Position numbers and translations under genes: made by a program
In this document: positions 1 through 61,998 of the stretch, piece after piece
Position numbering within the stretch: the first letter of the stretch is position 1
Layout of the letters: each line of letters opens with the position of its first letter
Notes under the pieces: generated by a model
What the model was told of the DNA's origin: nothing
Seen by the model: the letters and a program-made list of their open reading frames with translations, nothing else
Databases searched by the model: none
Assembly (NCBI GenBank): GCA_030682135.1
Contig: JAUXQT010000076.1
Coordinates: 1-61,998, forward strand
Direction: 5' to 3'
DNA length: 61,998 nucleotides
From: Nitrospirota bacterium
Lineage (GTDB): Bacteria > Nitrospirota > Nitrospiria > Nitrospirales > Nitrospiraceae

Positions 1-47
1 CTGTCTCCCGCATTTCAAAGAATGGGCACAATTGGAGCATCGCACCT

Positions 48-1016
48 ATGCCCTCCTCGACGCTCGACGACCTCGCTGACGCCTACAGCCAGGTCAGCCT
101 GATCAACAAACGTCTCCTTGACGAATGTGAGGCCGTCGGCCAGACATTCCACCAGAAGGGCATTGAGTGCATCCTTCTGAAAGGGGCCGATCTGCTCTCA
201 CGCCTCTATGGCATGCGTGGGACGAGGCCCCTCTCGGACGTGGACCTCTTAGTCCATGCGCAAGACCTGCCCGCTATTCATCTCCTGCTGATGGAGACCG
301 GATTCTCTCAACAGATCGACGGCAACCCCGCCTATCTCTCGTCCCAATCGACCCTCACGCTGGATCTCATCTCGGAACTCTGGTATCTCGACGAACAAGG
401 ACTTGCGGAACTGTGGGCGCGAGCTCGAAGCAGGCCGCTCGGGCAACTCATGGTCAAGCAGCTGGCGTCCGACGACCTCTTGCTCTATTTGGTCGCCTAC
501 ACCGTCGTCCACCGGGGATACTTCGCGCCATCATTTTTCACCGATCTCAGATTGCTGATCGAGAAGGAGTCCCTCCATTGGCCGACCGTGGTCGAGGAGG
601 CGATCAGGCATCACCTCAAAATCCCTCTCTACCACGGCCTACGGCAGCTCATATTGGCGGACGCAAGGATACGCGTTCCCTCTGCCCTGCTCCAGCAACT
701 CGCCCCCTCGGCCCTGTCTGAACGAGTCCTGGAACTTCTGCTCCGACGATTGGTGACGACCCAGCCCATCCCCGAACTCGGGCATTTTTTATTGTGGGTC
801 ACACAAGCACCTGGGCACAGGGTGGCTTGGCTCCGGCGGACCCTCTTCCCGTCCTCGCGCTTCCTGGCCTACCGGTATGGGAATGATCGTGCGATACGAC
901 CCTGGCACACCAGAATCACTCGATGGTGGCAACTGATCACAGCTGGAGGGCTCTTGATCACCCGCATGCTGATCCGCCTCGTGATCGGAGGACGAACGCC
1001 CAGGAGGAGGTCATGA
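48..1016 (+). CDS. Nucleotidyltransferase family protein (NTP_transf_5-like), possibly 5'-truncated
   Basis: This protein resembles the NTP_transf_5 nucleotidyltransferase family. A typical family core is visible near residues 38-75: LKGADLL, then the metal-binding signature SDVDLLV with two Asp residues. The substrate is unknown. Family members often sit beside PqqD-like chaperones, HPr-kinase-like proteins or RiPP/exosortase genes. The first ATG is at 48, but the reading frame stays open to the left edge, and the family normally has a longer N-terminal helical region. The true start may therefore lie outside the window. The stop overlaps the ATG of the following peptidase gene (ATGA), so the two are translationally coupled. 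The family call is fairly secure; the role is not. Confidence 0.72.
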   Translation: MPSSTLDDLADAYSQVSLINKRLLDECEAVGQTFHQKGIECILLKGADLLSRLYGMRGTRPLSDVDLLVHAQDLPAIHLLLMETGFSQQIDGNPAYLSSQSTLTLDLISELWYLDEQGLAELWARARSRPLGQLMVKQLASDDLLLYLVAYTVVHRGYFAPSFFTDLRLLIEKESLHWPTVVEEAIRHHLKIPLYHGLRQLILADARIRVPSALLQQLAPSALSERVLELLLRRLVTTQPIPELGHFLLWVTQAPGHRVAWLRRTLFPSSRFLAYRYGNDRAIRPWHTRITRWWQLITAGGLLITRMLIRLVIGGRTPRRRS

Positions 1017-1822
1017 TCCACCTCCTGCCCACGCGCACTGTCGATGGCCATTTTTCTTTGCAGGATATGCCGGATGAACTGCATTGGCCTCTCCTTAACA
1101 GCCTGGTCGTGCCTCGCATCATGTCATCGAGTATGACACCGGCCATTCAAGCGGACGACAGACTAGAACTCACCCCTCCATCCTCCCTCACCGTCGGCGC
1201 AATCGTGGTCTTTCGAACCGAGAACATGTTTATCTGCCACCGCATCACCGCCATTGACGCGCAGGGAATCCTCACCACGAAAGGCGACGCGGCTGATGGC
1301 CCAGGCCAAGCCGTTCCGTCAGCGTCAGTGATCGGAGTCGTCAGGGGCGTGATGCGGGAGGGTCGCTACATCGCCTTTGGTGAATGCCCGGACAGGCTCT
1401 TCGCTTCAACCGACAGGCCCAGCAACGGAAATCGCGTTCGAGCCGTAGTCGTCCGGTCAATTGTCCGGATTACTTCTGCCTGTGCAACGTACGCACTCAT
1501 TCAGAATATGTTGTCTCGTCTCCTCAGAGAAACAGCCATGATGGATGCCTTCGCTCCTGCACCACTCCGCTCCCTCCCCTCCCATGTCAGGATCGACTCG
1601 TTCAGGCTCCAAGAGTTCCCGGATCTCAATGCCGCGAGGAACAGGCCACAACCGACTCATTACGTTCTACGCCTGGGACCCTGGCGATTGGCGCAATATG
1701 AGCCGGCTACGGGATCGCTGCTGCTCAGACAATCGCTGCAAGACGCCGGTCTGGAGCCTTTCATTCGCCAATGCATCAAGCCCCTACAAATTGTCCAAGA
1801 ATGCGGCAGTCAACCCATATAA
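1013..1822 (+). CDS. S24/S26-family (SipW-like) signal-peptidase-related protein
   Basis: 269 residues starting at the ATG at 1013, which has a very strong ribosome site (AGGAGGAGG at 1002-1010) and overlaps the preceding stop. The N-terminal half matches the S26 peptidase fold. It has a nucleophile-type Ser40 in SSSMTP, and His76 in a CHRI motif followed by a TKGDA box. This is the Ser/His arrangement of SipW-type signal peptidases rather than the Ser/Lys pair of LepB. No clear transmembrane helix is visible, which is unusual for a signal peptidase. The last 110 residues or so match nothing I recognise. Coupling to the nucleotidyltransferase suggests a role in maturing a peptide or exported protein encoded upstream. 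Confidence 0.62.
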   Translation: MIHLLPTRTVDGHFSLQDMPDELHWPLLNSLVVPRIMSSSMTPAIQADDRLELTPPSSLTVGAIVVFRTENMFICHRITAIDAQGILTTKGDAADGPGQAVPSASVIGVVRGVMREGRYIAFGECPDRLFASTDRPSNGNRVRAVVVRSIVRITSACATYALIQNMLSRLLRETAMMDAFAPAPLRSLPSHVRIDSFRLQEFPDLNAARNRPQPTHYVLRLGPWRLAQYEPATGSLLLRQSLQDAGLEPFIRQCIKPLQIVQECGSQPI

Positions 1823-1974
1823 CCCTGTTCAGACTCCTCCACGTCCCAGCCTCCCCGCCTCTTTTTCAGCCTCCTGCGAGAACACACATCCTTTTGCCCG
1901 TTCACACCGTAGAATGCTATAGTCGTGGCGGACATGAGGGGGTCTTGATTTCCCTCCAATCGCCCGTTCGTTAT

Positions 1975-2577
1975 ATGGATATACCCGCTCGACAGGCCAC
2001 CACGACAATCGATCCAACCCTGATGGCCCGCGTGGTCAAAGGCGATCAGCAGGCATTCAGCCAGCTCTACGACCATTCGAGCACCCTATTGTTCACGTTG
2101 GCGGTCAGGATCCTGGGCAATCACGAAGAGGCTGCGGAACTGTTGCAGGATGTCTATTTGGAGGTCTGGCGAAAAGTGTCCCGCTATGATGTCGGCCGTG
2201 GAACTCCGGTTGCGTGGCTGGTCACTCTCACCAGGAGTCGGGCCATCGACCGGCTGCGGGCCAGGGCTACGCGGGGTTATCGGGTTACACAATCGCTGGG
2301 GGACGGAGCAGCAGAGCACGTGGCCGACTTAGGCCCTAACCCCTTTGAGACACAGGCCGATCAGGAACTCCGGCTCAGCATCGGTGCAGCGATGGCAGGA
2401 TTGCCCCAGGCGCAGCGACAAGCGATTGAACTGGCCTACTACGAAGGACTCTCCCATGCCGAGATTGCCGCGCGGCTCAACCAGCCACTCGGGACCGTCA
2501 AGACCAGGATTAAACTTGGCATGTCCAAACTCCGGGATGGACTGCAGCAGTGGTGGAACCAAGGTGAGCTCCAATGA
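1975..2577 (+). CDS. ECF-type RNA polymerase sigma factor (SigK/RskA-paired type)
   Basis: About 200 residues with the two sigma-70 domains of an ECF factor. Region 2 lies near residues 30-75 (LAVRILGNHEEAAELLQDVY followed by a VWRK segment). Region 4 is an HTH near residues 145-195 (LSHAEIAARL, then GTVKTRI). It would redirect RNA polymerase to stress or envelope promoters. The start is uncertain: ATG at 1975 is used here, but an in-frame TTG at 1945 has a better-placed GAGGGGG upstream. The stop overlaps the ATG of the anti-sigma gene, the usual coupling of sigma and anti-sigma genes. Confidence 0.88.
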   Translation: MDIPARQATTTIDPTLMARVVKGDQQAFSQLYDHSSTLLFTLAVRILGNHEEAAELLQDVYLEVWRKVSRYDVGRGTPVAWLVTLTRSRAIDRLRARATRGYRVTQSLGDGAAEHVADLGPNPFETQADQELRLSIGAAMAGLPQAQRQAIELAYYEGLSHAEIAARLNQPLGTVKTRIKLGMSKLRDGLQQWWNQGELQ

Positions 2578-3590
2578 CGCATGAAGAACTTGAAGAATCG
2601 GTTCCGTTGTATGCCGCTGGGGCACTGGACCGAACCGAACGGCAGGCGCTGGAAGCCCACCTGCTCTCCGGTTGCGCCTCCTGTCACGCTGCGCTCAAAG
2701 ACTATCAATCCGTCGCTGCGCTTCTTCCGCTCGGGCTCAGTCAGACCAGTCCTCCGCGCGTCCTCAAGGCCACCATCATGGCCGGACGAAATCCCGCTCC
2801 GTTACCGGAAGAAACGGCCCAGAAAGAACCGGCCAAACCGAGCCTGGAGCCTGGCGAATGGATGAATCACCTCTTTCCTCCCATCGCCCCTGCCCGCTCA
2901 TGGTCCCTCCCCTGGGCCGTGGGATTGGCCACGCTTGCCATCGTCGCAGTCGGCGGCTACCTCTCCTGGAACGTGGTCAGCCAACGGTCCGAGGATACCT
3001 CGAACATTCAACAGCTCGAATCCTCACTCCAGGACAAATCGACGACGCTTACCAAACTGCAGCGTGAGATCGGCGAACAAGCGAAAGCCCTCGCCGAAGC
3101 ACGCAACGAAGTGCAGCAACGAACGAACGAAGCCGCGGAAGCGAAGGAACAGCTGGCCCAGCGTGAGGCTGACCTGGAAGAGGCTCGCGTACAACTCAGC
3201 CAGCGAAGCGGCGCACGCACCGGAGGCACTCCGCAAGACGAACTCGCCACACTCCTGCGAATCCCCAATATCAAAGCCGTCTCCCTCACCGGATCGGACG
3301 TGGCGAAACATGCTGCGGGATTCCTGCTCTACGACGCTCGAACCCAAAAGGTCTGGCTCTACTCGGTGAACCTTCCGGAATGTCCCAACGGCACGACCTA
3401 TCAACTCTGGGCCATTCAGGCCAAGCCCGTGAGCCTCGGGACCTTTCATATGGATCACGGAGATACCGCCCACCTCCTGGTGAAAAAAGTGTCGAACTTC
3501 ACCGATGCAAAAACATTCGCCCTGAGCCTGGAGCCATCAGGCGGCCGCCCCCAACCGACCGGCCCCATCTACCTCTTAAGCCGATCCTAA
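2574..3590 (+). CDS. Anti-sigma factor, RskA family
   Basis: 338 residues. The cytoplasmic N-terminus has a zinc-finger-like anti-sigma motif (HLLSGCASC, spaced H-x4-C-x2-C instead of the usual H-x3-C-x2-C). A single transmembrane helix lies at about residues 112-132. It is followed by a long coiled coil rich in Gln, Glu and Ala (about 140-215) and a periplasmic RskA C-terminal domain (about 235-335) with the family's WLYSVNLP and YQLWAI segments. It should hold the upstream ECF sigma factor at the membrane until an envelope signal releases it, probably by regulated proteolysis. The coiled coil between helix and sensor domain is longer than in most RskA proteins. Confidence 0.85.
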   Translation: MTHEELEESVPLYAAGALDRTERQALEAHLLSGCASCHAALKDYQSVAALLPLGLSQTSPPRVLKATIMAGRNPAPLPEETAQKEPAKPSLEPGEWMNHLFPPIAPARSWSLPWAVGLATLAIVAVGGYLSWNVVSQRSEDTSNIQQLESSLQDKSTTLTKLQREIGEQAKALAEARNEVQQRTNEAAEAKEQLAQREADLEEARVQLSQRSGARTGGTPQDELATLLRIPNIKAVSLTGSDVAKHAAGFLLYDARTQKVWLYSVNLPECPNGTTYQLWAIQAKPVSLGTFHMDHGDTAHLLVKKVSNFTDAKTFALSLEPSGGRPQPTGPIYLLSRS

Positions 3591-3706
3591 CGGAGACGGC
3601 ACTCAGCGCTTGACCTCTCTCCGCTGGCCCGCTACAACCTCCCTATCAATAACTTCTCGGTTGCCCATCCAACGCGACGTACTCTTCGAGCCGGCACAGA
3701 GGAATC

Positions 3707-4606
3707 ATGCGAGCCCTACATGCTCTGACCATCGCTGCTCTGTATTGGGGATTCTGCCTGATGTCCCCGCCTGAACTCTGGGCGCTTGAGAAATATGGAC
3801 GTCCCTTGCCTGAGATGGAAGGGGCCCATGACAACAGCGAAGAGCATTGGGTTCGAGGTTATCTCCTCTCCGGCGCCTTCATGAGCAACCCCAGTTTTGC
3901 CGCGAGACCGGACAACAGCGGCTTGGTCGGTCTTCGCCATATGATCCATCTGGAAACGGATCTGTATAAAGAATATCTCCAGTTCTATACCGACCAGAAC
4001 TTCTTTTCGGACCGGCAAGCCGGCTGGGTGAGTCTCTCGGAATGGGACTCTGTTTATGCCTTTACCGGCACCATCCAGAACGTAGGATGGCGCCTGCAAT
4101 ATGAACGAGATGCTCCCTTGGATCGAAGCGGCATTATACAGGCCTATGCCGATACACTCGTCACCTACCGACCGGCCGATGCCCGCAGCCTCAGCTGGTG
4201 GCGCTCGGCGTTTCCCGATCAGAACCTGACGGTCTATGCCGGCGGCGGATGGCTCTTTCACAACCAATCCTACTTTGCCAGACCTGACAACAGCGGGCGC
4301 GCGCTGTTTCGATATGTGGCACATGCAGACCTCGACCTCTATCGCAATCGTGTCGTCCTTTTCGTCGATGGCAACTTCTTTACGGACCGGAGCGCGTCCA
4401 ACGTCCTGCGGCCCAGTGAATTCGATTTGGTCATGGGGCTTGCCGTCCGTTACCACGAGATGGAGATTGCCCTGATCCATGAGCGGGACCTGCCATTGGA
4501 TCGAGGAGGGTTAGTGCAACGGTACATCGCGTTGCAGTTGCGATATGAGTTCGAATGGACCAAATCGTCGAATCCTGCAGGCAAACAACTCTCGCTCCAT
4601 CGCTAG
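3707..4606 (+). CDS. Secreted protein with two-fold internal repeat, probable outer-membrane or periplasmic protein
   Basis: 299 residues preceded by a good ribosome site (AGAGGAA). The N-terminal 28 residues or so form a signal peptide ending near ELWALE. The mature part is a duplication. The block around residues 63-150 (ARPDNSGLVGLRH, later NFFSDRQ and YERDAPLDRSG) recurs at about 188-285 (ARPDNSGRALFRY, NFFTDRS and HERDLPLDRGG). Alternating aromatic and hydrophobic strands suggest a beta-barrel or beta-sandwich. I know no function. It could belong to the adjacent ECF regulon, but about 116 bp separate it from the anti-sigma gene. Confidence 0.6.
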   Translation: MRALHALTIAALYWGFCLMSPPELWALEKYGRPLPEMEGAHDNSEEHWVRGYLLSGAFMSNPSFAARPDNSGLVGLRHMIHLETDLYKEYLQFYTDQNFFSDRQAGWVSLSEWDSVYAFTGTIQNVGWRLQYERDAPLDRSGIIQAYADTLVTYRPADARSLSWWRSAFPDQNLTVYAGGGWLFHNQSYFARPDNSGRALFRYVAHADLDLYRNRVVLFVDGNFFTDRSASNVLRPSEFDLVMGLAVRYHEMEIALIHERDLPLDRGGLVQRYIALQLRYEFEWTKSSNPAGKQLSLHR

Positions 4607-4699
4607 GCCTCGTCCAACCCTGTCTCCTTCTCACGGGCCATGCTACGATGTTGGCCTGAACGAAGGTGCTTAACACAGTCATCCTGGAGAAGAGTCACC

Positions 4700-5194
4700 G
4701 TGCCGACAGATGAACAGGATCAGGGCTTCATGCGAGTCGCATTGGAGGAAGCCGCCCGCGCACCGGCGATCGGCGAGGTGCCGATTGCAGCCGTGGTGGT
4801 GCGTGAGGGGAAAATTCTGGCCCAGTCACACAATTACCGCGAGCTCTGGCAAGACCCCACGGCCCATGCGGAGGTCATTGCCATCCGCGCCGCAGCGACG
4901 GCACTCGGCACATGGCGATTAACCGAGACCACGCTCTATGTGACCGTCGAGCCCTGTGCCATGTGTCTCGGTGCGATTATCCTGGCAAGAATTCCGCGAG
5001 TCGTCTTTGGGGCAAAAGATCCAAAAGCCGGCGCCTGCGGGTCGGTGTTCGACTTCACAGACGAACCGAAGTTGAATCATCGAGTTGAGGTTCTTGGCGG
5101 GGTCCTCGAGCAGGAAAGCCAGAGCCTCATTCAAACATTCTTCAGGGGCTTGAGAGAGACCTCAGATGTACCCAAGCAGCAACCACCTCAATAA
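4700..5194 (+). CDS. tadA: tRNA-specific adenosine deaminase
   Basis: 164 residues. It deaminates the wobble adenosine (A34) of tRNA to inosine. The zinc-dependent deaminase signature is complete: HAE, with the catalytic Glu, in AHAEVIAIR near residue 56, and PCAMCLGAI near residues 86-94 supplying the two Cys ligands. The open frame reaches back to an ATG at 4640, but family alignment favours the GTG at 4700, which has GGAGAAGAG about 6 bases upstream. The gene is convergent with the phosphopantetheinyl transferase gene, only 8 bp away. Confidence 0.93.
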   Translation: MPTDEQDQGFMRVALEEAARAPAIGEVPIAAVVVREGKILAQSHNYRELWQDPTAHAEVIAIRAAATALGTWRLTETTLYVTVEPCAMCLGAIILARIPRVVFGAKDPKAGACGSVFDFTDEPKLNHRVEVLGGVLEQESQSLIQTFFRGLRETSDVPKQQPPQ

Positions 5195-5202
5195 CACCAG
5201 TC

Positions 5203-5964
5203 CTATAAGGCAGCGCCGCACTGCACGACCCAGTCCTTCCCTTGCGCAGCTACCGCTGCCTCCCACCCCTCGCCACACGAGAGAAGGCGAACAGTCCAAT
5301 TATCTTGAATCCGAGAACCGAACGGAACCCGAATCTCTGCGCCGCCCCTGTCCGCTCCCAGGAGGATCTCACATTCGCTCAATCCAGGAAGCCCTATACC
5401 TTGCGCCTTGAGCACTGCCTCTTTCGAAACCCAGTATCGGAAGAACCAAGCCGCACGCTCTTCCTGATTGGCCCGCATCATCACTTCATGTTCAGACGGG
5501 GCAAAGTACCTCTGAGAAAGTTTTGCGACCTCCACCTCCGAACGAATCCGTTCAAGATCAACTCCGACTTCTTGTCCATTTGAAACCGCGATGAGCATGC
5601 GTCCCTGCGAATGCGACATATTGAACATGATCGAATACTGGCATTGCGACTCTCTATCTAAAAATGGTTTTCCTCCCTCGCTCCGGTCTATCACTATCAT
5701 ACCTGAGCTGACCTCCAGGTAGCGGCTGAGGACCACTCTGAGCCCTCCGTGTGCAAACACGAAACGCTTCCGGTCCTCGTCTCGAACCAGACGCGCAGCT
5801 CTCTGCCGTTCTTCCTCGTGTAACCACTGCGCGCATAGATCCAGACAGCGTGGCGACCCGTCAAGTTCAATCCCCCAGAGGTGAACAACATTGGGCTCAA
5901 GATTGGTGCGGCCTTGCCATTTAATTCTCGCGAGATAATCAATCGACTGGAATTGAATCAGCAC
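5203..5964 (-). CDS. 4'-phosphopantetheinyl transferase, Sfp type
   Basis: 253 residues. It transfers phosphopantetheine from CoA to the conserved Ser of carrier domains. Both family signatures are present: GVDLERI near residue 135, which binds Mg, and the WVSKEAVLKAQG block near residues 177-188. The length and the N-terminal pseudo-twofold half are those of the Sfp/Gsp type, not AcpS. It is the last gene of the minus-strand biosynthetic operon, 43 bp after the exporter, so it very likely activates the three carrier domains of the 3107-residue synthetase. Having its own activating enzyme makes the locus self-sufficient. Confidence 0.92.
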   Translation of the reverse strand: MLIQFQSIDYLARIKWQGRTNLEPNVVHLWGIELDGSPRCLDLCAQWLHEEERQRAARLVRDEDRKRFVFAHGGLRVVLSRYLEVSSGMIVIDRSEGGKPFLDRESQCQYSIMFNMSHSQGRMLIAVSNGQEVGVDLERIRSEVEVAKLSQRYFAPSEHEVMMRANQEERAAWFFRYWVSKEAVLKAQGIGLPGLSECEILLGADRGGAEIRVPFGSRIQDNWTVRLLSCGEGWEAAVAAQGKDWVVQCGAAL

Positions 5965-6007
5965 ATCGTTATCCTAGAGACAAACATTCAATATCATGGG
6001 AAAAAGT

Positions 6008-7675
6008 TCAGGGTCGACGGCTTTCCACTCCGGCCTTCATATAGTCCACAGCTTTCCCATCCTCTAATTTGATGACCTGATTGCCGAGATGAAAGTACCG
6101 GTCGTCGTGCGTGATGACGACCACTAGTTTGCCCCGCGCACGCAGGTCCGGAAGCAACTTCTTGTAAAAAATCTCCTTATACTGCGGATCTTGATCTGCT
6201 GCCCATTCATCGAACACATAGATCGGGCGATCCTCCAAATAGGCCGTGACAAGGGCCAGCCGCTTTCGCTCCCCCTGTGAGAGATCGAGGGTGGAAAACG
6301 TTCGTTCACGCACAGATACTTTCTGATCCATGTGCAACATTTCTAAATAGTAGGAAGCAAATCTCTCGATTTGAGAGTCCGACTGACCAAACAGTTTAGT
6401 GAATACATGAAAGTCTGAAAACACAACCGAAAAGTGTTCGCGATTCCAATCTCGATTGGCATCGGTGATCGTCGTGCCTGCTAACGTCACATGTCCCTGT
6501 TGTGGCTGATACAATCCTGTGAGAACCTTCACAAAGGTGGACTTCCCGCTCCCATTCCCTCCGACAAGAAACACAAGTTCGCCAGGGTGCAGTTCAAGGC
6601 TGATGGGGCCAAGCGTGAAGGGCGCTTCGCGCCCATTCTCCTCGCCATACGAAAACACAACATCCTTCCATCGCACAATGGGAAGGGTCTTCGTTTCGAG
6701 GCCTGTCGAGTCAACCGTCTGGGCGTCCTCATCCCTCACATCCAGGGTCACACCTAATCGCACAATATTTTCTAACGCCACTTGACCCCGTTCGATAGTG
6801 GGTATCGCGCCAAGAATGCTCCAGATGGGCCCCATCAAATAAAGGACGGCCACCACGTACCCGGTCAGGGCCTCGGGGGACACCGTCCCCACAGATGGAA
6901 ATAGGAACACGATTGAACCGATAAGGGAGTACAGCGAGACCTGCATCCAGGCTCCTGCCAGATCTTGCCTCCGCGTAGATTCCAAATTCGTAGACCTAAG
7001 CCGCTCTGCAGCCCTTCGCAGGTCCTCATTCACAAATTCCATCCGGCGAGCCCGATGCATCAATAACTCTTTCAGCCCATCTGTCAGAGAACGAAAAAGC
7101 TGAAACAGCTCACCCCTGGCCTCACGGGCTTCAGCGATGACGCTGAACGTGCTGCTGTACAGCCATTGATACCCCAAGGCGCCAATCAGGGTGGCTCCAA
7201 CAACTCCAAGAAACATACCCCACGATAGCCAAGCGAGGTAGAGCCCGCAACCCAGCACTACTGCCACATTCATGATCAACTGCGGGAAACATTGAATGGC
7301 CCAAGTGACACAACTGACGTCGTCTGTCAGCGTGACGAGAATATTGGCAGCCCCTCGCTGCTCGGCACGACGCAACGGGGCCCGCACGATCTTCGCACAG
7401 AGCGACAAGGAGAGATCCAGAATCGTATCTTGTGAGAATCGGACGAGCAGGCGCTGAGACCAGAGGCTTGCCAGCAGCTTTCCGACGACAAGGACCACGA
7501 ACTCCAGAATTACGACATTTGAAGGATCTGAGGGATGATGGAGCACCTGATTAATGAGAGCCAAAACTCCCGCGCTCAAGAGGCCTGATATGACGCCAGC
7601 ACCTACCATGAGCCAGGCCATAGCTCTTGAACGCTGCACAATAAAGCGGAGAAATCGTTTGAGTGGCATCGCCAA
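6008..7675 (-). CDS. Cyclic-peptide/siderophore-type ABC exporter (PvdE/SyrD-like)
   Basis: 555 residues; transmembrane and ATPase domains are fused in one chain. About six membrane helices occupy residues 15-310. The nucleotide-binding domain follows, with Walker A GGNGSGKST near residue 372, the signature LSQGERKR near 467, Walker B ending in YVFDEWAADQDP, and a switch His in VVITHDD. The DEWAADQDP block and the overall length are typical of the PvdE/SyrD family, which moves nonribosomal peptides or their precursors across the inner membrane. It lies 35 bp after the synthetase gene in the same operon, so its cargo is most likely the acylated dipeptide. Confidence 0.9.
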   Translation of the reverse strand: MAMPLKRFLRFIVQRSRAMAWLMVGAGVISGLLSAGVLALINQVLHHPSDPSNVVILEFVVLVVGKLLASLWSQRLLVRFSQDTILDLSLSLCAKIVRAPLRRAEQRGAANILVTLTDDVSCVTWAIQCFPQLIMNVAVVLGCGLYLAWLSWGMFLGVVGATLIGALGYQWLYSSTFSVIAEAREARGELFQLFRSLTDGLKELLMHRARRMEFVNEDLRRAAERLRSTNLESTRRQDLAGAWMQVSLYSLIGSIVFLFPSVGTVSPEALTGYVVAVLYLMGPIWSILGAIPTIERGQVALENIVRLGVTLDVRDEDAQTVDSTGLETKTLPIVRWKDVVFSYGEENGREAPFTLGPISLELHPGELVFLVGGNGSGKSTFVKVLTGLYQPQQGHVTLAGTTITDANRDWNREHFSVVFSDFHVFTKLFGQSDSQIERFASYYLEMLHMDQKVSVRERTFSTLDLSQGERKRLALVTAYLEDRPIYVFDEWAADQDPQYKEIFYKKLLPDLRARGKLVVVITHDDRYFHLGNQVIKLEDGKAVDYMKAGVESRRP

Positions 7676-7710
7676 CCGGCCTCACATTCGCAGATAGAAG
7701 GAGATCTCAA

Positions 7711-10700
7711 CTACACAGCCAGATCGCGATTGCAGGGTGCACGCGACATCGCACCGTGAGCATTTTCGGCAAGGAATGCCTGAACATGGACGGATAATTC
7801 TTCGACGTGCGGTGAAGTAAGGAGAGCCCCCCCACCGGCGGCTGCAATATGCACAGTCTTACACCCGCCGCCGTCAAGCTTGTCCCAGAAATATCTGGTA
7901 TCTGTCACCGTCTCACCGACGAGATATTCCGACGCAACAATATTGAGAATGCGACCGGAATATTTGCCCAATGTGTAGCGGGCCACCGCATGAAATGTCG
8001 ATTGCTTCATTCGTTCGATCTGAAGCTCAATGAACAATCCACTCTCAGCCGGTCTTCTTCGCAAGAAAGACAAGAATCGCTCACTCTTGCGCCAGATAAA
8101 CGTCCACCATTCTTTCATGGGCAGTCGAAGAAGCAAGTGAATATTTCCCACTGCCCGCCAGAATACAAATAGCGGCACCCACAGTCTCATCCTCCACTTT
8201 TCACGATGAGGGCGATATGAAATCGGGTGCCAGCTATCCAGCACGATCAAGGTAACGGCTTCTCCCTGCTCAACTAATTGCTGCGCCATCTCATAAGCAA
8301 CCAACCCGCCAGTACAGGCACCAATGATTGTATACGGCCCCTCTCGACGACAGCTGCGCATCTCAGTAATGTAATGCTCCGCCATCTCTGGCACGGAGGT
8401 AAACGGGGCCTCCTTCCCATCCAATCTTCGCGCCTGCAATCCATAGACCGGCTGATCTGGGCCCAATAGCCTTGCCAATTGAGCAAAGACCAAAACACTG
8501 CCACCTATTCCCGGCACCATAAAGATAGGGGGTGCTGTCCCACTCGGCTGAATCGCCACCAGCGATTGCCACAGGGGATGCCACTCTTCACGTGAGAGCA
8601 CTGAGGCAAAGGCTGCAATGGTCGGCGCTTGAAACAACGTGGCGAGCGGAAGGTGTCGCCCATAGACCTGCTCAAGAAGATAAAACAACTGCGCCGCCTT
8701 GAGCGAATGGCCGCCAAGATCGAAGAAGTTGTCGTGCACTCCGATCTTTGAGACACCTAATACCTGCTGCCACAAGGCCGCAAGTTGGACCTCCAGCTGA
8801 TCGCGCGGCTCAACGTAAACCGGTGCGCCTGAGAGAGAGAAAACCGGAGCCGGCAGAGCCTGGACATCGACCTTATTATTAGCCGTGAGAGGCATCGCCT
8901 CTAGAAATACAAAGAATGAGGGGGTCATATAATCGGGAAGCGACGTCCGCATAAATGAACGCAACTCTGTCGAACTTTGCTGTTGCCCCTCCTGACACAC
9001 GACATAGGCCGCCAGCTGCTTCAATCCTTGCTGATCGTCCCGCGCGGTTACCACGACCTGACGGACAGCAGGGTGGCGACTCAGCACCGCTTCGATCTCG
9101 CCTAATTCGATCCTGAACCCTCTAATCTTGACCTGATGATCGATCCGACCAAGATGCACGAGGCATCCATCCTGACGGTATCGAACCAGATCTCCCGTAC
9201 GATACAACTTTGCGCCTGATGCAGATGAGAACGGATTGGTGATAAACCGCTCATCGGTCAACTCAGGACGACGACGATATCCTCTAGCCAAGCCATGTCC
9301 GCCGACATACAGCTCTCCCGATACACCGATGGGAACCGGTCGCAAGTGGCGATCCAGGATATACATTTCCGTGTTGGCAATGGGGCGACCGATGGTGATT
9401 TCTTTCACGCCTGGTTCGATTTTCGCGATCGTGGACCAAATAGTCGTTTCAGTCGGGCCATACATATTCCACAAGGCCTTCGACCGATCCAGGAGTTTCA
9501 CCGCGAGATCCACCGGCAAGGCTTCCCCCCCACAGAGTGCCGTCAGCGACGAGCTGCCGGTCCATCCGGCATCCAACAACAGGCGCCAGGTCGCCGGAGT
9601 AGCTTGCATCAGGGTGGGCTGGATCGTGTCAAACAGTTTCCGCAGCCTGTACCCATCCATCGCAACGGCGCGGCTCACGATTTCCACATGCCCTCCGACC
9701 AACAAGGGCAAATACAGCTCTAACCCTGCAATATCGAACGACAGGGTCGTCACGGAGAGCAAAATATCTTGCGCTGAACAGCCTGGCTCACGTTTCATGG
9801 ACCAGAGGAAATTCACGAGGGAGCGGTGTGTAATCTCCACGCCTTTGGGCTGTCCAGTCGACCCTGACGTATAGATGACGTAGCCAAGGTCGTTGGAGCT
9901 GGCAATCGGAGGAAGACAGTGATCGGCCTCCCTCGTGAAAGAGTTTCTCATCCGATCGAGGCACAACACTTGGCATGCGTGAAACTCGAACAAATCTGAC
10001 AAGGCCGTCGTCGTCACCACCAGGGGAGCACCGGCATCTTCGACCATGAAGCGGAGTCGATCCCGTGGAAAGTCAGGGTCGAGCGGGAGATAGGCCCCTC
10101 CGGCTTTCCAGACAGCCAACAGCGCCACGAGCATTTCCAGCGAGCGTTCAAGACAAATTCCCACAATCACTTCCCGAGTCACTCCCTGAGCAGACAGCGC
10201 ACGAGCCATCTGATTTGCCTGAACATTCAGTGCTCGATAGCTCAATGTCTGCCCATCCATCGAAACGGCAACGGCATCCGGAGTCTGTTCCGCCTGAAAT
10301 TCGAAGAGTTCCGAGAAACATTGCAAGTGAGGATAGCTGGCGGCGGTGCCATTCCATTTGGTCAACAACTGCCGCTCTTCGACGGGACTCAGCATGGACA
10401 ACTCGGATATACGAAGCCCTGGATGCGCCAGTGCCTGTTGAAGGAGCGAACCAAAATGGCCGAGCATTCTCTCTGCGGTCTGTCGTGAAAAAAGATCCGT
10501 ATTGAACGATAGAATCACCTTCTTCGCAATTTCCGTCTCGACCGTAAGACTCAGATCGAACTGTGCTGAACCGGTATCGATCAGTAACGGGACCCAGGAG
10601 AGCCCATGAAGATCCACCTCACCAATCGGAGCATTGGCGACGTTGAAGAGGACCTGAACCAGAGGCAAGTAACTCGTGTCACGACTGACATGGAGCGTCT

Positions 10701-13700
10701 CCACCAATTTCTCAAATGGATAGTCCTGATTGGTGTAGGCGCCGAGTGCCGTGTTACGGACACGCATCACCAACTCTCCAAACGTGGGATCGTCCGACAG
10801 GTCAGCCCGAAACACCAATGTATTCACGAAGGTGCCGACCAAATATTCGGTCAATACCTGCGTCCGGTTCGCGACCGGAGCGCCCACGGCAAAGTCCGTC
10901 TGGCCAGACCACCGGCTCAACAAGACTTGGAAACAGGCTAATAACGTCATGAATAGCGTTACTCGACGATGCGAGCTAAATGATTTTAATCGTTCGATGA
11001 GCGCCACCGGCAGATCCATGGCACAATAGGATCCTGTATACGTTTGCGAAGGCGGTCGAGGATAATCGGTCGGCAGAGATAACACCGGCAAACTCGCCAG
11101 TTTCTTCTGCCAATACTCCATTTGAGAGCGAAGCGTATCGTCCGTCAGGCAGCGTCGCTGCCACATGGCAAAATCCGCATATTGGATCGGAAATGGTTTT
11201 TCCTGAATCTCGCGACCCTGACTGAGGGCATTATAATGAGCCGCAAACTCTTGCCCTATCACACCAAATGACCACTGATCCCCGATGATGTGGTGCAGGC
11301 TCAACAGGAGTACATGATCTTCCGCACCGAGTTGGATTAAAGAAAAGCGTGCTACGGGTCCTCGCTCAAGATCGAATGGAGTGCGAGCTTCTTCCTCGAC
11401 AATCCGGATGGCTTCAGCTAACCGCTGATCCTTCGGCTTCCCTCGCAAGTCGATCTCGATCCAATGTGGAGACTGCCACTCCCCCACAACCTGAACCGGT
11501 CCGCTTTCGGTCATTCGAAACGTCGTCCGGAACGATTCGTGCCGCCGCGTGACAGCCTCGATAGTCTGACGCAACCACTGCTTATTTAATGGTCCAACTT
11601 GCCTCGAAGCGAACGGCATGTTGTACGCCGTCCCTTGAGGAGCAAGTCGATACATGATCCACATCCGTTGCTGCGAGTAGGACAGCGGGAGCGACTCCGT
11701 ATGAGGCACGACGACAATTGGAGGCAGCGCGGCACGCCCCGCGCCTCGTTGTTGTTCGATTCGGATATGTTCGGCTAATAAAGCAATGGTGGGAGAATTA
11801 AAAATGGTCCTGAGGGGAAGGTCTACGAGAAACATCTCTTGGACCCGAGAGCTAATCTGCGTGGCCAGCAAGGAATGTCCACTCAAGTCAAAAAAGTTGT
11901 CATGGACGCTGGACGCCCGTATACCAAGCACCTCCGACCAAATATCCATGAGACTTTGTTCAATATGATCACGCGGGGCTACACGCGCGACTGTCTGGTC
12001 GATGGAGAGGAGATCCGGCATCGGCAGCGCCTGCCGATCGACTTTCCCGCTAGGGCTGTAGGGTAACACCTCAAGCACGACACAGGCTGCAGGCACCATG
12101 AACTGGGGGAAGGTCCTCCTGAGCCCGTTCATGAGCTCTCGGTTAGACAAACCGGATTGCGCATCGATAGTCACATAGGCCACAAGCGAAGGTCCACGCG
12201 GTGGAATCTCGCGCAGCACGACCGCCGCCTCTCGAACACCGGGAACTGCCATGAGAGCCGCCTCGATCTCTCCAGGTTCGATCCGGAAGCCCCGTAGTTT
12301 GACCTGCTGATCGACTCGTCCAATATAGAGAAGCTGACCGTCTCGACGGAACTTCCCTAGGTCGCCGGTCTTATACATGCGATCGCCAGGGACAAAGGGA
12401 TCGGCCATGAACGATGCTGCGGTGAGGTCTGGTTGGTGAAGATATCCCTGGCCAACCCCGGCACCGGCAATATAGAGCTCGCCGATAGCCCCCACGGGAA
12501 CGGGATTCCGGTGGCGATCCAACAGATACACCCGCAAGTTTCGCAAGGGACGGCCGATCGGAACCTCAGAACCGAACCCCTGGCCTTCCCAGAGAGCGGA
12601 GAGGTTCACCATCGTCGCAGCCACCGTCGCTTCCGTTGGCCCATAGGCATTCAGCAACTGCACACGCGTTCCGGCCAAAGCAAACCAACGAGCACAGACG
12701 GACCGCGCGGCTTTCTCGCCCCCGATAATGATCTTCTGCAACGAGGCCGGAATGCTCACACGATCGGCCACCCACTCCTGAACAAGATGCTGCCAGTACG
12801 CAGTAGGCAGGAAGAGCGTGGTCACGCAGTCCTGCTCGCAACTCTGCATGAACTCAACGGGAGATCCAGGGGGCAGGCCCGCACGAATTACCAACGTGGC
12901 GCCCGTGACTAGACATGGAAATATTTCAAGGACAGCGGCGTCGAAGCTGATCGTGGCCATGTGCAACACGCGGTCGCGTCTGGACATAGGGCATTCAGCC
13001 GCAAAGGCAAGGGCGAAGTTCACCAGCGATCGGTGGGAAATCATCGCACCTTTAGGCCGGCCTGTGGATCCCGATGTATAGATCACATAGGCCAACTCAT
13101 CTGCCGCAACCTGAACTGGAGCGCTGTCCTCCGCACACAGCTCGACCATCGACTGATCATCATCCAGACAGACCATCGTCGGTTGCTCGGCACGCAACCG
13201 ACTGCGTAGCCGGCTATTGGTAACAACCGTTGTCAGTTGGCAGTCCCGCACCATGAACGCCAGACGCTCCTCTGTATAGTCTGGATCGAGCGGCACATAG
13301 GCGGCGCCGGCCTTGAGAATTCCGAGCATGCCCACCACCATCTCGACCGACCGCTCGAGAAGCAACCCCACAAGGCTTCCCCGTTCAATCCCCTTTTGTC
13401 GAAGAACATGCGCAACGCGATTCGATTGCTGCGAGAGCTGCCGATAGGTGAGCGTGCCGCTGGCCGAGACCGCTGCCAATGCATCCGGCGTATGAGCCGC
13501 CTGTGCGTCGATAAGGGCATGGATGCTAGAGCCGCTCGGATAGTCCGCGCGGGTCCGATTCCACTCCATGAGAACTTTCCGCCGCTCCCAGTCCATAAGC
13601 ATCGAAAGTTCAGACAATGGCTGCTCGGGAGACACGGCCATCGCGGCTAGCAACGACCGCAAATGATCCAGAATCTGCGCGATCGTCGCCGCCTCGAACA

Positions 13701-16700
13701 GAGTACTGTTGTATTCGATTGCCAGCTCGATATGGCCCTGATGCCGACGCGAGAAAAGCGTCGCATCGAAGGGAGTGGCGAGTCGCTCCGTCCTGAGACG
13801 TTCAACGCCGATGCGGCCCAAGAGAAGATCGGCCATGCCATCTTCCTCCCACGCCACCATCAAGCGAAACAACGGAGCGCGCATTTCATCACAGTCTGGA
13901 TAGACTGCCCGGACAACTTCCTCGAATGGAAGATCTTGATGATCGGTCGCCTCCACAACGACTCTCCGCACCTGTCCAATCAGTGCGCGCACCGTCGGGT
14001 TCTGGGAGAGATCGAGCCGCAACGCGATGGTGTTCACCATACAGCCGAGAATCGGCTCAACTGTCTGTGCAACGCGATTACTCACTGGAGTCCCGACAAC
14101 GACATCCATCTGTCCCGTATAGCGATAGAGCAATGCCGCGAATCCCATCACGATGGCCATGAAGGGGGTCATCCCCATTTGCTGGCAAAAGCGGTCGAAC
14201 GCTTCGGTTTCCGAGGCCGATAGATCCAAACCCACTGTCCGGCTGGCTTGGCCTGCCTCTGCTGATCGTGGAAAATCGCCTGGCAATTCGCAGGGAGCAG
14301 GAAGATCCTTCAGCTGCCGCTGCCAATACAGACGTTGCGCATCGCGCCTCTCCGAATCGAGCCTGATTTGCTCCCAGGCGACATAGTCGCGATAGGACAA
14401 TCCTAGACTCGGCCACAGAATCTGCTCCCCGGCACAGGCTGCCTCATAGGCGACGCTCAGCTCCCGACACAACAGCCGAACGGACCATCCATCCATGATC
14501 AAATGATGAAACGTGGCGATCATGACATGCTCGTGATCGTCAACCTGTGCCAACAGAATCCGCATCAACGGACCATGGCGAAGATCGAAACGGCTTGCGG
14601 CTTCCTGCGCGACCAATCGCCGCACCTCGGATTCACGCCTCTGCGGATCCCTCGCGCGAAGATCGTGAAGCGTGAAGGCCAGATCCCTGCCGCCTGACAG
14701 CCTCTGAAACGGCACCCCTGCCTCTTCGTCGAAGGTCACCTGCAGGATATCGTGACGGCGCACGATCGCGCGAAGGCTCGCTCCCAACGCCGGCACATTG
14801 AGGTCGCCACGTAACCGAACCGCCACAGGAATATTATTGACAGGAGAATCTGGGCTCAGCCGTTCGGCAAACCACAGACGGCGCTGTGACGAAGACAAAG
14901 AAAATGTTGGAGATGCAGCTGAGCCGAGAGGCAAGGCCCGTCCACCGACTGTAGTCGCCCCTTCGCCCTGCCGACGCTTGTCTTGACGACTCAGGAGATG
15001 CTGCCCCAGATCTCGAATACTCCAGTCCATGAGCAACTGATGAAAGGACAGCTCGGTCCCGAACTCTTCCTCCAGACGATTCTTCAAGACCCCGGCCTTG
15101 AGCGAGTCGATGCCGAGTGTTCCGATCGGCTGCTCGAGCGCGATACGGGTGGAATCGACTTCGAGCTGTTCAGCGAGCAACCGCTGCAAGTAGGCCTCGA
15201 TCGAACCCATGCCGGATGCCGGCATCCCCCCCCTGCCATCCACCGCTTCCTTCTCCACTGCCTTCGTATAGAAGGCATGCATCCCAGAGTGACTAATTCC
15301 TAATATCGGTAAGGTTTCAGACAAGAATGCATCCTTGGATGCCCTCCGTTGAATCTTGCCACTGGACGTCTTGGGCAATCCTCCGCTGCGGACTAACACC
15401 ACCGAGGAGACCGCTGCCTCATGCGCCTCCATCACAGCTTGCCGAATGGCAATGGCCATCGCTTCCACGTCAACAGTTGCTGTCCGTTCGAGTTCCTGCA
15501 AGACCACCAGCAACTCCTCACGACCTTCCTGAATAGAAAAAGCGGCTCCCCCATTGATCCGTAACCCGGGATAGCTCCGCTCAACCGTACGCTCAATGTC
15601 ATGGGGATACAGATTCCGTCCATGGAGGATGATCAAATCTTTGAGCCGTCCCGTGACAAAAAGCTCTCCGCCATGAAGAAATCCTAAGTCGCCGGTTCGC
15701 ATGAAGGTGCGCTGGGTATTTCCACTGAGCAATGCACGAAAGGACACATCCTGATCCGCTTCGCGATTCCAATACCCCTCGGACGTACAGGGGCCGGCAA
15801 CCCAGATTTCCCCGACCTGGTCGGCTGCGCAACCAGCAAGCGTGACCGGATCCACGATGCGAACAGTGGTGCCTGCAAGCGGTGGCCCACACCCGACCAG
15901 CCTCCGAGCCCCTTCGGCATCAGAGGAGACTTGGCACACGCGATGTCCGGCAAGTGCAACATCTGCCACGTGCAGAATGAGCGGCGCCTCACCCCATCGT
16001 TTTGTGCTAACCACCAAAGTGGATTCAGCCAATCCATAGGCAGGAAAAAAGGCTTCTCGTGCAAAACCATGAACGTGGAAAGCCTCGGTGAATTCGTTGA
16101 TCGTCTCAGCATGAATCGGCTCTGCGCCACAACTGGCTACAACCCATCGCTGAAGATGGGACGTCCAGCCTTTCTGTTGCCGGAGCGCTTTGATACAGGA
16201 TTCGTAGGCGAAGTTCGGGGCGCCGCTATGAGTAATACCGAAGCGATCTATGGCCTCTAGCCACCGAAGGGGACGTCTCAGGAATGTCAATGGAGACATC
16301 AGGTATGCCGGGATGCCTGAATAAAATGGTGCGATGAGACCATGTACGAGCCCATAGTCATGAAAATAGGGTAACCAACAGAGCGACCGGCTATTGGAGT
16401 CGACACAAGCGACCTGATGAAGAGCTTCGCACTGTGCCAGGATATTCAGATGGCTGATCATCACGCCGCGAGGAGTGGCCGTTGAGCCTGAAGTATATTG
16501 CACATAGGCCATGGAGGATTCGTTGGGACGAGGCAACTCGACCGTATCTGCATCGGCGCAATCGTAGGGTTGATCCGTGGCCACCCATTCAAGCTGGGAC
16601 CCATTCGTACCGAACAAAAGATCCGAAGAAATAGTCTTGATACTAGAACTGGTGAGCACCAGCGACACCTGCGCATCCTCGATAATGGCGCGGAGCCTTG

Positions 16701-17034
16701 GCAGACTGTGCTTCCGCCTGGCAAGATCCGGAGCGGAAGCAGGAACCGGCACGAGTCCGGCACATATACAAGCCCAAAATGCGCAGACGACATCGAACCC
16801 TGAGGGGAAGAGAAGTAGAACTCTCGTTCCAGGTCGAGCCTTGAGTGCAAGATAGCCGGCAAGTCCGCGTACTTTGCGTTCAAACTCGCCATAGGTGAGC
16901 TGATTTTCAAGCTCAAGGTTATCGCAAACCCACGCGTAGGCCAGTTGCCCCGGGCACTGGCGACAGCGGTAGGCGAACAACTCCCCTAACGTACTGACAG
17001 GAATAGACAGAGGTTCCATTATACGATCATACAT
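7711..17034 (-). CDS. Lipopeptide nonribosomal peptide synthetase, FAAL-ACP-C-A-PCP-C-A-PCP-TE
   Basis: 3107 residues in one chain. A fatty-acyl-AMP ligase (about 10-590) loads an acyl chain on an ACP (Ser644 in LGIDSLK). C1 (HHLIMDG at 843-849) joins it to the residue chosen by A1 (about 1170-1670) on PCP1 (Ser1721). C2 (HHIIGDQ from 1914) condenses this with the residue of A2 (about 2245-2725) on PCP2 (Ser2777). A thioesterase (about 2850-3090) releases the product. My reading of the A2 pocket, D-I-L-Q-L-G-M-I-W-K, is close to the known glycine code. A1 reads D-A-L-F-I-G-A-V-A-K, nearest to one tyrosine code, and is uncertain. No epimerisation domain is seen. The thioesterase has Cys2907 where Ser is usual (GACTGG). 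The likely product is an N-acyl dipeptide ending in glycine. Confidence 0.93.
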   Translation of the reverse strand: MYDRIMEPLSIPVSTLGELFAYRCRQCPGQLAYAWVCDNLELENQLTYGEFERKVRGLAGYLALKARPGTRVLLLFPSGFDVVCAFWACICAGLVPVPASAPDLARRKHSLPRLRAIIEDAQVSLVLTSSSIKTISSDLLFGTNGSQLEWVATDQPYDCADADTVELPRPNESSMAYVQYTSGSTATPRGVMISHLNILAQCEALHQVACVDSNSRSLCWLPYFHDYGLVHGLIAPFYSGIPAYLMSPLTFLRRPLRWLEAIDRFGITHSGAPNFAYESCIKALRQQKGWTSHLQRWVVASCGAEPIHAETINEFTEAFHVHGFAREAFFPAYGLAESTLVVSTKRWGEAPLILHVADVALAGHRVCQVSSDAEGARRLVGCGPPLAGTTVRIVDPVTLAGCAADQVGEIWVAGPCTSEGYWNREADQDVSFRALLSGNTQRTFMRTGDLGFLHGGELFVTGRLKDLIILHGRNLYPHDIERTVERSYPGLRINGGAAFSIQEGREELLVVLQELERTATVDVEAMAIAIRQAVMEAHEAAVSSVVLVRSGGLPKTSSGKIQRRASKDAFLSETLPILGISHSGMHAFYTKAVEKEAVDGRGGMPASGMGSIEAYLQRLLAEQLEVDSTRIALEQPIGTLGIDSLKAGVLKNRLEEEFGTELSFHQLLMDWSIRDLGQHLLSRQDKRRQGEGATTVGGRALPLGSAASPTFSLSSSQRRLWFAERLSPDSPVNNIPVAVRLRGDLNVPALGASLRAIVRRHDILQVTFDEEAGVPFQRLSGGRDLAFTLHDLRARDPQRRESEVRRLVAQEAASRFDLRHGPLMRILLAQVDDHEHVMIATFHHLIMDGWSVRLLCRELSVAYEAACAGEQILWPSLGLSYRDYVAWEQIRLDSERRDAQRLYWQRQLKDLPAPCELPGDFPRSAEAGQASRTVGLDLSASETEAFDRFCQQMGMTPFMAIVMGFAALLYRYTGQMDVVVGTPVSNRVAQTVEPILGCMVNTIALRLDLSQNPTVRALIGQVRRVVVEATDHQDLPFEEVVRAVYPDCDEMRAPLFRLMVAWEEDGMADLLLGRIGVERLRTERLATPFDATLFSRRHQGHIELAIEYNSTLFEAATIAQILDHLRSLLAAMAVSPEQPLSELSMLMDWERRKVLMEWNRTRADYPSGSSIHALIDAQAAHTPDALAAVSASGTLTYRQLSQQSNRVAHVLRQKGIERGSLVGLLLERSVEMVVGMLGILKAGAAYVPLDPDYTEERLAFMVRDCQLTTVVTNSRLRSRLRAEQPTMVCLDDDQSMVELCAEDSAPVQVAADELAYVIYTSGSTGRPKGAMISHRSLVNFALAFAAECPMSRRDRVLHMATISFDAAVLEIFPCLVTGATLVIRAGLPPGSPVEFMQSCEQDCVTTLFLPTAYWQHLVQEWVADRVSIPASLQKIIIGGEKAARSVCARWFALAGTRVQLLNAYGPTEATVAATMVNLSALWEGQGFGSEVPIGRPLRNLRVYLLDRHRNPVPVGAIGELYIAGAGVGQGYLHQPDLTAASFMADPFVPGDRMYKTGDLGKFRRDGQLLYIGRVDQQVKLRGFRIEPGEIEAALMAVPGVREAAVVLREIPPRGPSLVAYVTIDAQSGLSNRELMNGLRRTFPQFMVPAACVVLEVLPYSPSGKVDRQALPMPDLLSIDQTVARVAPRDHIEQSLMDIWSEVLGIRASSVHDNFFDLSGHSLLATQISSRVQEMFLVDLPLRTIFNSPTIALLAEHIRIEQQRGAGRAALPPIVVVPHTESLPLSYSQQRMWIMYRLAPQGTAYNMPFASRQVGPLNKQWLRQTIEAVTRRHESFRTTFRMTESGPVQVVGEWQSPHWIEIDLRGKPKDQRLAEAIRIVEEEARTPFDLERGPVARFSLIQLGAEDHVLLLSLHHIIGDQWSFGVIGQEFAAHYNALSQGREIQEKPFPIQYADFAMWQRRCLTDDTLRSQMEYWQKKLASLPVLSLPTDYPRPPSQTYTGSYCAMDLPVALIERLKSFSSHRRVTLFMTLLACFQVLLSRWSGQTDFAVGAPVANRTQVLTEYLVGTFVNTLVFRADLSDDPTFGELVMRVRNTALGAYTNQDYPFEKLVETLHVSRDTSYLPLVQVLFNVANAPIGEVDLHGLSWVPLLIDTGSAQFDLSLTVETEIAKKVILSFNTDLFSRQTAERMLGHFGSLLQQALAHPGLRISELSMLSPVEERQLLTKWNGTAASYPHLQCFSELFEFQAEQTPDAVAVSMDGQTLSYRALNVQANQMARALSAQGVTREVIVGICLERSLEMLVALLAVWKAGGAYLPLDPDFPRDRLRFMVEDAGAPLVVTTTALSDLFEFHACQVLCLDRMRNSFTREADHCLPPIASSNDLGYVIYTSGSTGQPKGVEITHRSLVNFLWSMKREPGCSAQDILLSVTTLSFDIAGLELYLPLLVGGHVEIVSRAVAMDGYRLRKLFDTIQPTLMQATPATWRLLLDAGWTGSSSLTALCGGEALPVDLAVKLLDRSKALWNMYGPTETTIWSTIAKIEPGVKEITIGRPIANTEMYILDRHLRPVPIGVSGELYVGGHGLARGYRRRPELTDERFITNPFSSASGAKLYRTGDLVRYRQDGCLVHLGRIDHQVKIRGFRIELGEIEAVLSRHPAVRQVVVTARDDQQGLKQLAAYVVCQEGQQQSSTELRSFMRTSLPDYMTPSFFVFLEAMPLTANNKVDVQALPAPVFSLSGAPVYVEPRDQLEVQLAALWQQVLGVSKIGVHDNFFDLGGHSLKAAQLFYLLEQVYGRHLPLATLFQAPTIAAFASVLSREEWHPLWQSLVAIQPSGTAPPIFMVPGIGGSVLVFAQLARLLGPDQPVYGLQARRLDGKEAPFTSVPEMAEHYITEMRSCRREGPYTIIGACTGGLVAYEMAQQLVEQGEAVTLIVLDSWHPISYRPHREKWRMRLWVPLFVFWRAVGNIHLLLRLPMKEWWTFIWRKSERFLSFLRRRPAESGLFIELQIERMKQSTFHAVARYTLGKYSGRILNIVASEYLVGETVTDTRYFWDKLDGGGCKTVHIAAAGGGALLTSPHVEELSVHVQAFLAENAHGAMSRAPCNRDLAV

Positions 17035-17447
17035 TGATCTTAGGTAAAATGATTATGCGCATGATAACACGCTTTCTACCTCTAGAATTTTGACTAGGGC
17101 GCGGCTCCACAAATAGATGCGACAATCAGAAATTAGGTAATGCGCAAGCGTACTATTTGTCACATCCGATATAAAGTATTAGTCAGTTATTACCCCATAC
17201 GTTTCATTCGTGGCATTGCATTCAACCACAGACGGAGGTCTTCGGGAAGATCGATAGTCTGGCAGATAAAGACTCAAAGCCAGTAAGCCAGGAGAAAACG
17301 GTGTCGGGTAATAATTAGAGAACGCGAGGGGTACAGAAAGAAAACCGATTGAAAAATCACGGCCCCCAGGGTAAGCTCCCCCCAGCCGATCGCAATCACG
17401 ATACATTCGCCAAACCCTACCACGACGTCAGGCGAGTTCCACGAAGC
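17035..17447. other. 413-bp non-coding region between the synthetase and tRNA-Ser
   Basis: No convincing gene is seen here on either strand. The stretch looks more AT-rich than its surroundings. It must contain the promoter of the minus-strand synthetase operon and that of the plus-strand tRNA gene. A dyad at 17050-17067 is the only clear structured element. The synthetase start at 17034 lacks a strong ribosome site. Confidence 0.5.
17050..17067 (-). promoter_or_regulatory. Candidate operator dyad upstream of the synthetase
   Basis: An 18-bp dyad, TGATTATGC facing GCATGATAA, matches at 7 of 9 paired positions and is centred about 24 bp before the synthetase ATG. The half-sites resemble the TGATAAT-type halves of Fur boxes, but the spacing and centre differ. 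It could bind Fur or another dimeric repressor. This rests on sequence symmetry only. Confidence 0.3.
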
Positions 17448-17537
17448 GGAGAGGTGCGAGAGTGGCCGAATCGGGCAGTCTCGAAAACTGCTGTCCTGGC
17501 AACGGGACCGTGGGTTCGATCCCCACCCTCTCCGCCA
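17448..17537 (+). tRNA. tRNA-Ser (anticodon CGA)
   Basis: A 90-nt class II tRNA with encoded CCA. The acceptor stem GGAGAGG pairs with CCTCTCC. The anticodon stem GCAGT/ACTGC encloses the loop CTCGAAA, giving anticodon CGA, which reads UCG. A long variable arm (TCCTGGCAACGGGA) and a T-arm with GTTCGAT follow, then G73 and CCA. The variable arm length confirms serine. It lies between the divergently read synthetase and the convergent DUF2779 gene. Confidence 0.96.
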
Positions 17538-17554
17538 AAACAGAGTCGTTCTGG

Positions 17555-17584
17555 CCGCCGGCCTTAATCATCTAAGGCCGGCGG
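17555..17584 (+). terminator. Hairpin after tRNA-Ser, probable terminator without a T-tract
   Basis: A perfect 11-bp stem (CCGCCGGCCTT / AAGGCCGGCGG) with an 8-nt loop begins 18 bp after the tRNA and ends 10 bp before the stop of the convergent DUF2779 gene. Position and stability suggest a bidirectional terminator, but no run of T follows on either strand. Confidence 0.5.
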
Positions 17585-17593
17585 ATCAATATC

Positions 17594-19120
17594 TCAACCA
17601 GCGTTCCCCTGCGCCTTTTCCTGCAACGCGCGTCTCAGCTCGACCATCGCCAAGGTATCTCGCTCGCAATATCGCAGCAAGCTCTCCTCAATCGCCGCCC
17701 GCTCGATCCAATCGGTTTCGACAAAAACCATACGGTAGTACTGGCTGGCGGCATGGCCTCCCTCTTTGATTGCCAAATCGTCATAGGCAAGTGAGGGCAC
17801 CATCGCCGGCAGCACCGACTTGATGGAATACGACCCACCGAACGCTGGATGGTAGTAATGATCTCGTATGATCGGGAACAGGTCCCAGAGCCTGGCAATA
17901 ATACGAGATAAGGCTGGCTTGAGAGACGGAATAGCCACAGAGAGCTGTTCCAAAATGGACCGTTCGTAGGGTGAATAGACGCAGATACTCCCCTTCTCCC
18001 CAAGGGATTCCAGCAAGGATTCAACCAGTACCCTGCGAGGATCGCTCACATCCTTGTGCAAAAACTCCTCGTGGCGCAGCTCACCGGTTTCCTGCTCAAT
18101 ATGATTCGACCACTGAACCGGGAGCGCTTGATAGGGTCTTGTCTCAGAAAATCGAGGCACCGCCATCATGACCGTCTCGAAATCGAGGTGATGGACGGGA
18201 TACTTCACAGCCTGCAGCATCGCGCCCAGCTTCGCAGACACCCACTCGACATTCTCTTTCACGCGCCGCTGAACCGGCGACAATTTCGTGCCGGCTGGAA
18301 TCTCGTCGATCGTCGTCACGCCCTGCTGTGTCAGTTGACCGACCACCTGCTTCGATCCCGGCAAATAATGAATCCAGCGCGCTGGCTTGTCTTTGGTGCA
18401 ATGGTCCCAGAACGGGCAATCGTAGGGTGTATGGCAATGCCGGTCCGGCTCAATGGCAGGGGCATGAGGCTGGAGCAACATACGAGTCATATCAGCCAAC
18501 CGACCCGGCACCTCAGCCCTGCGTTGCGCCACAGCCTCGGACAGATCCTGAATCGCAAACAGCTCTGTTAAATCGATGGTTCCATCCCGATAGAGATAGC
18601 CTGTATTGATATGCATGAGACCGACGGAGACGAGCGTCAGCCCTGCGCCTACGATCACCTCGCTTTGAATAGCCAGATCTTCAAGATGGATGTCTTTGAC
18701 CCTGGTGGAAGACTTGACCTCAATTAGACGCCAGCCACTAGGCTGTCCCTCTTCGGCTGGAACACGCTCCAGCACATCCGCGCGAATCAGCACTCCACCG
18801 TGCAAGAACGCCGCTTCGAAAATCGCCGGCACGGCAGGATCCTCGATCAGCGCGGCCGTCTGCGCCAGCGCCGCCTCGCTCTGGCGATAGCCTGCTGTGA
18901 CCAACAGACCGCCCGGGAAGCGGTTCCTGGCCATCTCTCCGACTTCTGTGCCCATCTCAAACATCGCCTGAGTCGCCGCATCCGGCTTCGTCGCCAGAAA
19001 GGGCTGGTGAATTTCGAGATACAGCCGCTTGTGACATTGAAGGCCCGACAAAAACTTCGACTTGGACAGGCGCGTAGCCTTCGGCAGAGGAACAGGAGAG
19101 AGATCGTTCAGTTCATTCAT
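17594..19120 (-). CDS. DUF2779 protein: Cas4/RecB-like PD-(D/E)XK nuclease fused to DnaQ-like exonuclease
   Basis: 508 residues from the ATG at 19120, preceded by AGGG; an in-frame GTG at 19147 is possible but lacks a ribosome site. The N-terminal half resembles Cas4/RecB nucleases. It has a Cys near residue 29 in GLQCHKRLYLE, the active-site block RLIEVKSSTRVKD, and later three Cys in CHTPYDCPFWDHC, together suiting a 4Fe-4S cluster. The C-terminal half (about 325-500) starts with HLDFET, the first acidic motif of DnaQ-like 3'-5' exonucleases, and is the DUF2779 domain proper. The role of this family is not established; DNA repair or defence is plausible from the domain pairing and the accessory surroundings. 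Confidence 0.8.
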   Translation of the reverse strand: MNELNDLSPVPLPKATRLSKSKFLSGLQCHKRLYLEIHQPFLATKPDAATQAMFEMGTEVGEMARNRFPGGLLVTAGYRQSEAALAQTAALIEDPAVPAIFEAAFLHGGVLIRADVLERVPAEEGQPSGWRLIEVKSSTRVKDIHLEDLAIQSEVIVGAGLTLVSVGLMHINTGYLYRDGTIDLTELFAIQDLSEAVAQRRAEVPGRLADMTRMLLQPHAPAIEPDRHCHTPYDCPFWDHCTKDKPARWIHYLPGSKQVVGQLTQQGVTTIDEIPAGTKLSPVQRRVKENVEWVSAKLGAMLQAVKYPVHHLDFETVMMAVPRFSETRPYQALPVQWSNHIEQETGELRHEEFLHKDVSDPRRVLVESLLESLGEKGSICVYSPYERSILEQLSVAIPSLKPALSRIIARLWDLFPIIRDHYYHPAFGGSYSIKSVLPAMVPSLAYDDLAIKEGGHAASQYYRMVFVETDWIERAAIEESLLRYCERDTLAMVELRRALQEKAQGNAG

Positions 19121-19187
19121 CGTGTATGACCCTAATCGGACGGACACACATTTGTCCAGCAGGCAGAATGTACAACCAGAATCAGTC

Positions 19188-19313
19188 GCAGGCTGTTCAG
19201 AAAGGCCGTCAGCAAGGCCGCAGCCGAGGAAAGCACCGGAGGCGTACCCTCGGGGTACGTTGAGGATGCTTTCGAGGCGAGCACGAAGCTGGCGGCCTTT
19301 ATCAACAGCCTGC
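19188..19313. repeat. Family-1 dispersed element, copy 1
   Basis: 126 bp bounded by a perfect 10-bp inverted repeat, GCAGGCTGTT / AACAGCCTGC. The interior holds the shared blocks AGCAAGGCCGCAG, GGAGGCGTACCCTC and GTACGTTGAGGATG. It lies between the divergent DUF2779 and MATE genes and ends 14 bp before the MATE start. Confidence 0.85.
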
Positions 19314-19327
19314 TAGGATGGCCCGCC

Positions 19328-20653
19328 ATGGCGTCCCGCATCGCGCAAATCAGAAAATCCGTCCTGACCCTTGCCCTACCGGTCACGGTCAGCAGCCTAC
19401 TCCAACGGACCGAGGGCATCGCCGCCGTCTTCCTCGTCGGCGGTCTCGGCGCCACATCCATTGCTGCCGTCGGACTTGGCCAGTTACTGGCCTTCATGTC
19501 CACCACGCTCGTCTCAGGACTATCGGTAGGCGCCAATGTCCTCATTGCCCAACTATCGGGGGCTCGCCGCACCAAAGACGTCGGAGAAGCAGCCACCCAC
19601 CTTCTCGGATTGGCAGCCCTCGTCTCTTGCGCGCTCATGATAGTCGGATGGTCCTTAAATCGTCTCACCATGGAACTGTTGGGCGCAGAGCATCACGTGA
19701 TCGCATTGGCCCTTCCCTACTCGAATCTGATCTTCCTGGTCATTCCCTTCACGATCTTTCTGCAAGTACTCTCCTCGCTCATGCAAGGCACAGGAAATAC
19801 CAAAACTCCAATGTATGCCTTGATCGCCGTGAATCTCCTCTATCTGACGATTGCGTATCCATTGATTTACGGACATTGGGGCTTGCCAGCCTGGGGGCTC
19901 ACAGGAGCAGCGGTGGCGACGGGTATCGCAGAAGGAACGGGTGTAGCCTATCTCCTCTGGGCCAATCGAAAACTATTCAGGAAGTCGATCAAACCACGGT
20001 ATGACCTCATGCGCTCCACCTGGCAAATCGGCGCACCGGTTTCCGGTGAGCGGATGTTTCAACAGGCAGGCATTATCCTCTACACCAAGATCGTGCTGCT
20101 CTATGGGACGGTGACTTACGCAGCCCACCAAGTCGGCTTGTCGATTGAATCGCTCTCGTTCCTGCCAGGCTATGGCTTCGCCATTGCGGCAGCCACGATG
20201 GTGGGACAGAGTATCGGCGCAGGAAAATATGTGCGGGCTAAACTTGAAAACTGGGAAGCGAACCGGCTAGCTACCATTGCAATGGCCTCGATGGGCGTCC
20301 TCTTCTTTTTCTTTCCCTACGTGCTGCTCCGCGCATTTACGAATGACGAAGCGGTGGTCGAACTCGGGACCGTCTTCCTGCGCATCGTCGCGGTCCTCCA
20401 AGTACCGCTCGCCCTCACCATGGTCCTGGCCGGATCGTTGCGTGGAGCAGGCGATACCAGATTCATCATGTGGGCGACCACCATCGGCATGTGGGGAGTC
20501 CGCGTGCCCCTCGCCATCATCGCGGGCCCCTGGCTCGCACTGGATGTACTCTACGTCTGGAGCGCGATGATTGCAGATTGGACGGTCCGAATGGGACTAC
20601 TACTCTGGCGCTATCGATCGGAGAGGTGGAAAGCGATTCGGGTCTTGCGGTAA
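19328..20653 (+). CDS. MATE family efflux transporter
   Basis: 441 residues with about 12 hydrophobic helices and the duplicated six-helix layout of MATE transporters. The N-terminus (LTLALPVTVSSLLQ) and the second-half start (WQIGAPVSGERMFQQAG) match the paired family motif in which a Pro follows a hydrophobic helix and an Arg/Gln loop comes later. It would export cationic or organic compounds using a sodium or proton gradient. It stands alone, directly behind a family-1 repeat. The cargo cannot be told from sequence. Confidence 0.9.
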   Translation: MASRIAQIRKSVLTLALPVTVSSLLQRTEGIAAVFLVGGLGATSIAAVGLGQLLAFMSTTLVSGLSVGANVLIAQLSGARRTKDVGEAATHLLGLAALVSCALMIVGWSLNRLTMELLGAEHHVIALALPYSNLIFLVIPFTIFLQVLSSLMQGTGNTKTPMYALIAVNLLYLTIAYPLIYGHWGLPAWGLTGAAVATGIAEGTGVAYLLWANRKLFRKSIKPRYDLMRSTWQIGAPVSGERMFQQAGIILYTKIVLLYGTVTYAAHQVGLSIESLSFLPGYGFAIAAATMVGQSIGAGKYVRAKLENWEANRLATIAMASMGVLFFFFPYVLLRAFTNDEAVVELGTVFLRIVAVLQVPLALTMVLAGSLRGAGDTRFIMWATTIGMWGVRVPLAIIAGPWLALDVLYVWSAMIADWTVRMGLLLWRYRSERWKAIRVLR

Positions 20654-20663
20654 GAGATTGTGC

Positions 20664-20972
20664 TCAGCGGCGCGCTTTGGCTGATCGGCTTGAACGTTTC
20701 GTTGGGCGCAATTCTTTCGAAATGAGCGGGAACTTATCGGGATGCCTGATGGATTCAACGGCGACATCCACATCAAGGTCAGGCCAATACAAATGATGAG
20801 GCTGCGGCCACGCTATGTTCAATATCTCTGATACAGATGCATTCTTGAACCAGGGAAACTCTTTGAACGGCACAAACAGCTCTTCGTCTGCCAGAAGCAG
20901 CCAGAATCCATGACTGGAGATGTTCGTCACCTCAAGACCCGAAGTGCGTTTGCCAAGCGCTGCGGATTTCAT
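20664..20972 (-). CDS. DUF2442 domain protein
   Basis: 102 residues from the ATG at 20972, which has GAGGAG about 7 bases upstream; an earlier in-frame ATG at 21002 is less likely. The core reads GLEVTNISSHGFWL, then ELFVPFKEFPWF and WPDLDVDV, the usual pattern of DUF2442. These short proteins are frequently encoded next to DUF4160, as here, and pairs are often annotated as toxin-antitoxin-like, though biochemical proof is thin. The gene overlaps the DUF4160 gene by about 40 bp in another frame, so the two are co-translated. Confidence 0.8.
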   Translation of the reverse strand: MKSAALGKRTSGLEVTNISSHGFWLLLADEELFVPFKEFPWFKNASVSEILNIAWPQPHHLYWPDLDVDVAVESIRHPDKFPLISKELRPTKRSSRSAKARR

Positions 20973-21171
20973 CGTAATGCTCCTCAACAAGAGTTTTCGC
21001 AACTCGGATTTGCCGAACGGCCATACCTGAATTCTGCGCCAATTCGATTATTGGTTCCAGCCAGAATTTCGCCTCACCACGCTCACAATATACATGAACG
21101 TGCATCCGTGTTTCCTCGCGGGAAAAGAAATAGAAACGGAACCCTCCTGTTCTGAAAATTGTCGGGCTCAG
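20932..21171 (-). CDS. DUF4160 domain protein, apparent CTG start
   Basis: 79 residues, read as SPTIFRTGGFRFYFF after the start, then MHVHVYCERGEAKFWLEP, ending in HFGS. This matches DUF4160, whose members usually begin MSPT. Here the codon at that position is CTG, preceded at the proper distance by GGAGGAG. The ribosome site suggests translation does begin there, or that the start was damaged by mutation. The next in-frame ATG would remove the first 22 residues. It pairs with the overlapping DUF2442 gene downstream. A TA-like role is the usual guess and is unproven. Confidence 0.75.
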   Translation of the reverse strand: MSPTIFRTGGFRFYFFSREETRMHVHVYCERGEAKFWLEPIIELAQNSGMAVRQIRVAKTLVEEHYDEIRSAWQTHFGS

Positions 21172-21296
21172 AATCTCCTCCTTCTATGCTCCGCGCTTAC
21201 CGCCCCGCGGAAATGGCCAGAAGGTAGCCTGTCGCATTTCTCTCTACCCGCGTCATCAAATTCTCGCTTGATCAAGAGAAGAAAATGCAGCTTCAC
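21168..21296 (-). pseudogene. Probable remnant of a RelE/ParE-type toxin gene
   Basis: A 42-codon frame opens with GTG overlapping the stop of the antitoxin gene (GTGA), exactly where the toxin partner of this antitoxin family normally starts. It reads KLHFLLLIKREFDDAG, which resembles the opening strand and helix of RelE/ParE toxins. It then loses similarity and stops at the DUF4160 start, and the rest of a toxin (about 50 residues) is missing. I infer a deletion that left an orphan antitoxin. Confidence 0.45.
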
Positions 21297-21514
21297 GATC
21301 GGCGATACTTGGCCATAACGGTCTCATATGGTGCCGTTGGGATCTGGCCTGCTTTGTAGGCCGCCCAGCGCTTGCGCGCCTCCTCTGCCCATACCCGATC
21401 GATCTCCGGATCCAGCCTATCCATATCGGCCAGGATTGTATCCACCAGCTGCAATTTCTCTACATCTGGAAGATCATGAATCTCCGCCGCTAGCTTGTCC
21501 ACTGTCTTGGCCAT
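21293..21514 (-). CDS. Addiction-module antitoxin-like protein (Unstab_antitox/PF09720 type)
   Basis: 73 residues from the ATG at 21514, with GGAGGG seven bases upstream. The sequence has the family pattern: a short helix with IHDLPDVEKLQLVDTILADM, then DPEIDRVWAEEARKRW and a C-terminal KAGQIPTAPYETVM segment. Such antitoxins normally precede a RelE/ParE toxin with overlapping codons. Here the partner appears reduced to a fragment, so this may be a solitary antitoxin. It heads a minus-strand row of small genes running to DUF2442. Confidence 0.78.
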   Translation of the reverse strand: MAKTVDKLAAEIHDLPDVEKLQLVDTILADMDRLDPEIDRVWAEEARKRWAAYKAGQIPTAPYETVMAKYRRS

Positions 21515-21651
21515 GTGAATCCCTCCATGCCATTCAGTCGCAAACCATCTTTCTCTCACCGCCCGTGCGACTATTCTACCCCAAACTGTGCCGAGCCCCA
21601 AATCTCCACCGGCCTAGCCTTGGAATGAGCCTGTCACTTTTCCACTCCCGC

Positions 21652-22503
21652 TCATTTGTACTCTTTGAAGAACTCTAGATCGACTTCATAAATCGTTCGA
21701 GGCTTCAAACCCAGTTCAAGCCGCTCAAACATTCTTACAAGTTTTTCACCATCTACGAGCTCGATTGGATTGGCGCCGTCCCTTACTGCTTCCTTCTTGG
21801 CGTCCATAGAGAAGCTCCCCGTGGTCAGAAAGATGCCTTTGTCTGCGCGGCCAATCATTGCGCCGCGAAAATCTCGGATCATTCCTGACCCAACTGACCC
21901 CTGATATCGCTTACACTGAAATATGACTTTGAAGCTCAGGAGTGCATTAATTTCCAGAATGCCCTCGCCATCGATTCCACCATCGCCGGACCGACCTGTT
22001 ACTTTGACGTTCTGAAACCCATGCTCCCGAAGCAGCCGCTGACATAACCGCTCAAACCCCTCTGGACTGAGAGTCTTCAAGACAGGAAGCAACTGAGTCT
22101 CTTCGGATTCGAGAATCTTCTCCTCAACTTCAACTTCAGTTGTGGCCTTACTCGCAAGCTCGCTGCTCTTTTCAGTTTTCCGTGATCGCTGAACTGACTT
22201 GAAGAGTTCAACCGGACTCAATTTGGAGAGATCTTCCTGCAACCCCTTCTCAGTTAGGCGCCAAACCCCACGCGCCGATGAATCAATGTGCCCAGAGTAA
22301 ACAAGGTATAGCCGAGCCCAGGCAATAGCGTTCCTTACGTTGGACTGGCCATTCTTGTTGGTCTTCTCCAGCTCCTTCTCAGGAATATTTTCTCGCTCAA
22401 TTACCGCATCGGTTGCTTCATAGGACGAAGCGGAGCCACCCATTTCACGCAACGACGCGATGAGCGGGATGAAATGGCGCGTGAACTGTGGGCCCTTGGC
22501 CAT
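21652..22503 (-). CDS. Mrr-type restriction endonuclease
   Basis: 283 residues. The N-terminal part (about 1-90) is a winged-helix Mrr_N-like domain. The C-terminal catalytic domain (about 135-265) has the Mrr pattern: FERLCQRLLREHGF, GDGGIDGEG with the active Asp, and FQCKRY with the Gln/Lys pair, followed by a GIFLTTGSFS strand. Proteins of this type cleave modified or foreign DNA (type IV restriction). No methylase gene is adjacent, which fits a modification-dependent enzyme. It shares its strand with the TA-like genes, 137 bp away. Confidence 0.87.
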   Translation of the reverse strand: MAKGPQFTRHFIPLIASLREMGGSASSYEATDAVIERENIPEKELEKTNKNGQSNVRNAIAWARLYLVYSGHIDSSARGVWRLTEKGLQEDLSKLSPVELFKSVQRSRKTEKSSELASKATTEVEVEEKILESEETQLLPVLKTLSPEGFERLCQRLLREHGFQNVKVTGRSGDGGIDGEGILEINALLSFKVIFQCKRYQGSVGSGMIRDFRGAMIGRADKGIFLTTGSFSMDAKKEAVRDGANPIELVDGEKLVRMFERLELGLKPRTIYEVDLEFFKEYK

Positions 22504-22643
22504 AACCCCTCCTATGGTTGCTAACTACTGAGCATACTGACCGGCATAGTACGCGAACCCAGCCTGCAAACCCCTCTGTGATTGTCGTGTCGGGTCAAAG
22601 TCTCTCAACGATAACCACATAGCCGAATGGAAAATGGTCTATT

Positions 22644-22726
22644 CGGTCAGTCTGGTCTATCTCGTCTATTTAGCCTGACTGGATTATTTGCTTGAACCGG
22701 AGAGACCAGATGAACCAGACAGACCG
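22644..22726. repeat. Family-2 inverted repeat (TGGTCT-rich)
   Basis: An imperfect inverted repeat of about 80 bp. The left arm reads CGGTCAGTCTGGTCTATC, and the right arm, read on the other strand, gives CGGTCTGTCTGGTTCATC. A similar structure occurs at 61199-61270. Both sit in intergenic space. This one lies between the Mrr start and the end of the reductase-like gene. Confidence 0.6.
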
Positions 22727-22738
22727 AGTTCAACGCGC

Positions 22739-24082
22739 TCAACAATTCGTCCTCACCGATGGCCGCGTGTCTGTTCCGGTTCCGATCGTGACTTCGATCC
22801 GCGCAACCCCCTTCACATTGGCGCACAAATCTCCCAGCCCTGGGGTCACTAATCGATAGGGACCGCCTTTGGATTCCGGCAGCGCTTCTCCGTCGACTTC
22901 GTACAGCAAGATTCCCCACTCCAAGGCTTGTGCGAGCGTGAGACAGGCTGAATATTTTCCGTCTGCCGAATGCACTGTCACATGGTCGGCTTTGATCGCC
23001 AAGGCCGGCACATCCAACAACGCCTTGAGGCGAACACCTTTGCCCTTCATGTTGGGCATCACCGTCGAAATGTCGAGCTGCTGTTCTGCCGGCAGGGCCG
23101 CGATTGCCGAACGATCGAGCGAGACAGGCTGCACCACCGCCCCGTCGATCCGCACAATACCGGGACCGCTTCGATCCCGCTCGGTGATCGTTTTGATCAC
23201 GGCTGTCAGCATGTCGTTCAACGGCGTCGGGATACCGAACTCCCGCCCGAGCTTGGCAACATACCCATTCAGCACATCGATCTCGGTCGGCCGCCCAGCC
23301 TTCCAATCGTCATACATTGACGTATGAATATCCCGAATCTCCTGGGTCCAGCGAACCACCTTCTCCGCCATATCGTGGGCTAACGGCACCTTGACGGCTG
23401 CCGCGACTGCCATCACTTCTCCCACGATCTGTTGAATGACTCGCAACATCTCGGGATGATCGAGCGCCTTGGCGACTTTGTCGTCGATCATCACCGTCAG
23501 AGGATTAAAGACGCAATTCCAGCACATCTTCTCCCACTTACTTTTCCGCACATCCTCTGTGAGCTGACAGGGAATGCCCGCTTGCTTGAACAAATCCGCG
23601 ATGGCCAGCAGACGAGAACTCTGATGCCCCATCATCTCGCCGATCGCCACGGCTCCCTTCTTGTAATGATCGATGACCCCTGGCGCGGCGATCTTGGAGT
23701 AAATGAAGGCCACCCCACCCACGACACAATCCCGTTGGAGGCGCGCCACGATACGGTCTTCTGTATCGACCCCATTCTGGAGGGTCAAGATGACGGTTTG
23801 ATCGGTCAAGACCGGTTCGATTTGGGTGAGCACCTCATCCAAATCGTAGGCTTTCACAGAGAGGATGATCAGATCCGGCTTTGGGAGATCGCGAGGATCG
23901 GACGCCGCTAGCGGATGGACGGTGAAGGAACCCTTGGCACTGCGGATCGTGAGGCCATTTTGCTTCACGGCAGCGAGAGTCTTCGATCTCAGGAGGAAAG
24001 ACACATTCGGATTATTCCTCGCCAGATGCGCCCCGAAAAACCCGCCCACCGATCCGGCACCGACCATCAGAATATTTTTCAT
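22739..24082 (-). CDS. 2-dehydropantoate 2-reductase-like protein fused to a sulfite-oxidase-type domain
   Basis: 447 residues from the ATG at 24082, with GGAGGAG upstream. The N-terminal 310 residues are a PanE/ApbA-type reductase: Rossmann motif VGAGSVGGFFG, later KWEKMCWNCVFNPLT carrying the catalytic Lys region, and a helical C-domain. The last 120 residues or so (after about 320) look like a piece of the molybdopterin-binding oxidoreductase fold: VRLKALLDVPAL, SADGKYS, and GGPYRLVTPG. Known PanE proteins end near 310. The added domain lacks any sign of the full cofactor-binding core, so it may serve as a fold only. A substrate other than ketopantoate is possible. Confidence 0.75.
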   Translation of the reverse strand: MKNILMVGAGSVGGFFGAHLARNNPNVSFLLRSKTLAAVKQNGLTIRSAKGSFTVHPLAASDPRDLPKPDLIILSVKAYDLDEVLTQIEPVLTDQTVILTLQNGVDTEDRIVARLQRDCVVGGVAFIYSKIAAPGVIDHYKKGAVAIGEMMGHQSSRLLAIADLFKQAGIPCQLTEDVRKSKWEKMCWNCVFNPLTVMIDDKVAKALDHPEMLRVIQQIVGEVMAVAAAVKVPLAHDMAEKVVRWTQEIRDIHTSMYDDWKAGRPTEIDVLNGYVAKLGREFGIPTPLNDMLTAVIKTITERDRSGPGIVRIDGAVVQPVSLDRSAIAALPAEQQLDISTVMPNMKGKGVRLKALLDVPALAIKADHVTVHSADGKYSACLTLAQALEWGILLYEVDGEALPESKGGPYRLVTPGLGDLCANVKGVARIEVTIGTGTDTRPSVRTNC

Positions 24083-24172
24083 CGCCTTACTCCTCCCGAA
24101 CAATCTACGGGAAAACGCAGTTTACCCCTGAAGCATTCACAGACATCGAAAGCTGAGATAGCCACGACCACC

Positions 24173-24301
24173 TTACAGGATGCTCAAAATGGCCGCCCAG
24201 CAAGGCCGCAGCGAGTGAAGAGCCGAGGCGTACCCGCAGGGTACGTTGAGGGTCTGAACGATGCGAGAACGCCGCTGGCGGACTTTTTCAGCATCCTGTA
24301 A
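24173..24301. repeat. Family-1 dispersed element, copy 2
   Basis: 129 bp with a perfect 12-bp terminal inverted repeat, TTACAGGATGCT / AGCATCCTGTAA. It holds the same internal blocks as the other copies (CAAGGCCGCAG, GTACGTTGAGG) with some drift. It lies between the divergent reductase-like and sirtuin genes. Confidence 0.85.
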
Positions 24302-24350
24302 AAGAGGCCGTACTATAGCAGGCCGCTGAACTAGGGTAAAATAGCCCACC

Positions 24351-25067
24351 ATGAGCCTTTTGAAAGCACGTTCCCGCATTGCCGCCGCACGAGCCATCAC
24401 AGTCCTGACCGGCGCAGGCATCTCAGCCGATAGCGGCGTACCGACCTTCCGGGGAACGGAGGGTTTATGGCGCAGCTACCGTGCGGAAGATCTCGCGACC
24501 CCGGAGGCATTTGAGCGAGACCCACGATTAGTTTGGGAATGGTACAACTGGCGGCGCGAACTCATTGCCACGAAACAGCCAAATCCAGCACACCTTGCCC
24601 TTGCAGAACTTGAACGTAGCAGGCCCGATACATTCTGGCTGATCACGCAAAATGTGGATGGGCTCCATCGAGCTGCCGGCTCACGACGCCTCTCAGAAAT
24701 TCACGGCAACATCTGGAAGGTTCGTTGCACGGGCTGTGCGGTGATCACAGACAATCACGAGGTTCCTCTTCCCCTCCTGCCGATGTGCCTGCAATGCGGC
24801 GAACTGCTCCGGCCTCATATCGTCTGGTTTGGGGAGTCGCTCCGGGAGGAAGACTTGCGGCACTGCGATGAGGCTCTACGGGACTGCGATCTCTTACTGG
24901 TGATCGGCACGTCCGGAGTCGTCTATCCGGCAGCAGGCTTTGCATCGATCGCGAAGGAGGCTGGCGCGCTGGTCATCGAAATCAATCTTGAAACCACTCC
25001 TCAATCTGACCTGGTCGATCTCTCGTTACAGGGCCGAGCAAAGGATCTGGTTCCGTTACTTCTTTGA
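24351..25067 (+). CDS. cobB: NAD-dependent protein deacylase, Sir2 family
   Basis: 238 residues covering a complete bacterial sirtuin. It has GAGISADSG and PTFRG near the N-terminus for NAD, QNVDGLH and the catalytic His in EIHG, and a zinc site made of CTGC and CLQC. The YNWR element (Tyr and Arg three apart) is the signature of class III sirtuins, which prefer succinyl or other acidic acyl groups. It removes acyl groups from lysines, linking protein activity to NAD supply. The gene overlaps the convergent HAD gene by 12 bp at their 3' ends. Confidence 0.93.
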   Translation: MSLLKARSRIAAARAITVLTGAGISADSGVPTFRGTEGLWRSYRAEDLATPEAFERDPRLVWEWYNWRRELIATKQPNPAHLALAELERSRPDTFWLITQNVDGLHRAAGSRRLSEIHGNIWKVRCTGCAVITDNHEVPLPLLPMCLQCGELLRPHIVWFGESLREEDLRHCDEALRDCDLLLVIGTSGVVYPAAGFASIAKEAGALVIEINLETTPQSDLVDLSLQGRAKDLVPLLL

Positions 25068-25781
25068 CCTCATCACCAGTGGAAGAAGCTCTTCCAACGT
25101 TCGAATGACATGCCCGCCAGACGCTTGTGACCTGCCGGTGCGATCCAGCAACACACCGGTCAACCCGGCCTTCGTCGCACCCTCCAGATCGTCCCGGACA
25201 CTATCACCGACATGTATCGCTTCGTCCGGATCGATGGCATGTTTCTCCAGGGCAATTTCGAAAATCTTTGCCGCAGGCTTCGCGGCTCTGGAGAGGCTCG
25301 CAATCGTCACCGTATCGAAAAGCCGGTCGATGCCCAGCCCCCGTATCACCGGAAAGAGCCGGGTATCGAAATTCGACACGATCCCCAGCTCGAAACCCTC
25401 TTCACGCAACCTCGTCAACACGGCATGGGTTTCAGGGAACAGCGTCCAGGAACGAGAATCTTCAAACAGCTGAAAGACCTCTTCGAAGAATTCATCGAAT
25501 CGCTCGAACATCCCTACGCGATAAAACACGTTGTGGACGATGTCGAACCACCAAAGCCGCTCGCATTGCTTTAACTTGAGAGGATCCGTGACGGCAAAAA
25601 TCGGCGGCGCGGCATCATGGAAGGCCCGCTGAAAGGCATGCCCGATCGATACCAGAGAGTCTGGTTTCTGCCGAAACCCATACTGCAACGCATGCTGCAA
25701 ATAGATATCCGCCACCGAACCGTTAATATGAAAGAGTGTCTCGGCTGCATCGAAAAAAATGACGTGGATTGGGCTCTTCAT
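25056..25781 (-). CDS. HAD-family hydrolase (HDHD3-like)
   Basis: 241 residues with the haloacid dehalogenase fold. Motif I is FFDAAETLF, which keeps the nucleophilic Asp but has Ala where the acid/base Asp normally lies, as in some HDHD3-type members. Motif II is IVSNFDT. A Lys follows in the motif III region (SRAAKPAAKIFE), and motif IV is IHVGDSVRDDLEGA. Loss of the second Asp may lower or change phosphatase activity. The substrate is unknown. Confidence 0.85.
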   Translation of the reverse strand: MKSPIHVIFFDAAETLFHINGSVADIYLQHALQYGFRQKPDSLVSIGHAFQRAFHDAAPPIFAVTDPLKLKQCERLWWFDIVHNVFYRVGMFERFDEFFEEVFQLFEDSRSWTLFPETHAVLTRLREEGFELGIVSNFDTRLFPVIRGLGIDRLFDTVTIASLSRAAKPAAKIFEIALEKHAIDPDEAIHVGDSVRDDLEGATKAGLTGVLLDRTGRSQASGGHVIRTLEELLPLVMRSKK

Positions 25782-25862
25782 GGGTTCTACCGATCCTCTT
25801 TCTGTCGAATTGGAATCAGTCCAAACACTCGCAGTCGCAACAGGTACCGATCATGCGATTTC

Positions 25863-25891
25863 TTGACAAAGAATACCCCCACTGCTAGCTT
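25863..25891 (+). promoter_or_regulatory. Possible sigma-70 promoter of the response-regulator gene
   Basis: A perfect TTGACA (25863-25868) is followed after 17 bp by TAGCTT (25886-25891), about 30 bp before the GTG start. The -35 element is ideal but the -10 is weak, so it may need an activator or be fortuitous. Confidence 0.35.
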
Positions 25892-25921
25892 CGAGATAGT
25901 TCAATAACATTGGAGGGTTAG

Positions 25922-27058
25922 GTGGCTTCTACCATCTTTATCGTCGACAGTAGCCCCGCTGTCCGCCGATTGGTCGAGCAGATTTCCACGCCGGAAGGCT
26001 GTGATGTCGTGGGATTCCAGGATGCCCCCACCGCCTTAGAAGCAGCACGCCGAATGAGCCCCCATCTCATCATTGCCGACTATCATATAGAGAACATGAC
26101 CTTTTCGGGATTCTGCAAGGAAATCTACAAGCTGGATAACTTGGCAGAAACCTCTATTGTCTCCCTGATCAGCCCATCAGACCGTATCGATGAAACCCAC
26201 TTACGTTCGCTGGGCGTAAAGCTATTCCTCAAGAAGCCCTTTCAGTCAGAAGACCTCATCGGGATGATCAAGGATCTGGAAACACAGCAGGCATCCAGGA
26301 CGAATGGAACGAAGAAGAAGTCTCGTTCCTGGCCGCCGGTCTCAAGCGCGACGGACTCGGATGATGAGGACGAATTCATCGACGACAGCGCGACCGAAGA
26401 AGAAGAGGAACAGGCGATCGCACCCCACCCTCAACCGAAAGAACCCCCTGTGACCACCACCACTGCCGCGCAGGCTTCGACACCCGAACCCGAAGAGGCG
26501 ATGAAGGGCCTCTTCGGTCAACTTCTTCAGTCCATGTCAGAACGAACGGAAAAAAACATTGCCGACCTGCTTCCCCAGATGGTGGGAAAAGATCTGGCCA
26601 CCCTCGTGGCCAAGGCCGTGGAAACAGAGGTGCAGCGCAACATGGGTGCGGCGCTCACGGAAGAGCGGCTGACATCGGTGCTTGAGCCAATGCTCATGAC
26701 CGTGCTCCCGAAGGTCCTTTCACGAGAAATGTCCCTGCTCGAACCCATCATTCGGCAAGGCATTTTCGATATCGCGAGCCCCCTGATCAAGGAACGCATC
26801 GATCAACTCGTCCAGGAGCAAACCAATACCGTGCGTACCCTACTGCCCGACATGGTTCGAGAACAACTCGGATCGATCGAGGAACTCGTGAAAGCAGAGA
26901 TCCAACAGGCTGCCGCCAAGCAAACCGCTGGAATAGTCGATGCCCTCGTGCGAACGACGGCGCGAGAACAGGTGGAAGAGGCTGTTCAGCGCCTGGTCCC
27001 CGACCTGGCTGAAGAGCAGATCAAAGCAGAGATCACACGTCTCACACAAGCCGTATAG
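25922..27058 (+). CDS. Response regulator with long helical C-terminal region
   Basis: 378 residues from a GTG with GGAGGG upstream. Residues 1-120 or so are a receiver domain: IVDSSPAVRRL with one of the two usual acidic residues replaced by Ser, phospho-acceptor Asp in IIADYHI, and Lys in LKKPF. A low-complexity acidic linker (about 125-185, rich in Glu, Pro and Thr) leads to about 190 residues of amphipathic helix. This part contains repeated segments such as LLPQMVGKDLATLV, LLPDMVREQLG and LVPDLAEEQIKAE. There is no DNA-binding or enzymatic output domain. The tail looks like a multimerising or scaffold element, so it may regulate by protein contacts. No sensor kinase is adjacent. Confidence 0.72.
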   Translation: MASTIFIVDSSPAVRRLVEQISTPEGCDVVGFQDAPTALEAARRMSPHLIIADYHIENMTFSGFCKEIYKLDNLAETSIVSLISPSDRIDETHLRSLGVKLFLKKPFQSEDLIGMIKDLETQQASRTNGTKKKSRSWPPVSSATDSDDEDEFIDDSATEEEEEQAIAPHPQPKEPPVTTTTAAQASTPEPEEAMKGLFGQLLQSMSERTEKNIADLLPQMVGKDLATLVAKAVETEVQRNMGAALTEERLTSVLEPMLMTVLPKVLSREMSLLEPIIRQGIFDIASPLIKERIDQLVQEQTNTVRTLLPDMVREQLGSIEELVKAEIQQAAAKQTAGIVDALVRTTAREQVEEAVQRLVPDLAEEQIKAEITRLTQAV

Positions 27059-27080
27059 AACCTTCTCCCCCCGGTCCGAC

Positions 27081-27194
27081 TTAGCCCTTCTTGGTCTTCT
27101 TTCCTCGTTTGGCGTTTGCCAGAGCCTTCACGCGCGCCATGCTCTTCAAATGCTTCTTTCTTGTCTTACGGTCTTTTTCACGGCCTGTGGCCAT
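27081..27194 (-). CDS. Small highly basic protein, 37 residues
   Basis: A short frame with a good ribosome site (GGAGAG, five bases before ATG). It encodes 37 residues, of which roughly 40 percent are Lys or Arg (it opens MATGREKDRKTRKKHLK and ends KKTKKG). The composition suggests binding to RNA, DNA or the ribosome. I do not recognise a named family. It lies in the gap between the response regulator and valS, convergent with the former. Confidence 0.6.
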   Translation of the reverse strand: MATGREKDRKTRKKHLKSMARVKALANAKRGKKTKKG

Positions 27195-27352
27195 AGTCTC
27201 TCCAAATCGTCAAAAGTGGAAGCGGAACGAACCCCTCGCCCTCGCCTTGTGCGAGTCTGTATAACACACGGCTCGGCACCCCTCAAGCTATCAGTGCATC
27301 CATCATTCCTTGAGAGGGCACCGTTCGCATGTTAAGATGCGCCTCATTTTGC

Positions 27353-27379
27353 GCAGAATGCTGAAAAAGTCCGCCAGCA
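27353..27379. repeat. Solo end of a family-1 element
   Basis: GCAGAATGCTGAAAAAGTCC followed by GCCAGCA is the reverse complement of the right terminus of full-length family-1 copies (compare 43288-43312). No interior or second end follows. Instead a different palindrome (27391-27485) begins 11 bp later. This is a truncated copy. Confidence 0.6.
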
Positions 27380-27390
27380 ATGGAGAGATC

Positions 27391-27485
27391 GTCGCTCGTA
27401 TCTCGTGAAGCGTCTCTCGTTTTTGGGTAGGAACTGATAACTGACCATTTTAGTCGCGAGAGACGAGCGACGCTTCACGAACGAC
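27391..27485. repeat. Family-3 inverted repeat upstream of valS
   Basis: The left arm, GTCGCTCG then CTCGTGAAGCGTCTCTCG, is mirrored by CGAGAGACGAGCGACGCTTC and ACGAACGAC on the right, enclosing about 35 nt. The motif CGTGAAGCGT recurs in the palindrome at 37637-37696. It ends 13 bp before the valS ATG and could form a large hairpin in the leader. Confidence 0.6.
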
Positions 27486-27498
27486 GGACGAAGACTGA

Positions 27499-30267
27499 AT
27501 GAGCACCCCCCAACTCGACAAAGTTTACGATCCCAAGGCGGTCGAAACACGCTGGTATGAGATCTGGACCAAACAAGGCTATTTCCACGCCTCGCCGGCC
27601 CATCCAGGACAACCCTACTCCATCGTCATTCCACCACCCAATGTCACCGGCTCGCTCCACGTCGGCCATGCCCTGAATCACTCCATACAAGACATCCTGG
27701 TCCGCTGGCGGCGGATGCAGGGCCGTAATGTGCTCTGGCTGCCCGGCACCGACCATGCCGGCATTGCCACGCAAAACGTCGTGGAAAAACAGCTCATGGC
27801 CGAAGGGGCCTCGCGGGAATCTCTGGGACGAGAACGCTTCATCGAGCGCGTCTGGCAATGGAAAGCCACCTCTGGAGATACCATTATCCGTCAACAAAAA
27901 CGGCTGGGTGAGTCCTGCGACTGGGAGCGTCTTCGCTTTACGATGGACGAAGGACTCTCGAAAGCCGTGCTCGAAGTGTTCGTCCGATTGCATGAGGAAG
28001 GACTGATCTATCGGGGGGAACGGCTGATCAACTGGTGCCCCCGCTGCCTGACCGCCCTCTCCGACATCGAAGTCGAGCACGAAGATATCAAAGGGAAGCT
28101 TTACTCGATCGAGTACCCGCTCGAACAGGATCCGACAGTTCGCCTCACAGTGGCCACGACCAGGCCAGAAACCCTGTTCGGCGACACCGCCGTGGCCGTG
28201 CATCCTGAAGATCCCAGGTACAACCGATTGATCGGACAACGCGTTCGGCTCCCCCTCACCAATCGCACCATTCCCATCGTCGGCGATGCGATCCTCGTCG
28301 ACCGCGAGTTCGGCACTGGGGCGGTGAAAATTACGCCTGCACACGATTTTAACGACTTCGAAGCGGGCGAACGGCATAACTTGCCGAGACTTCCCATCTT
28401 CGACTATCAGGCCTTACTCGATCGACAAGGGCTGATCGCCGCCGACGTCGAACCAAGTGTCATTGACGCCATCGCAACCCTTCCCGCCATCAAAGCTCGG
28501 GCCAAGACTGAGCAACTACTGAAAGGCCGTGAGCTCCTGACAAAAGTCGACGACCACAAGATGGCCATTGGAAAATGCTACCGCTGCAAGACGGTCGTCG
28601 AGCCATACCTGTCGCCGCAATGGTTCGTCAAGGTCAAGCCGCTCGCCGAGCCTGCCATCCAAGCAGTGGTCGACGGCCGCATCCGCCTCCTCCCGGAAGG
28701 CTGGACGAACAACTACCTGGGATGGATGAGGGACATCAAAGACTGGTGCATCTCACGCCAGATCTGGTGGGGGCACCAGATTCCCGCCTGGTATTGTCGG
28801 ACCTGCAACAAGGACTTCATCGTTGAAGGAGCCCCTGCGACGGCTTCAGCGACACTAGCCCCACGACTGACGATTCTCCAAGGCGCCACGCCGATTGTCG
28901 GGAAATCTGCGCCCTCGACCTGCCAGACATGTGGAGGCCATGATTTCATCCGCGACCCCGACGTCCTCGACACCTGGTTCTCATCTGCCCTTTGGCCCTT
29001 CTCGACCCTGGGGTGGCCCGAACAGACGGTGGAGCTCAAAACCTATTACCCGACCTCGACGCTCGTGACCGGACTCGACATTCTCTTCTTCTGGGTCGCG
29101 CGCATGATCATGATGGGTCTGAAATTCATGGGCGATGTGCCCTTCCGGGATGTCTATATCCATGCTCTCGTGCGGGATGCCGAAGGGCAGAAGATGAGCA
29201 AATCGAAAGGCAACGTCATCGATCCGTTGCATGTGATGGAGCAATTCGGCACCGATGCCCTCCGCTTCACGCTGGCTGCGATGGCCTCACCGGGGCGCGA
29301 CATCAAACTCGCGGAAGAACGAATTGAAGGCTATCGTAACTTTGCCAACAAGATCTGGAATGCCGCTCGTTTCAGCCTCATGAATCTGGATGGGCCGCGA
29401 ACGGCCAACGCACCGATAGAACGGACCTTCCCCGACCGCTGGATTTTGAGCCGCCTCAATCAGACAATCCAGCTTGTGACATCCGAACTGGAGGCCTATC
29501 GATTCGATCGCGCGGCCAATGCCCTATACCAATTCATCTGGCACGAGTACTGCGACTGGTACCTCGAACTGATCAAACCGACATTGCAAAACCCGGCGAG
29601 CCCTGACGCGCCAGGGACCAGGCAAACGCTCGTCGACACACTCGAAACCACGATGAGGCTCCTGCACCCATTCATGCCTTTTCTGACGGAAGAGATCTGG
29701 CAGACCCTTCCTCACCAGGGTGAGAGCATCGTGGTTCAGCAGTACCCCACCGCTGAAGCGACCTGGATTGCGCCGGAAATGGATCGCCGGTTTACGTTAC
29801 TCGAACAGACCATCGGCCTGGTCCGCTCCTCCCGCATGCTCTTGAACTATCCACCGGGACAACAGATTACATTCTACGTTGCGCATGACGAACCGACGCG
29901 GCAGGGACATCTGGATCAACTCCGGAGCTACCTCGCCCATCTCGGCCGAGGCACGGTCGATCTGACACCGACCACGACCTGGCCGACCAATAATCTGCTC
30001 CGGCTCATCACCGAGGGCTTATCCGTCGGCATCGTGGTGGCAGGCGATGTGGATCTCAACAAAGCGCTGGACCGTCTGCTCAAGCAACAATCGGAGCAGA
30101 CGAAGGAGATGGATCGGCTGGAAGGGAAACTGCGCAATCAGGAATTTACCGCCAAGGCTCCACCGGAGGTGATTACAGATCACCAGGACCGGCTGGCAAG
30201 CCTGCGCCGGGATCAAGCTATGCTCGCCAACAGCGAACAGCAGTTGCGTGCCATGTTGGGGACCTAA
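27499..30267 (+). CDS. valS: Valine--tRNA ligase
   Basis: 922 residues, a full-length class I synthetase that charges tRNA-Val. Landmarks are the HIGH-type motif in PPNVTGSLHVGHALNH (about residues 40-55), the editing domain with TTRPETLFGDTAVAVHP (about 215-232), KMSKSKGNVIDP (about 565), and a C-terminal coiled coil with LDRLLKQ and LRNQEFTAKAPPEVI. The Cys pairs in the middle (CYRCKT, CRTCNKD, CQTCGG) fit zinc-binding insertions seen in many bacterial ValRS. It begins the plus-strand housekeeping run and lies 3 bp upstream of nadC. Confidence 0.97.
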   Translation: MSTPQLDKVYDPKAVETRWYEIWTKQGYFHASPAHPGQPYSIVIPPPNVTGSLHVGHALNHSIQDILVRWRRMQGRNVLWLPGTDHAGIATQNVVEKQLMAEGASRESLGRERFIERVWQWKATSGDTIIRQQKRLGESCDWERLRFTMDEGLSKAVLEVFVRLHEEGLIYRGERLINWCPRCLTALSDIEVEHEDIKGKLYSIEYPLEQDPTVRLTVATTRPETLFGDTAVAVHPEDPRYNRLIGQRVRLPLTNRTIPIVGDAILVDREFGTGAVKITPAHDFNDFEAGERHNLPRLPIFDYQALLDRQGLIAADVEPSVIDAIATLPAIKARAKTEQLLKGRELLTKVDDHKMAIGKCYRCKTVVEPYLSPQWFVKVKPLAEPAIQAVVDGRIRLLPEGWTNNYLGWMRDIKDWCISRQIWWGHQIPAWYCRTCNKDFIVEGAPATASATLAPRLTILQGATPIVGKSAPSTCQTCGGHDFIRDPDVLDTWFSSALWPFSTLGWPEQTVELKTYYPTSTLVTGLDILFFWVARMIMMGLKFMGDVPFRDVYIHALVRDAEGQKMSKSKGNVIDPLHVMEQFGTDALRFTLAAMASPGRDIKLAEERIEGYRNFANKIWNAARFSLMNLDGPRTANAPIERTFPDRWILSRLNQTIQLVTSELEAYRFDRAANALYQFIWHEYCDWYLELIKPTLQNPASPDAPGTRQTLVDTLETTMRLLHPFMPFLTEEIWQTLPHQGESIVVQQYPTAEATWIAPEMDRRFTLLEQTIGLVRSSRMLLNYPPGQQITFYVAHDEPTRQGHLDQLRSYLAHLGRGTVDLTPTTTWPTNNLLRLITEGLSVGIVVAGDVDLNKALDRLLKQQSEQTKEMDRLEGKLRNQEFTAKAPPEVITDHQDRLASLRRDQAMLANSEQQLRAMLGT

Positions 30268-30270
30268 CTC

Positions 30271-31173
30271 ATGGTCAAACCTCCGGTTGCCGACATAGGG
30301 CGCGCCGTCAGGCAAGCACTCCAGGAAGACCTCCCGCATGGCGACGTCACAACCGCCGTCCTCTTTCCCTCTCCAGTTCCGGCGCGCGCACGCATCGTCG
30401 CTCAGCAATCGCTGGTGGTCGCAGGCCTCGCTGCGGCCCTGCAAACTTTTCGGACTATAGATCCAACTCTCAGCCTGACCATCCATCGCCAGGATGGGGA
30501 ACAGGCAGAGGATGGAGACTGCCTCCTCCAAATCGAAGGCGACGGGCGATCCATCCTCACGGCAGAACGAGTCGCCTTAAACTTTCTCCAACACCTTTCC
30601 GGGATCGCCACCTTGACGAGCCAATTTTGCGATGCCGTTCTCGGATACCCGGTCAGCATTCTGGATACGAGAAAAACAACCCCCGGCTTGCGGGCGCTAC
30701 AGAAATGGGCAGTCCTCCTTGGCGGAGGCATGAATCACCGCCCGTCTCTCAGCGACGGCATCCTTATCAAGGACAATCATCTGGCCCTCCTAGACCGAAC
30801 GGCCACCCCCATAAAAATAGCCTGCCGCAAGGCCAACGCCAAGGCCCCACGTGGCATGACTGTTATTGTGGAAGTGGAATCCTTAGCGGAGGTGAAACAG
30901 GCCCTGACAGAGCCGGTCGACATCATTTTGCTGGATAACATGCCCCCTACCCTGGTGCGCCGCGCCGTCAAGTTGATCAAGGGCCATGCACTGGTAGAAG
31001 TCTCCGGTGGAATCACCTTGAGCAATGTGCGGGCGATGGCAGAAGCAGGCCCGGATCGCATCTCCATCGGAGCCCTCACCCATTCAGCTCCCGCCGCAAC
31101 ACTCAGCCTGGAGCTCGAACTACGCAGAGCTAGCAAGCTAAGGAAAATCCATGATGACAAGCGAGCTCGCTGA
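30271..31173 (+). CDS. nadC: Nicotinate-nucleotide pyrophosphorylase (carboxylating)
   Basis: 300 residues. It converts quinolinate and PRPP to nicotinate mononucleotide in de novo NAD synthesis. Family landmarks are EDLPHGDVTT near residue 15, ERVALNFLQHLSGIAT (about 95-110), DTRKTTPGLR (about 130), GGGMNHR, VEVES and LDNM, and the terminal VSGGITLSNVRAMAEAGPDRIS segment. It follows valS by 3 bp, so the two are probably co-transcribed. A family-1 repeat separates it from birA. Confidence 0.95.
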   Translation: MVKPPVADIGRAVRQALQEDLPHGDVTTAVLFPSPVPARARIVAQQSLVVAGLAAALQTFRTIDPTLSLTIHRQDGEQAEDGDCLLQIEGDGRSILTAERVALNFLQHLSGIATLTSQFCDAVLGYPVSILDTRKTTPGLRALQKWAVLLGGGMNHRPSLSDGILIKDNHLALLDRTATPIKIACRKANAKAPRGMTVIVEVESLAEVKQALTEPVDIILLDNMPPTLVRRAVKLIKGHALVEVSGGITLSNVRAMAEAGPDRISIGALTHSAPAATLSLELELRRASKLRKIHDDKRAR

Positions 31174-31207
31174 GGGTCTGAATCTGTGCAGCACAAGACG
31201 TTCTCCT

Positions 31208-31330
31208 TGGATGCTCAAAACGTTCGTCCAACAAGGCCGCAGGCGAGTCGAAACCGGAGGCGTACCCTCTCGGGTACGTTGAGGATTTCGATGAGCCGAG
31301 AACGACGTTGGCGGACGTTTTCAGCATCCT
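31208..31330. repeat. Family-1 dispersed element, copy 3
   Basis: About 123 bp with ends TGGATGCT-CAAAACG and CGTTTT-CAGCATCCT. The same interior blocks are present (CAAGGCCGCAGG, GGAGGCGTACCCTC, GTACGTTGAGGATT). It sits between nadC and birA on a co-directional stretch, 12 bp before the birA start codon. Confidence 0.85.
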
Positions 31331-31342
31331 CTTAGGTAACCA

Positions 31343-32182
31343 GTGCAACCTTCGCCACCCTTCACCCGCAATACGATCCACAGCACCCTGTCGACCACCT
31401 GGCTGGGGCGTCGCATCGAACTGTTCGACTCCATACCTTCAACAAATCGAGAAGCAGTTCGCCTTGCACAGGCAAACGTGGAACATGGTACGGTCGTCGT
31501 TGCCGACAGCCAGTCCGCTGGCCGCGGAAGGCTAGCCCGAACCTGGTTTTCCCCGCCTGGCTCAAATCTTTATTGCTCCGCCATCCTCAAAGCCGCACGC
31601 CCACCGGAACGCCTCACGGAATGGCTCTCCTGGCTCCCGCTCATCTCTGCGCTGGCCGCCGCCGAAGCGATTGAAGCCGTCTCGTCCCTCCACGTCTCCG
31701 TGAAATGGCCGAACGATCTCCTCATCTCGGAACGGAAAGTCGGCGGAATTCTCTGTGAGAGCGGCGCAGGGACAGGATCAGCGCCATTCCAAGTCATCGG
31801 GATCGGGCTCAACGTCAATGTCGAACAGCAGGATTGGCCGGAAGAACTTCGCGAAACAGCCACGTCGATCTGGCACGAACAGCAACGAGTCGTCGACCGC
31901 AATCGGCTGCTCGCCCAACTCCTCCTCGAACTCGAACATTGCATCGAGGAGTTGGCTCTCCACGGAACCAGCCGGCTTTTGTTAGCCTATCACCAGCGCT
32001 GCTCGACCATCGGACAGAGAGTCAAGGCCATCCTGGCCAATGGAGACCTCTGCGTGGGGATTGCGGAAGGAATCGGCCAGGATGGGGCCTTGATGCTACG
32101 GCCGGACGAGCCCCAACCAGGCTCAAAGGAGCCGGCAATCCTGCATCTGCGTGTAGCAGACATCATCCACATCAGAATCTAG
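31343..32182 (+). CDS. birA: Biotin--[acetyl-CoA-carboxylase] ligase
   Basis: 279 residues from a GTG. It attaches biotin to the carboxylase carrier protein. The ligase core shows DSIPSTNREA, the biotinyl-AMP loop in SAGRGRLARTWFSPPGSNLY, VKWPNDLL and KVGGILCE, then a small C-terminal domain (about 225-279). No N-terminal helix-turn-helix is present, so it cannot repress biotin genes as E. coli BirA does. It precedes coaX by 33 bp; birA-coaX adjacency is common in bacteria. Confidence 0.94.
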   Translation: MQPSPPFTRNTIHSTLSTTWLGRRIELFDSIPSTNREAVRLAQANVEHGTVVVADSQSAGRGRLARTWFSPPGSNLYCSAILKAARPPERLTEWLSWLPLISALAAAEAIEAVSSLHVSVKWPNDLLISERKVGGILCESGAGTGSAPFQVIGIGLNVNVEQQDWPEELRETATSIWHEQQRVVDRNRLLAQLLLELEHCIEELALHGTSRLLLAYHQRCSTIGQRVKAILANGDLCVGIAEGIGQDGALMLRPDEPQPGSKEPAILHLRVADIIHIRI

Positions 32183-32215
32183 CCAAATCACCCAGCCAAG
32201 ACGTACAATAGGGCC

Positions 32216-33007
32216 ATGCTCCTCGTCGTCGATATCGGCAACACCAACATTGTCTGGGGGGTCTATGAAGACCGCACCCTGGCAGCGCATTGGCGAATCG
32301 CCACGGACGTCAAAAAAACGTCCGACGAATACGGCATTCTCTTTGCCAATCTCCTCGCGGCAGCAGGAATTCCTACGCAACATCTCACCGGCGCCATCGT
32401 CTCCAGCGTCGTCCCGGCGTTGACCGAAACTGTCGAACAGATGCTGGAACAATACTTTTATCAGCGCGCCCTGGTGGTCTCCTCGAATACGGACACGGGC
32501 CTCACCCTCCGTTACGATAATCCAAAGGAAATCGGCAGCGACCGGCTGGTCAACGCCGCCGCCGCCTATCATAAATATCGCCGAGACCTCATCATCGTCG
32601 ACTTTGGAACCGCCACCACCTTTTGCGCCATCACGGCAGAAGGCCAATACCTCGGAGGCGTCATCGCCCCCGGCCTCGGAATCTCGGCGGAAGCGCTCTT
32701 CACACGCGCCGCCAAGCTGGCCAAAGTGGAGTTGATCAGGCCCAAGACCGTGATCGGCACCGACACCGCCAGCAGCATTCAAGCCGGGCTCTTATTCGGC
32801 TATGCCGGACTGGTCGATACCGTCGTTCGGCGAATGGAAGAAGAACTCGGACGCTCCGCCTATGTGATTGGCACAGGAGGACTCAGTTCCATCCTGGCAT
32901 CCGAAACTACGACGATTCAAAAAATCGAACCTCTCCTGACATTAGAAGGGCTTGAGCTCCTCTACCGACGAGCCCAGGGTGCGTCCTTGCCTTCCCTGCC
33001 TGTCTGA
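32216..33007 (+). CDS. coaX: Type III pantothenate kinase
   Basis: 263 residues with the ASKHA fold. DIGNTNIVWGVYE at the N-terminus binds phosphate. GSDRLVNAAAAYHKY, then VDFGTATTFCAI with the catalytic Asp region, and GGVIAPGLGIS follow. It carries out the first step of CoA synthesis and needs a monovalent cation. It would feed CoA to the phosphopantetheinyl transferases of the cell. Directly upstream of grpE. Confidence 0.95.
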   Translation: MLLVVDIGNTNIVWGVYEDRTLAAHWRIATDVKKTSDEYGILFANLLAAAGIPTQHLTGAIVSSVVPALTETVEQMLEQYFYQRALVVSSNTDTGLTLRYDNPKEIGSDRLVNAAAAYHKYRRDLIIVDFGTATTFCAITAEGQYLGGVIAPGLGISAEALFTRAAKLAKVELIRPKTVIGTDTASSIQAGLLFGYAGLVDTVVRRMEEELGRSAYVIGTGGLSSILASETTTIQKIEPLLTLEGLELLYRRAQGASLPSLPV

Positions 33008-33098
33008 CCGCCATCCCATGCACAAGTAATTAATTTTTCTGGGCCCCGTTGACTTTATGGGGCCTGTGGCTATCTCCAGACGGACAGAGGAGTCTTTC

Positions 33099-33665
33099 AT
33101 GGCTGAAGAACAGCAGAACGTGAATACAATCGACGACTTGGATCCTTTCTCGGAGGGCACCTCCTCTACCGCAGAGAAACCCATCTCAGTCGCAGAGCTC
33201 CAGCAGGCGCTCACGGCAAAGGCGGAAGAGGCGAAGGGATTGAATGACAAGTATCTTCGGCTCGCAGCCGAGTTCGACAACTATAAGCGGTTGACCCAGC
33301 GGGACCAGCGGGACCAGATCCGGTTCGGCCATGAGTCCTTGCTCAAGGAGCTCTTACCGGTTGTCGATAATCTCGAACGGGCTATCAAGGCCTCACGAGA
33401 GGGGGGCAGCAGTGATGTTCTCATCCAAGGCGTGGAGCTCACGCTCAAGCAGTTAACGGGAGCCTTGACGAGATTTCATGTCACGCCCATTGAGACGATC
33501 GGCAAGCCGTTCGATCCCGCCACTCATCAATCCGTGACCTCCGTCCCGTCCGAGAAAGTTCCGGAGCAGCATGTGGTGGATGAGTTTCAGCGGGGATACC
33601 TCCTCCACGACCGTATTTTACGGGCGGCCATGGTGAGTATCTCAACAGGACGAGCCGACAGCTGA
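33099..33665 (+). CDS. grpE: GrpE nucleotide exchange factor
   Basis: 188 residues from the ATG at 33099, preceded by AGAGGAG; an in-frame ATG at 33057 would add a non-conserved leader. A helical region (about 30-75, with KYLRLAAEFDNYKRLTQRD) is followed by the head domain containing LLPVVDNLERAI and PATHQSVTSVPSEKVP. It releases ADP from DnaK. The order grpE-dnaK-dnaJ is conserved. A small GC-rich dyad (33042-33064) sits in its leader. Confidence 0.95.
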   Translation: MAEEQQNVNTIDDLDPFSEGTSSTAEKPISVAELQQALTAKAEEAKGLNDKYLRLAAEFDNYKRLTQRDQRDQIRFGHESLLKELLPVVDNLERAIKASREGGSSDVLIQGVELTLKQLTGALTRFHVTPIETIGKPFDPATHQSVTSVPSEKVPEQHVVDEFQRGYLLHDRILRAAMVSISTGRADS

Positions 33666-33740
33666 GCAGAAACAGACGAAGCAATCAATTCATCGTAATC
33701 ACATCATCAAAGACAGACTTAGTTAGGGAGGAGTAGGCAC

Positions 33741-35666
33741 ATGGGCAAAGTGATCGGCATCGACCTTGGAACCACGAACTCCTGCGTATCCATCATGAGC
33801 GGTGGCGAACCGGTTGTGATTGCCAACGCAGAAGGCGCCCGCACGACACCGTCCGTCGTCGCCATCACGGAAAAGGGCGAACGCCTCGTCGGACAGATTG
33901 CGAAGCGGCAGGCGATTACCAATCCGGAGAACACGATTTTCTCCGTGAAACGCCTCATGGGCCGCAAGTTCAACAGCAAGCAGGTGGCAGACGCCGCCAA
34001 GCGCTTGCCCTATAAAGTGATCGAGGGTGACAACGGCGACGCCTACGTCGAATTGCGCGGCAAGCGCTACAGCCCGCCGGAAGTCTCCGCCATGATTTTG
34101 CAAAAGATGCGGCAGACCGCAGAAGACTATCTCGGTGAAAAGGTCACCGAAGCGGTCATCACTGTCCCGGCCTATTTCGACGACAGCCAGCGTCAGGCCA
34201 CCAAAGATGCCGGCCAGGTCGCAGGCTTGACCGTCCTCCGCATCATTAACGAACCGACCGCCGCAGCCCTGGCCTATGGTCTGGACAAGAAGAAAGACGA
34301 GCGGGTTGCCGTCTACGATTTGGGCGGCGGCACCTTCGACGTCTCCATCCTTGAAATCGGCGACGGTGTCTTCGAGGTCAAGTCGACCAACGGCGACACC
34401 TACCTCGGCGGCGACGACTTCGACCAGCGCGTCATGGACTGGCTGGTCGATGAGTTCAAGAAGGATCAAGGCATCGATCTCCGGAAGGATCGTATGGCCC
34501 TCCAACGCCTGAAAGAGGCGGCGGAACGTGCCAAGATCGAACTCTCCTCGTCACAAGACACTGAGATCAATCTGCCGTTCATCACGGCCGACGCAACCGG
34601 TCCCAAGCACCTGGTCATGAAGCTGACCCGTGCGAAACTTGAGCAGTTGGTCGACGACCTGATTAAACGGTCCATCGAGCCCTGTAAAAAGGCGCTCTCC
34701 GACGCCGGTGTTTCGGCACGCGACATCAACGAAGTCGTCCTCGTCGGCGGCATGACCCGCATGCCGAAGGTCATTCAGGCCGTCAAAGAATTCTTCGGAA
34801 AAGAACCGCACCGTGGTGTGAACCCTGACGAAGTGGTCGCCATCGGCGCCGGCATTCAAGGCGGCGTGCTCAAAGGCGAAGTCAAGGACGTGTTGCTCCT
34901 CGACGTCACGCCGCTCTCGCTGGGCATCGAAACCCTCGGCGGCGTCTTCACGAAGTTGATCGAGCGAAACACGACCGTTCCGACGAAAAAGAGCCAGGTC
35001 TTCTCGACGGCAGCCGACAATCAAACAGCGGTGACCATTCGAGTCTTCCAAGGCGAACGCGAGATGGCGAACGACAACAAACTCCTGGGCCAGTTCGACT
35101 TGGTCGGCTTGCCTCCTGCGCCACGCGGGATGCCGCAAGTTGAAGTGACGTTCGACATCGATGCGAACGGCATCGTCCATGTTTCGGCCAAAGATTTGGC
35201 GACGCAGAAGGAACAGTCCATCAAGATTACGGCGTCCAGCGGCTTGAGCAAGGAAGAAGTCGAGAAACTCGTGAAGGATGCCCAGGCCCATACGGATGAG
35301 GACAAAAAGCGGCGGAAGACCGCGGAAGCTAAAAACCAGGCCGACACCCTGATCTACCAGACAGAAAAGAACCTGAGCGAACATGGCGACAAAATCGCCG
35401 CCGAGGACAAGACCAAAGTTGAGGAAGCCGTCGCAGCGCTGAAGAAGGCGATGGAAGGCACGGACCCCGAGGCGATCGAGTCTGCCACCCAGGCTTTGAC
35501 GACGGCATCCCATAAGTTGGCTGAAGAAATGTACAAAGCCGCCTCGGCATCGGCGGCAGCCGGAAGCGGCGCCAGCGCCGAAGGCGGAGCCGGAGCCGGC
35601 GAGACCAAGACGGATGAAAAGGTCGTCGACGCAGAATTCGAAGAAGTAGACAAAGAAAAGAAGTAA
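33741..35666 (+). CDS. dnaK: Chaperone DnaK (Hsp70)
   Basis: 641 residues, full length. The ATPase domain shows [12 protein letters not shown], then [13 protein letters not shown] and [11 protein letters not shown]. The hydrophobic linker [19 protein letters not shown] leads to the substrate-binding domain and helical lid. The C-terminus ends in a flexible Gly/Ala/Glu tail with [14 protein letters not shown], typical of bacterial DnaK. A GGGAGGAG ribosome site precedes the ATG. It works with the flanking GrpE and DnaJ. Confidence 0.98.
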
Positions 35667-35684
35667 GTGAGACTATCGTCAGTG

Positions 35685-35717
35685 AGACCGAGCTTCGTCG
35701 AACACGAGGCTCGGTCT
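35685..35717 (+). terminator. Hairpin between dnaK and dnaJ
   Basis: A 9-bp perfect stem (AGACCGAGC / GCTCGGTCT) with a 15-nt loop, followed only by TTGCTGT. It may act as a weak terminator or processing site that lowers dnaJ expression relative to dnaK. Confidence 0.45.
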
Positions 35718-35748
35718 TGCTGTACGTTCACCCAGAGAGATCGCGACC

Positions 35749-36858
35749 GTGTCCAAGCGTGACTACTACGAAACCTTAGGCGTCGAACGAACCGCCTCCG
35801 AAGACGAACTCAAGAAGGCCTATCGCAAGATGGCCCGCCAGCATCACCCGGATCTCCAGACGGGAGACGCCCAGAAGAAGACCTCAGAAGAGAAGTTCAA
35901 AGAGGTCAACGAAGCCTACGAGACGCTGAGCGACCAAGAAAAACGCAAACGTTATGACATGTTCGGCCATGCCGGGGCACAACAAGGCGGCGGCCCTGAA
36001 GGATTTGGCGGAAGCGGATTCGGCGACGCCTTCAACGATATCTTCGAGGATTTCTTCGGCGGCCAGCGAGGCGGCAATCGAGCCGAACGCGGCAACGACC
36101 TCCAGTACAATCTGGAACTGACCTTCGAAGAAGCCGTCTACGGAAAAGAGGCCAAACTTAAAATCCCGCGCTGGGAAGTCTGCTCCGACTGTAAGGGAAG
36201 CGGCGCCAAAAGTGCCGCCTCGGTCAAGACCTGCCCGAGCTGTAAAGGAGCCGGCCAAATGCGGTTCCAGCAAGGCTTCTTCAGCATCAGCCGCCCCTGC
36301 GGTCAATGCGAGGGAGCGGGACGGATCATCACAGAGCCCTGTCCAGCCTGCCAAGGCCGTCAACGCACCTATCGAGAACGCACCATCGCCGTCCATATCC
36401 CAGCCGGCATCGAGTCCGGCATGCGCCTACGCCTCTCGAACGAGGGCGAACATGGCGTCAACGCAGGGCCTCCCGGCGACCTCTATGTGGCCATCACCGT
36501 TAAGCCACACCCGGTCTTTCAACGCCAAGGGCACGACATCCTCTGCGACGTCCATATTCATGTCGTCACCGCCATGCTCGGAGGAAAGATCGAAGTCCCC
36601 ACGCTCAAAGGCAATACCATCATCAAGATTCCAGCCGGCACACAACAGGATAAGATTCTGCGCCTCAAGGGCCTGGGCATTCCTAGCCTCAAGAGCCAGA
36701 ATACCGGCGACCAGCTCTTTGTCATCAAGATCCAAATCCCCACCAAGCTGAGCGCTCGTCAGAAAGAGTTACTCACGGAGTTTGCCAAAGAGAGCGGCAT
36801 GACGATGGAAGAAGACGGCGACGGATTCTTCGACAAGATGAAAACATTCTTCGAATAG
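35749..36858 (+). CDS. dnaJ: Chaperone DnaJ (Hsp40)
   Basis: 369 residues from a GTG. The J domain carries HPD in ARQHHPDL (about residue 34). A Gly/Phe-rich linker (about 78-110) follows, then four zinc-finger repeats (about 145-210): CSDCKGSG, CPSCKGAG, CGQCEGAG and CPACQGRQ. The last deviates from the usual C-x-x-C-x-G-x-G by having Gln at the end, which need not affect zinc binding. The C-terminal substrate-binding domains are complete. It stimulates DnaK ATPase and delivers clients. Confidence 0.96.
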   Translation: MSKRDYYETLGVERTASEDELKKAYRKMARQHHPDLQTGDAQKKTSEEKFKEVNEAYETLSDQEKRKRYDMFGHAGAQQGGGPEGFGGSGFGDAFNDIFEDFFGGQRGGNRAERGNDLQYNLELTFEEAVYGKEAKLKIPRWEVCSDCKGSGAKSAASVKTCPSCKGAGQMRFQQGFFSISRPCGQCEGAGRIITEPCPACQGRQRTYRERTIAVHIPAGIESGMRLRLSNEGEHGVNAGPPGDLYVAITVKPHPVFQRQGHDILCDVHIHVVTAMLGGKIEVPTLKGNTIIKIPAGTQQDKILRLKGLGIPSLKSQNTGDQLFVIKIQIPTKLSARQKELLTEFAKESGMTMEEDGDGFFDKMKTFFE

Positions 36859-36889
36859 CGTCGGCGGCTATCGCCACGGCACCTGCACT

Positions 36890-37648
36890 ATGTCCACGTT
36901 CTTCGTCGCCCCTGACGCCGTGACTCCCCCCACGATCCGCATGACCGGTGACCTGCTCCATCATCTGCGCGATAGTCTCCGCTTGCACCCTGGCACCATA
37001 CTCACCCTGAACGACGGATGCGGAACCCGCTATCGCGTAGAAGTGACCCAGGTCTCCTCGCAGGCCATCGACAGCCGCATCATCGACCAACAGACCGAAT
37101 CGGGTCGCAAAACCTCGCCGATCGTGCTCGGACAGGCCTTGATCAAAGGCGACAAGATGGACTGGGTGATACAGAAAGCGACAGAACTGGGGGTCGACAC
37201 CATCGTGCCGCTGCATAGCGCACACAGTGTCATCAAGCTCAACCCGGAGCGCCTCGAGCATCAACGAGCCCGATGGGAGCGCATTGCGCGTGACGCGGCA
37301 CAACAGTCTGAGCGGTGGACAATTCCTGCCATTGCAGACCCACTCGACCTCGCGCAGATCTGCCGCGACTACGTCTCGGCATCTGTGAAAGGCCTACTCG
37401 CGGAACGCTCCAGCGGCCCTTCGCTCGCCACCATCCCGTTGCCACAGGACCATCCGCACCCGATTGTGTTGTTGATTGGACCGGAGGGAGGATGGGCGCC
37501 AGAGGAGCAACGCCTTGCACAAGAGCAAGGCTTCATCCCGCTCACCCTTGGGCCACGAATCTTGCGAGCCGAGACCGCAGCGATCGCCGCGCTCAGCATT
37601 CTCCAGTCACGACTCGATGAAATGGCCCTCGTCGTTCGTGAAGCGTGA
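36890..37648 (+). CDS. rsmE: 16S rRNA (uracil(1498)-N(3))-methyltransferase
   Basis: 252 residues of the RsmE family (SPOUT fold with a knot). An N-terminal PUA-like domain (about 1-70) precedes the catalytic part: GQALIKGDKMDWVIQKATELG, then LLIGPEGGWAPEE and GPRILRAETA, which form the S-adenosylmethionine site. It methylates U1498 of 16S rRNA. It lies 31 bp after dnaJ, a widely conserved neighbour. The stop codon falls inside the family-3 palindrome. Confidence 0.95.
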   Translation: MSTFFVAPDAVTPPTIRMTGDLLHHLRDSLRLHPGTILTLNDGCGTRYRVEVTQVSSQAIDSRIIDQQTESGRKTSPIVLGQALIKGDKMDWVIQKATELGVDTIVPLHSAHSVIKLNPERLEHQRARWERIARDAAQQSERWTIPAIADPLDLAQICRDYVSASVKGLLAERSSGPSLATIPLPQDHPHPIVLLIGPEGGWAPEEQRLAQEQGFIPLTLGPRILRAETAAIAALSILQSRLDEMALVVREA

Positions 37649-37696
37649 AACGTCCGAGTCCGGAAACGAACGACGTTTCACGAAATACGCTTCACG
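37637..37696. repeat. Family-3 inverted repeat at the rsmE 3' end
   Basis: The left arm CGTGAAGCGTGAAACGTC pairs with the reverse complement of GACGTTTCACG-AAATACGCTTCACG, with one 7-nt insertion in the right arm. It spans the rsmE stop codon and lies between rsmE and the convergent YCF48-like gene, where it could act as a bidirectional terminator. Confidence 0.55.
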
Positions 37697-37711
37697 GATT
37701 TCAAGTGCCTG

Positions 37712-38716
37712 TTAACGGCCAGTGCTCAACCGAACGATCGTGCCTTTCTCTCCGCCAGCCCAGCCCTGCGTGCCATCTGAGAACGAGAGACCGAACAGCG
37801 AGGCCTTCGCAATCGAACCCTGCTCGATCCAGGTAAATCCGCTATCGATAGTCCGGTAGACCATGCCCCGTTCTCCCACAATCCATCCGTGCTGAGGGTC
37901 CGTAAAGCGGACACGTAAGAGATCGGTCAGCTTCGTACAGGTCAGGGTGCAGGGTAACGTGCGATCGATCCATTGATTGCCGCCATTGGTCGTTTGGAAG
38001 ATGGCGCCAGCATTCCCGACGACCCAGCCGGTCGAAGCATCAGAAAAATACACATCGAATAGAGTGACAGCCCCTTGCATGTCTTGTGCAGTCCAGGTGG
38101 CTCCCCCATTATCAGTCATCAACACAGTCCCTACCGCTCCAACCGCCGTCCCATGTTGTGCGGTAAGAAATTGAACGGCATAGAGGGCGGCGTTCGTCTT
38201 GCTCGCTTGATCGCCCCAATGGGCCCCTCCGTCCGTCGTATGAAGAATGGTGCCGTTGCCACCGACCACCCAACCCTCGTTGGACGACACGAACGAGAGA
38301 CCGTAGAACGATACCTGCGTATCCACGAATTGCGCATGCCAGGTATGGCCCCCGTCTTGGCTCTGGCGAATCGTGCCATTGGCGCCGACAACCCAGCCCA
38401 ACTTCTCGTTCATAAAGAAGACCCCCGAAAGGGTTGCCGAGGTCCCACTCACGATCTTCTTCCACCGCTTCCCACCGTCAGAGGTCTTCAGGATGGTGCC
38501 GCCAGCTCCGACAGTCCACCCCAATTGAGGCGTACGAAAATACAGCGCCATCAGCGTGGTTTCAGTATGGCTCTCTTGAGACGTGATTGTCAGCGAAGAG
38601 TCAGCAGCCCAGGAGGAAGAGGCACAGAACCAGGCCCCACACACGATGGCAACCGCCATGTGAGCAACTGGGGAAAGAACGAACCGCTGCCATGATCCTG
38701 ACCATCCGTATCTCAC
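37712..38716 (-). CDS. Secreted YCF48/BNR-repeat protein
   Basis: 334 residues. A signal peptide covers the first 37 residues or so (ending near SSSWA). The rest is six full and one partial beta-propeller repeats of the YCF48 type. Each has a GWVVG-NGTI core followed about ten residues later by a DGG-W motif (for example GWVVGGNGTILHTTDGGAHW). YCF48 itself assists photosystem II assembly, but bacterial relatives without photosynthesis are usually periplasmic or surface proteins of unknown role. The start codon overlaps the stop of the IPT/TIG gene, so the two are translated together and may interact. Confidence 0.8.
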   Translation of the reverse strand: MRYGWSGSWQRFVLSPVAHMAVAIVCGAWFCASSSWAADSSLTITSQESHTETTLMALYFRTPQLGWTVGAGGTILKTSDGGKRWKKIVSGTSATLSGVFFMNEKLGWVVGANGTIRQSQDGGHTWHAQFVDTQVSFYGLSFVSSNEGWVVGGNGTILHTTDGGAHWGDQASKTNAALYAVQFLTAQHGTAVGAVGTVLMTDNGGATWTAQDMQGAVTLFDVYFSDASTGWVVGNAGAIFQTTNGGNQWIDRTLPCTLTCTKLTDLLRVRFTDPQHGWIVGERGMVYRTIDSGFTWIEQGSIAKASLFGLSFSDGTQGWAGGEKGTIVRLSTGR

Positions 38717-40395
38717 TGGTTGGTATTCGCGTCAGGGCGGTTGTTATTGAAGTACCCGGGGTCTGGCATGCCCTTGGCTTCAATCGTGAACGTGCCAGCC
38801 TCCAACGTCAGCCACTTCTTCTGGGTACAACAGATGCCATCAGGCTGCACATCCCAGGAACCACGCCGCACGATCAATGGGCCAGTCGCCAACTCATTGA
38901 AGAACTCGTTACGCTTCCCGAGACCGTACAGGTTTCGATGCGGCACTCGCACGACAATCTCCGTATCCGTCCAGGACATGACCTGCGCAGCCACATTACT
39001 GAACAGCACTTCCGTCCGCGAGACGTTCTCACCCAATTCGATATCTTCTCGCCGCTTGTAGGCTCCCTGGTTGAGACCCAAATAGGCATGCTCAGCCGTT
39101 TTGAGGAACGAACCGAACCCGGATCCTTTAATCGTAATCAGCTCATCGAGTCCGCCCGTTTGAGGGCTGAAGGAGTCGATCTTCGGCGTCACGAGCGTAA
39201 AGACCCCTGCCTCAGTCTTCAAGACTTCCTTCGTCGCACAACATGAACCATCTTGGTTCGGCTTCGTCGCGCCTCGATAAATCACGACCGGCCCGCTCTT
39301 CGCGCTAAAAGGCACCCATACGTCGATACGATCGTCTTGCCAGCGGTAGATGACGGCGCGAACTCCCCCGATGTCGACCCGATTTTCTCCCGTATTAAAA
39401 TCGGTAAAGGCGTACGGAGTCGACCCACTTTCTGAGTAAAATCCGAAATGTTCGCCGCTGATTCTGAGCAGCGTACCGATCGGAGCAGCGGGGGGCGTCA
39501 CCGCGATGACTTTTGGCACGTGAACCGTAAAGGTCCCGACGGTTCGATCACGCCCCTGCAGGGTCAGCACAACCGGTCCCGTCTCGGCATCCATCGGAAG
39601 ATGCACGACGATAGCAGTGTCGGACCATTGCGCGATCGTGGCCAGGTGTCCGCCGAACGTGACCTTATCGCCGGCGGCCTTCGTGGCGCCGAAACTTTGG
39701 CCGAAAAACACGACCTTCGTCCCAACCGGCCCGCTCACAGGATCGACACGAATGCTCGGAATCAGTTTCAGAGGAACGGCATTGCTCACTTTGTATTGGA
39801 CCGGCGCGCAACAGGACCCGTCAGGCAAGGGGTCGGATGAAGCCAATCGAACCACGACATCGCCCGACGCCGCGTTCGTGGGAACATCAACTTCGATCAG
39901 CTCGTCTTTCCATCGACGAGGTCTGACAATGACACCGCCGATCATCACATCATTCACTCCGAACATAGTATTGGGGTCGCGGGGACCGGCCGTGGTACCG
40001 AAGTGCGCGCCGGTGATCTGCACGGTATGGCCTGGTTCAATCTCGGATGGTGTCACTGTGGAAATCGTCGGCTGCATCACGGTCAAGATTCCGGCGGACA
40101 ACTTCTTCTTCCCGGTCATGACTTCAACAGGACCGGTTTGCGCTTGAAAAGGCACTTTGACTTCGATCAGATCTGATTCCCATCGCTGAATTAACGCAGG
40201 GACCCCTCCAACAGTTACGCGATTCACTTGCACAGATCGAAATGCGCCGAATCCCGTCCCACCGATCGACAGGGTGGCTCCAGGAACTGCCGTTGACGGA
40301 TGGAGTTCGACCGCAGCAGGAGCCGCCGCTAACGAGGCAACGCTGAGACTCGCCCACAAAATCATCGTACTCACGCCCGTCACGAACGCATTCAT
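38713..40395 (-). CDS. Secreted protein with five IPT/TIG domains and three DGxCC motifs
   Basis: 560 residues from the ATG at 40395, preceded by CAGGAG; an earlier ATG at 40416 is in frame. A signal peptide (about 1-25) is followed by five IPT/TIG immunoglobulin-like domains, each opening with a Pro-rich strand and a G-x-G-F-G-type turn (GTGFG, GAHFG, GQSFG, GEHFG, GSGFG). Three copies of a Cys-Cys motif occur at domain ends: PDGSCCAP, QDGSCCAT and PDGICCTQ. These paired Cys could form vicinal disulfides or bind a metal or heme. It is probably exposed in the periplasm or on the surface. No family function is known to me. Confidence 0.72.
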   Translation of the reverse strand: MNAFVTGVSTMILWASLSVASLAAAPAAVELHPSTAVPGATLSIGGTGFGAFRSVQVNRVTVGGVPALIQRWESDLIEVKVPFQAQTGPVEVMTGKKKLSAGILTVMQPTISTVTPSEIEPGHTVQITGAHFGTTAGPRDPNTMFGVNDVMIGGVIVRPRRWKDELIEVDVPTNAASGDVVVRLASSDPLPDGSCCAPVQYKVSNAVPLKLIPSIRVDPVSGPVGTKVVFFGQSFGATKAAGDKVTFGGHLATIAQWSDTAIVVHLPMDAETGPVVLTLQGRDRTVGTFTVHVPKVIAVTPPAAPIGTLLRISGEHFGFYSESGSTPYAFTDFNTGENRVDIGGVRAVIYRWQDDRIDVWVPFSAKSGPVVIYRGATKPNQDGSCCATKEVLKTEAGVFTLVTPKIDSFSPQTGGLDELITIKGSGFGSFLKTAEHAYLGLNQGAYKRREDIELGENVSRTEVLFSNVAAQVMSWTDTEIVVRVPHRNLYGLGKRNEFFNELATGPLIVRRGSWDVQPDGICCTQKKWLTLEAGTFTIEAKGMPDPGYFNNNRPDANTNQ

Positions 40396-40595
40396 GGATA
40401 GACTCCTGTCAGGCAAGAAAAAGGTACGGTCATCCCGCGTGTGGTACGAAAACCCCTCGAGCCAAGCTCAGAAGAGGTGCACCGTGGTGACCACGAAAAA
40501 CGAAGAACTGAACGAACTATAGCAAGCGGTTTTTTGGAGAGTCAAGCCGACAAACCAGCACCAGTTGGGGATTTCGGACTAGTGCGGACACGCCA

Positions 40596-41054
40596 TCAGG
40601 AGACGGAGAAAATCACTTCGATTTCGACGGAAGCCCCGCGAGGCAGCTCAGCCGCCCCCACTGCCACGCGCGCATGACGGCCAACCTCGCCGAAGATGGC
40701 AACCAATAAGTCCGATGCCCCATTGAGGACTTGGGGTTGCTGAACGAATCCATCCGCCGACGCCACATGGCCGACGACCTTCACAACACGCGTAATACGA
40801 TCCAACGTCCCGAGTTCCTGTTTGGCAATAGCCAGCGCATTCAGGAGCGCGAGCCGGGACGCGTCTATCCCCTGTTCGACTGTCAGATCGCGTCCAAGTT
40901 TACCGGAAAACGCCAACTGTCCGTCTCGCATGGGAAGGACACCGGATAAGAACAACAGATCTCCGGCCCGGACCGCCGGGACGTAGGTCGCCAATGGTTT
41001 GGGAGGCTGAGGCAATTCAAGTTGGAGGTCTTTCAGTTTCTGTTCGTACAACAT
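40596..41054 (-). CDS. RidA/YjgF/YER057c/UK114 family protein
   Basis: 152 residues, a single Rid-family domain of the longer subtype. LLFLSGVLPM lies near residue 38, LALLNALAIAKQELGTLDRI in the middle helix, and ARVAVGAAELPRGASVEIEVIF at the end, with the Arg that contacts substrate carboxylates. Rid proteins hydrolyse reactive imines and enamines made by PLP enzymes. It lies 47 bp after deoB on the same strand. The natural substrate is unknown. Confidence 0.9.
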   Translation of the reverse strand: MLYEQKLKDLQLELPQPPKPLATYVPAVRAGDLLFLSGVLPMRDGQLAFSGKLGRDLTVEQGIDASRLALLNALAIAKQELGTLDRITRVVKVVGHVASADGFVQQPQVLNGASDLLVAIFGEVGRHARVAVGAAELPRGASVEIEVIFSVS

Positions 41055-41101
41055 CCGATACCGCTGGCTCCTTTTACCCCTTACGTTTCACGTCCCACAC
41101 T

Positions 41102-42259
41102 TTACCCAGCACGGAGCGCATCGAGAAAACTCTCACCCACAGGGAGTTGATCCCCCTGCAAGGCTTCCAGAATGGTATGCCCCAAATCGGCAGCAGACGA
41201 TCTGATGCCAAGATTCACACCCTGTGCCAACTTCGGCCCAGTCGCTAAAAGAGGAACATATTCCCGCGTCGGGATCTGATCCGCCTTAGCGATATCCCGC
41301 CCATGATCGCCCGTCAGCACGAGCAGGTCGCCTGGACGAAGTTGCTCCAATAACTCGGATAGCCGTCGATCAAAGTCATGGAGAGCCGCGGCCGACTGTG
41401 CCGCATCCGATTCCAGCACATCAAGCCCGGCCACAATCAATCCACGGGGAACGGTTTTCAACATCCCTCTCACGTCGTCAAGCAACGCTGTCCAATGCCC
41501 AACGGGAACGGAACGAGTCAGCCCACGACCGCTAAACAGATCGCCGACCTTGCCGACCCCAACCAGAATCTGGCTCGCACGGTTGAGGACATCGAACATG
41601 GTGGTCCCTGGCGGCTCAATCACAAACTCACGGGATTGAGGGCTGAACTCTACTGCACCGGCATCCCCCACCAGAGGATGGGCCGACACACGCCAGACTC
41701 CCCAGGGGTCCTTGAGTACTTTTCTCGCATCCCGGCAGCGCTGAAAAAACTCATCCCGCCGCATCGCATTCTCATGCGCCGCCACATGACAGGTCCGCCG
41801 TCCATCTGTCCAGACGATCAATGCGCCGGACGATAGATGTTCGGCTTCACATTCGCGCAGCATGGCTGATCCGGACGAGCGGCGATTACCGATGCTCTTA
41901 CGGCCAAAGGCCTGTTCGATCACCGACACCATGTCAGGGGGAAATCCGTCTGGATAGAGCGGCCCGGCAATATCTGTCACATGGCCGGCCATTTCCCAAT
42001 AACCAACCATGGAATCCACGCCTTTGGAGAGAAACCCAAGCCGACCGAACGATCCCTCAGGCTGCCCCATCACCCGCACACCTTTGATCTCCGTAATGTG
42101 GCCAAGCCCGAGCGCTTCGAGCGTGGGGATGTTGAGCCCCCCCACGGCATCTGCCAGGTGAGCCAAGGTATTGGACCCGGCATCGCCGTACTCCGCCGCA
42201 TCGGGCAAAGCCCCGACGCCTAATCCATCAATAACCAATACAATGACACGAGTAATCAT
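41102..42259 (-). CDS. deoB: Phosphopentomutase
   Basis: 385 residues of the alkaline-phosphatase superfamily. The metal site begins with VLVIDGLGVGALPDA. The phosphate-accepting Thr lies in NTLAHLA, and metal ligands follow in LTGDHGRDI near the C-terminus. It interconverts ribose or deoxyribose 1- and 5-phosphates in nucleoside salvage. DeoC is encoded next upstream on the same strand, so the pair channels deoxyribose to acetaldehyde and glyceraldehyde 3-phosphate. Confidence 0.93.
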   Translation of the reverse strand: MITRVIVLVIDGLGVGALPDAAEYGDAGSNTLAHLADAVGGLNIPTLEALGLGHITEIKGVRVMGQPEGSFGRLGFLSKGVDSMVGYWEMAGHVTDIAGPLYPDGFPPDMVSVIEQAFGRKSIGNRRSSGSAMLRECEAEHLSSGALIVWTDGRRTCHVAAHENAMRRDEFFQRCRDARKVLKDPWGVWRVSAHPLVGDAGAVEFSPQSREFVIEPPGTTMFDVLNRASQILVGVGKVGDLFSGRGLTRSVPVGHWTALLDDVRGMLKTVPRGLIVAGLDVLESDAAQSAAALHDFDRRLSELLEQLRPGDLLVLTGDHGRDIAKADQIPTREYVPLLATGPKLAQGVNLGIRSSAADLGHTILEALQGDQLPVGESFLDALRAG

Positions 42260-42389
42260 GGGCGCACTATAGCAGATGAGCAGAAGAGCGAACAGGCTGT
42301 TGTGGATTCATGCAGCTTGGGAAGGTATCGAGCTCTTTGGTGCAGGTTTCGCGATAGATGGGAATGCCGCCGTTGGAGGGGGCGAGACA

Positions 42390-43076
42390 CTAGCGTCGCA
42401 TCTCCGAAGAAATTTTCCACTCATCAAGAATCTTGAGGCTCGCGCTGGTCCCGATCCGATCTGCGCCGGCCTCCAGCATCGCCAACGTGGTCTTCCAATC
42501 TCGAATTCCGCCGGACGCTTTGACCTTGGCGCGACCAGCCACCGTATCTTTCATCAGCCTGACATCTTCCACCGTCGCGCCGGCAGAAGCGAACCCCGTC
42601 GAGGTCTTCACATAGTCCATACCCGCTTCCACAGCCAAACGGCAGGCTGTGATTTTTTCTTCTCGCGTCAGGCAGCAGGTTTCCAGAATGACTTTATGCT
42701 CAACCCCCTTGGTTGCTTGCACGACCTCAGCCATGTCTCCCCTGACAAGATCATAGTCACCGGACTTGAGCCGGCTCACGTTGATGACCATATCCAGCAC
42801 CGTAGCTCCCCGTGCGACGCCTTCAATGGCCTCCGCAACCTTCGTAGCCGTCGTGTGGCCACCCAGCGGAAACCCGACAGGAATCCCGACGCGAATCGCC
42901 GTACCGGCCACGGCCTCGACCGCCTCATCGATGTAACAGGGAGGCACAAAGATCACGATGAAGCCGAACTCCCTCGCCTCCTGACAGAGCCGCAGCACGT
43001 CAGCCTTCGTCGCGTCCGGACGCAAGACGGTATGGTCGATCAACGCCGGCAGGTTCCAATTCTGTGTTGTCATCAT
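42390..43076 (-). CDS. deoC: Deoxyribose-phosphate aldolase
   Basis: 228 residues, TIM barrel. IDHTVLRPDATKADV is near the N-terminus. The Schiff-base Lys lies in DYVKTSTGFASAGATVEDV (about residue 155), and the second key Lys in KVKASGGIRD (about 188). It cleaves 2-deoxyribose 5-phosphate. It is 130 bp from deoB on the same strand, in keeping with a salvage unit, though an internal promoter cannot be excluded. Confidence 0.95.
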   Translation of the reverse strand: MMTTQNWNLPALIDHTVLRPDATKADVLRLCQEAREFGFIVIFVPPCYIDEAVEAVAGTAIRVGIPVGFPLGGHTTATKVAEAIEGVARGATVLDMVINVSRLKSGDYDLVRGDMAEVVQATKGVEHKVILETCCLTREEKITACRLAVEAGMDYVKTSTGFASAGATVEDVRLMKDTVAGRAKVKASGGIRDWKTTLAMLEAGADRIGTSASLKILDEWKISSEMRR

Positions 43077-43183
43077 GCCACTCTTATAACAAGTCTTCGA
43101 TCAGAGATGAAGAGGGAAAGACTGAGGAGTAGGATAATTAAGAAGAAAGAACCGCACTGCCAGCACAATGGCGAAACGTTACC

Positions 43184-43312
43184 GCAGGATGCTCAAAAAA
43201 TCCGTCCAGCAAGGCCGCAGCTGATGGAAACACCGGATGCGTAGCTTCTGGGCTACGTTGAGGATGCTTTCAAGGCGAGAACGACGCTGGCAGATTTTTT
43301 TCAGCATCCTGC
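43184..43312. repeat. Family-1 dispersed element, copy 4
   Basis: 129 bp with a perfect 10-bp terminal inverted repeat, GCAGGATGCT / AGCATCCTGC. The interior differs slightly (GGATGCGTAGCTTCTGGGCT in place of the usual GTACCC block), but the centre keeps its own palindrome (GTAGC / GCTAC), a compensatory change. Its end abuts the mltG stop codon. Confidence 0.85.
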
Positions 43313-44346
43313 TACATGTGCGGGAGAGAGGCTCGCCGAAACGGCCGCTTTTGATATTTCTCCACGGCCTGATTGTGCTCGATGAGCGTCGCAGAGAACT
43401 GGTGGGTTCCATCGTTCCGCGACACAAAATACAAGGAATGGGAGTCGGATGGATAGAGTGTCGCGCGAATCGCCTGAATGCCTGGATTGGCAATCGGCCC
43501 AGGCGGTAGGCCCCGGACCCGATAGGTATTGTAGGGACTGGGATGAGACAAGTCTTTCTTGTGCAAGTTTCCGTCGAATGCCGGCAAGCCATAAATGACG
43601 GTCGGATCGCTCTGCAACGGGATATGTTTCTTGAGACGGTTGTGAAACACCGCCGAGATCTCCGGTCGCTCGCCGCCAGCCCCGGTCTCCTTTTCAATGA
43701 CGGACGCAAGCGTCAACACTTCATGCATCGTCATCTTAAGTTCCTGCATCCGCACAAGAAGATCCGGCCCAACCACCTGCCGTAGCTGCTCAACCATCGC
43801 CACTAAGACCTCACGCGCCTTCACGGTGCGAGGAAACTTATAGGTATTGGGGTAGAGATACCCCTCCAAGGTCTCGGCCTTAATGCCAAGCGATGCAATG
43901 AATGCCCGATCTTTCGCAAGCCGGATAAATTCTGCGCGATCCGTCACGCCCTGCTGCGAGATCAGGTCGGCGATTTGGGTGAGGGTCAGCCCTTCGGGAA
44001 TCGTAAATGGGTGCAGCACCACCTGACCGCTGAGCAGCTTGGAAAGGATCTCGGCCGGCGTCATAGCGGGGCTCAGCTCGTACTCGCCTGCATGCACTTT
44101 CCGGTCGACAGATTGAGATTTCCCAAGGAGCACAAAGGCGGAATGGCTCTTGATCAAGCGTTCGCGCTCGAGCAGCGACGCCACAAATTGGAACGTCGAG
44201 CCATCAGGAATGACGATGATTTTCGAAGGAGGGCGCTCCTGCGCAGGAATGACCGGGCCTTCAGCCCAACGAATCGTCTGATAGGCCGCGACGCCAAGTC
44301 CGACCATTACGACCAGCAGAAATCCGACCACGATCCGTCGATTCAT
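43312..44346 (-). CDS. mltG: Endolytic murein transglycosylase
   Basis: 344 residues, one N-terminal membrane anchor (about 5-25), then a LysM-like region and the YceG/MltG catalytic domain. Landmarks are IPEGLTLTQIADLIS, the catalytic Glu in VLTLASVIEKETG, and the C-terminal DPTVIYGL and YNTYRVRGLPPGPIANPG blocks. It cuts nascent peptidoglycan strands in the periplasm and is thought to release or terminate them. The ATG lies 86 bp inside the ruvX frame. Confidence 0.94.
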   Translation of the reverse strand: MNRRIVVGFLLVVMVGLGVAAYQTIRWAEGPVIPAQERPPSKIIVIPDGSTFQFVASLLERERLIKSHSAFVLLGKSQSVDRKVHAGEYELSPAMTPAEILSKLLSGQVVLHPFTIPEGLTLTQIADLISQQGVTDRAEFIRLAKDRAFIASLGIKAETLEGYLYPNTYKFPRTVKAREVLVAMVEQLRQVVGPDLLVRMQELKMTMHEVLTLASVIEKETGAGGERPEISAVFHNRLKKHIPLQSDPTVIYGLPAFDGNLHKKDLSHPSPYNTYRVRGLPPGPIANPGIQAIRATLYPSDSHSLYFVSRNDGTHQFSATLIEHNQAVEKYQKRPFRRASLPHM

Positions 44347-44836
44347 GAGGTGGTTCTACCGTTTCTTGTTCCGAAGACCCATTCGCCCATGCGTCCGGCT
44401 CTCTCTTCGGTTCCGGCTCAAGACTCGCCAGGTAACTTTGGAGCAGAATCGATGCGGCGATGCGATCCACCACACCCTTCCGCTTCTTCCTGCTAACATC
44501 GGCCGCGATCAAGAGGTCTTCGGCCGACTTCGTCGTCAAGCGTTCGTCCCACAAAATAACGGGAACGGATACGCCCGCTTCTAACCGGGCCTGAAATTCA
44601 CGCATCGCTTGGATCGCCGGACCTTCACGGCCATCCAACTGAAGGGGAAAGCCCAACAATACTTGCCTGACTTCATACGTCCCGACGAGGGAGGCGATAT
44701 GCGCAATGTCCCGATCCAACGTACGCCGTGTGAGCGTCTCCAGTGGTTGCGCGGTCCAGCCCATCTCATCACTAAGGGCCACACCGATCCGCACCGTTCC
44801 GTAATCGAGCGCGAGCACCCGTTTACCATCCTCCAT
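44261..44836 (-). CDS. ruvX: YqgF/RuvX-type putative Holliday junction resolvase
   Basis: 191 residues from the ATG at 44836. The RNase H-like core has LALDYGTVRIGVALSDE (first Asp), VLLGFPLQLDGREG, WDERLTTKSAEDLL and DRIAASILLQSYL with the last acidic residue. YqgF proteins act in 16S rRNA 5'-end maturation or recombination. The usual domain ends near residue 140. Here about 50 extra residues of hydrophilic, low-complexity sequence continue into the start of mltG, giving an 86-bp overlap. The gene follows alaS by a few bases. Confidence 0.9.
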   Translation of the reverse strand: MEDGKRVLALDYGTVRIGVALSDEMGWTAQPLETLTRRTLDRDIAHIASLVGTYEVRQVLLGFPLQLDGREGPAIQAMREFQARLEAGVSVPVILWDERLTTKSAEDLLIAADVSRKKRKGVVDRIAASILLQSYLASLEPEPKREPDAWANGSSEQETVEPPHESTDRGRISAGRNGRTWRRGLSDDSLG

Positions 44837-44840
44837 CAGT

Positions 44841-47471
44841 CTACCGCTCCAACATCCGTTCGACCAGCCCAAAGACATTTTCCAACGCCGCATCCAGCTT
44901 GGCAGGATCTTTCCCGCCGGCCTGCGCCATCTCAGGCCTGCCGCCGCCGGTCCCACCGACTTCCGCCGCCATCGCCTTGATAAGGTCGCCCGCTTTCAAT
45001 CGAGCGATCAGATCCTTCGTGACCACGACCAGTAATGATACCTTGCCATCGTTCGCAGCGCCGAGAGCCACGACACCACTCTTCAACTTGTCCCGCAACT
45101 GATCGGCCAGCGCCCGCATCCCGTTCACATCCAGGCCGTCCGTTCGCTGCACATGCACCTGAACACCGGCGATCGTTCTCGCCGTAGCCTCGACGGCTGA
45201 ACCACTGGCCATTTTCAATTTCAGCTCTTCCAGTTCGCGTTCTTTATCCTTCAGCTGCGTGATGACCTTGCGGGTTTTCGCGACCAACTCGGACTGGCCG
45301 ACCTTGAGCAGGTCCGCGAGTTCCCGAATATCCGTTTCCAGTCGCTTCATGTGCGCGAGCGCCCCGCTCCCGGTCTGGGCTTCGATGCGGCGCACACCGG
45401 CCGCGACACCGGTCTCGGACTCAATTCTAAACAAACCGATATCACCTGTCTGCCGGCAATGCGTGCCGCCACAGAGTTCTTTGCTGAACGACTCGACCGT
45501 CACCACCCTTACTTGTTCCCCATATTTATCGCCAAAGAAGGCCAACGCGCCCTTGGCGACCGCATCCTGAATGCTCATCACCTCGGTGGCGACTCGTTCG
45601 TTCTTTCGCACCTCGTTATTCACGACCAGTTCGATCTCATCGATGTCGCGAGAGGTCAGCGGCCGGAAATGGGCAAAATCGAATCGCAAGCGATTCGGTC
45701 CGACGAGCGACCCATACTGCTTCACGTGAGGACCGAGCAAGTCGCGCAACGCGGCATGGAGCAAATGAGTGGCCGTATGATTTCGCTGAGCGGCCTGCCG
45801 CGTCGCCGCATCAACGGTCATATGAAGCGATTCGCCTTCGCGAATCCGCCCTTTCTTCACGATGCCCGTGTGCAGAATCACCGTCGGTGCCGGCCTCGTC
45901 GTTTCCTGAATCTCCACCTGCCCATCAGTGCCCATCAGCAGGCCCCGATCACCGATCTGCCCACCGCCTTCCGCATAAAACGGTGTCATATCCAACACAA
46001 GTTCAACTGCATCACCCTCCGCCGCTTCTTTGACCAACCGGTCGCCCTTCAAAATCGCAAGGACGACACTGTCGCTTTCCAGCCGGTCGTAGCCGATAAA
46101 CTTGGTGGCCCCCAGACGACCAGCCAACTCCGCAACTGCAGGACGAGCAGTTTCTTGTTCAAAGCCCCCGGTTTTACGCGCGCGAGTCCTCTGCTCCTCG
46201 ATGGCCCGATCGAACCCCGCCTCATCGAGCGTCATCTCCTGCTCGCGGCAAGCCTCCCCCATCAAGTCCATCGGAAACCCATAGGTGTCGTAGAGCTTGA
46301 ATACGTCGGAGCCCGTGAGAATCTTGCTCCCGGCCGAACGCGCTTTCGCTATCAACTCATTCAGAATCGGCAAGCCTTGATCGAGCGTCGCGATGAACCG
46401 CTCTTCTTCGCCTCTGGTCGCCTCAGCAATCGTCGCGGCAGCGCCACGGATTTCTGAATAGACCGGGCCCATCTGGTCCACGACCGCCGCGGTCAATTCG
46501 TGAAGGAACGGCTCGACAATCCCCAGCAGCCGTCCATGTCGCGCAGCCCGTCGTAGAATCCGGCGCAGCACATAACCGCGTCCTTCGTTCGAGGGCAAGA
46601 CTCCATCGGCCATCAAGAACGTCATCGCGCGAAGGTGGTCTGCCACCACACGCATCGATCGATCGGTTGTATCCTGCGCCCCATACGGAACCCCGGCTCT
46701 GGCAGCCACGGCGTCGAGCAAGGGCGTGAACACATCGCTGTCATAGTTACTGTAGACGCCCTGGGCCACTGCCGCCAGCCGTTCGAGCCCCATGCCTGTA
46801 TCGATGCTCGGCTTGGGAAGCGGATGGAGCGTGCCGGCCACATCCCGGTTGTACTGCATGAAGACGAGATTCCAAATCTCGATGACGCGATCGCCTTCCC
46901 CATTCGGCCGGTCGTCGCCCGGCACCGACGGTCCCTGGTCGAAATGGAGCTCGGAACAGGGTCCACAGGGACCTGTATCCCCCATCTGCCAGAAGTTATC
47001 CTTCTCTCCGCACCGCACGATACGGGAAGGCGACACACCGATCTTCTTCCACAGCTGCTCCGCGTCGTCATCGTCTCGAAAGACCGTGACCCACATACGG
47101 TCCTTCTCGAGACCGACCGTCTTGGTCAAAAACTCCCATCCAAATAGAATGGCCTCTTCCTTGAAGTAATCGCCAAAGGAAAAGTTCCCCAACATTTCAA
47201 AGAACGTATGGTGGCGGCGCGTGTAACCGACATTCTCCAGATCGTTATGCTTGCCCCCCGCACGAAGGCACTTCTGAACGGTGACCGCCCGCTTGTAGGC
47301 GCGCGTTTCCTCACCGAGGAAGACTCGCTTAAACTGATTCATCCCGGCATTGGTAAAGAGCAGCGTGGGGTCGGCCTGAGGAATCAAGGCAGAACTCGGC
47401 ACGGCCTGATGGCCATGCTGTTCGAAATATCGGATGAAGGCCTGTCGCAATTCGTGAGTGCTGTTCTTCAT
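44841..47471 (-). CDS. alaS: Alanine--tRNA ligase
   Basis: 876 residues, full length. The class II aminoacylation core is at the N-terminus (FIRYFEQHGHQAVPSS, FTNAGMNQFKRVFLG, GMGLERLAA). The editing domain (about 555-720) carries HTATHLLHAAL and the CGGTHC zinc/editing motif. The C-Ala domain closes the protein with GGGRPEMAQAGGKDP. It charges tRNA-Ala and clears mischarged Ser or Gly. It lies between recX and ruvX in one minus-strand row with gaps of a few bases. Confidence 0.97.
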   Translation of the reverse strand: MKNSTHELRQAFIRYFEQHGHQAVPSSALIPQADPTLLFTNAGMNQFKRVFLGEETRAYKRAVTVQKCLRAGGKHNDLENVGYTRRHHTFFEMLGNFSFGDYFKEEAILFGWEFLTKTVGLEKDRMWVTVFRDDDDAEQLWKKIGVSPSRIVRCGEKDNFWQMGDTGPCGPCSELHFDQGPSVPGDDRPNGEGDRVIEIWNLVFMQYNRDVAGTLHPLPKPSIDTGMGLERLAAVAQGVYSNYDSDVFTPLLDAVAARAGVPYGAQDTTDRSMRVVADHLRAMTFLMADGVLPSNEGRGYVLRRILRRAARHGRLLGIVEPFLHELTAAVVDQMGPVYSEIRGAAATIAEATRGEEERFIATLDQGLPILNELIAKARSAGSKILTGSDVFKLYDTYGFPMDLMGEACREQEMTLDEAGFDRAIEEQRTRARKTGGFEQETARPAVAELAGRLGATKFIGYDRLESDSVVLAILKGDRLVKEAAEGDAVELVLDMTPFYAEGGGQIGDRGLLMGTDGQVEIQETTRPAPTVILHTGIVKKGRIREGESLHMTVDAATRQAAQRNHTATHLLHAALRDLLGPHVKQYGSLVGPNRLRFDFAHFRPLTSRDIDEIELVVNNEVRKNERVATEVMSIQDAVAKGALAFFGDKYGEQVRVVTVESFSKELCGGTHCRQTGDIGLFRIESETGVAAGVRRIEAQTGSGALAHMKRLETDIRELADLLKVGQSELVAKTRKVITQLKDKERELEELKLKMASGSAVEATARTIAGVQVHVQRTDGLDVNGMRALADQLRDKLKSGVVALGAANDGKVSLLVVVTKDLIARLKAGDLIKAMAAEVGGTGGGRPEMAQAGGKDPAKLDAALENVFGLVERMLER

Positions 47472-47477
47472 GTTCCC

Positions 47478-47966
47478 TTAACGTTCCTCTCGCATCAGAG
47501 GCCCCATCACTGTCTCAATCGTTTCTTCGTCAAAGCCACGCTGGCTCAACAGTCTCGCGATTCGACCCAGCGTCTGAGTCGAGCTGGTCCGGCCAGCCGT
47601 CATAACCACCTGCATGGCCAGGTCCTGTTCACTCACCTTGCGGTACGTGGCCCTTACGGTCGCCTGCACGATCTGTTCGGGACAACCGGTCGCCAGCAGT
47701 TCTTCCTGCAGACGTGCATGGCCCATCGGCATGCGGGCCAGTCGCCGATCGACCCACCGCGCAGCGAAAGCCACATCATCGAGGTATCTCAACGATGCCA
47801 GCCGTCGAACTGCGGCTCGTATCTGTGAGGGAGAGGCTCCCTTCGCCGCGAGTAATCGTTCGATCTGGGCCGTCGTACGATCGCTACGGGCCAATGCCCG
47901 CACCGCGAGTTGCAACCACTGATCGGGAGACGATGCTGCCGTGCTGATGCCTTGCCGCCTCACCAC
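47478..47966 (-). CDS. recX: Regulatory protein RecX
   Basis: 162 residues from a GTG. It consists of tandem three-helix repeats with the RecX pattern: ALARSDRTTAQIERLLAAKG, YLDDVAFAARWVDRRL, GHARLQEELLATG, and a last repeat with LLSQRGFDEETIETV. It binds RecA filaments and limits their activity. It is 18 bp downstream of recA and 6 bp upstream of alaS, so recA read-through probably drives it. Confidence 0.92.
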   Translation of the reverse strand: MVRRQGISTAASSPDQWLQLAVRALARSDRTTAQIERLLAAKGASPSQIRAAVRRLASLRYLDDVAFAARWVDRRLARMPMGHARLQEELLATGCPEQIVQATVRATYRKVSEQDLAMQVVMTAGRTSSTQTLGRIARLLSQRGFDEETIETVMGPLMREER

Positions 47967-47984
47967 CCTCTGACTGGCAGCCTG

Positions 47985-49076
<1,092 letters not shown>

Positions 49077-49109
49077 AGGTACTCCTCTGGTAATAGAGAG
49101 ATCGGGGGC

Positions 49110-49115
49110 ATTATA
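49110..49115 (-). promoter_or_regulatory. Likely -10 element of the recA promoter
   Basis: Read on the minus strand, GGGTATAAT contains a consensus TATAAT 34-39 bp before the recA ATG. No good TTGACA is present at the expected distance. No LexA-type CTGT-N8-ACAG palindrome was seen in this gap. Confidence 0.5.
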
Positions 49116-49237
49116 CCCAAGTTGAGAGACGGAAACCTAGCAGAGAAACTCCGGACAATAGGCCGTAAGACGGGGAGACTCCATCTATTTACGCGATTTC
49201 ATTGACGGACGACGGAGATGGCGCTACAAGTGACCCT

Positions 49238-50326
49238 ATGCCTTCGACTCTCGTTCCCGATACCACCGACAACAAACCGACGGTCTTGATCGTCGACGAT
49301 GAGGCCGCCCCTCGCGCAGCCCTCACACAGATACTCAAACAAGACTTCCACATTCTCACCGCGGACAATGCACGGGCAGCCCTGGCAGTGCTCAATGATC
49401 ACGGCGTCGACCTCGTCACGCTGGACTTGAAATTACCCGATCGTTCAGGGTCGGACCTCTTGACGGACATCAAACGCGAGCATGCCGAGATCGAAGTCAT
49501 CATGGTGACGGCCTACGGCAGTCTGCAATCGGCCATGGACTGCATCCGCCATGGCGCGGCAGGCTTCCTCCTGAAACCGTTCAATGCCTCTGAGTTATTG
49601 GCTATTTCATTACAGACCGCCCAAAAGAAACAACGGTTGGATCAACTGCGCCCGGTCCTCACCAACTCGACCACCCTCTGGGGCCCTGAGCCGGCCTGCA
49701 CCAAAGCCTGGCAGGCCCTCGTCGAGGACTACACAGCCATGAACCGCACAGGGTCGCTGTCCTCGTCGCATAGCGATGAGACCTCGCCCTTGGTCCCGCT
49801 GATCTCCGACCTCTTGGAAGCCAAGGACCGCCACCTGCTCAACCATGGAAGCCGCGTGAGTTTTTATTCAACGCTGGTGGCCAATCGGCTTAGCCTTCCC
49901 ATTGCCGAGCAGCAGTCGCTCGCACTCGGCGCACTCGTACATGATCTCGATTTGATCAGCGCCCCCGGCAGTCACGTGCTGAGCATCGAATCCGACCCGC
50001 AAGTCCATCGACCCGACCTGGGCGCCAGAATGGGCCGCGCGATGGGGCTGTCACCGGATGCCGTACAGATTATCGCCCTCCATCACGAACGATGGGACGG
50101 AACGGGATACCCGTTCGGCCTGCGCGAAGAAGGCACTCCCCTGCTCGCTCGCATTGTCGGCATCGCCCAGGCCTTCGACGATCTCACCGCCGAAAAGCCG
50201 GGACGAACCTCGCTCCCTATCCATGAAGCCTTAGAACAGATCGAACAGCAAGCCGGCACCGCCTTCGATCCGACGCTCACCGAACTCTTCTGCCGGACGA
50301 TGCGTGAACAGCCCCCGCAACATTGA
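49238..50326 (+). CDS. Response regulator with degenerate HD-GYP domain
   Basis: 362 residues if the ATG at 49238 is used; a TTG at 49202 would add 12. The receiver domain (about 10-130) is canonical, with VDDE, Asp in TLDLKLPD, and Lys in FLLKPF. A linker leads to an RpfG-like HD-GYP domain (about 200-345) with HD in LVHDLDLI and HHERWDGTGYP. Two catalytic features differ from active enzymes: the HDxGK element reads HDLDL, and the later AD motif (metal ligand) reads IAQAFDD. It may therefore bind rather than cleave cyclic di-GMP, or act through protein contacts. Divergent from recA, with no partner kinase nearby. Confidence 0.82.
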   Translation: MPSTLVPDTTDNKPTVLIVDDEAAPRAALTQILKQDFHILTADNARAALAVLNDHGVDLVTLDLKLPDRSGSDLLTDIKREHAEIEVIMVTAYGSLQSAMDCIRHGAAGFLLKPFNASELLAISLQTAQKKQRLDQLRPVLTNSTTLWGPEPACTKAWQALVEDYTAMNRTGSLSSSHSDETSPLVPLISDLLEAKDRHLLNHGSRVSFYSTLVANRLSLPIAEQQSLALGALVHDLDLISAPGSHVLSIESDPQVHRPDLGARMGRAMGLSPDAVQIIALHHERWDGTGYPFGLREEGTPLLARIVGIAQAFDDLTAEKPGRTSLPIHEALEQIEQQAGTAFDPTLTELFCRTMREQPPQH

Positions 50327-50515
50327 ACGAGACGCCCTCAGCAATGTGCTCGCCTCACATCCTTACTTCCTCCAAGTTATATCGAGTACCCCCCCCACGT
50401 TACCGACCGAATGCCGCCGGGATTGATCTATCCTGGATGACTTACTGCTATGCTATGTTCCAAGCTCCACCATACTTATCAGCCCTGGCCAATTACCTAT
50501 GGCGTTGAATGGACG

Positions 50516-51145
50516 ATGAAGGTCTACGAACACAACGCCCCAGACTCCATGAGCCCTCGGTCACACCCTTGGGTTGATAGTGAATCCAATCCGGCACATC
50601 GGTATTACAATTTCAGAAGCAGCCCGGAACTCATCCGGTCGTCGATTGAGGATATGCAGGAATGGAGCGCCTACCCAGCAACCGAGACCTTCTATCGGCT
50701 CCTTGAATGGCTCAATGGCCCTGAGTCGGTCTTTGAGTCCAATGACTGTGCCTTTAGCGGCGCGACAACCAATACCCAGTCCTCCAAGCGCCTGCAATGT
50801 TCCGGTCGCCTGATGGTGCTCTACCGGGACCTGGCATCAAATACATCGCCGGAGCAGATACATTGGTTGACCAACGCCGCTGCGCATGCCTTGAATCAAA
50901 CCGATCCCGCATTTGAAGAAGGAGCCATCGGCGCCACGATCATGTCGGTCAGATTTACGGCTCTGCCGGGGCCGCCGGAACGGCAGCGGGGTCAGCAACT
51001 GATGTTATCGTTCTGGGCTTGGGGAGAACAGGAGCCTGAGGTGATGACGAACCTTGATCGCACCTTTCGCAACCTGACAGTGGCCCTTCGAGGTCTATCC
51101 GATGAAATCCGCCACTCATCGCCAGACACAGCATCGAAGGTTTAG
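50516..51145 (+). CDS. Unassigned protein
   Basis: 209 residues from the ATG at 50516; an in-frame ATG at 50450 would add 22. I do not recognise a family. It is soluble, with no signal peptide or membrane segment. The N-terminal 40 residues are rich in Ser, Pro and His. The middle (about 45-130) alternates helix-like segments (SSIEDMQEWSAYP, FYRLLEWLNG). The C-terminal 90 residues have strands with LMLSFWAWGE. It follows the HD-GYP regulator by 189 bp and is convergent with thpR. Confidence 0.5.
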   Translation: MKVYEHNAPDSMSPRSHPWVDSESNPAHRYYNFRSSPELIRSSIEDMQEWSAYPATETFYRLLEWLNGPESVFESNDCAFSGATTNTQSSKRLQCSGRLMVLYRDLASNTSPEQIHWLTNAAAHALNQTDPAFEEGAIGATIMSVRFTALPGPPERQRGQQLMLSFWAWGEQEPEVMTNLDRTFRNLTVALRGLSDEIRHSSPDTASKV

Positions 51146-51750
51146 CCCCGCAACCGCACGTCCCACAGCTTCGTATAGACCGAACCGGTTGGTGTCAACG
51201 TACTCTGCATCAGCACAACCGACTCTATCGCCAGGGAACCCATTGAAAGCGGACGGTCCAACACTCCGCTCTTGGCAAGCGCGACTCCGACGTGCCGTTC
51301 CCCCATCTTGATTCGTGCCAAGGTCAGATGAGGGCTGAACGGTCTCGGTTCGCGAAGAAAGTTTAAGCCTTCACAAGCCTGTTCGATCACAACATGGATC
51401 TCAGCGACTCGCTTCGCTTCTTCTCCCCTCTCCCAATGCTCTGACGGTCCGACCCACAACAACCGCGGACTCTGCGGATTGGGAAACACGCCGATTCGCT
51501 CAATCGCCACAACCACAGCGATCTGACTTCCGATCGCCTCTTCAAGCGCAGCACGGAGCCGGTCGATCATTTGCTCATCCATGTCGCCAAGAAACTTGAG
51601 TGTGAGATGGATCGAGACAGGCAGTGCCCAGGAGATGCGCGTGCCTCCCTGCATCTCCTGCTCAAGGCTACGCTTTAATTCCTGCTGAACCCTGGCAAGC
51701 TCGGCCTGTAGCGCTGGGGACAATTCGACGGCAAGGAAGGTCCGAATCAT
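51142..51750 (-). CDS. thpR: RNA 2',3'-cyclic phosphodiesterase
   Basis: 202 residues of the 2H phosphoesterase family. Both catalytic H-x-T motifs are present, HLTLKFLGD near residue 52 and HLTLARIK near 145, on the pseudo-twofold fold. It opens 2',3'-cyclic RNA ends and may ligate 2'-5' in vitro. The start overlaps the stop of cinA by 4 bp, so the two are translationally coupled, an arrangement common near recA. Confidence 0.93.
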   Translation of the reverse strand: MIRTFLAVELSPALQAELARVQQELKRSLEQEMQGGTRISWALPVSIHLTLKFLGDMDEQMIDRLRAALEEAIGSQIAVVVAIERIGVFPNPQSPRLLWVGPSEHWERGEEAKRVAEIHVVIEQACEGLNFLREPRPFSPHLTLARIKMGERHVGVALAKSGVLDRPLSMGSLAIESVVLMQSTLTPTGSVYTKLWDVRLRG

Positions 51751-53048
51751 CTCGACGCCCGATCGAGCAACCAGCGGCGAAGGAGATTCAATGCGGCTTG
51801 CGAGGATCGTTGTTTGATGACAGTCCGGTCTCCGTGAAACCGGAACTCCTGTGCGATAGGCTGGCCGGTTCCATCATCCAGCCCGATATAGACCAAACCA
51901 ACCGGCTTGGTCGCGGTCCCACCGCCCGGCCCGGCTATACCGGTCACGCTCAGTCCCACCGACACATTGGCGCGCTCGCGAATGCCCTTCGCCATGGAGG
52001 CGACGACTTCCTGACTGACCGCGCCATGTTTCACGATCAGATCCGCCGGCACGCCCAGCATCTCCGTCTTTGCCCGATTGCTATAACAGACCGCTCCACG
52101 ATCCAGATAGGCAGATGAACCGGCTACTTGTGTCAGACGATGGCCGATCAATCCACCGGTGCAAGACTCCGCAATCGCCACCATAAGCCCCTGTCTGGCG
52201 AGTTCCCGCCCGACGACCTCTTCCATCGTGTCGCGTCCTTCGGCGAAGAGCCAGTCGCTGAGTCGTGAGCGGACGTCGTCAGCCAGCTTCTGCATCAGAT
52301 CGCGATTCTTCTCCTGAGTCGATTGGTTTCCCTTCGTCGTCAGCGAGACCAGCACACCCATCGGCGATGCGAGCAACCCCAAGTCGACCGGCGCTCCTTT
52401 TGGAATGAGTCCTTGGAGTTTGGCATCGACATCCGCCTCCGCCAGACCAAATGTATGAAATATCTGACGAACGATCGGCGTGCGCGGAGACAGGCCTGAC
52501 GATTCACTGGCTGCGCGCAGCAACGGCACAACTTCCTGCCGCATCATCTCTTCCATTTCTCGCGGCACACCAGGCAACGAAATGATCAGCGCCTTCTTCC
52601 ATCTCAAGCAGAATCCCGGCGCAGAGCCGACCGGATTCTTCAGCACGGTGGCACCTGACGGAATCATGGCCTGGCGCAACTGTGCTGTATTCGGTATGCG
52701 ACCCCATTGTGCGAGTCGAGTCGTCAGACCTTCCAACGCCTCCTTGCGACGACCAAGCCGCCGTCCTGCCGCCTGGGCCACCGCCTCTCTCGTGCAATCG
52801 TCCACGGTGGGGCCAAGCCCGCCGGTCATGATGATCACCTGCGCGCGCTTCACGGCTGTGTGAATGGCCATGACGATATCCTGCCGCTCATCGCCGACGA
52901 CCGATTTGAAACGAACGGCAATACCAAGTTGGCCAAGCTCATCGGCAAGGAACAGAGAATTGGAGTCGGACCGACCCCCGATCAACAGCTCGGTGCCGAT
53001 CGCGATGGTTTCTGCATCAAGTGGGAAAGTTCCGCGCACCTTAGCCAT
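51747..53048 (-). CDS. cinA: CinA-like protein (competence/damage-inducible, nicotinamide-nucleotide amidase)
   Basis: 433 residues with two domains. The N-terminal MoaB-like part has ETIAIGTELLIGGRSDSN and MTGGLGPTVDDCTREAV. A middle linker follows. The C-terminal PncC amidase part (about 270-425) has AESCTGGLIGHRLTQVAGSS, GAVSQEVVASMA and VTGIAGPGGGT. The two activities recycle NAD breakdown products (ADP-ribose pyrophosphatase and NMN deamidase in studied members). Coupled to thpR and located 3 kb from recA-recX. Confidence 0.93.
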   Translation of the reverse strand: MAKVRGTFPLDAETIAIGTELLIGGRSDSNSLFLADELGQLGIAVRFKSVVGDERQDIVMAIHTAVKRAQVIIMTGGLGPTVDDCTREAVAQAAGRRLGRRKEALEGLTTRLAQWGRIPNTAQLRQAMIPSGATVLKNPVGSAPGFCLRWKKALIISLPGVPREMEEMMRQEVVPLLRAASESSGLSPRTPIVRQIFHTFGLAEADVDAKLQGLIPKGAPVDLGLLASPMGVLVSLTTKGNQSTQEKNRDLMQKLADDVRSRLSDWLFAEGRDTMEEVVGRELARQGLMVAIAESCTGGLIGHRLTQVAGSSAYLDRGAVCYSNRAKTEMLGVPADLIVKHGAVSQEVVASMAKGIRERANVSVGLSVTGIAGPGGGTATKPVGLVYIGLDDGTGQPIAQEFRFHGDRTVIKQRSSQAALNLLRRWLLDRASR

Positions 53049-53086
53049 AGATAAGATACTAGTTGAGAACGTGACCGCAGAGGGAA

Positions 53087-53707
53087 CTAAGGGATCTGAG
53101 AAAACTCTATATTGAAGCTCGACTCTCCTCCGTTCGCCGGAAACACCGTGATGGTTGTTCTCGCATTCGGGTCGAAGTCGGCATAGTTGAACGACGCGAT
53201 GACCTTCGCCTTGAATCGCGGGCTCTCCGGCCAGGCAGTACTGCGATTGGCGAACCCATCGAAGCGGACGGTCACAGGCTTGATGGTTTTCCCTCCCTGA
53301 TCGAATACCATATAGCTGTCCACCGCGAAGTTGGGGACGTTCCCGAAGATGACGGTGCTGACCAGCATGGTCTGGCCTTCCAGTACTTGCGTCACATCCG
53401 TCTCACTCGGCTGAAGCCCCCGCAGAGCCATATGCGTCGCCATAACCGACAGCCCGCCGAGCTTCGTGATCAAAAACCCGCTGGAGTGGAGCTCGTCGGT
53501 GGCGCCGAATCGAACGTAGAACATATCAGGAGGGCTCCGCTTCTGCGCCGCCTCTTTTCCCTGATCGAGTGCCGCCTGAATCTGCTCCGCAGTGGGATGC
53601 ACGTCGATGGCATAGGCCGACACATGAGGGTGGCAACTCAGCGCCACAACGCAAAAACACAGCAACATGCTTCTCAGCCTATGGACCTGTGCGACCCACA
53701 TGGGCAT
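53087..53707 (-). CDS. Exported protein of unknown function
   Basis: 206 residues with an N-terminal signal peptide (hydrophobic stretch at 13-24, cleavage near HVSAYA). A later ATG at residue 14 could also serve. After a Gln/Lys-rich helix (about 38-55) the mature part is mostly beta-strand, with VRFDGFANRS and ITVFPANGGESSFNIEF near the end. I recognise no domain. It lies 38 bp upstream of cinA on the same strand, and a functional link is not evident. Confidence 0.55.
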   Translation of the reverse strand: MPMWVAQVHRLRSMLLCFCVVALSCHPHVSAYAIDVHPTAEQIQAALDQGKEAAQKRSPPDMFYVRFGATDELHSSGFLITKLGGLSVMATHMALRGLQPSETDVTQVLEGQTMLVSTVIFGNVPNFAVDSYMVFDQGGKTIKPVTVRFDGFANRSTAWPESPRFKAKVIASFNYADFDPNARTTITVFPANGGESSFNIEFSQIP

Positions 53708-53846
53708 GCCAGTACCAGATCACTTTTCTCCTGTCAATGAACGGCCCACGCGCGCGTCCGCCGGTTGACAATCGCAAAGATGAAGTGATAAACAACCGAA
53801 CCGCTACTTAGTGTGCCTTTTCAAGAAGTTATACGGAGGAGTTTCA

Positions 53847-54578
53847 ATGTCGACCCCTGAACAAACCCCGGCGCCCACCGCGCCCCCAGCACCCAAACGC
53901 CAATATGTCAACTTCGCCTTCTACAAAATCGACCCGGCCTGGCGACGCCTTCCAGAGAGTGAACGGACGAAAGGCAAAGAGGAATTCCAGCGCGCCGTCG
54001 AAGAGTATGCCGGCAGAGTACTCGTGGTGGCCTACTCCTCGATCGGCATCAGGGGCGATTGCGACATCATGTTGTGGCGGATCAGTTATGAACTGGAACT
54101 CTTCCAGGACATGACCACGAAGATCCTGGCCTCTGGATTGGGACAGTACCTCACCACTCCCTATTCCTATCTCGCGATCACCAAACGTTCGGTCTACGTG
54201 GATCACCACACCCACGAGAACCAAGAGAGCAAGCGCCTCACCGTCGTGCCAGGCAAGGCCAAGTACATTTTTGTGTATCCGTTCCTCAAGACGCGCGAAT
54301 GGTTCCTGCTGACGAAGGCCGCGCGACAGGGCATGATGGACGAGCACATTGAAGTCGGCCATCGCTTCCCCTCAGTGAAGCTGAATACGACCTACTCGTT
54401 CGGATTGGACGACCAGGAATGGGTGGTGGCGTTTGAAAGCGATAAGCCGGAAGACTTCCTGGACCTCGTGATGGCACTCCGCGAAACCGAAGGCTCACGC
54501 TACACGTTGCGCGATACGCCGATCTTCACCTGCATTCGCAAGACCCTCAAGGAAACGCTCGACACACTCGGCGGCTAA
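53847..54578 (+). CDS. Chlorite-dismutase family heme protein (HemQ-like, probably not a chlorite dismutase)
   Basis: 243 residues from the ATG at 53847, with a strong GGAGGAG. The ferredoxin-like fold of the Cld/HemQ/Dyp group is evident: YVNFAFYKIDPAWRRLP, then RGDCDIMLWRI, EHIEVGH carrying the proximal His, and FGLDDQEWVVAFESD. True chlorite dismutases have a distal Arg 13 residues after the proximal His (Arg173 in the Nitrospira enzyme). In my alignment this position is Leu, with neighbouring VKLNTTYSFG. Chlorite breakdown is therefore unlikely. A heme-linked role such as coproheme decarboxylation or peroxide chemistry fits better. No signal peptide; cytoplasmic. A strong terminator follows. 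Confidence 0.8.
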   Translation: MSTPEQTPAPTAPPAPKRQYVNFAFYKIDPAWRRLPESERTKGKEEFQRAVEEYAGRVLVVAYSSIGIRGDCDIMLWRISYELELFQDMTTKILASGLGQYLTTPYSYLAITKRSVYVDHHTHENQESKRLTVVPGKAKYIFVYPFLKTREWFLLTKAARQGMMDEHIEVGHRFPSVKLNTTYSFGLDDQEWVVAFESDKPEDFLDLVMALRETEGSRYTLRDTPIFTCIRKTLKETLDTLGG

Positions 54579-54602
54579 CGCACGTCGAAAGAGAACAGTA
54601 CA

Positions 54603-54639
54603 CAGGGCCTTCGGTCTCACGATCGAAGGCCCTGTTTTT
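54603..54639 (+). terminator. Intrinsic terminator after the Cld-family gene
   Basis: A perfect 11-bp stem (CAGGGCCTTCG / CGAAGGCCCTG) with a 10-nt loop is followed by TTTTTCTT. It is the clearest rho-independent terminator in the window and shows the heme-protein gene ends a transcript. Confidence 0.93.
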
Positions 54640-54686
54640 CTTGAGAGAGCTTCCCCACACTTAGACAAGAGGGGGGAGCATCCCGA

Positions 54687-54812
54687 CAGAATGTTCACAC
54701 CGTTCGTCCAGCAAGGCCGCAGCCGACGAACGCACCGGAGGCGTACCCTCAGGAGTACGTTGAGGATGCGTTCGAGGCGAGAACGAAGCTGGCGGGCTGT
54801 TTCAGCATTCTG
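54687..54812. repeat. Family-1 dispersed element, copy 5
   Basis: 126 bp with ends CAGAATG / CATTCTG. The interior blocks match other copies (CAGCAAGGCCGCAGCCGA, GGAGGCGTACCCTC, GTACGTTGAGGATGCG). It occupies the 328-bp gap between the Cld-family terminator and the small gene at 54907. Confidence 0.85.
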
Positions 54813-54906
54813 CGGCGGACTCACCGCTTTGACAGCTGAATCTCCCATATGATACCTCTAACCCGTGGGGGGCGCTCATTCACAACCGGACGCCTCGGCA
54901 TTGACC

Positions 54907-55119
54907 ATGGCTGACAATAACGCACTGTACGCAATCCGCTTTCCCGACGGATCGTTGAGCTTGTACATCGACGAAGACTACGCGATTGAACGCGGGGTGG
55001 ACCCGGCTACCCTCACGCGCGTGGAAATCCCACGGGACATGTTCGTCAGCGGGACCATTCAAGAGATTCGCGAATACGTCGCCCTCTATCTGGAATCGCG
55101 CCATTCCGGAACCGCATAG
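54907..55119 (+). CDS. Small conserved-looking protein, 70 residues
   Basis: 70 residues from the ATG at 54907; an upstream in-frame start at 54865 lacks support. It is acidic, with a compact beta-strand opening (ALYAIRFPDGSLSLYIDED) and a helical end (TIQEIREYVALYLESR). No known family comes to mind. It ends 8 bp before the 398-residue gene, and the two are likely one operon. Confidence 0.55.
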   Translation: MADNNALYAIRFPDGSLSLYIDEDYAIERGVDPATLTRVEIPRDMFVSGTIQEIREYVALYLESRHSGTA

Positions 55120-55127
55120 GGGCTCCA

Positions 55128-56324
55128 ATGACCACCACCGCTTCACCAGCTTCTCTTCTGACCGCTGACATCATCCGATCCGTCATCGATGCCATGCCGA
55201 TGCAAGGCCGGATCATGCTCCGCCTGATCATGCTCCAGCACTTCGACGTGACGGACGAAGAAATTCTCTACATCGTGGCGGACCGGCCGGATCCGCGCTG
55301 CGTCGCCGGGACCAAACCCACGAACACCAACATGACGAAAGAAGCCATTAAGGCCGTGACGGATCGGCGCGACCAATATCGACGACAGGTGCGACTCAAG
55401 CGAGAGCGAACCTGGCTGCAATGCGAGTCTCTCGGAAGACTCGCGCGCCTCCGTGAAGACCTCGCCGCCCGCGCCCGCGCCATCCTGACCGAGCAATTCT
55501 CCGTCTCCGCCGAAACGCTCGACGCCTTGCAGGCCTCCGCCAGAACCGTGCTGCCGAGACCCGCAATCCGCCAGCTGGAGCAACGGTGGGACGCCGATGA
55601 GATCACGGCTGAAGAGTATCAGCGGCAACGGCTGAGTATCGAATACCAAACCCAACTTCGCATGGCTGAGAAATATCATAAGCGACTCAACCTGGCGGAA
55701 CGAGAGCGGCAGACCGCCATCTATGCGCCGCTGCAGGACCACGAAATCGGCCACGTATGGGGCATCCCGGCCGGCAGTCTTGCCGCCCGCAAAGTGAAGT
55801 ACCTCACGCAATATCTGCAGGCGCTCCAGATAGCGTTACGGGCCAGTGCGCCTGACGCAGCCGCCACGACGTCGCCTTTGGACTTATGGAAAGAAACCTT
55901 CACCGTGCTGGCCGAGCAGCCGATTGAACGTTCGCTCTCGACCTACGACGGATTGGAGAAGACCGAATCCGCGCTCATCGACAAACTGACCTTGATGGTC
56001 TGGGGTAGCCTGGCGGAAGAAAGCGAAGTCAAATTCTGGACCTCGCTCGTCTTCGGAGCCAGCTCCAACGCCATGCATTCGGAAATCACCAGGAACCTGT
56101 TCGGTCTGCAGCGGCTTACCGCCATCCTCAACGACATGGACACCTCGCGTGAGGCGTTGGACGAAGAGTTACTCAAGCGGACGGCGCCAAGGCAGAAGCT
56201 TGAAGCGGGCGCACTGGAAGGTTCTTCCGAGCCTGCCGTGAAGGAATTGAGCGAAATGCAGGCTCAGATCCTCAATAGTATGCGCGGCGAGGATGCAACC
56301 GGCAGAGCCTCCGATAAGTGGTAA
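55128..56324 (+). CDS. Unassigned helical protein
   Basis: 398 residues, cytoplasmic, mostly alpha-helical. The N-terminal 60 residues have hydrophobic helices with MLRLIMLQHFDVTDEEILYIV. A charged helical stretch rich in Arg, Glu and Gln (about 75-185, with RLARLREDLAARARAIL) looks like a coiled coil. The C-terminal half is helical with a conserved-looking Trp (LMVWGSLAEESEVKFW). I do not recognise a family. The ribosome site GGGGC is modest. It lies downstream of the 70-residue gene and upstream of the OB-fold gene. Confidence 0.55.
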   Translation: MTTTASPASLLTADIIRSVIDAMPMQGRIMLRLIMLQHFDVTDEEILYIVADRPDPRCVAGTKPTNTNMTKEAIKAVTDRRDQYRRQVRLKRERTWLQCESLGRLARLREDLAARARAILTEQFSVSAETLDALQASARTVLPRPAIRQLEQRWDADEITAEEYQRQRLSIEYQTQLRMAEKYHKRLNLAERERQTAIYAPLQDHEIGHVWGIPAGSLAARKVKYLTQYLQALQIALRASAPDAAATTSPLDLWKETFTVLAEQPIERSLSTYDGLEKTESALIDKLTLMVWGSLAEESEVKFWTSLVFGASSNAMHSEITRNLFGLQRLTAILNDMDTSREALDEELLKRTAPRQKLEAGALEGSSEPAVKELSEMQAQILNSMRGEDATGRASDKW

Positions 56325-56366
56325 CGATTGCGCTTTGTTTCCGGTGAGGTATAATACAGCCACATC

Positions 56367-56804
56367 ATGGTCACACGGTTGAGCCATCTCACAGCGCATC
56401 GAAGCAGCAGAACCTCATGTGCCCTGGTTCTGCTAGCCGCTTTACTCTCCCTCATCTCGCTCCCATTGTTGGTCCAGGCCTCCAATCTTCTGGAAATCGC
56501 TGAGCTGCTCACCCATCCAGAACAGTACGACCGACAGGAAGTCGTAGTCACCGGTCAGGTCACCAACGTCCAACTCGCGACGAATCGGCAAGGCCAGCCG
56601 GCCTACGGATTTCTCTTGAAAGATCAGGCCGGCACGCTGAAAGTCATCAGCCTCGGACAGATCGAAGTCCGGGAAGGCGACCAAGTGATTGTTGAAGGAG
56701 TCTTCTCACGCCTCCGCCAGGCAGGCCGCACGATTATCTACAACGAAATCAAAGCACTCTCGATCAAGCCCATGAATCGGCTCAACCCCGATCTAGTCGG
56801 CTGA
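56367..56804 (+). CDS. Exported OB-fold-like protein
   Basis: 145 residues. A signal peptide or anchor spans about 17-38 (ALVLLAALLSLISLPLL). The remaining 105 residues read as an OB-fold of the type found in periplasmic proteins: QYDRQEVVVTGQVTNVQ, then YGFLLKDQAGTLKVISL, REGDQVIVEGVFSR and NEIKALSI. Such domains bind nucleic acid or small ligands, but many have no assigned role. It stands 42 bp after the helical gene. Confidence 0.6.
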   Translation: MVTRLSHLTAHRSSRTSCALVLLAALLSLISLPLLVQASNLLEIAELLTHPEQYDRQEVVVTGQVTNVQLATNRQGQPAYGFLLKDQAGTLKVISLGQIEVREGDQVIVEGVFSRLRQAGRTIIYNEIKALSIKPMNRLNPDLVG

Positions 56805-56841
56805 CAGCGACTCCCCGTCTCGTTCCACATCACCTCGTCTC

Positions 56842-57729
56842 CTACCCTCTTCTGGCTGAATCTTTGCGCGGATAATTCAGTGCCAGGGTCAGCAGGATAT
56901 CTTGCATGCGATCGGGCAACCACTTGACCATCCAGGCTCGTAACTTGGCATCGCTCCCCACGAGATAACGGGTTTTCGGGCGAGAGGCCGTCAGCGCATG
57001 ATGCACCGCTCGAACCACAGCATCCGGTGAGATCGCCCGCTCAGCAGATTGGGCAACCGCCTCGCGAACTCGTCTCACCGCCTCACCATAGAGAGCCTTT
57101 GCCTCATCGCCCGCCAAGGCTTCAAGCTCCTGTGCTGCCTTGCCTGATTTCTCCCATATGGGTGTGGCAATGGCCCCCGGTTCGATAATCGACACCTGGA
57201 TTCCCCAGGGTTGCAGCTCCATGCGTAACGCGTCCGTCAGCGCTTCCAGAGCATACTTCGAGGCCGAATAGGGGCCCAGCAATGGAATGGTGCCGCGACC
57301 GGCAATCGACCCCATGTTCACGATTCGGCCATGGCCCAGTCGGAGCAACGGGAGGAACGCCTGTGTCACGGCAATCTGCCCGATCACATTGACCTCAAGC
57401 TGAGTCCGGAGTTGCGACAGGGGAATCACTTCGAGCGGACTCCCGACAACGATCCCGGCATTATTGACGAGGCCACCAAGGCCAGCCTCCCCGACAATCC
57501 GCTGCACCACTTCAAGAGATCGTGCGATCGACTGTTCATCGGTGACATCGAGCAGGATCGGGATGAGTGACGAGCCGACCTTTGCAACTAATGCCTCCCC
57601 AGCCCGAGGATCGCGCACTCCGGCAAATACCGTCATCCCACGACTGGCGCAATCGAGGGCACAAGCCGCACCGATGCCGGTTGAAGCACCGGTCACAACC
57701 ACAGTCATGGGCGACGAACGATCAGTCAT
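56842..57729 (-). CDS. Short-chain dehydrogenase/reductase (SDR)
   Basis: 295 residues from the ATG at 57729, preceded by GGAG; the open frame extends upstream without support. It is a classical SDR: TGASTGIGAAC for the dinucleotide, NNAG, the catalytic Ser in NMGSIAG, and YSASK (Tyr-x-x-x-Lys) with PG after it. A C-terminal extension (about 245-295) with a hydrophobic segment resembles SDRs acting on lipids or steroids. The substrate cannot be told. Confidence 0.9.
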   Translation of the reverse strand: MTDRSSPMTVVVTGASTGIGAACALDCASRGMTVFAGVRDPRAGEALVAKVGSSLIPILLDVTDEQSIARSLEVVQRIVGEAGLGGLVNNAGIVVGSPLEVIPLSQLRTQLEVNVIGQIAVTQAFLPLLRLGHGRIVNMGSIAGRGTIPLLGPYSASKYALEALTDALRMELQPWGIQVSIIEPGAIATPIWEKSGKAAQELEALAGDEAKALYGEAVRRVREAVAQSAERAISPDAVVRAVHHALTASRPKTRYLVGSDAKLRAWMVKWLPDRMQDILLTLALNYPRKDSARRG

Positions 57730-57808
57730 AGTACGCTCCAGACAAACTCTGCGGGCACGTGAGAACTTCGAATCTCGACACATGTGGCACAATAAGGAAT
57801 ACGCTCAA

Positions 57809-57933
57809 GCAGGTTGCTCAAAAGTCTGTTCAGCAAGGCCGCAGGCGAATCGAAACCGGAGGCGTACCCTTGTGGTACGTTGAGGATTTCGATGAGCCGA
57901 GAACGAAGCTGGCAGACTTTTTCAGCAACCTGC
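57809..57933. repeat. Family-1 dispersed element, copy 6
   Basis: 125 bp with a perfect 10-bp terminal inverted repeat, GCAGGTTGCT / AGCAACCTGC. The ends vary together relative to other copies (both arms carry the same change), so pairing is conserved although the sequence is not. It lies between the divergent SDR and ppx genes. Confidence 0.85.
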
Positions 57934-58066
57934 CAGGCGAGAGTACCATGACGGCCCATGAGAGGGCAGCGCACCAGGATGTAACCAAGAATTAACCCTC
58001 AGAACCTTGACAGGTCACAGCCGTTTCATTATGGTTTCTGACGCCCTTGCAGACCCTGCCCTACTT

Positions 58067-58105
58067 ATTGCATTGGCGAAGAGATTTCCGTCTAGCCGGT
58101 GCAAT
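58067..58105. promoter_or_regulatory. Inverted repeat in the ppx leader
   Basis: ATTGCATTGGC pairs with GCCGGTGCAAT at 9 of 11 positions across a 17-nt loop, in the 267-bp stretch between the family-1 repeat and ppx. The 65 bp after it are very AT-rich and include the short palindrome ATGAAT-AC-ATTCAT. The region looks like a regulatory leader; no specific regulator is assigned. Confidence 0.3.
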
Positions 58106-58200
58106 GAGTACAGGCCCATGCGCATGGAACATCATAAATTATCATCATGAATACATTCATGTTCACTCCATAAATACTTGTTTTACTGATATTATTTATC

Positions 58201-59754
58201 ATGGCGAAGATTGCGGTTATCGACATCGGAACGAACTCCATCCATATGGTACTGGCAGAGATCCAGCCGGACGCCAGCTACAAAATCCTCGATCGCTTCA
58301 AAGACATGACCAGACTCGGCGATGGCGCCTTCTCGACCCATCGCCTGTCCGACGTGGCTGTCACCCGGGGACTCGACGTCATTCGCCATCTCGTCACCCT
58401 CGCAAAAAATAAAGGCTACGATCGCATGATTGCCGTGGCCACCAGCGCCGTGCGTGAGGCAAAAAACGGGGGAGACTTTATCGATCTCGTCGCCGAACAG
58501 ACGGGACTGACCGTTCGCGTCATCAGCGGCACCGAAGAAGCCAGACTGATCTTCCTGGGCGTCAAAAATAACGTGCCCATGACCGAGCAGCCCACGCTGT
58601 CAGTGGATATCGGTGGAGGATCGGTTGAGCTCATGGCCGGCAATCGAGACCAACTCCTCCATGCCAAGAGCCTCAAACTCGGCGCCATTCGACTGGCGGA
58701 TGAATTCCTCAAACGCACGCCACCCTCCGAGGGGATGCTCCGTTCCCTCGAAGACACCGTGACGGCCCAGTTACAGGCTGCGCTCGACTCGTTCAAGACG
58801 AAACGATTCGACTCATTGATCGCCACCTCCGGCATGGCCGGCAATTTGGCGGAAGTCATTCATCTGCGCCGAACGAATCGCCCGCTTCCCCAAATCAATC
58901 TCGCCACGGTGTCACTCAAAGACGTCAAAGAAATCGAGCAGGTGCTCCGTCAATCGACCATCAAAGCCAGACTGGCAATCCCCGGGCTCGATCCCAAACG
59001 CGTCGACACCCTCCTGCCAGCCACGATCGTCCTGCGCCGTCTCATGGAGCTCTCAGGGCGGGATGAACTCATCCTCTGCGACAAGGCGATCCGTGAAGGC
59101 ATCATTTACGACTTTATCCAGCGCCACCGTGAGCGGCTCAAAGCCGAAGCCGAAATCCCCGATTTGCGTCGTCGCAACGTCATCGCCTTGGCCCGCCGCT
59201 GCCAGGCTCCGGAAACCCATAGCCTGCATGTCGCCAGCTTGGCCCTACGCCTCTTCGATCAGACCACCCGCCTCCATCGCCTGGGACCCACAGAGCGAAA
59301 CTGGCTGGAATATGCCGCGATCCTGCACGACGTCGGCTACCTCATCAACGAACGCCAACACCATAAACATGCCTACTACCTGATCACGAACAGCGACCTC
59401 GGCGGATTATCCGGCGAGGAAATTCAGGTGGTGGCGAATGTGGCACGCTACCACCGGCGCGCCATCCCGCTTTTGAAACACGAGGGCTTCGGCAACCTCT
59501 CCCCCAAACACAAACGCATCGTGCGAATCCTGTCCGCGCTGCTTCGAATCGCCGATGGCTTGGACCGAACGCATTTCTCGGTCGTCCGCACCCTGAATGT
59601 CAAATACACCACCACCACCCTGACGATTCACCTCCATGTCACGGGCGATGCGGAGCTAGAAACCTGGGCGGCAGCAGGGCGAGCGGATCTGTTTGAACGT
59701 GTGTTCCGCCGCCGCCTGAAGTTTTCCGTCATGGCACAGGACGATGCCGAATGA
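58201..59754 (+). CDS. ppx: Exopolyphosphatase / guanosine-pentaphosphate phosphohydrolase family
   Basis: 517 residues. The N-terminal ASKHA core has VIDIGTNSIHMVL, then SGTEEARLIFLGV, SVDIGGGSVELM and the later SGMAGNLAEVIHL. An HD-type domain follows (about 325-500) with AAILHDVGYLI. It removes terminal phosphate from polyphosphate or converts pppGpp to ppGpp. The stop overlaps the start of the first kinase-like gene (ATGA), so three genes form one unit of ppx and two NMP-kinase relatives. Confidence 0.92.
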   Translation: MAKIAVIDIGTNSIHMVLAEIQPDASYKILDRFKDMTRLGDGAFSTHRLSDVAVTRGLDVIRHLVTLAKNKGYDRMIAVATSAVREAKNGGDFIDLVAEQTGLTVRVISGTEEARLIFLGVKNNVPMTEQPTLSVDIGGGSVELMAGNRDQLLHAKSLKLGAIRLADEFLKRTPPSEGMLRSLEDTVTAQLQAALDSFKTKRFDSLIATSGMAGNLAEVIHLRRTNRPLPQINLATVSLKDVKEIEQVLRQSTIKARLAIPGLDPKRVDTLLPATIVLRRLMELSGRDELILCDKAIREGIIYDFIQRHRERLKAEAEIPDLRRRNVIALARRCQAPETHSLHVASLALRLFDQTTRLHRLGPTERNWLEYAAILHDVGYLINERQHHKHAYYLITNSDLGGLSGEEIQVVANVARYHRRAIPLLKHEGFGNLSPKHKRIVRILSALLRIADGLDRTHFSVVRTLNVKYTTTTLTIHLHVTGDAELETWAAAGRADLFERVFRRRLKFSVMAQDDAE

Positions 59755-60500
59755 GCAACCAACCCCCTCCCCTGATGACGCCCCATCCCTATCCTGGCAA
59801 ACTCATCATCGTCGAAGGCATCGACGGATCCGGCAAAAGCACACAACTCCTCCTGCTGCATAAGTGGCTGGAGTCGAAAGGCCACAAAGTCTTCTTCACG
59901 GAGTGGAACTCCTCGGAACTCGTCAAGGACACGACCAAACGGGGCAAAAAGAACAAGAGCCTGACGCCGACCACGTTCAGCTTGCTGCACGCCACCGACT
60001 TTGCCAGCCGTCTGTACCACGACATTTTGCCCCCGCTCAAAGCCGGCATGATCGTCCTGGCCGACCGCTATATGTACACCGCCTTCGCGCGTGACGTCGT
60101 CCGCGGCGTGTCGCCCGAATGGATCCGCAAGCTCTACAGTTTCGCCATCACGCCGGACATGGCCTTCTATTTCAAAGTGCCGATCGAAGTCGCTATCACG
60201 CGGCTCCTCGGCGGCACGCGCGGACAATTCAAATACTACGAAGCCGGCATGGATATGAATCTGAGCCCGGACGTGACCGAAAGCTTCCGCCTCTTCCAAT
60301 CGAGCATCCTGTCGCAGTACGAGAAAATCGTCGATGAATGTCAGCTCATCACGCTGGACGCGACGAAAGACATCGAGGCCCAGCAGAACGACATGCGCCG
60401 GCTCGTCGGAGAGGCGCTCACAGACTACAAACCAAGACGGGGCACCCATGGTCGACGCACAGTATTTTGGCGACGGTTTGACGTACCTAAATCCGAGTGA
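59751..60500 (+). CDS. Thymidylate-kinase-like protein, paralog 1
   Basis: 249 residues, longer than the usual 205-215 of Tmk. The P-loop is intact (EGIDGSGKST near residue 24), and the DRY motif follows in LADRYMYTAFARD (about 104), as in thymidylate kinases. The segment FKYYEAGMDMNLSPD replaces the usual LID region. It could phosphorylate dTMP, but extra length and coupling to ppx leave room for another phosphate acceptor such as polyphosphate-linked nucleotides. Overlaps ppx by 4 bp and the second paralog by 53 bp. Confidence 0.82.
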   Translation: MSNQPPPLMTPHPYPGKLIIVEGIDGSGKSTQLLLLHKWLESKGHKVFFTEWNSSELVKDTTKRGKKNKSLTPTTFSLLHATDFASRLYHDILPPLKAGMIVLADRYMYTAFARDVVRGVSPEWIRKLYSFAITPDMAFYFKVPIEVAITRLLGGTRGQFKYYEAGMDMNLSPDVTESFRLFQSSILSQYEKIVDECQLITLDATKDIEAQQNDMRRLVGEALTDYKPRRGTHGRRTVFWRRFDVPKSE

Positions 60501-61182
60501 CCTCAAGGGGAAACTCATCGCCATCGAAGGCACCGACGGAGTCGGCCGCTCCACGCACATAGAAATGCTGCAGGAATGGCTGGAGGTACAGGGGTACGGC
60601 GTCATCACGACCGGATGGACCCGTTCCAATCTCATGTCCAAAACGATCGAAATGGCGAAAGAGGGGAACATCCTCGACCGCTGGTCGTTCAGCCTCCTCT
60701 ACGCCACCGACTTCGCAGACCGCTTAGAACACGAAGTCATCCCCGCGCTTCGCTCTGGCTTCATCGTCCTGGCCGACCGCTATATCTACACCGCCCTCGC
60801 GCGAGACTTTGTGCGCAGCGGGAACCGCCAATGGGCCAGAGACGTCTTCGGCTTCGCCTTAGTCCCAGACCTCGTCTGTTATATGCGGATCGACGTCGAA
60901 ACACTCGTGCTGCGCGTCATCGAAACCAAAGGCATGAACTTCTGGGAATCGGGAATGGACCTGCGGCTCGGAAACGATCTCTACGATAGCTTTAAGAAGT
61001 ATCAGTCGCTCCTGATCGAGGAGTTCGACAAGATGGCGGAAGAGTTTCACTTCGAAGTGATCGATGCCAGACAATCGCCGGATGAGATTCAGGAAGAACT
61101 GCGCAACAAGATTCAGCCGCTGCTGACGACAAGACTACGAAGCCCTAAACTGCCATCCGACCACCTGATCCATCCGGCCTAA
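60448..61182 (+). CDS. Thymidylate-kinase-like protein, paralog 2, altered P-loop
   Basis: 244 residues from the ATG at 60448 inside the end of the first paralog. The two align along their length (LADRYIYTALARD against LADRYMYTAFARD; FWESGMDLRLGND against YYEAGMDMNLSPD). The P-loop reads EGTDGVGRST: the invariant Lys is Arg. This usually weakens ATP binding, so this copy may be inactive, bind another nucleotide, or act as a partner of paralog 1. No frameshift or stop is seen, so it seems to be kept under selection. Confidence 0.8.
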   Translation: MVDAQYFGDGLTYLNPSDLKGKLIAIEGTDGVGRSTHIEMLQEWLEVQGYGVITTGWTRSNLMSKTIEMAKEGNILDRWSFSLLYATDFADRLEHEVIPALRSGFIVLADRYIYTALARDFVRSGNRQWARDVFGFALVPDLVCYMRIDVETLVLRVIETKGMNFWESGMDLRLGNDLYDSFKKYQSLLIEEFDKMAEEFHFEVIDARQSPDEIQEELRNKIQPLLTTRLRSPKLPSDHLIHPA

Positions 61183-61198
61183 GAAGTTGAGTCGATCT

Positions 61199-61270
61199 GG
61201 TTCATTTGGTTGGTCTGGTCTATCCGGTTCAACAAAATAAACAAGACAAACCAAACAGACCAGATGAACC
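61199..61270. repeat. Family-2 inverted repeat (TGGTCT-rich)
   Basis: The left arm GGTTCATTTGGTTGGTCTGG is matched by the reverse complement of the right arm, GGTTCATCTGGTCTGTTTGG. It lies between the convergent kinase-like and sixA genes and may act as a bidirectional terminator. It resembles the repeat at 22644-22726. Confidence 0.6.
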
Positions 61271-61277
61271 ATCCCCC

Positions 61278-61793
61278 TCAGACTTTGGTCTTCAGCCTTC
61301 CCATCGCCCGCAACTGCCCCGGCGTCAACCACCAACGAAGCAGACCTCGACCTGGCTTCACCGGAATCGACAGCTCGATCAAACAGGCCCCGGCCTTCTT
61401 CAGAGGAAACGAGTCGGACGCTCGCCCGGATAGAAGGACACCGGCGGCCATGCCCAACTGCGGTTCATGCCCCACACAGATTACACAGGACTCCGATGAA
61501 CAACTTTTCAGCAGGCGAAGCAGGTCTGTCGGAGAGGCCTCAGGCAAGAGCTCATCGCGTAATTCCATGAGCGAGGGCCTCGCCAGGAGATCATGCAGCA
61601 ACTGCGCCGTTTCAACCGCACGTCTGGCAGGACTCGCATAGATCACGGTCGGACGCACAGCCAATCGCCGAAGCCCCGCGGCCACCTGACGGACTCGGCG
61701 TTTGCCCTCTTCTGTCAAGGGACGGTCGGCATCCTTCCCGTCCCATTCCTCTCGGTCAACTGCGATACCATGTCGAACGAACAGACAATCCAT
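61278..61793 (-). CDS. sixA: Phosphohistidine phosphatase SixA-like (histidine phosphatase superfamily)
   Basis: 171 residues from the ATG at 61793, with GGAG upstream. It begins CLFVRHGIA, the RHG catalytic motif, followed by RPLTEEGKRRVRQVA and YASPARRAVETAQLL. The second catalytic His lies in VICVGHEPQLGM (about 115). This is a small histidine phosphatase of the SixA type, which in studied members removes phosphate from phosphohistidine of carrier proteins. The C-terminal extension has GACLIELSI and is normal for the group. The physiological target here is unknown. Confidence 0.88.
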   Translation of the reverse strand: MDCLFVRHGIAVDREEWDGKDADRPLTEEGKRRVRQVAAGLRRLAVRPTVIYASPARRAVETAQLLHDLLARPSLMELRDELLPEASPTDLLRLLKSCSSESCVICVGHEPQLGMAAGVLLSGRASDSFPLKKAGACLIELSIPVKPGRGLLRWWLTPGQLRAMGRLKTKV

Positions 61794-61890
61794 CGTAACT
61801 CCACCATAGTTCAATGCCGAGCCAGCCCCAGTCTACCGAAGCAGTGGGTCAGTTTGTCTAGCCCGCATTATTCATGAGCACTTCTACTGC

Positions 61891-61998
61891 AATCGCGGAT
61901 TCGCGGCTACGACAAGCCTTCGGCGGGCAGGCTCGCCGTTCGTTCCCTCGACGTACTGTTCAAGTACGCCTCGGGCTCTCACGGCTCCGCGTGCCCGT
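61891..61998. repeat. Possible repeat at the right edge, truncated by the window
   Basis: The last 108 bp contain CTTCGGCGGGCAGGCTCGCC and CGACGTACTGTTCAAGTACG followed by CCTCGGGC. The latter recalls the centre of family-1 elements in reverse orientation, with a GTAC / GTAC core. No gene fits here. The right end lies outside the window, so the assignment is tentative. Confidence 0.35.

Follow-up and report, generated by a model that had tools for sequence, protein, structure and literature searches.

A cysteine-type thioesterase domain without the catalytic histidine at the end of an exporter-linked nonribosomal peptide synthetase of Nitrospirota

In the textbook scheme, the release of a finished chain from an assembly line depends on a serine or cysteine that acts together with a histidine and an aspartate. 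The window analysed here, a 61,998-nucleotide stretch of DNA from a Nitrospirota bacterium, encodes a nonribosomal peptide synthetase (NRPS) whose terminal thioesterase (TE) domain carries a cysteine where a serine is expected. The initial annotation had noticed this residue, called Cys-type thioesterases rare, and suggested that the chemistry of release may differ from simple hydrolysis, with the TEs of obafluorin and sulfazecin synthesis as possible parallels. The question raised by this locus is what such a domain does with the chain that it receives.

The NRPS gene (7711..17034, minus strand, 3107 aa) has, based on the translation of its ORF and on Pfam and NCBIfam matches, the architecture FAAL-ACP-C1-A1-T1-C2-A2-T2-TE. 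On the same strand, profile matches place the fatty acyl-AMP ligase (FAAL) loading domain at 15304..17007, the condensation domains C1 and C2 at 13573..14904 and 10363..11694, the adenylation domains A1 and A2 at 12025..13509 and 8872..10242, and the T2 carrier domain (GGHSL) at 8599..8817; the terminal thioesterase-fold domain (aa 2799-3107), located by Pfam PF00975 and by its predicted structure, spans 7714..8640. Since C1 follows FAAL-ACP, it probably links the fatty acyl chain with residue 1. The active-site motif of C2 (aa 1914-1920) reads HHIIGDQ, versus HHxxxDG. Neither a second NRPS nor further condensation domains were found in the genome.

The A2 code is DILQLGMIWK in the window and DILQLG[MV]IWK in almost all complete orthologues that were read; PMC12283262 lists it for glycine domains, and the terminal residue is therefore predicted to be glycine. 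The A1 code of the window (DALLIGAVAK) is unlike that of its near orthologues (DGTVIAEVWK), while others carry DTELIGTVAK. Compared with the nearest orthologue from a named MAG (L055), identity is 59% for FAAL, 19-49% for ACP1-C1-A1-T1, and 66-88% for C2-A2-T2-TE, which suggests that the front end was exchanged around a fixed unit of glycine module and TE. The low-identity stretch, module 1, corresponds to 12025-15204 (minus strand). In another pair of orthologues, L056 and L057, the FAALs are 54% identical, and A1, C2 and A2 about 90%. The chain carried on T2 is expected, from this domain order and these codes, to be a fatty acyl-X-Gly.

The codon at 8314..8316, ACA on the plus strand and TGT on the minus strand, is codon 2907 of the ORF and indeed encodes the cysteine of GACTGG (sequence context: GPYTIIGACTGGLVAYEM). 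The domain matches PF00975 at aa 2836-2940, C-terminal to T2, with 82.4 bits (cut-off 26.4), although the match is confined to the N-terminal half of the profile, and the alignment sets Cys2907 onto the serine of G-x-S-x-G, as the initial annotation had proposed. Cysteine occupies this nucleophile-elbow position in all 66 distinct TEs of the family to which the domain belongs. We dismissed another serine as the nucleophile, because the elbow is taken by Cys2907 and the alignment brings no other G-x-S-x-G to this position.

Ordinary type I TEs draw their second catalytic residue, a histidine, from a C-terminal GxH motif. The corresponding stretch in the window reads VHIAAAGGGALLTSPHVEEL, with Gly3068 (7831..7833, minus strand) at the histidine position, and this histidine is lost throughout the family, where the position is held by Ser (45 members), Thr (15), Ala (4), Gly (1) and Met (1). 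The same pattern, cysteine present and histidine absent, occurs in the complete genomes of N. defluvii (L090) and N. moscoviensis (L094), and its recurrence there and in 66 distinct sequences led us to dismiss a sequencing or assembly error. Orthologues of the whole synthetase are widespread within the same bacterial family; an outgroup Cys-type TE of the same order (L019) has its histidine in place (VPGGH). Acid position I, Asp2933 in the window (8236..8238, minus strand), is Asp in 31, Glu in 19 and Asn in 16 members. The complete Ser/Cys-His-Asp triad of a PF00975 type I TE is thus not found, the histidine being absent family-wide and the acid position varying among D, E and N. Conserved instead is a signature composed of SW or TW, DTR and mostly DSG: Trp2935 (8230..8232, minus strand), in the motif [DEN]-[ST]-W, is invariant in 66/66, as are Asp3045-Thr3046-Arg3047 (DTR; 7894..7902, minus strand), which are also present in L100 and L102 and set the family apart from most Ser-type TEs. 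Searches of open-access papers for TE domains without histidine returned no relevant report. Cys-type TEs as such were already known; the window TE we regard as a variant of the type I TEs, with an invariant cysteine and no catalytic histidine.

A substitute base elsewhere in the domain would make the enzyme a hydrolase or an ordinary releasing TE; its product could then be of a conventional kind, a free-carboxylate lipopeptide handed to a SyrD/PvdE-type exporter. A replacement histidine was nevertheless rejected in general terms, since no invariant histidine column exists anywhere in the domain among the 66 family TEs, and the most likely candidate that we keep as a rival is His2936 (8227..8229, minus strand), located three residues past Asp2933 in the loop after beta-6. 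It is the most conserved histidine of the family (61/66) and is rare at that column in other TEs, but five members have L, Y, Q or P instead, it is absent from L100 and L102, both of which show the W/DTR/DSG signature and the exporter linkage described below, and 35 of the 66 members have Glu or Asn in place of the Asp that would have to orient it. We therefore consider hydrolysis or ordinary release with His2936 as base unlikely, but a rival to be taken seriously.

The setting of this family among related enzymes was derived from an alignment of 306 distinct TE domains from Nitrospirota, Acidobacteriota, Gammaproteobacteria, Cyanobacteria, Myxococcota and others. Outside the family, the nucleophile is Ser in 192 and Cys in 47 of 239 domains, in a sample that was drawn with a query containing Cys types and is neither random nor a source of unbiased frequencies. 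The statement that Cys-type TEs are rare was thus too strong, and the possibility raised along with it, that cysteine might turn out to be common among ordinary hydrolytic TEs, is borne out for the cysteine taken alone (47/239). The combination with histidine loss is another matter: all but one of the Ser types have the histidine (191/192), versus 31 Cys types with and 16 without it. The association of Cys with histidine loss has a Fisher p of ~1e-9 on 70%-identity representatives, a value from which kinship is not removed. Cysteine at the nucleophile position thus appears to be recurrent, and histidine loss essentially confined to Cys types. A serine requires a base, while a thiol may manage without one, and the pattern of histidine loss would therefore fit a working cysteine rather than decay. 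On the best FastTree tree the nucleophile has to change ~22 times and the histidine state ~8 times, of which well-supported branches force only 1-2; with too few pairs for an independent-pairs test, convergent origins of histidine loss are not claimed.

Two further patterns were observed in this survey. A second group of Cys types without histidine (GxCMGG, with a loop such as LPV[YDN]P[AG]G[MI] replacing GxH) is found on both NRPS and PKS in Acidobacteriota, a Desulfobacterales MAG and others (L110:10001-10900, L119:7279-8169, L123:10001-10930, L130:5975-6904, L131:2711-3640 and L167), and no adjoining ABC exporter was found for it. A third pattern (L178, L210 and L313) combines GxCAGG with a Cys-bearing loop, GPDxCxGxTM or similar, at the GxH site and has D, G or A at the acid position.

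In the window, the NRPS gene is followed after ~35 bp from its stop by an ABC exporter gene (6008..7675, minus strand), which belongs to the cyclic-peptide (SyrD/PvdE-type) subfamily TIGR01194 (456 bits versus a curated cut-off of 286), and by a 4'-phosphopantetheinyl transferase gene (5203..5964, minus strand) that is kept in the cassette. TEs with the W/DTR signature and Asp or Glu at the acid position have an adjoining ABC exporter in 33 of 33 loci with enough flank; most of these loci are close kin, and the count represents some four lineages, not 33 independent cases. Three of them lie outside the Nitrospira family: L097 from a gammaproteobacterial MAG, L100 from a Rheinheimera MAG and L102 from a Nitrospirales MAG, the last with an exporter that is MsbA-like and not of TIGR01194. 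An adjoining ABC exporter was found in none of the other loci with enough flank, be they of the Asn variant (0/11), Ser-type (0/21) or other Cys-type (0/9). The Asn variant (16 members, 11 of them with enough flank) shows that the domain can do without an exporter gene next to it.

The Asn-at-acid variant without adjacent exporter (L066-L070, L072, L073, L076, L077, L079, L082, L095) mostly has RTA in place of DSG, and it coexists with the D/E form in MAG RBC044 (L067 and L064). Close relatives of the TE-ABC-PPTase cassette occur in the gammaproteobacterial MAG L097, with a three-module synthetase, and on L093, a contig of 3.3 kb that carries the label Rokuibacteriota; either gene transfer or mis-binning may account for them. 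Many Nitrospira loci share the flanks of the cassette, a DUF2779 gene upstream (17594-19147) and a deaminase-family gene (4640-5194) and an ORF (2574-3590) downstream, pointing to an old, vertically inherited site. Elsewhere in the window, an ORF at 22739-24103 (minus strand) encodes an odd fusion of a ketopantoate reductase (ApbA/PanE) with a C-terminal oxidoreductase molybdopterin-binding domain.

The loss of the histidine, the variable acid position and the strict linkage of the D/E form to the exporter would also suit a non-catalytic TE domain, one that serves to dock or shield the chain on T2 or to make contact with the exporter, while release is spontaneous or left to another enzyme. The cysteine, retained in 66/66, would not be required of a dead site. 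Purifying selection acts on the TE: its dN/dS between close orthologues is 0.04-0.22, a range shared by the C, A and FAAL domains, which are catalytic, and decay was dismissed as an explanation. A search of the genome yielded no further PF00975 thioesterase, and the synthetase is the only NRPS found in it, which leaves no other PF00975-family enzyme on hand for release. A non-catalytic role is, on balance, rather unlikely, but likewise a serious rival.

The alpha/beta-hydrolase TE fold is complete in the predicted structure (pLDDT 84.7), down to strand beta-8 and the loop behind it, where the histidine should sit. EntF, Vlm2, NocB and the FASN TE match it with Z scores of about 22-25. EntF, Vlm2, NocB and other Ser-type PF00975 TEs share with the window TE the fold and the terminal position in the assembly line, whereas their Ser-His-Asp triad contrasts with the cysteine and missing histidine found here. 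The best structural match (Z 26.7 over 256 residues) is AB3403 (A1S_0115; PDB 4zxh), the NRPS of the acinetin-505 operon of Acinetobacter baumannii, which is nearest to the window TE in both fold and logic, having a Cys nucleophile (GGWCFGG) and Asp at position I. The exporter of that system, which we take to be of the RND type, differs from the ABC exporter found here. As in the window, AB3403 has a glycine-activating module, and a separate acyl-activating enzyme and ACP feed it (PMC5376624). Unlike the window TE, AB3403 keeps the catalytic histidine (LPGDHSSIMY), consists of a single module, and shows no W/DTR/DSG signature in the aligned sequence.

The comparison with ObiF1 (obafluorin) and SulM (sulfazecin) bears on whether the domain closes a beta-lactone or beta-lactam. 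These are type I NRPS TEs with a Cys nucleophile, a likeness to Cys2907 that favours such a reading, but they possess a full Cys-His-Asp triad with the Asp at position II after beta-7 (PMC11298585, PMC6668435). In the window the histidine, which is required in ObiF1 and belongs to the triad of SulM, is replaced by Gly3068 (S, T, A, G or M in the family), and the acid site (D, E or N) lies at position I, with no conserved acid right past beta-7 (NIVAS). The substrates of ObiF1 and SulM bear a beta-nucleophile that gives rise to the ring, while the terminal residue here is read as glycine, which has no beta-carbon and hence no beta-nucleophile; if the code DILQLGMIWK is read correctly, ring closure of the obafluorin or sulfazecin type is ruled out. 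A ring-closing role is accordingly very unlikely, and the window TE is, by sequence and structure, a member of the PF00975 fold family with an incomplete triad that stands outside the beta-lactone/beta-lactam group. The broader suggestion of the initial annotation fares better: release may well differ from simple hydrolysis, the histidine being missing, but the link to obafluorin and sulfazecin does not hold. In SyrD/PvdE-type lipopeptide cassettes, where a TIGR01194 exporter lies beside the NRPS, the exporter subfamily and the acylated-peptide logic are the same as in the window; here the exporter follows a His-less Cys-type TE.

Thiol-thioester exchange is approximately energy-neutral, but base catalysis is required when water or an alcohol is the attacking group. 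Cys2907 could thus accept the chain and shield it from water, to be collected later by an amine or thiol. Our preferred reading, a good possibility which we would stop short of calling probable, is that the domain keeps the TE fold but works as an acyl carrier or acyltransferase: Cys2907 would receive the acyl-X-Gly chain and hand it to a non-water acceptor before export. The FAAL would load the fatty acid, to which module 1 would attach an amino acid that varies and module 2 a glycine, so that T2 ends up carrying acyl-X-Gly. Cys2907, set in its nucleophile elbow and oxyanion hole, would pick up this chain through thiol-thioester exchange with no strong base. With no histidine and a weakened Asp, water would stay unactivated and hydrolysis be suppressed, and the chain would pass to an amine or a thiol/thiolate, the product being carried out by the neighbouring ABC exporter. 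For a His-less Cys family, product release by ordinary hydrolysis is probably not to be expected. The sequences themselves show the domain order, the cysteine, the missing histidine, the selection and the linkage to an exporter; the formation of an acyl-Cys and the involvement of an acceptor other than water we infer.

Mutants of known Cys-type TEs bear on this transfer reading in both directions. Exchange of the Cys for Ser in ObiF1 and SulM turns the reaction to hydrolysis of substrates or products (PMC6668435, PMC11298585), which argues that the cysteine itself disfavours hydrolysis. In published work the ObiF1 variant H1284A lost product ~80-fold, as much as C1146A; the ObiF1 histidine is thus needed to load the cysteine, which counts against a histidine-independent mechanism, and a family without it must have compensated for the loss. 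As a conjecture, the invariant Arg3047 or an altered loop may fill this role. No acceptor or tailoring enzyme is evident beside the genes, and this also counts against transfer. That the TEs with G-x-C-[TMF]-G-G, [DEN]-[ST]-W, DTR and usually [DN]SG for GxH, found in Nitrospira, Gammaproteobacteria and other Nitrospirales, form a distinct TE-fold class of histidine-independent cysteine acyltransferases, which pass an acyl-glycyl chain to a non-water acceptor and are coupled to ABC exporters, is a wider proposal that we advance only tentatively, with the balance leaning against it.

A selected and conserved family that kept the cysteine and dropped the histidine poses the question whether a thioester-forming TE can run without a general base and so evade hydrolysis. 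If true, this would be a simple natural route to lipopeptides released as amides or thioesters, and would be useful for NRPS engineering. The sequence signature of the family's TEs can be used to find more members. The cassette described here points to the only NRPS product of this bacterium, probably a nitrite-oxidising Nitrospira, an environmentally important nitrifier of whose specialised metabolism little is known (PMC9765116).
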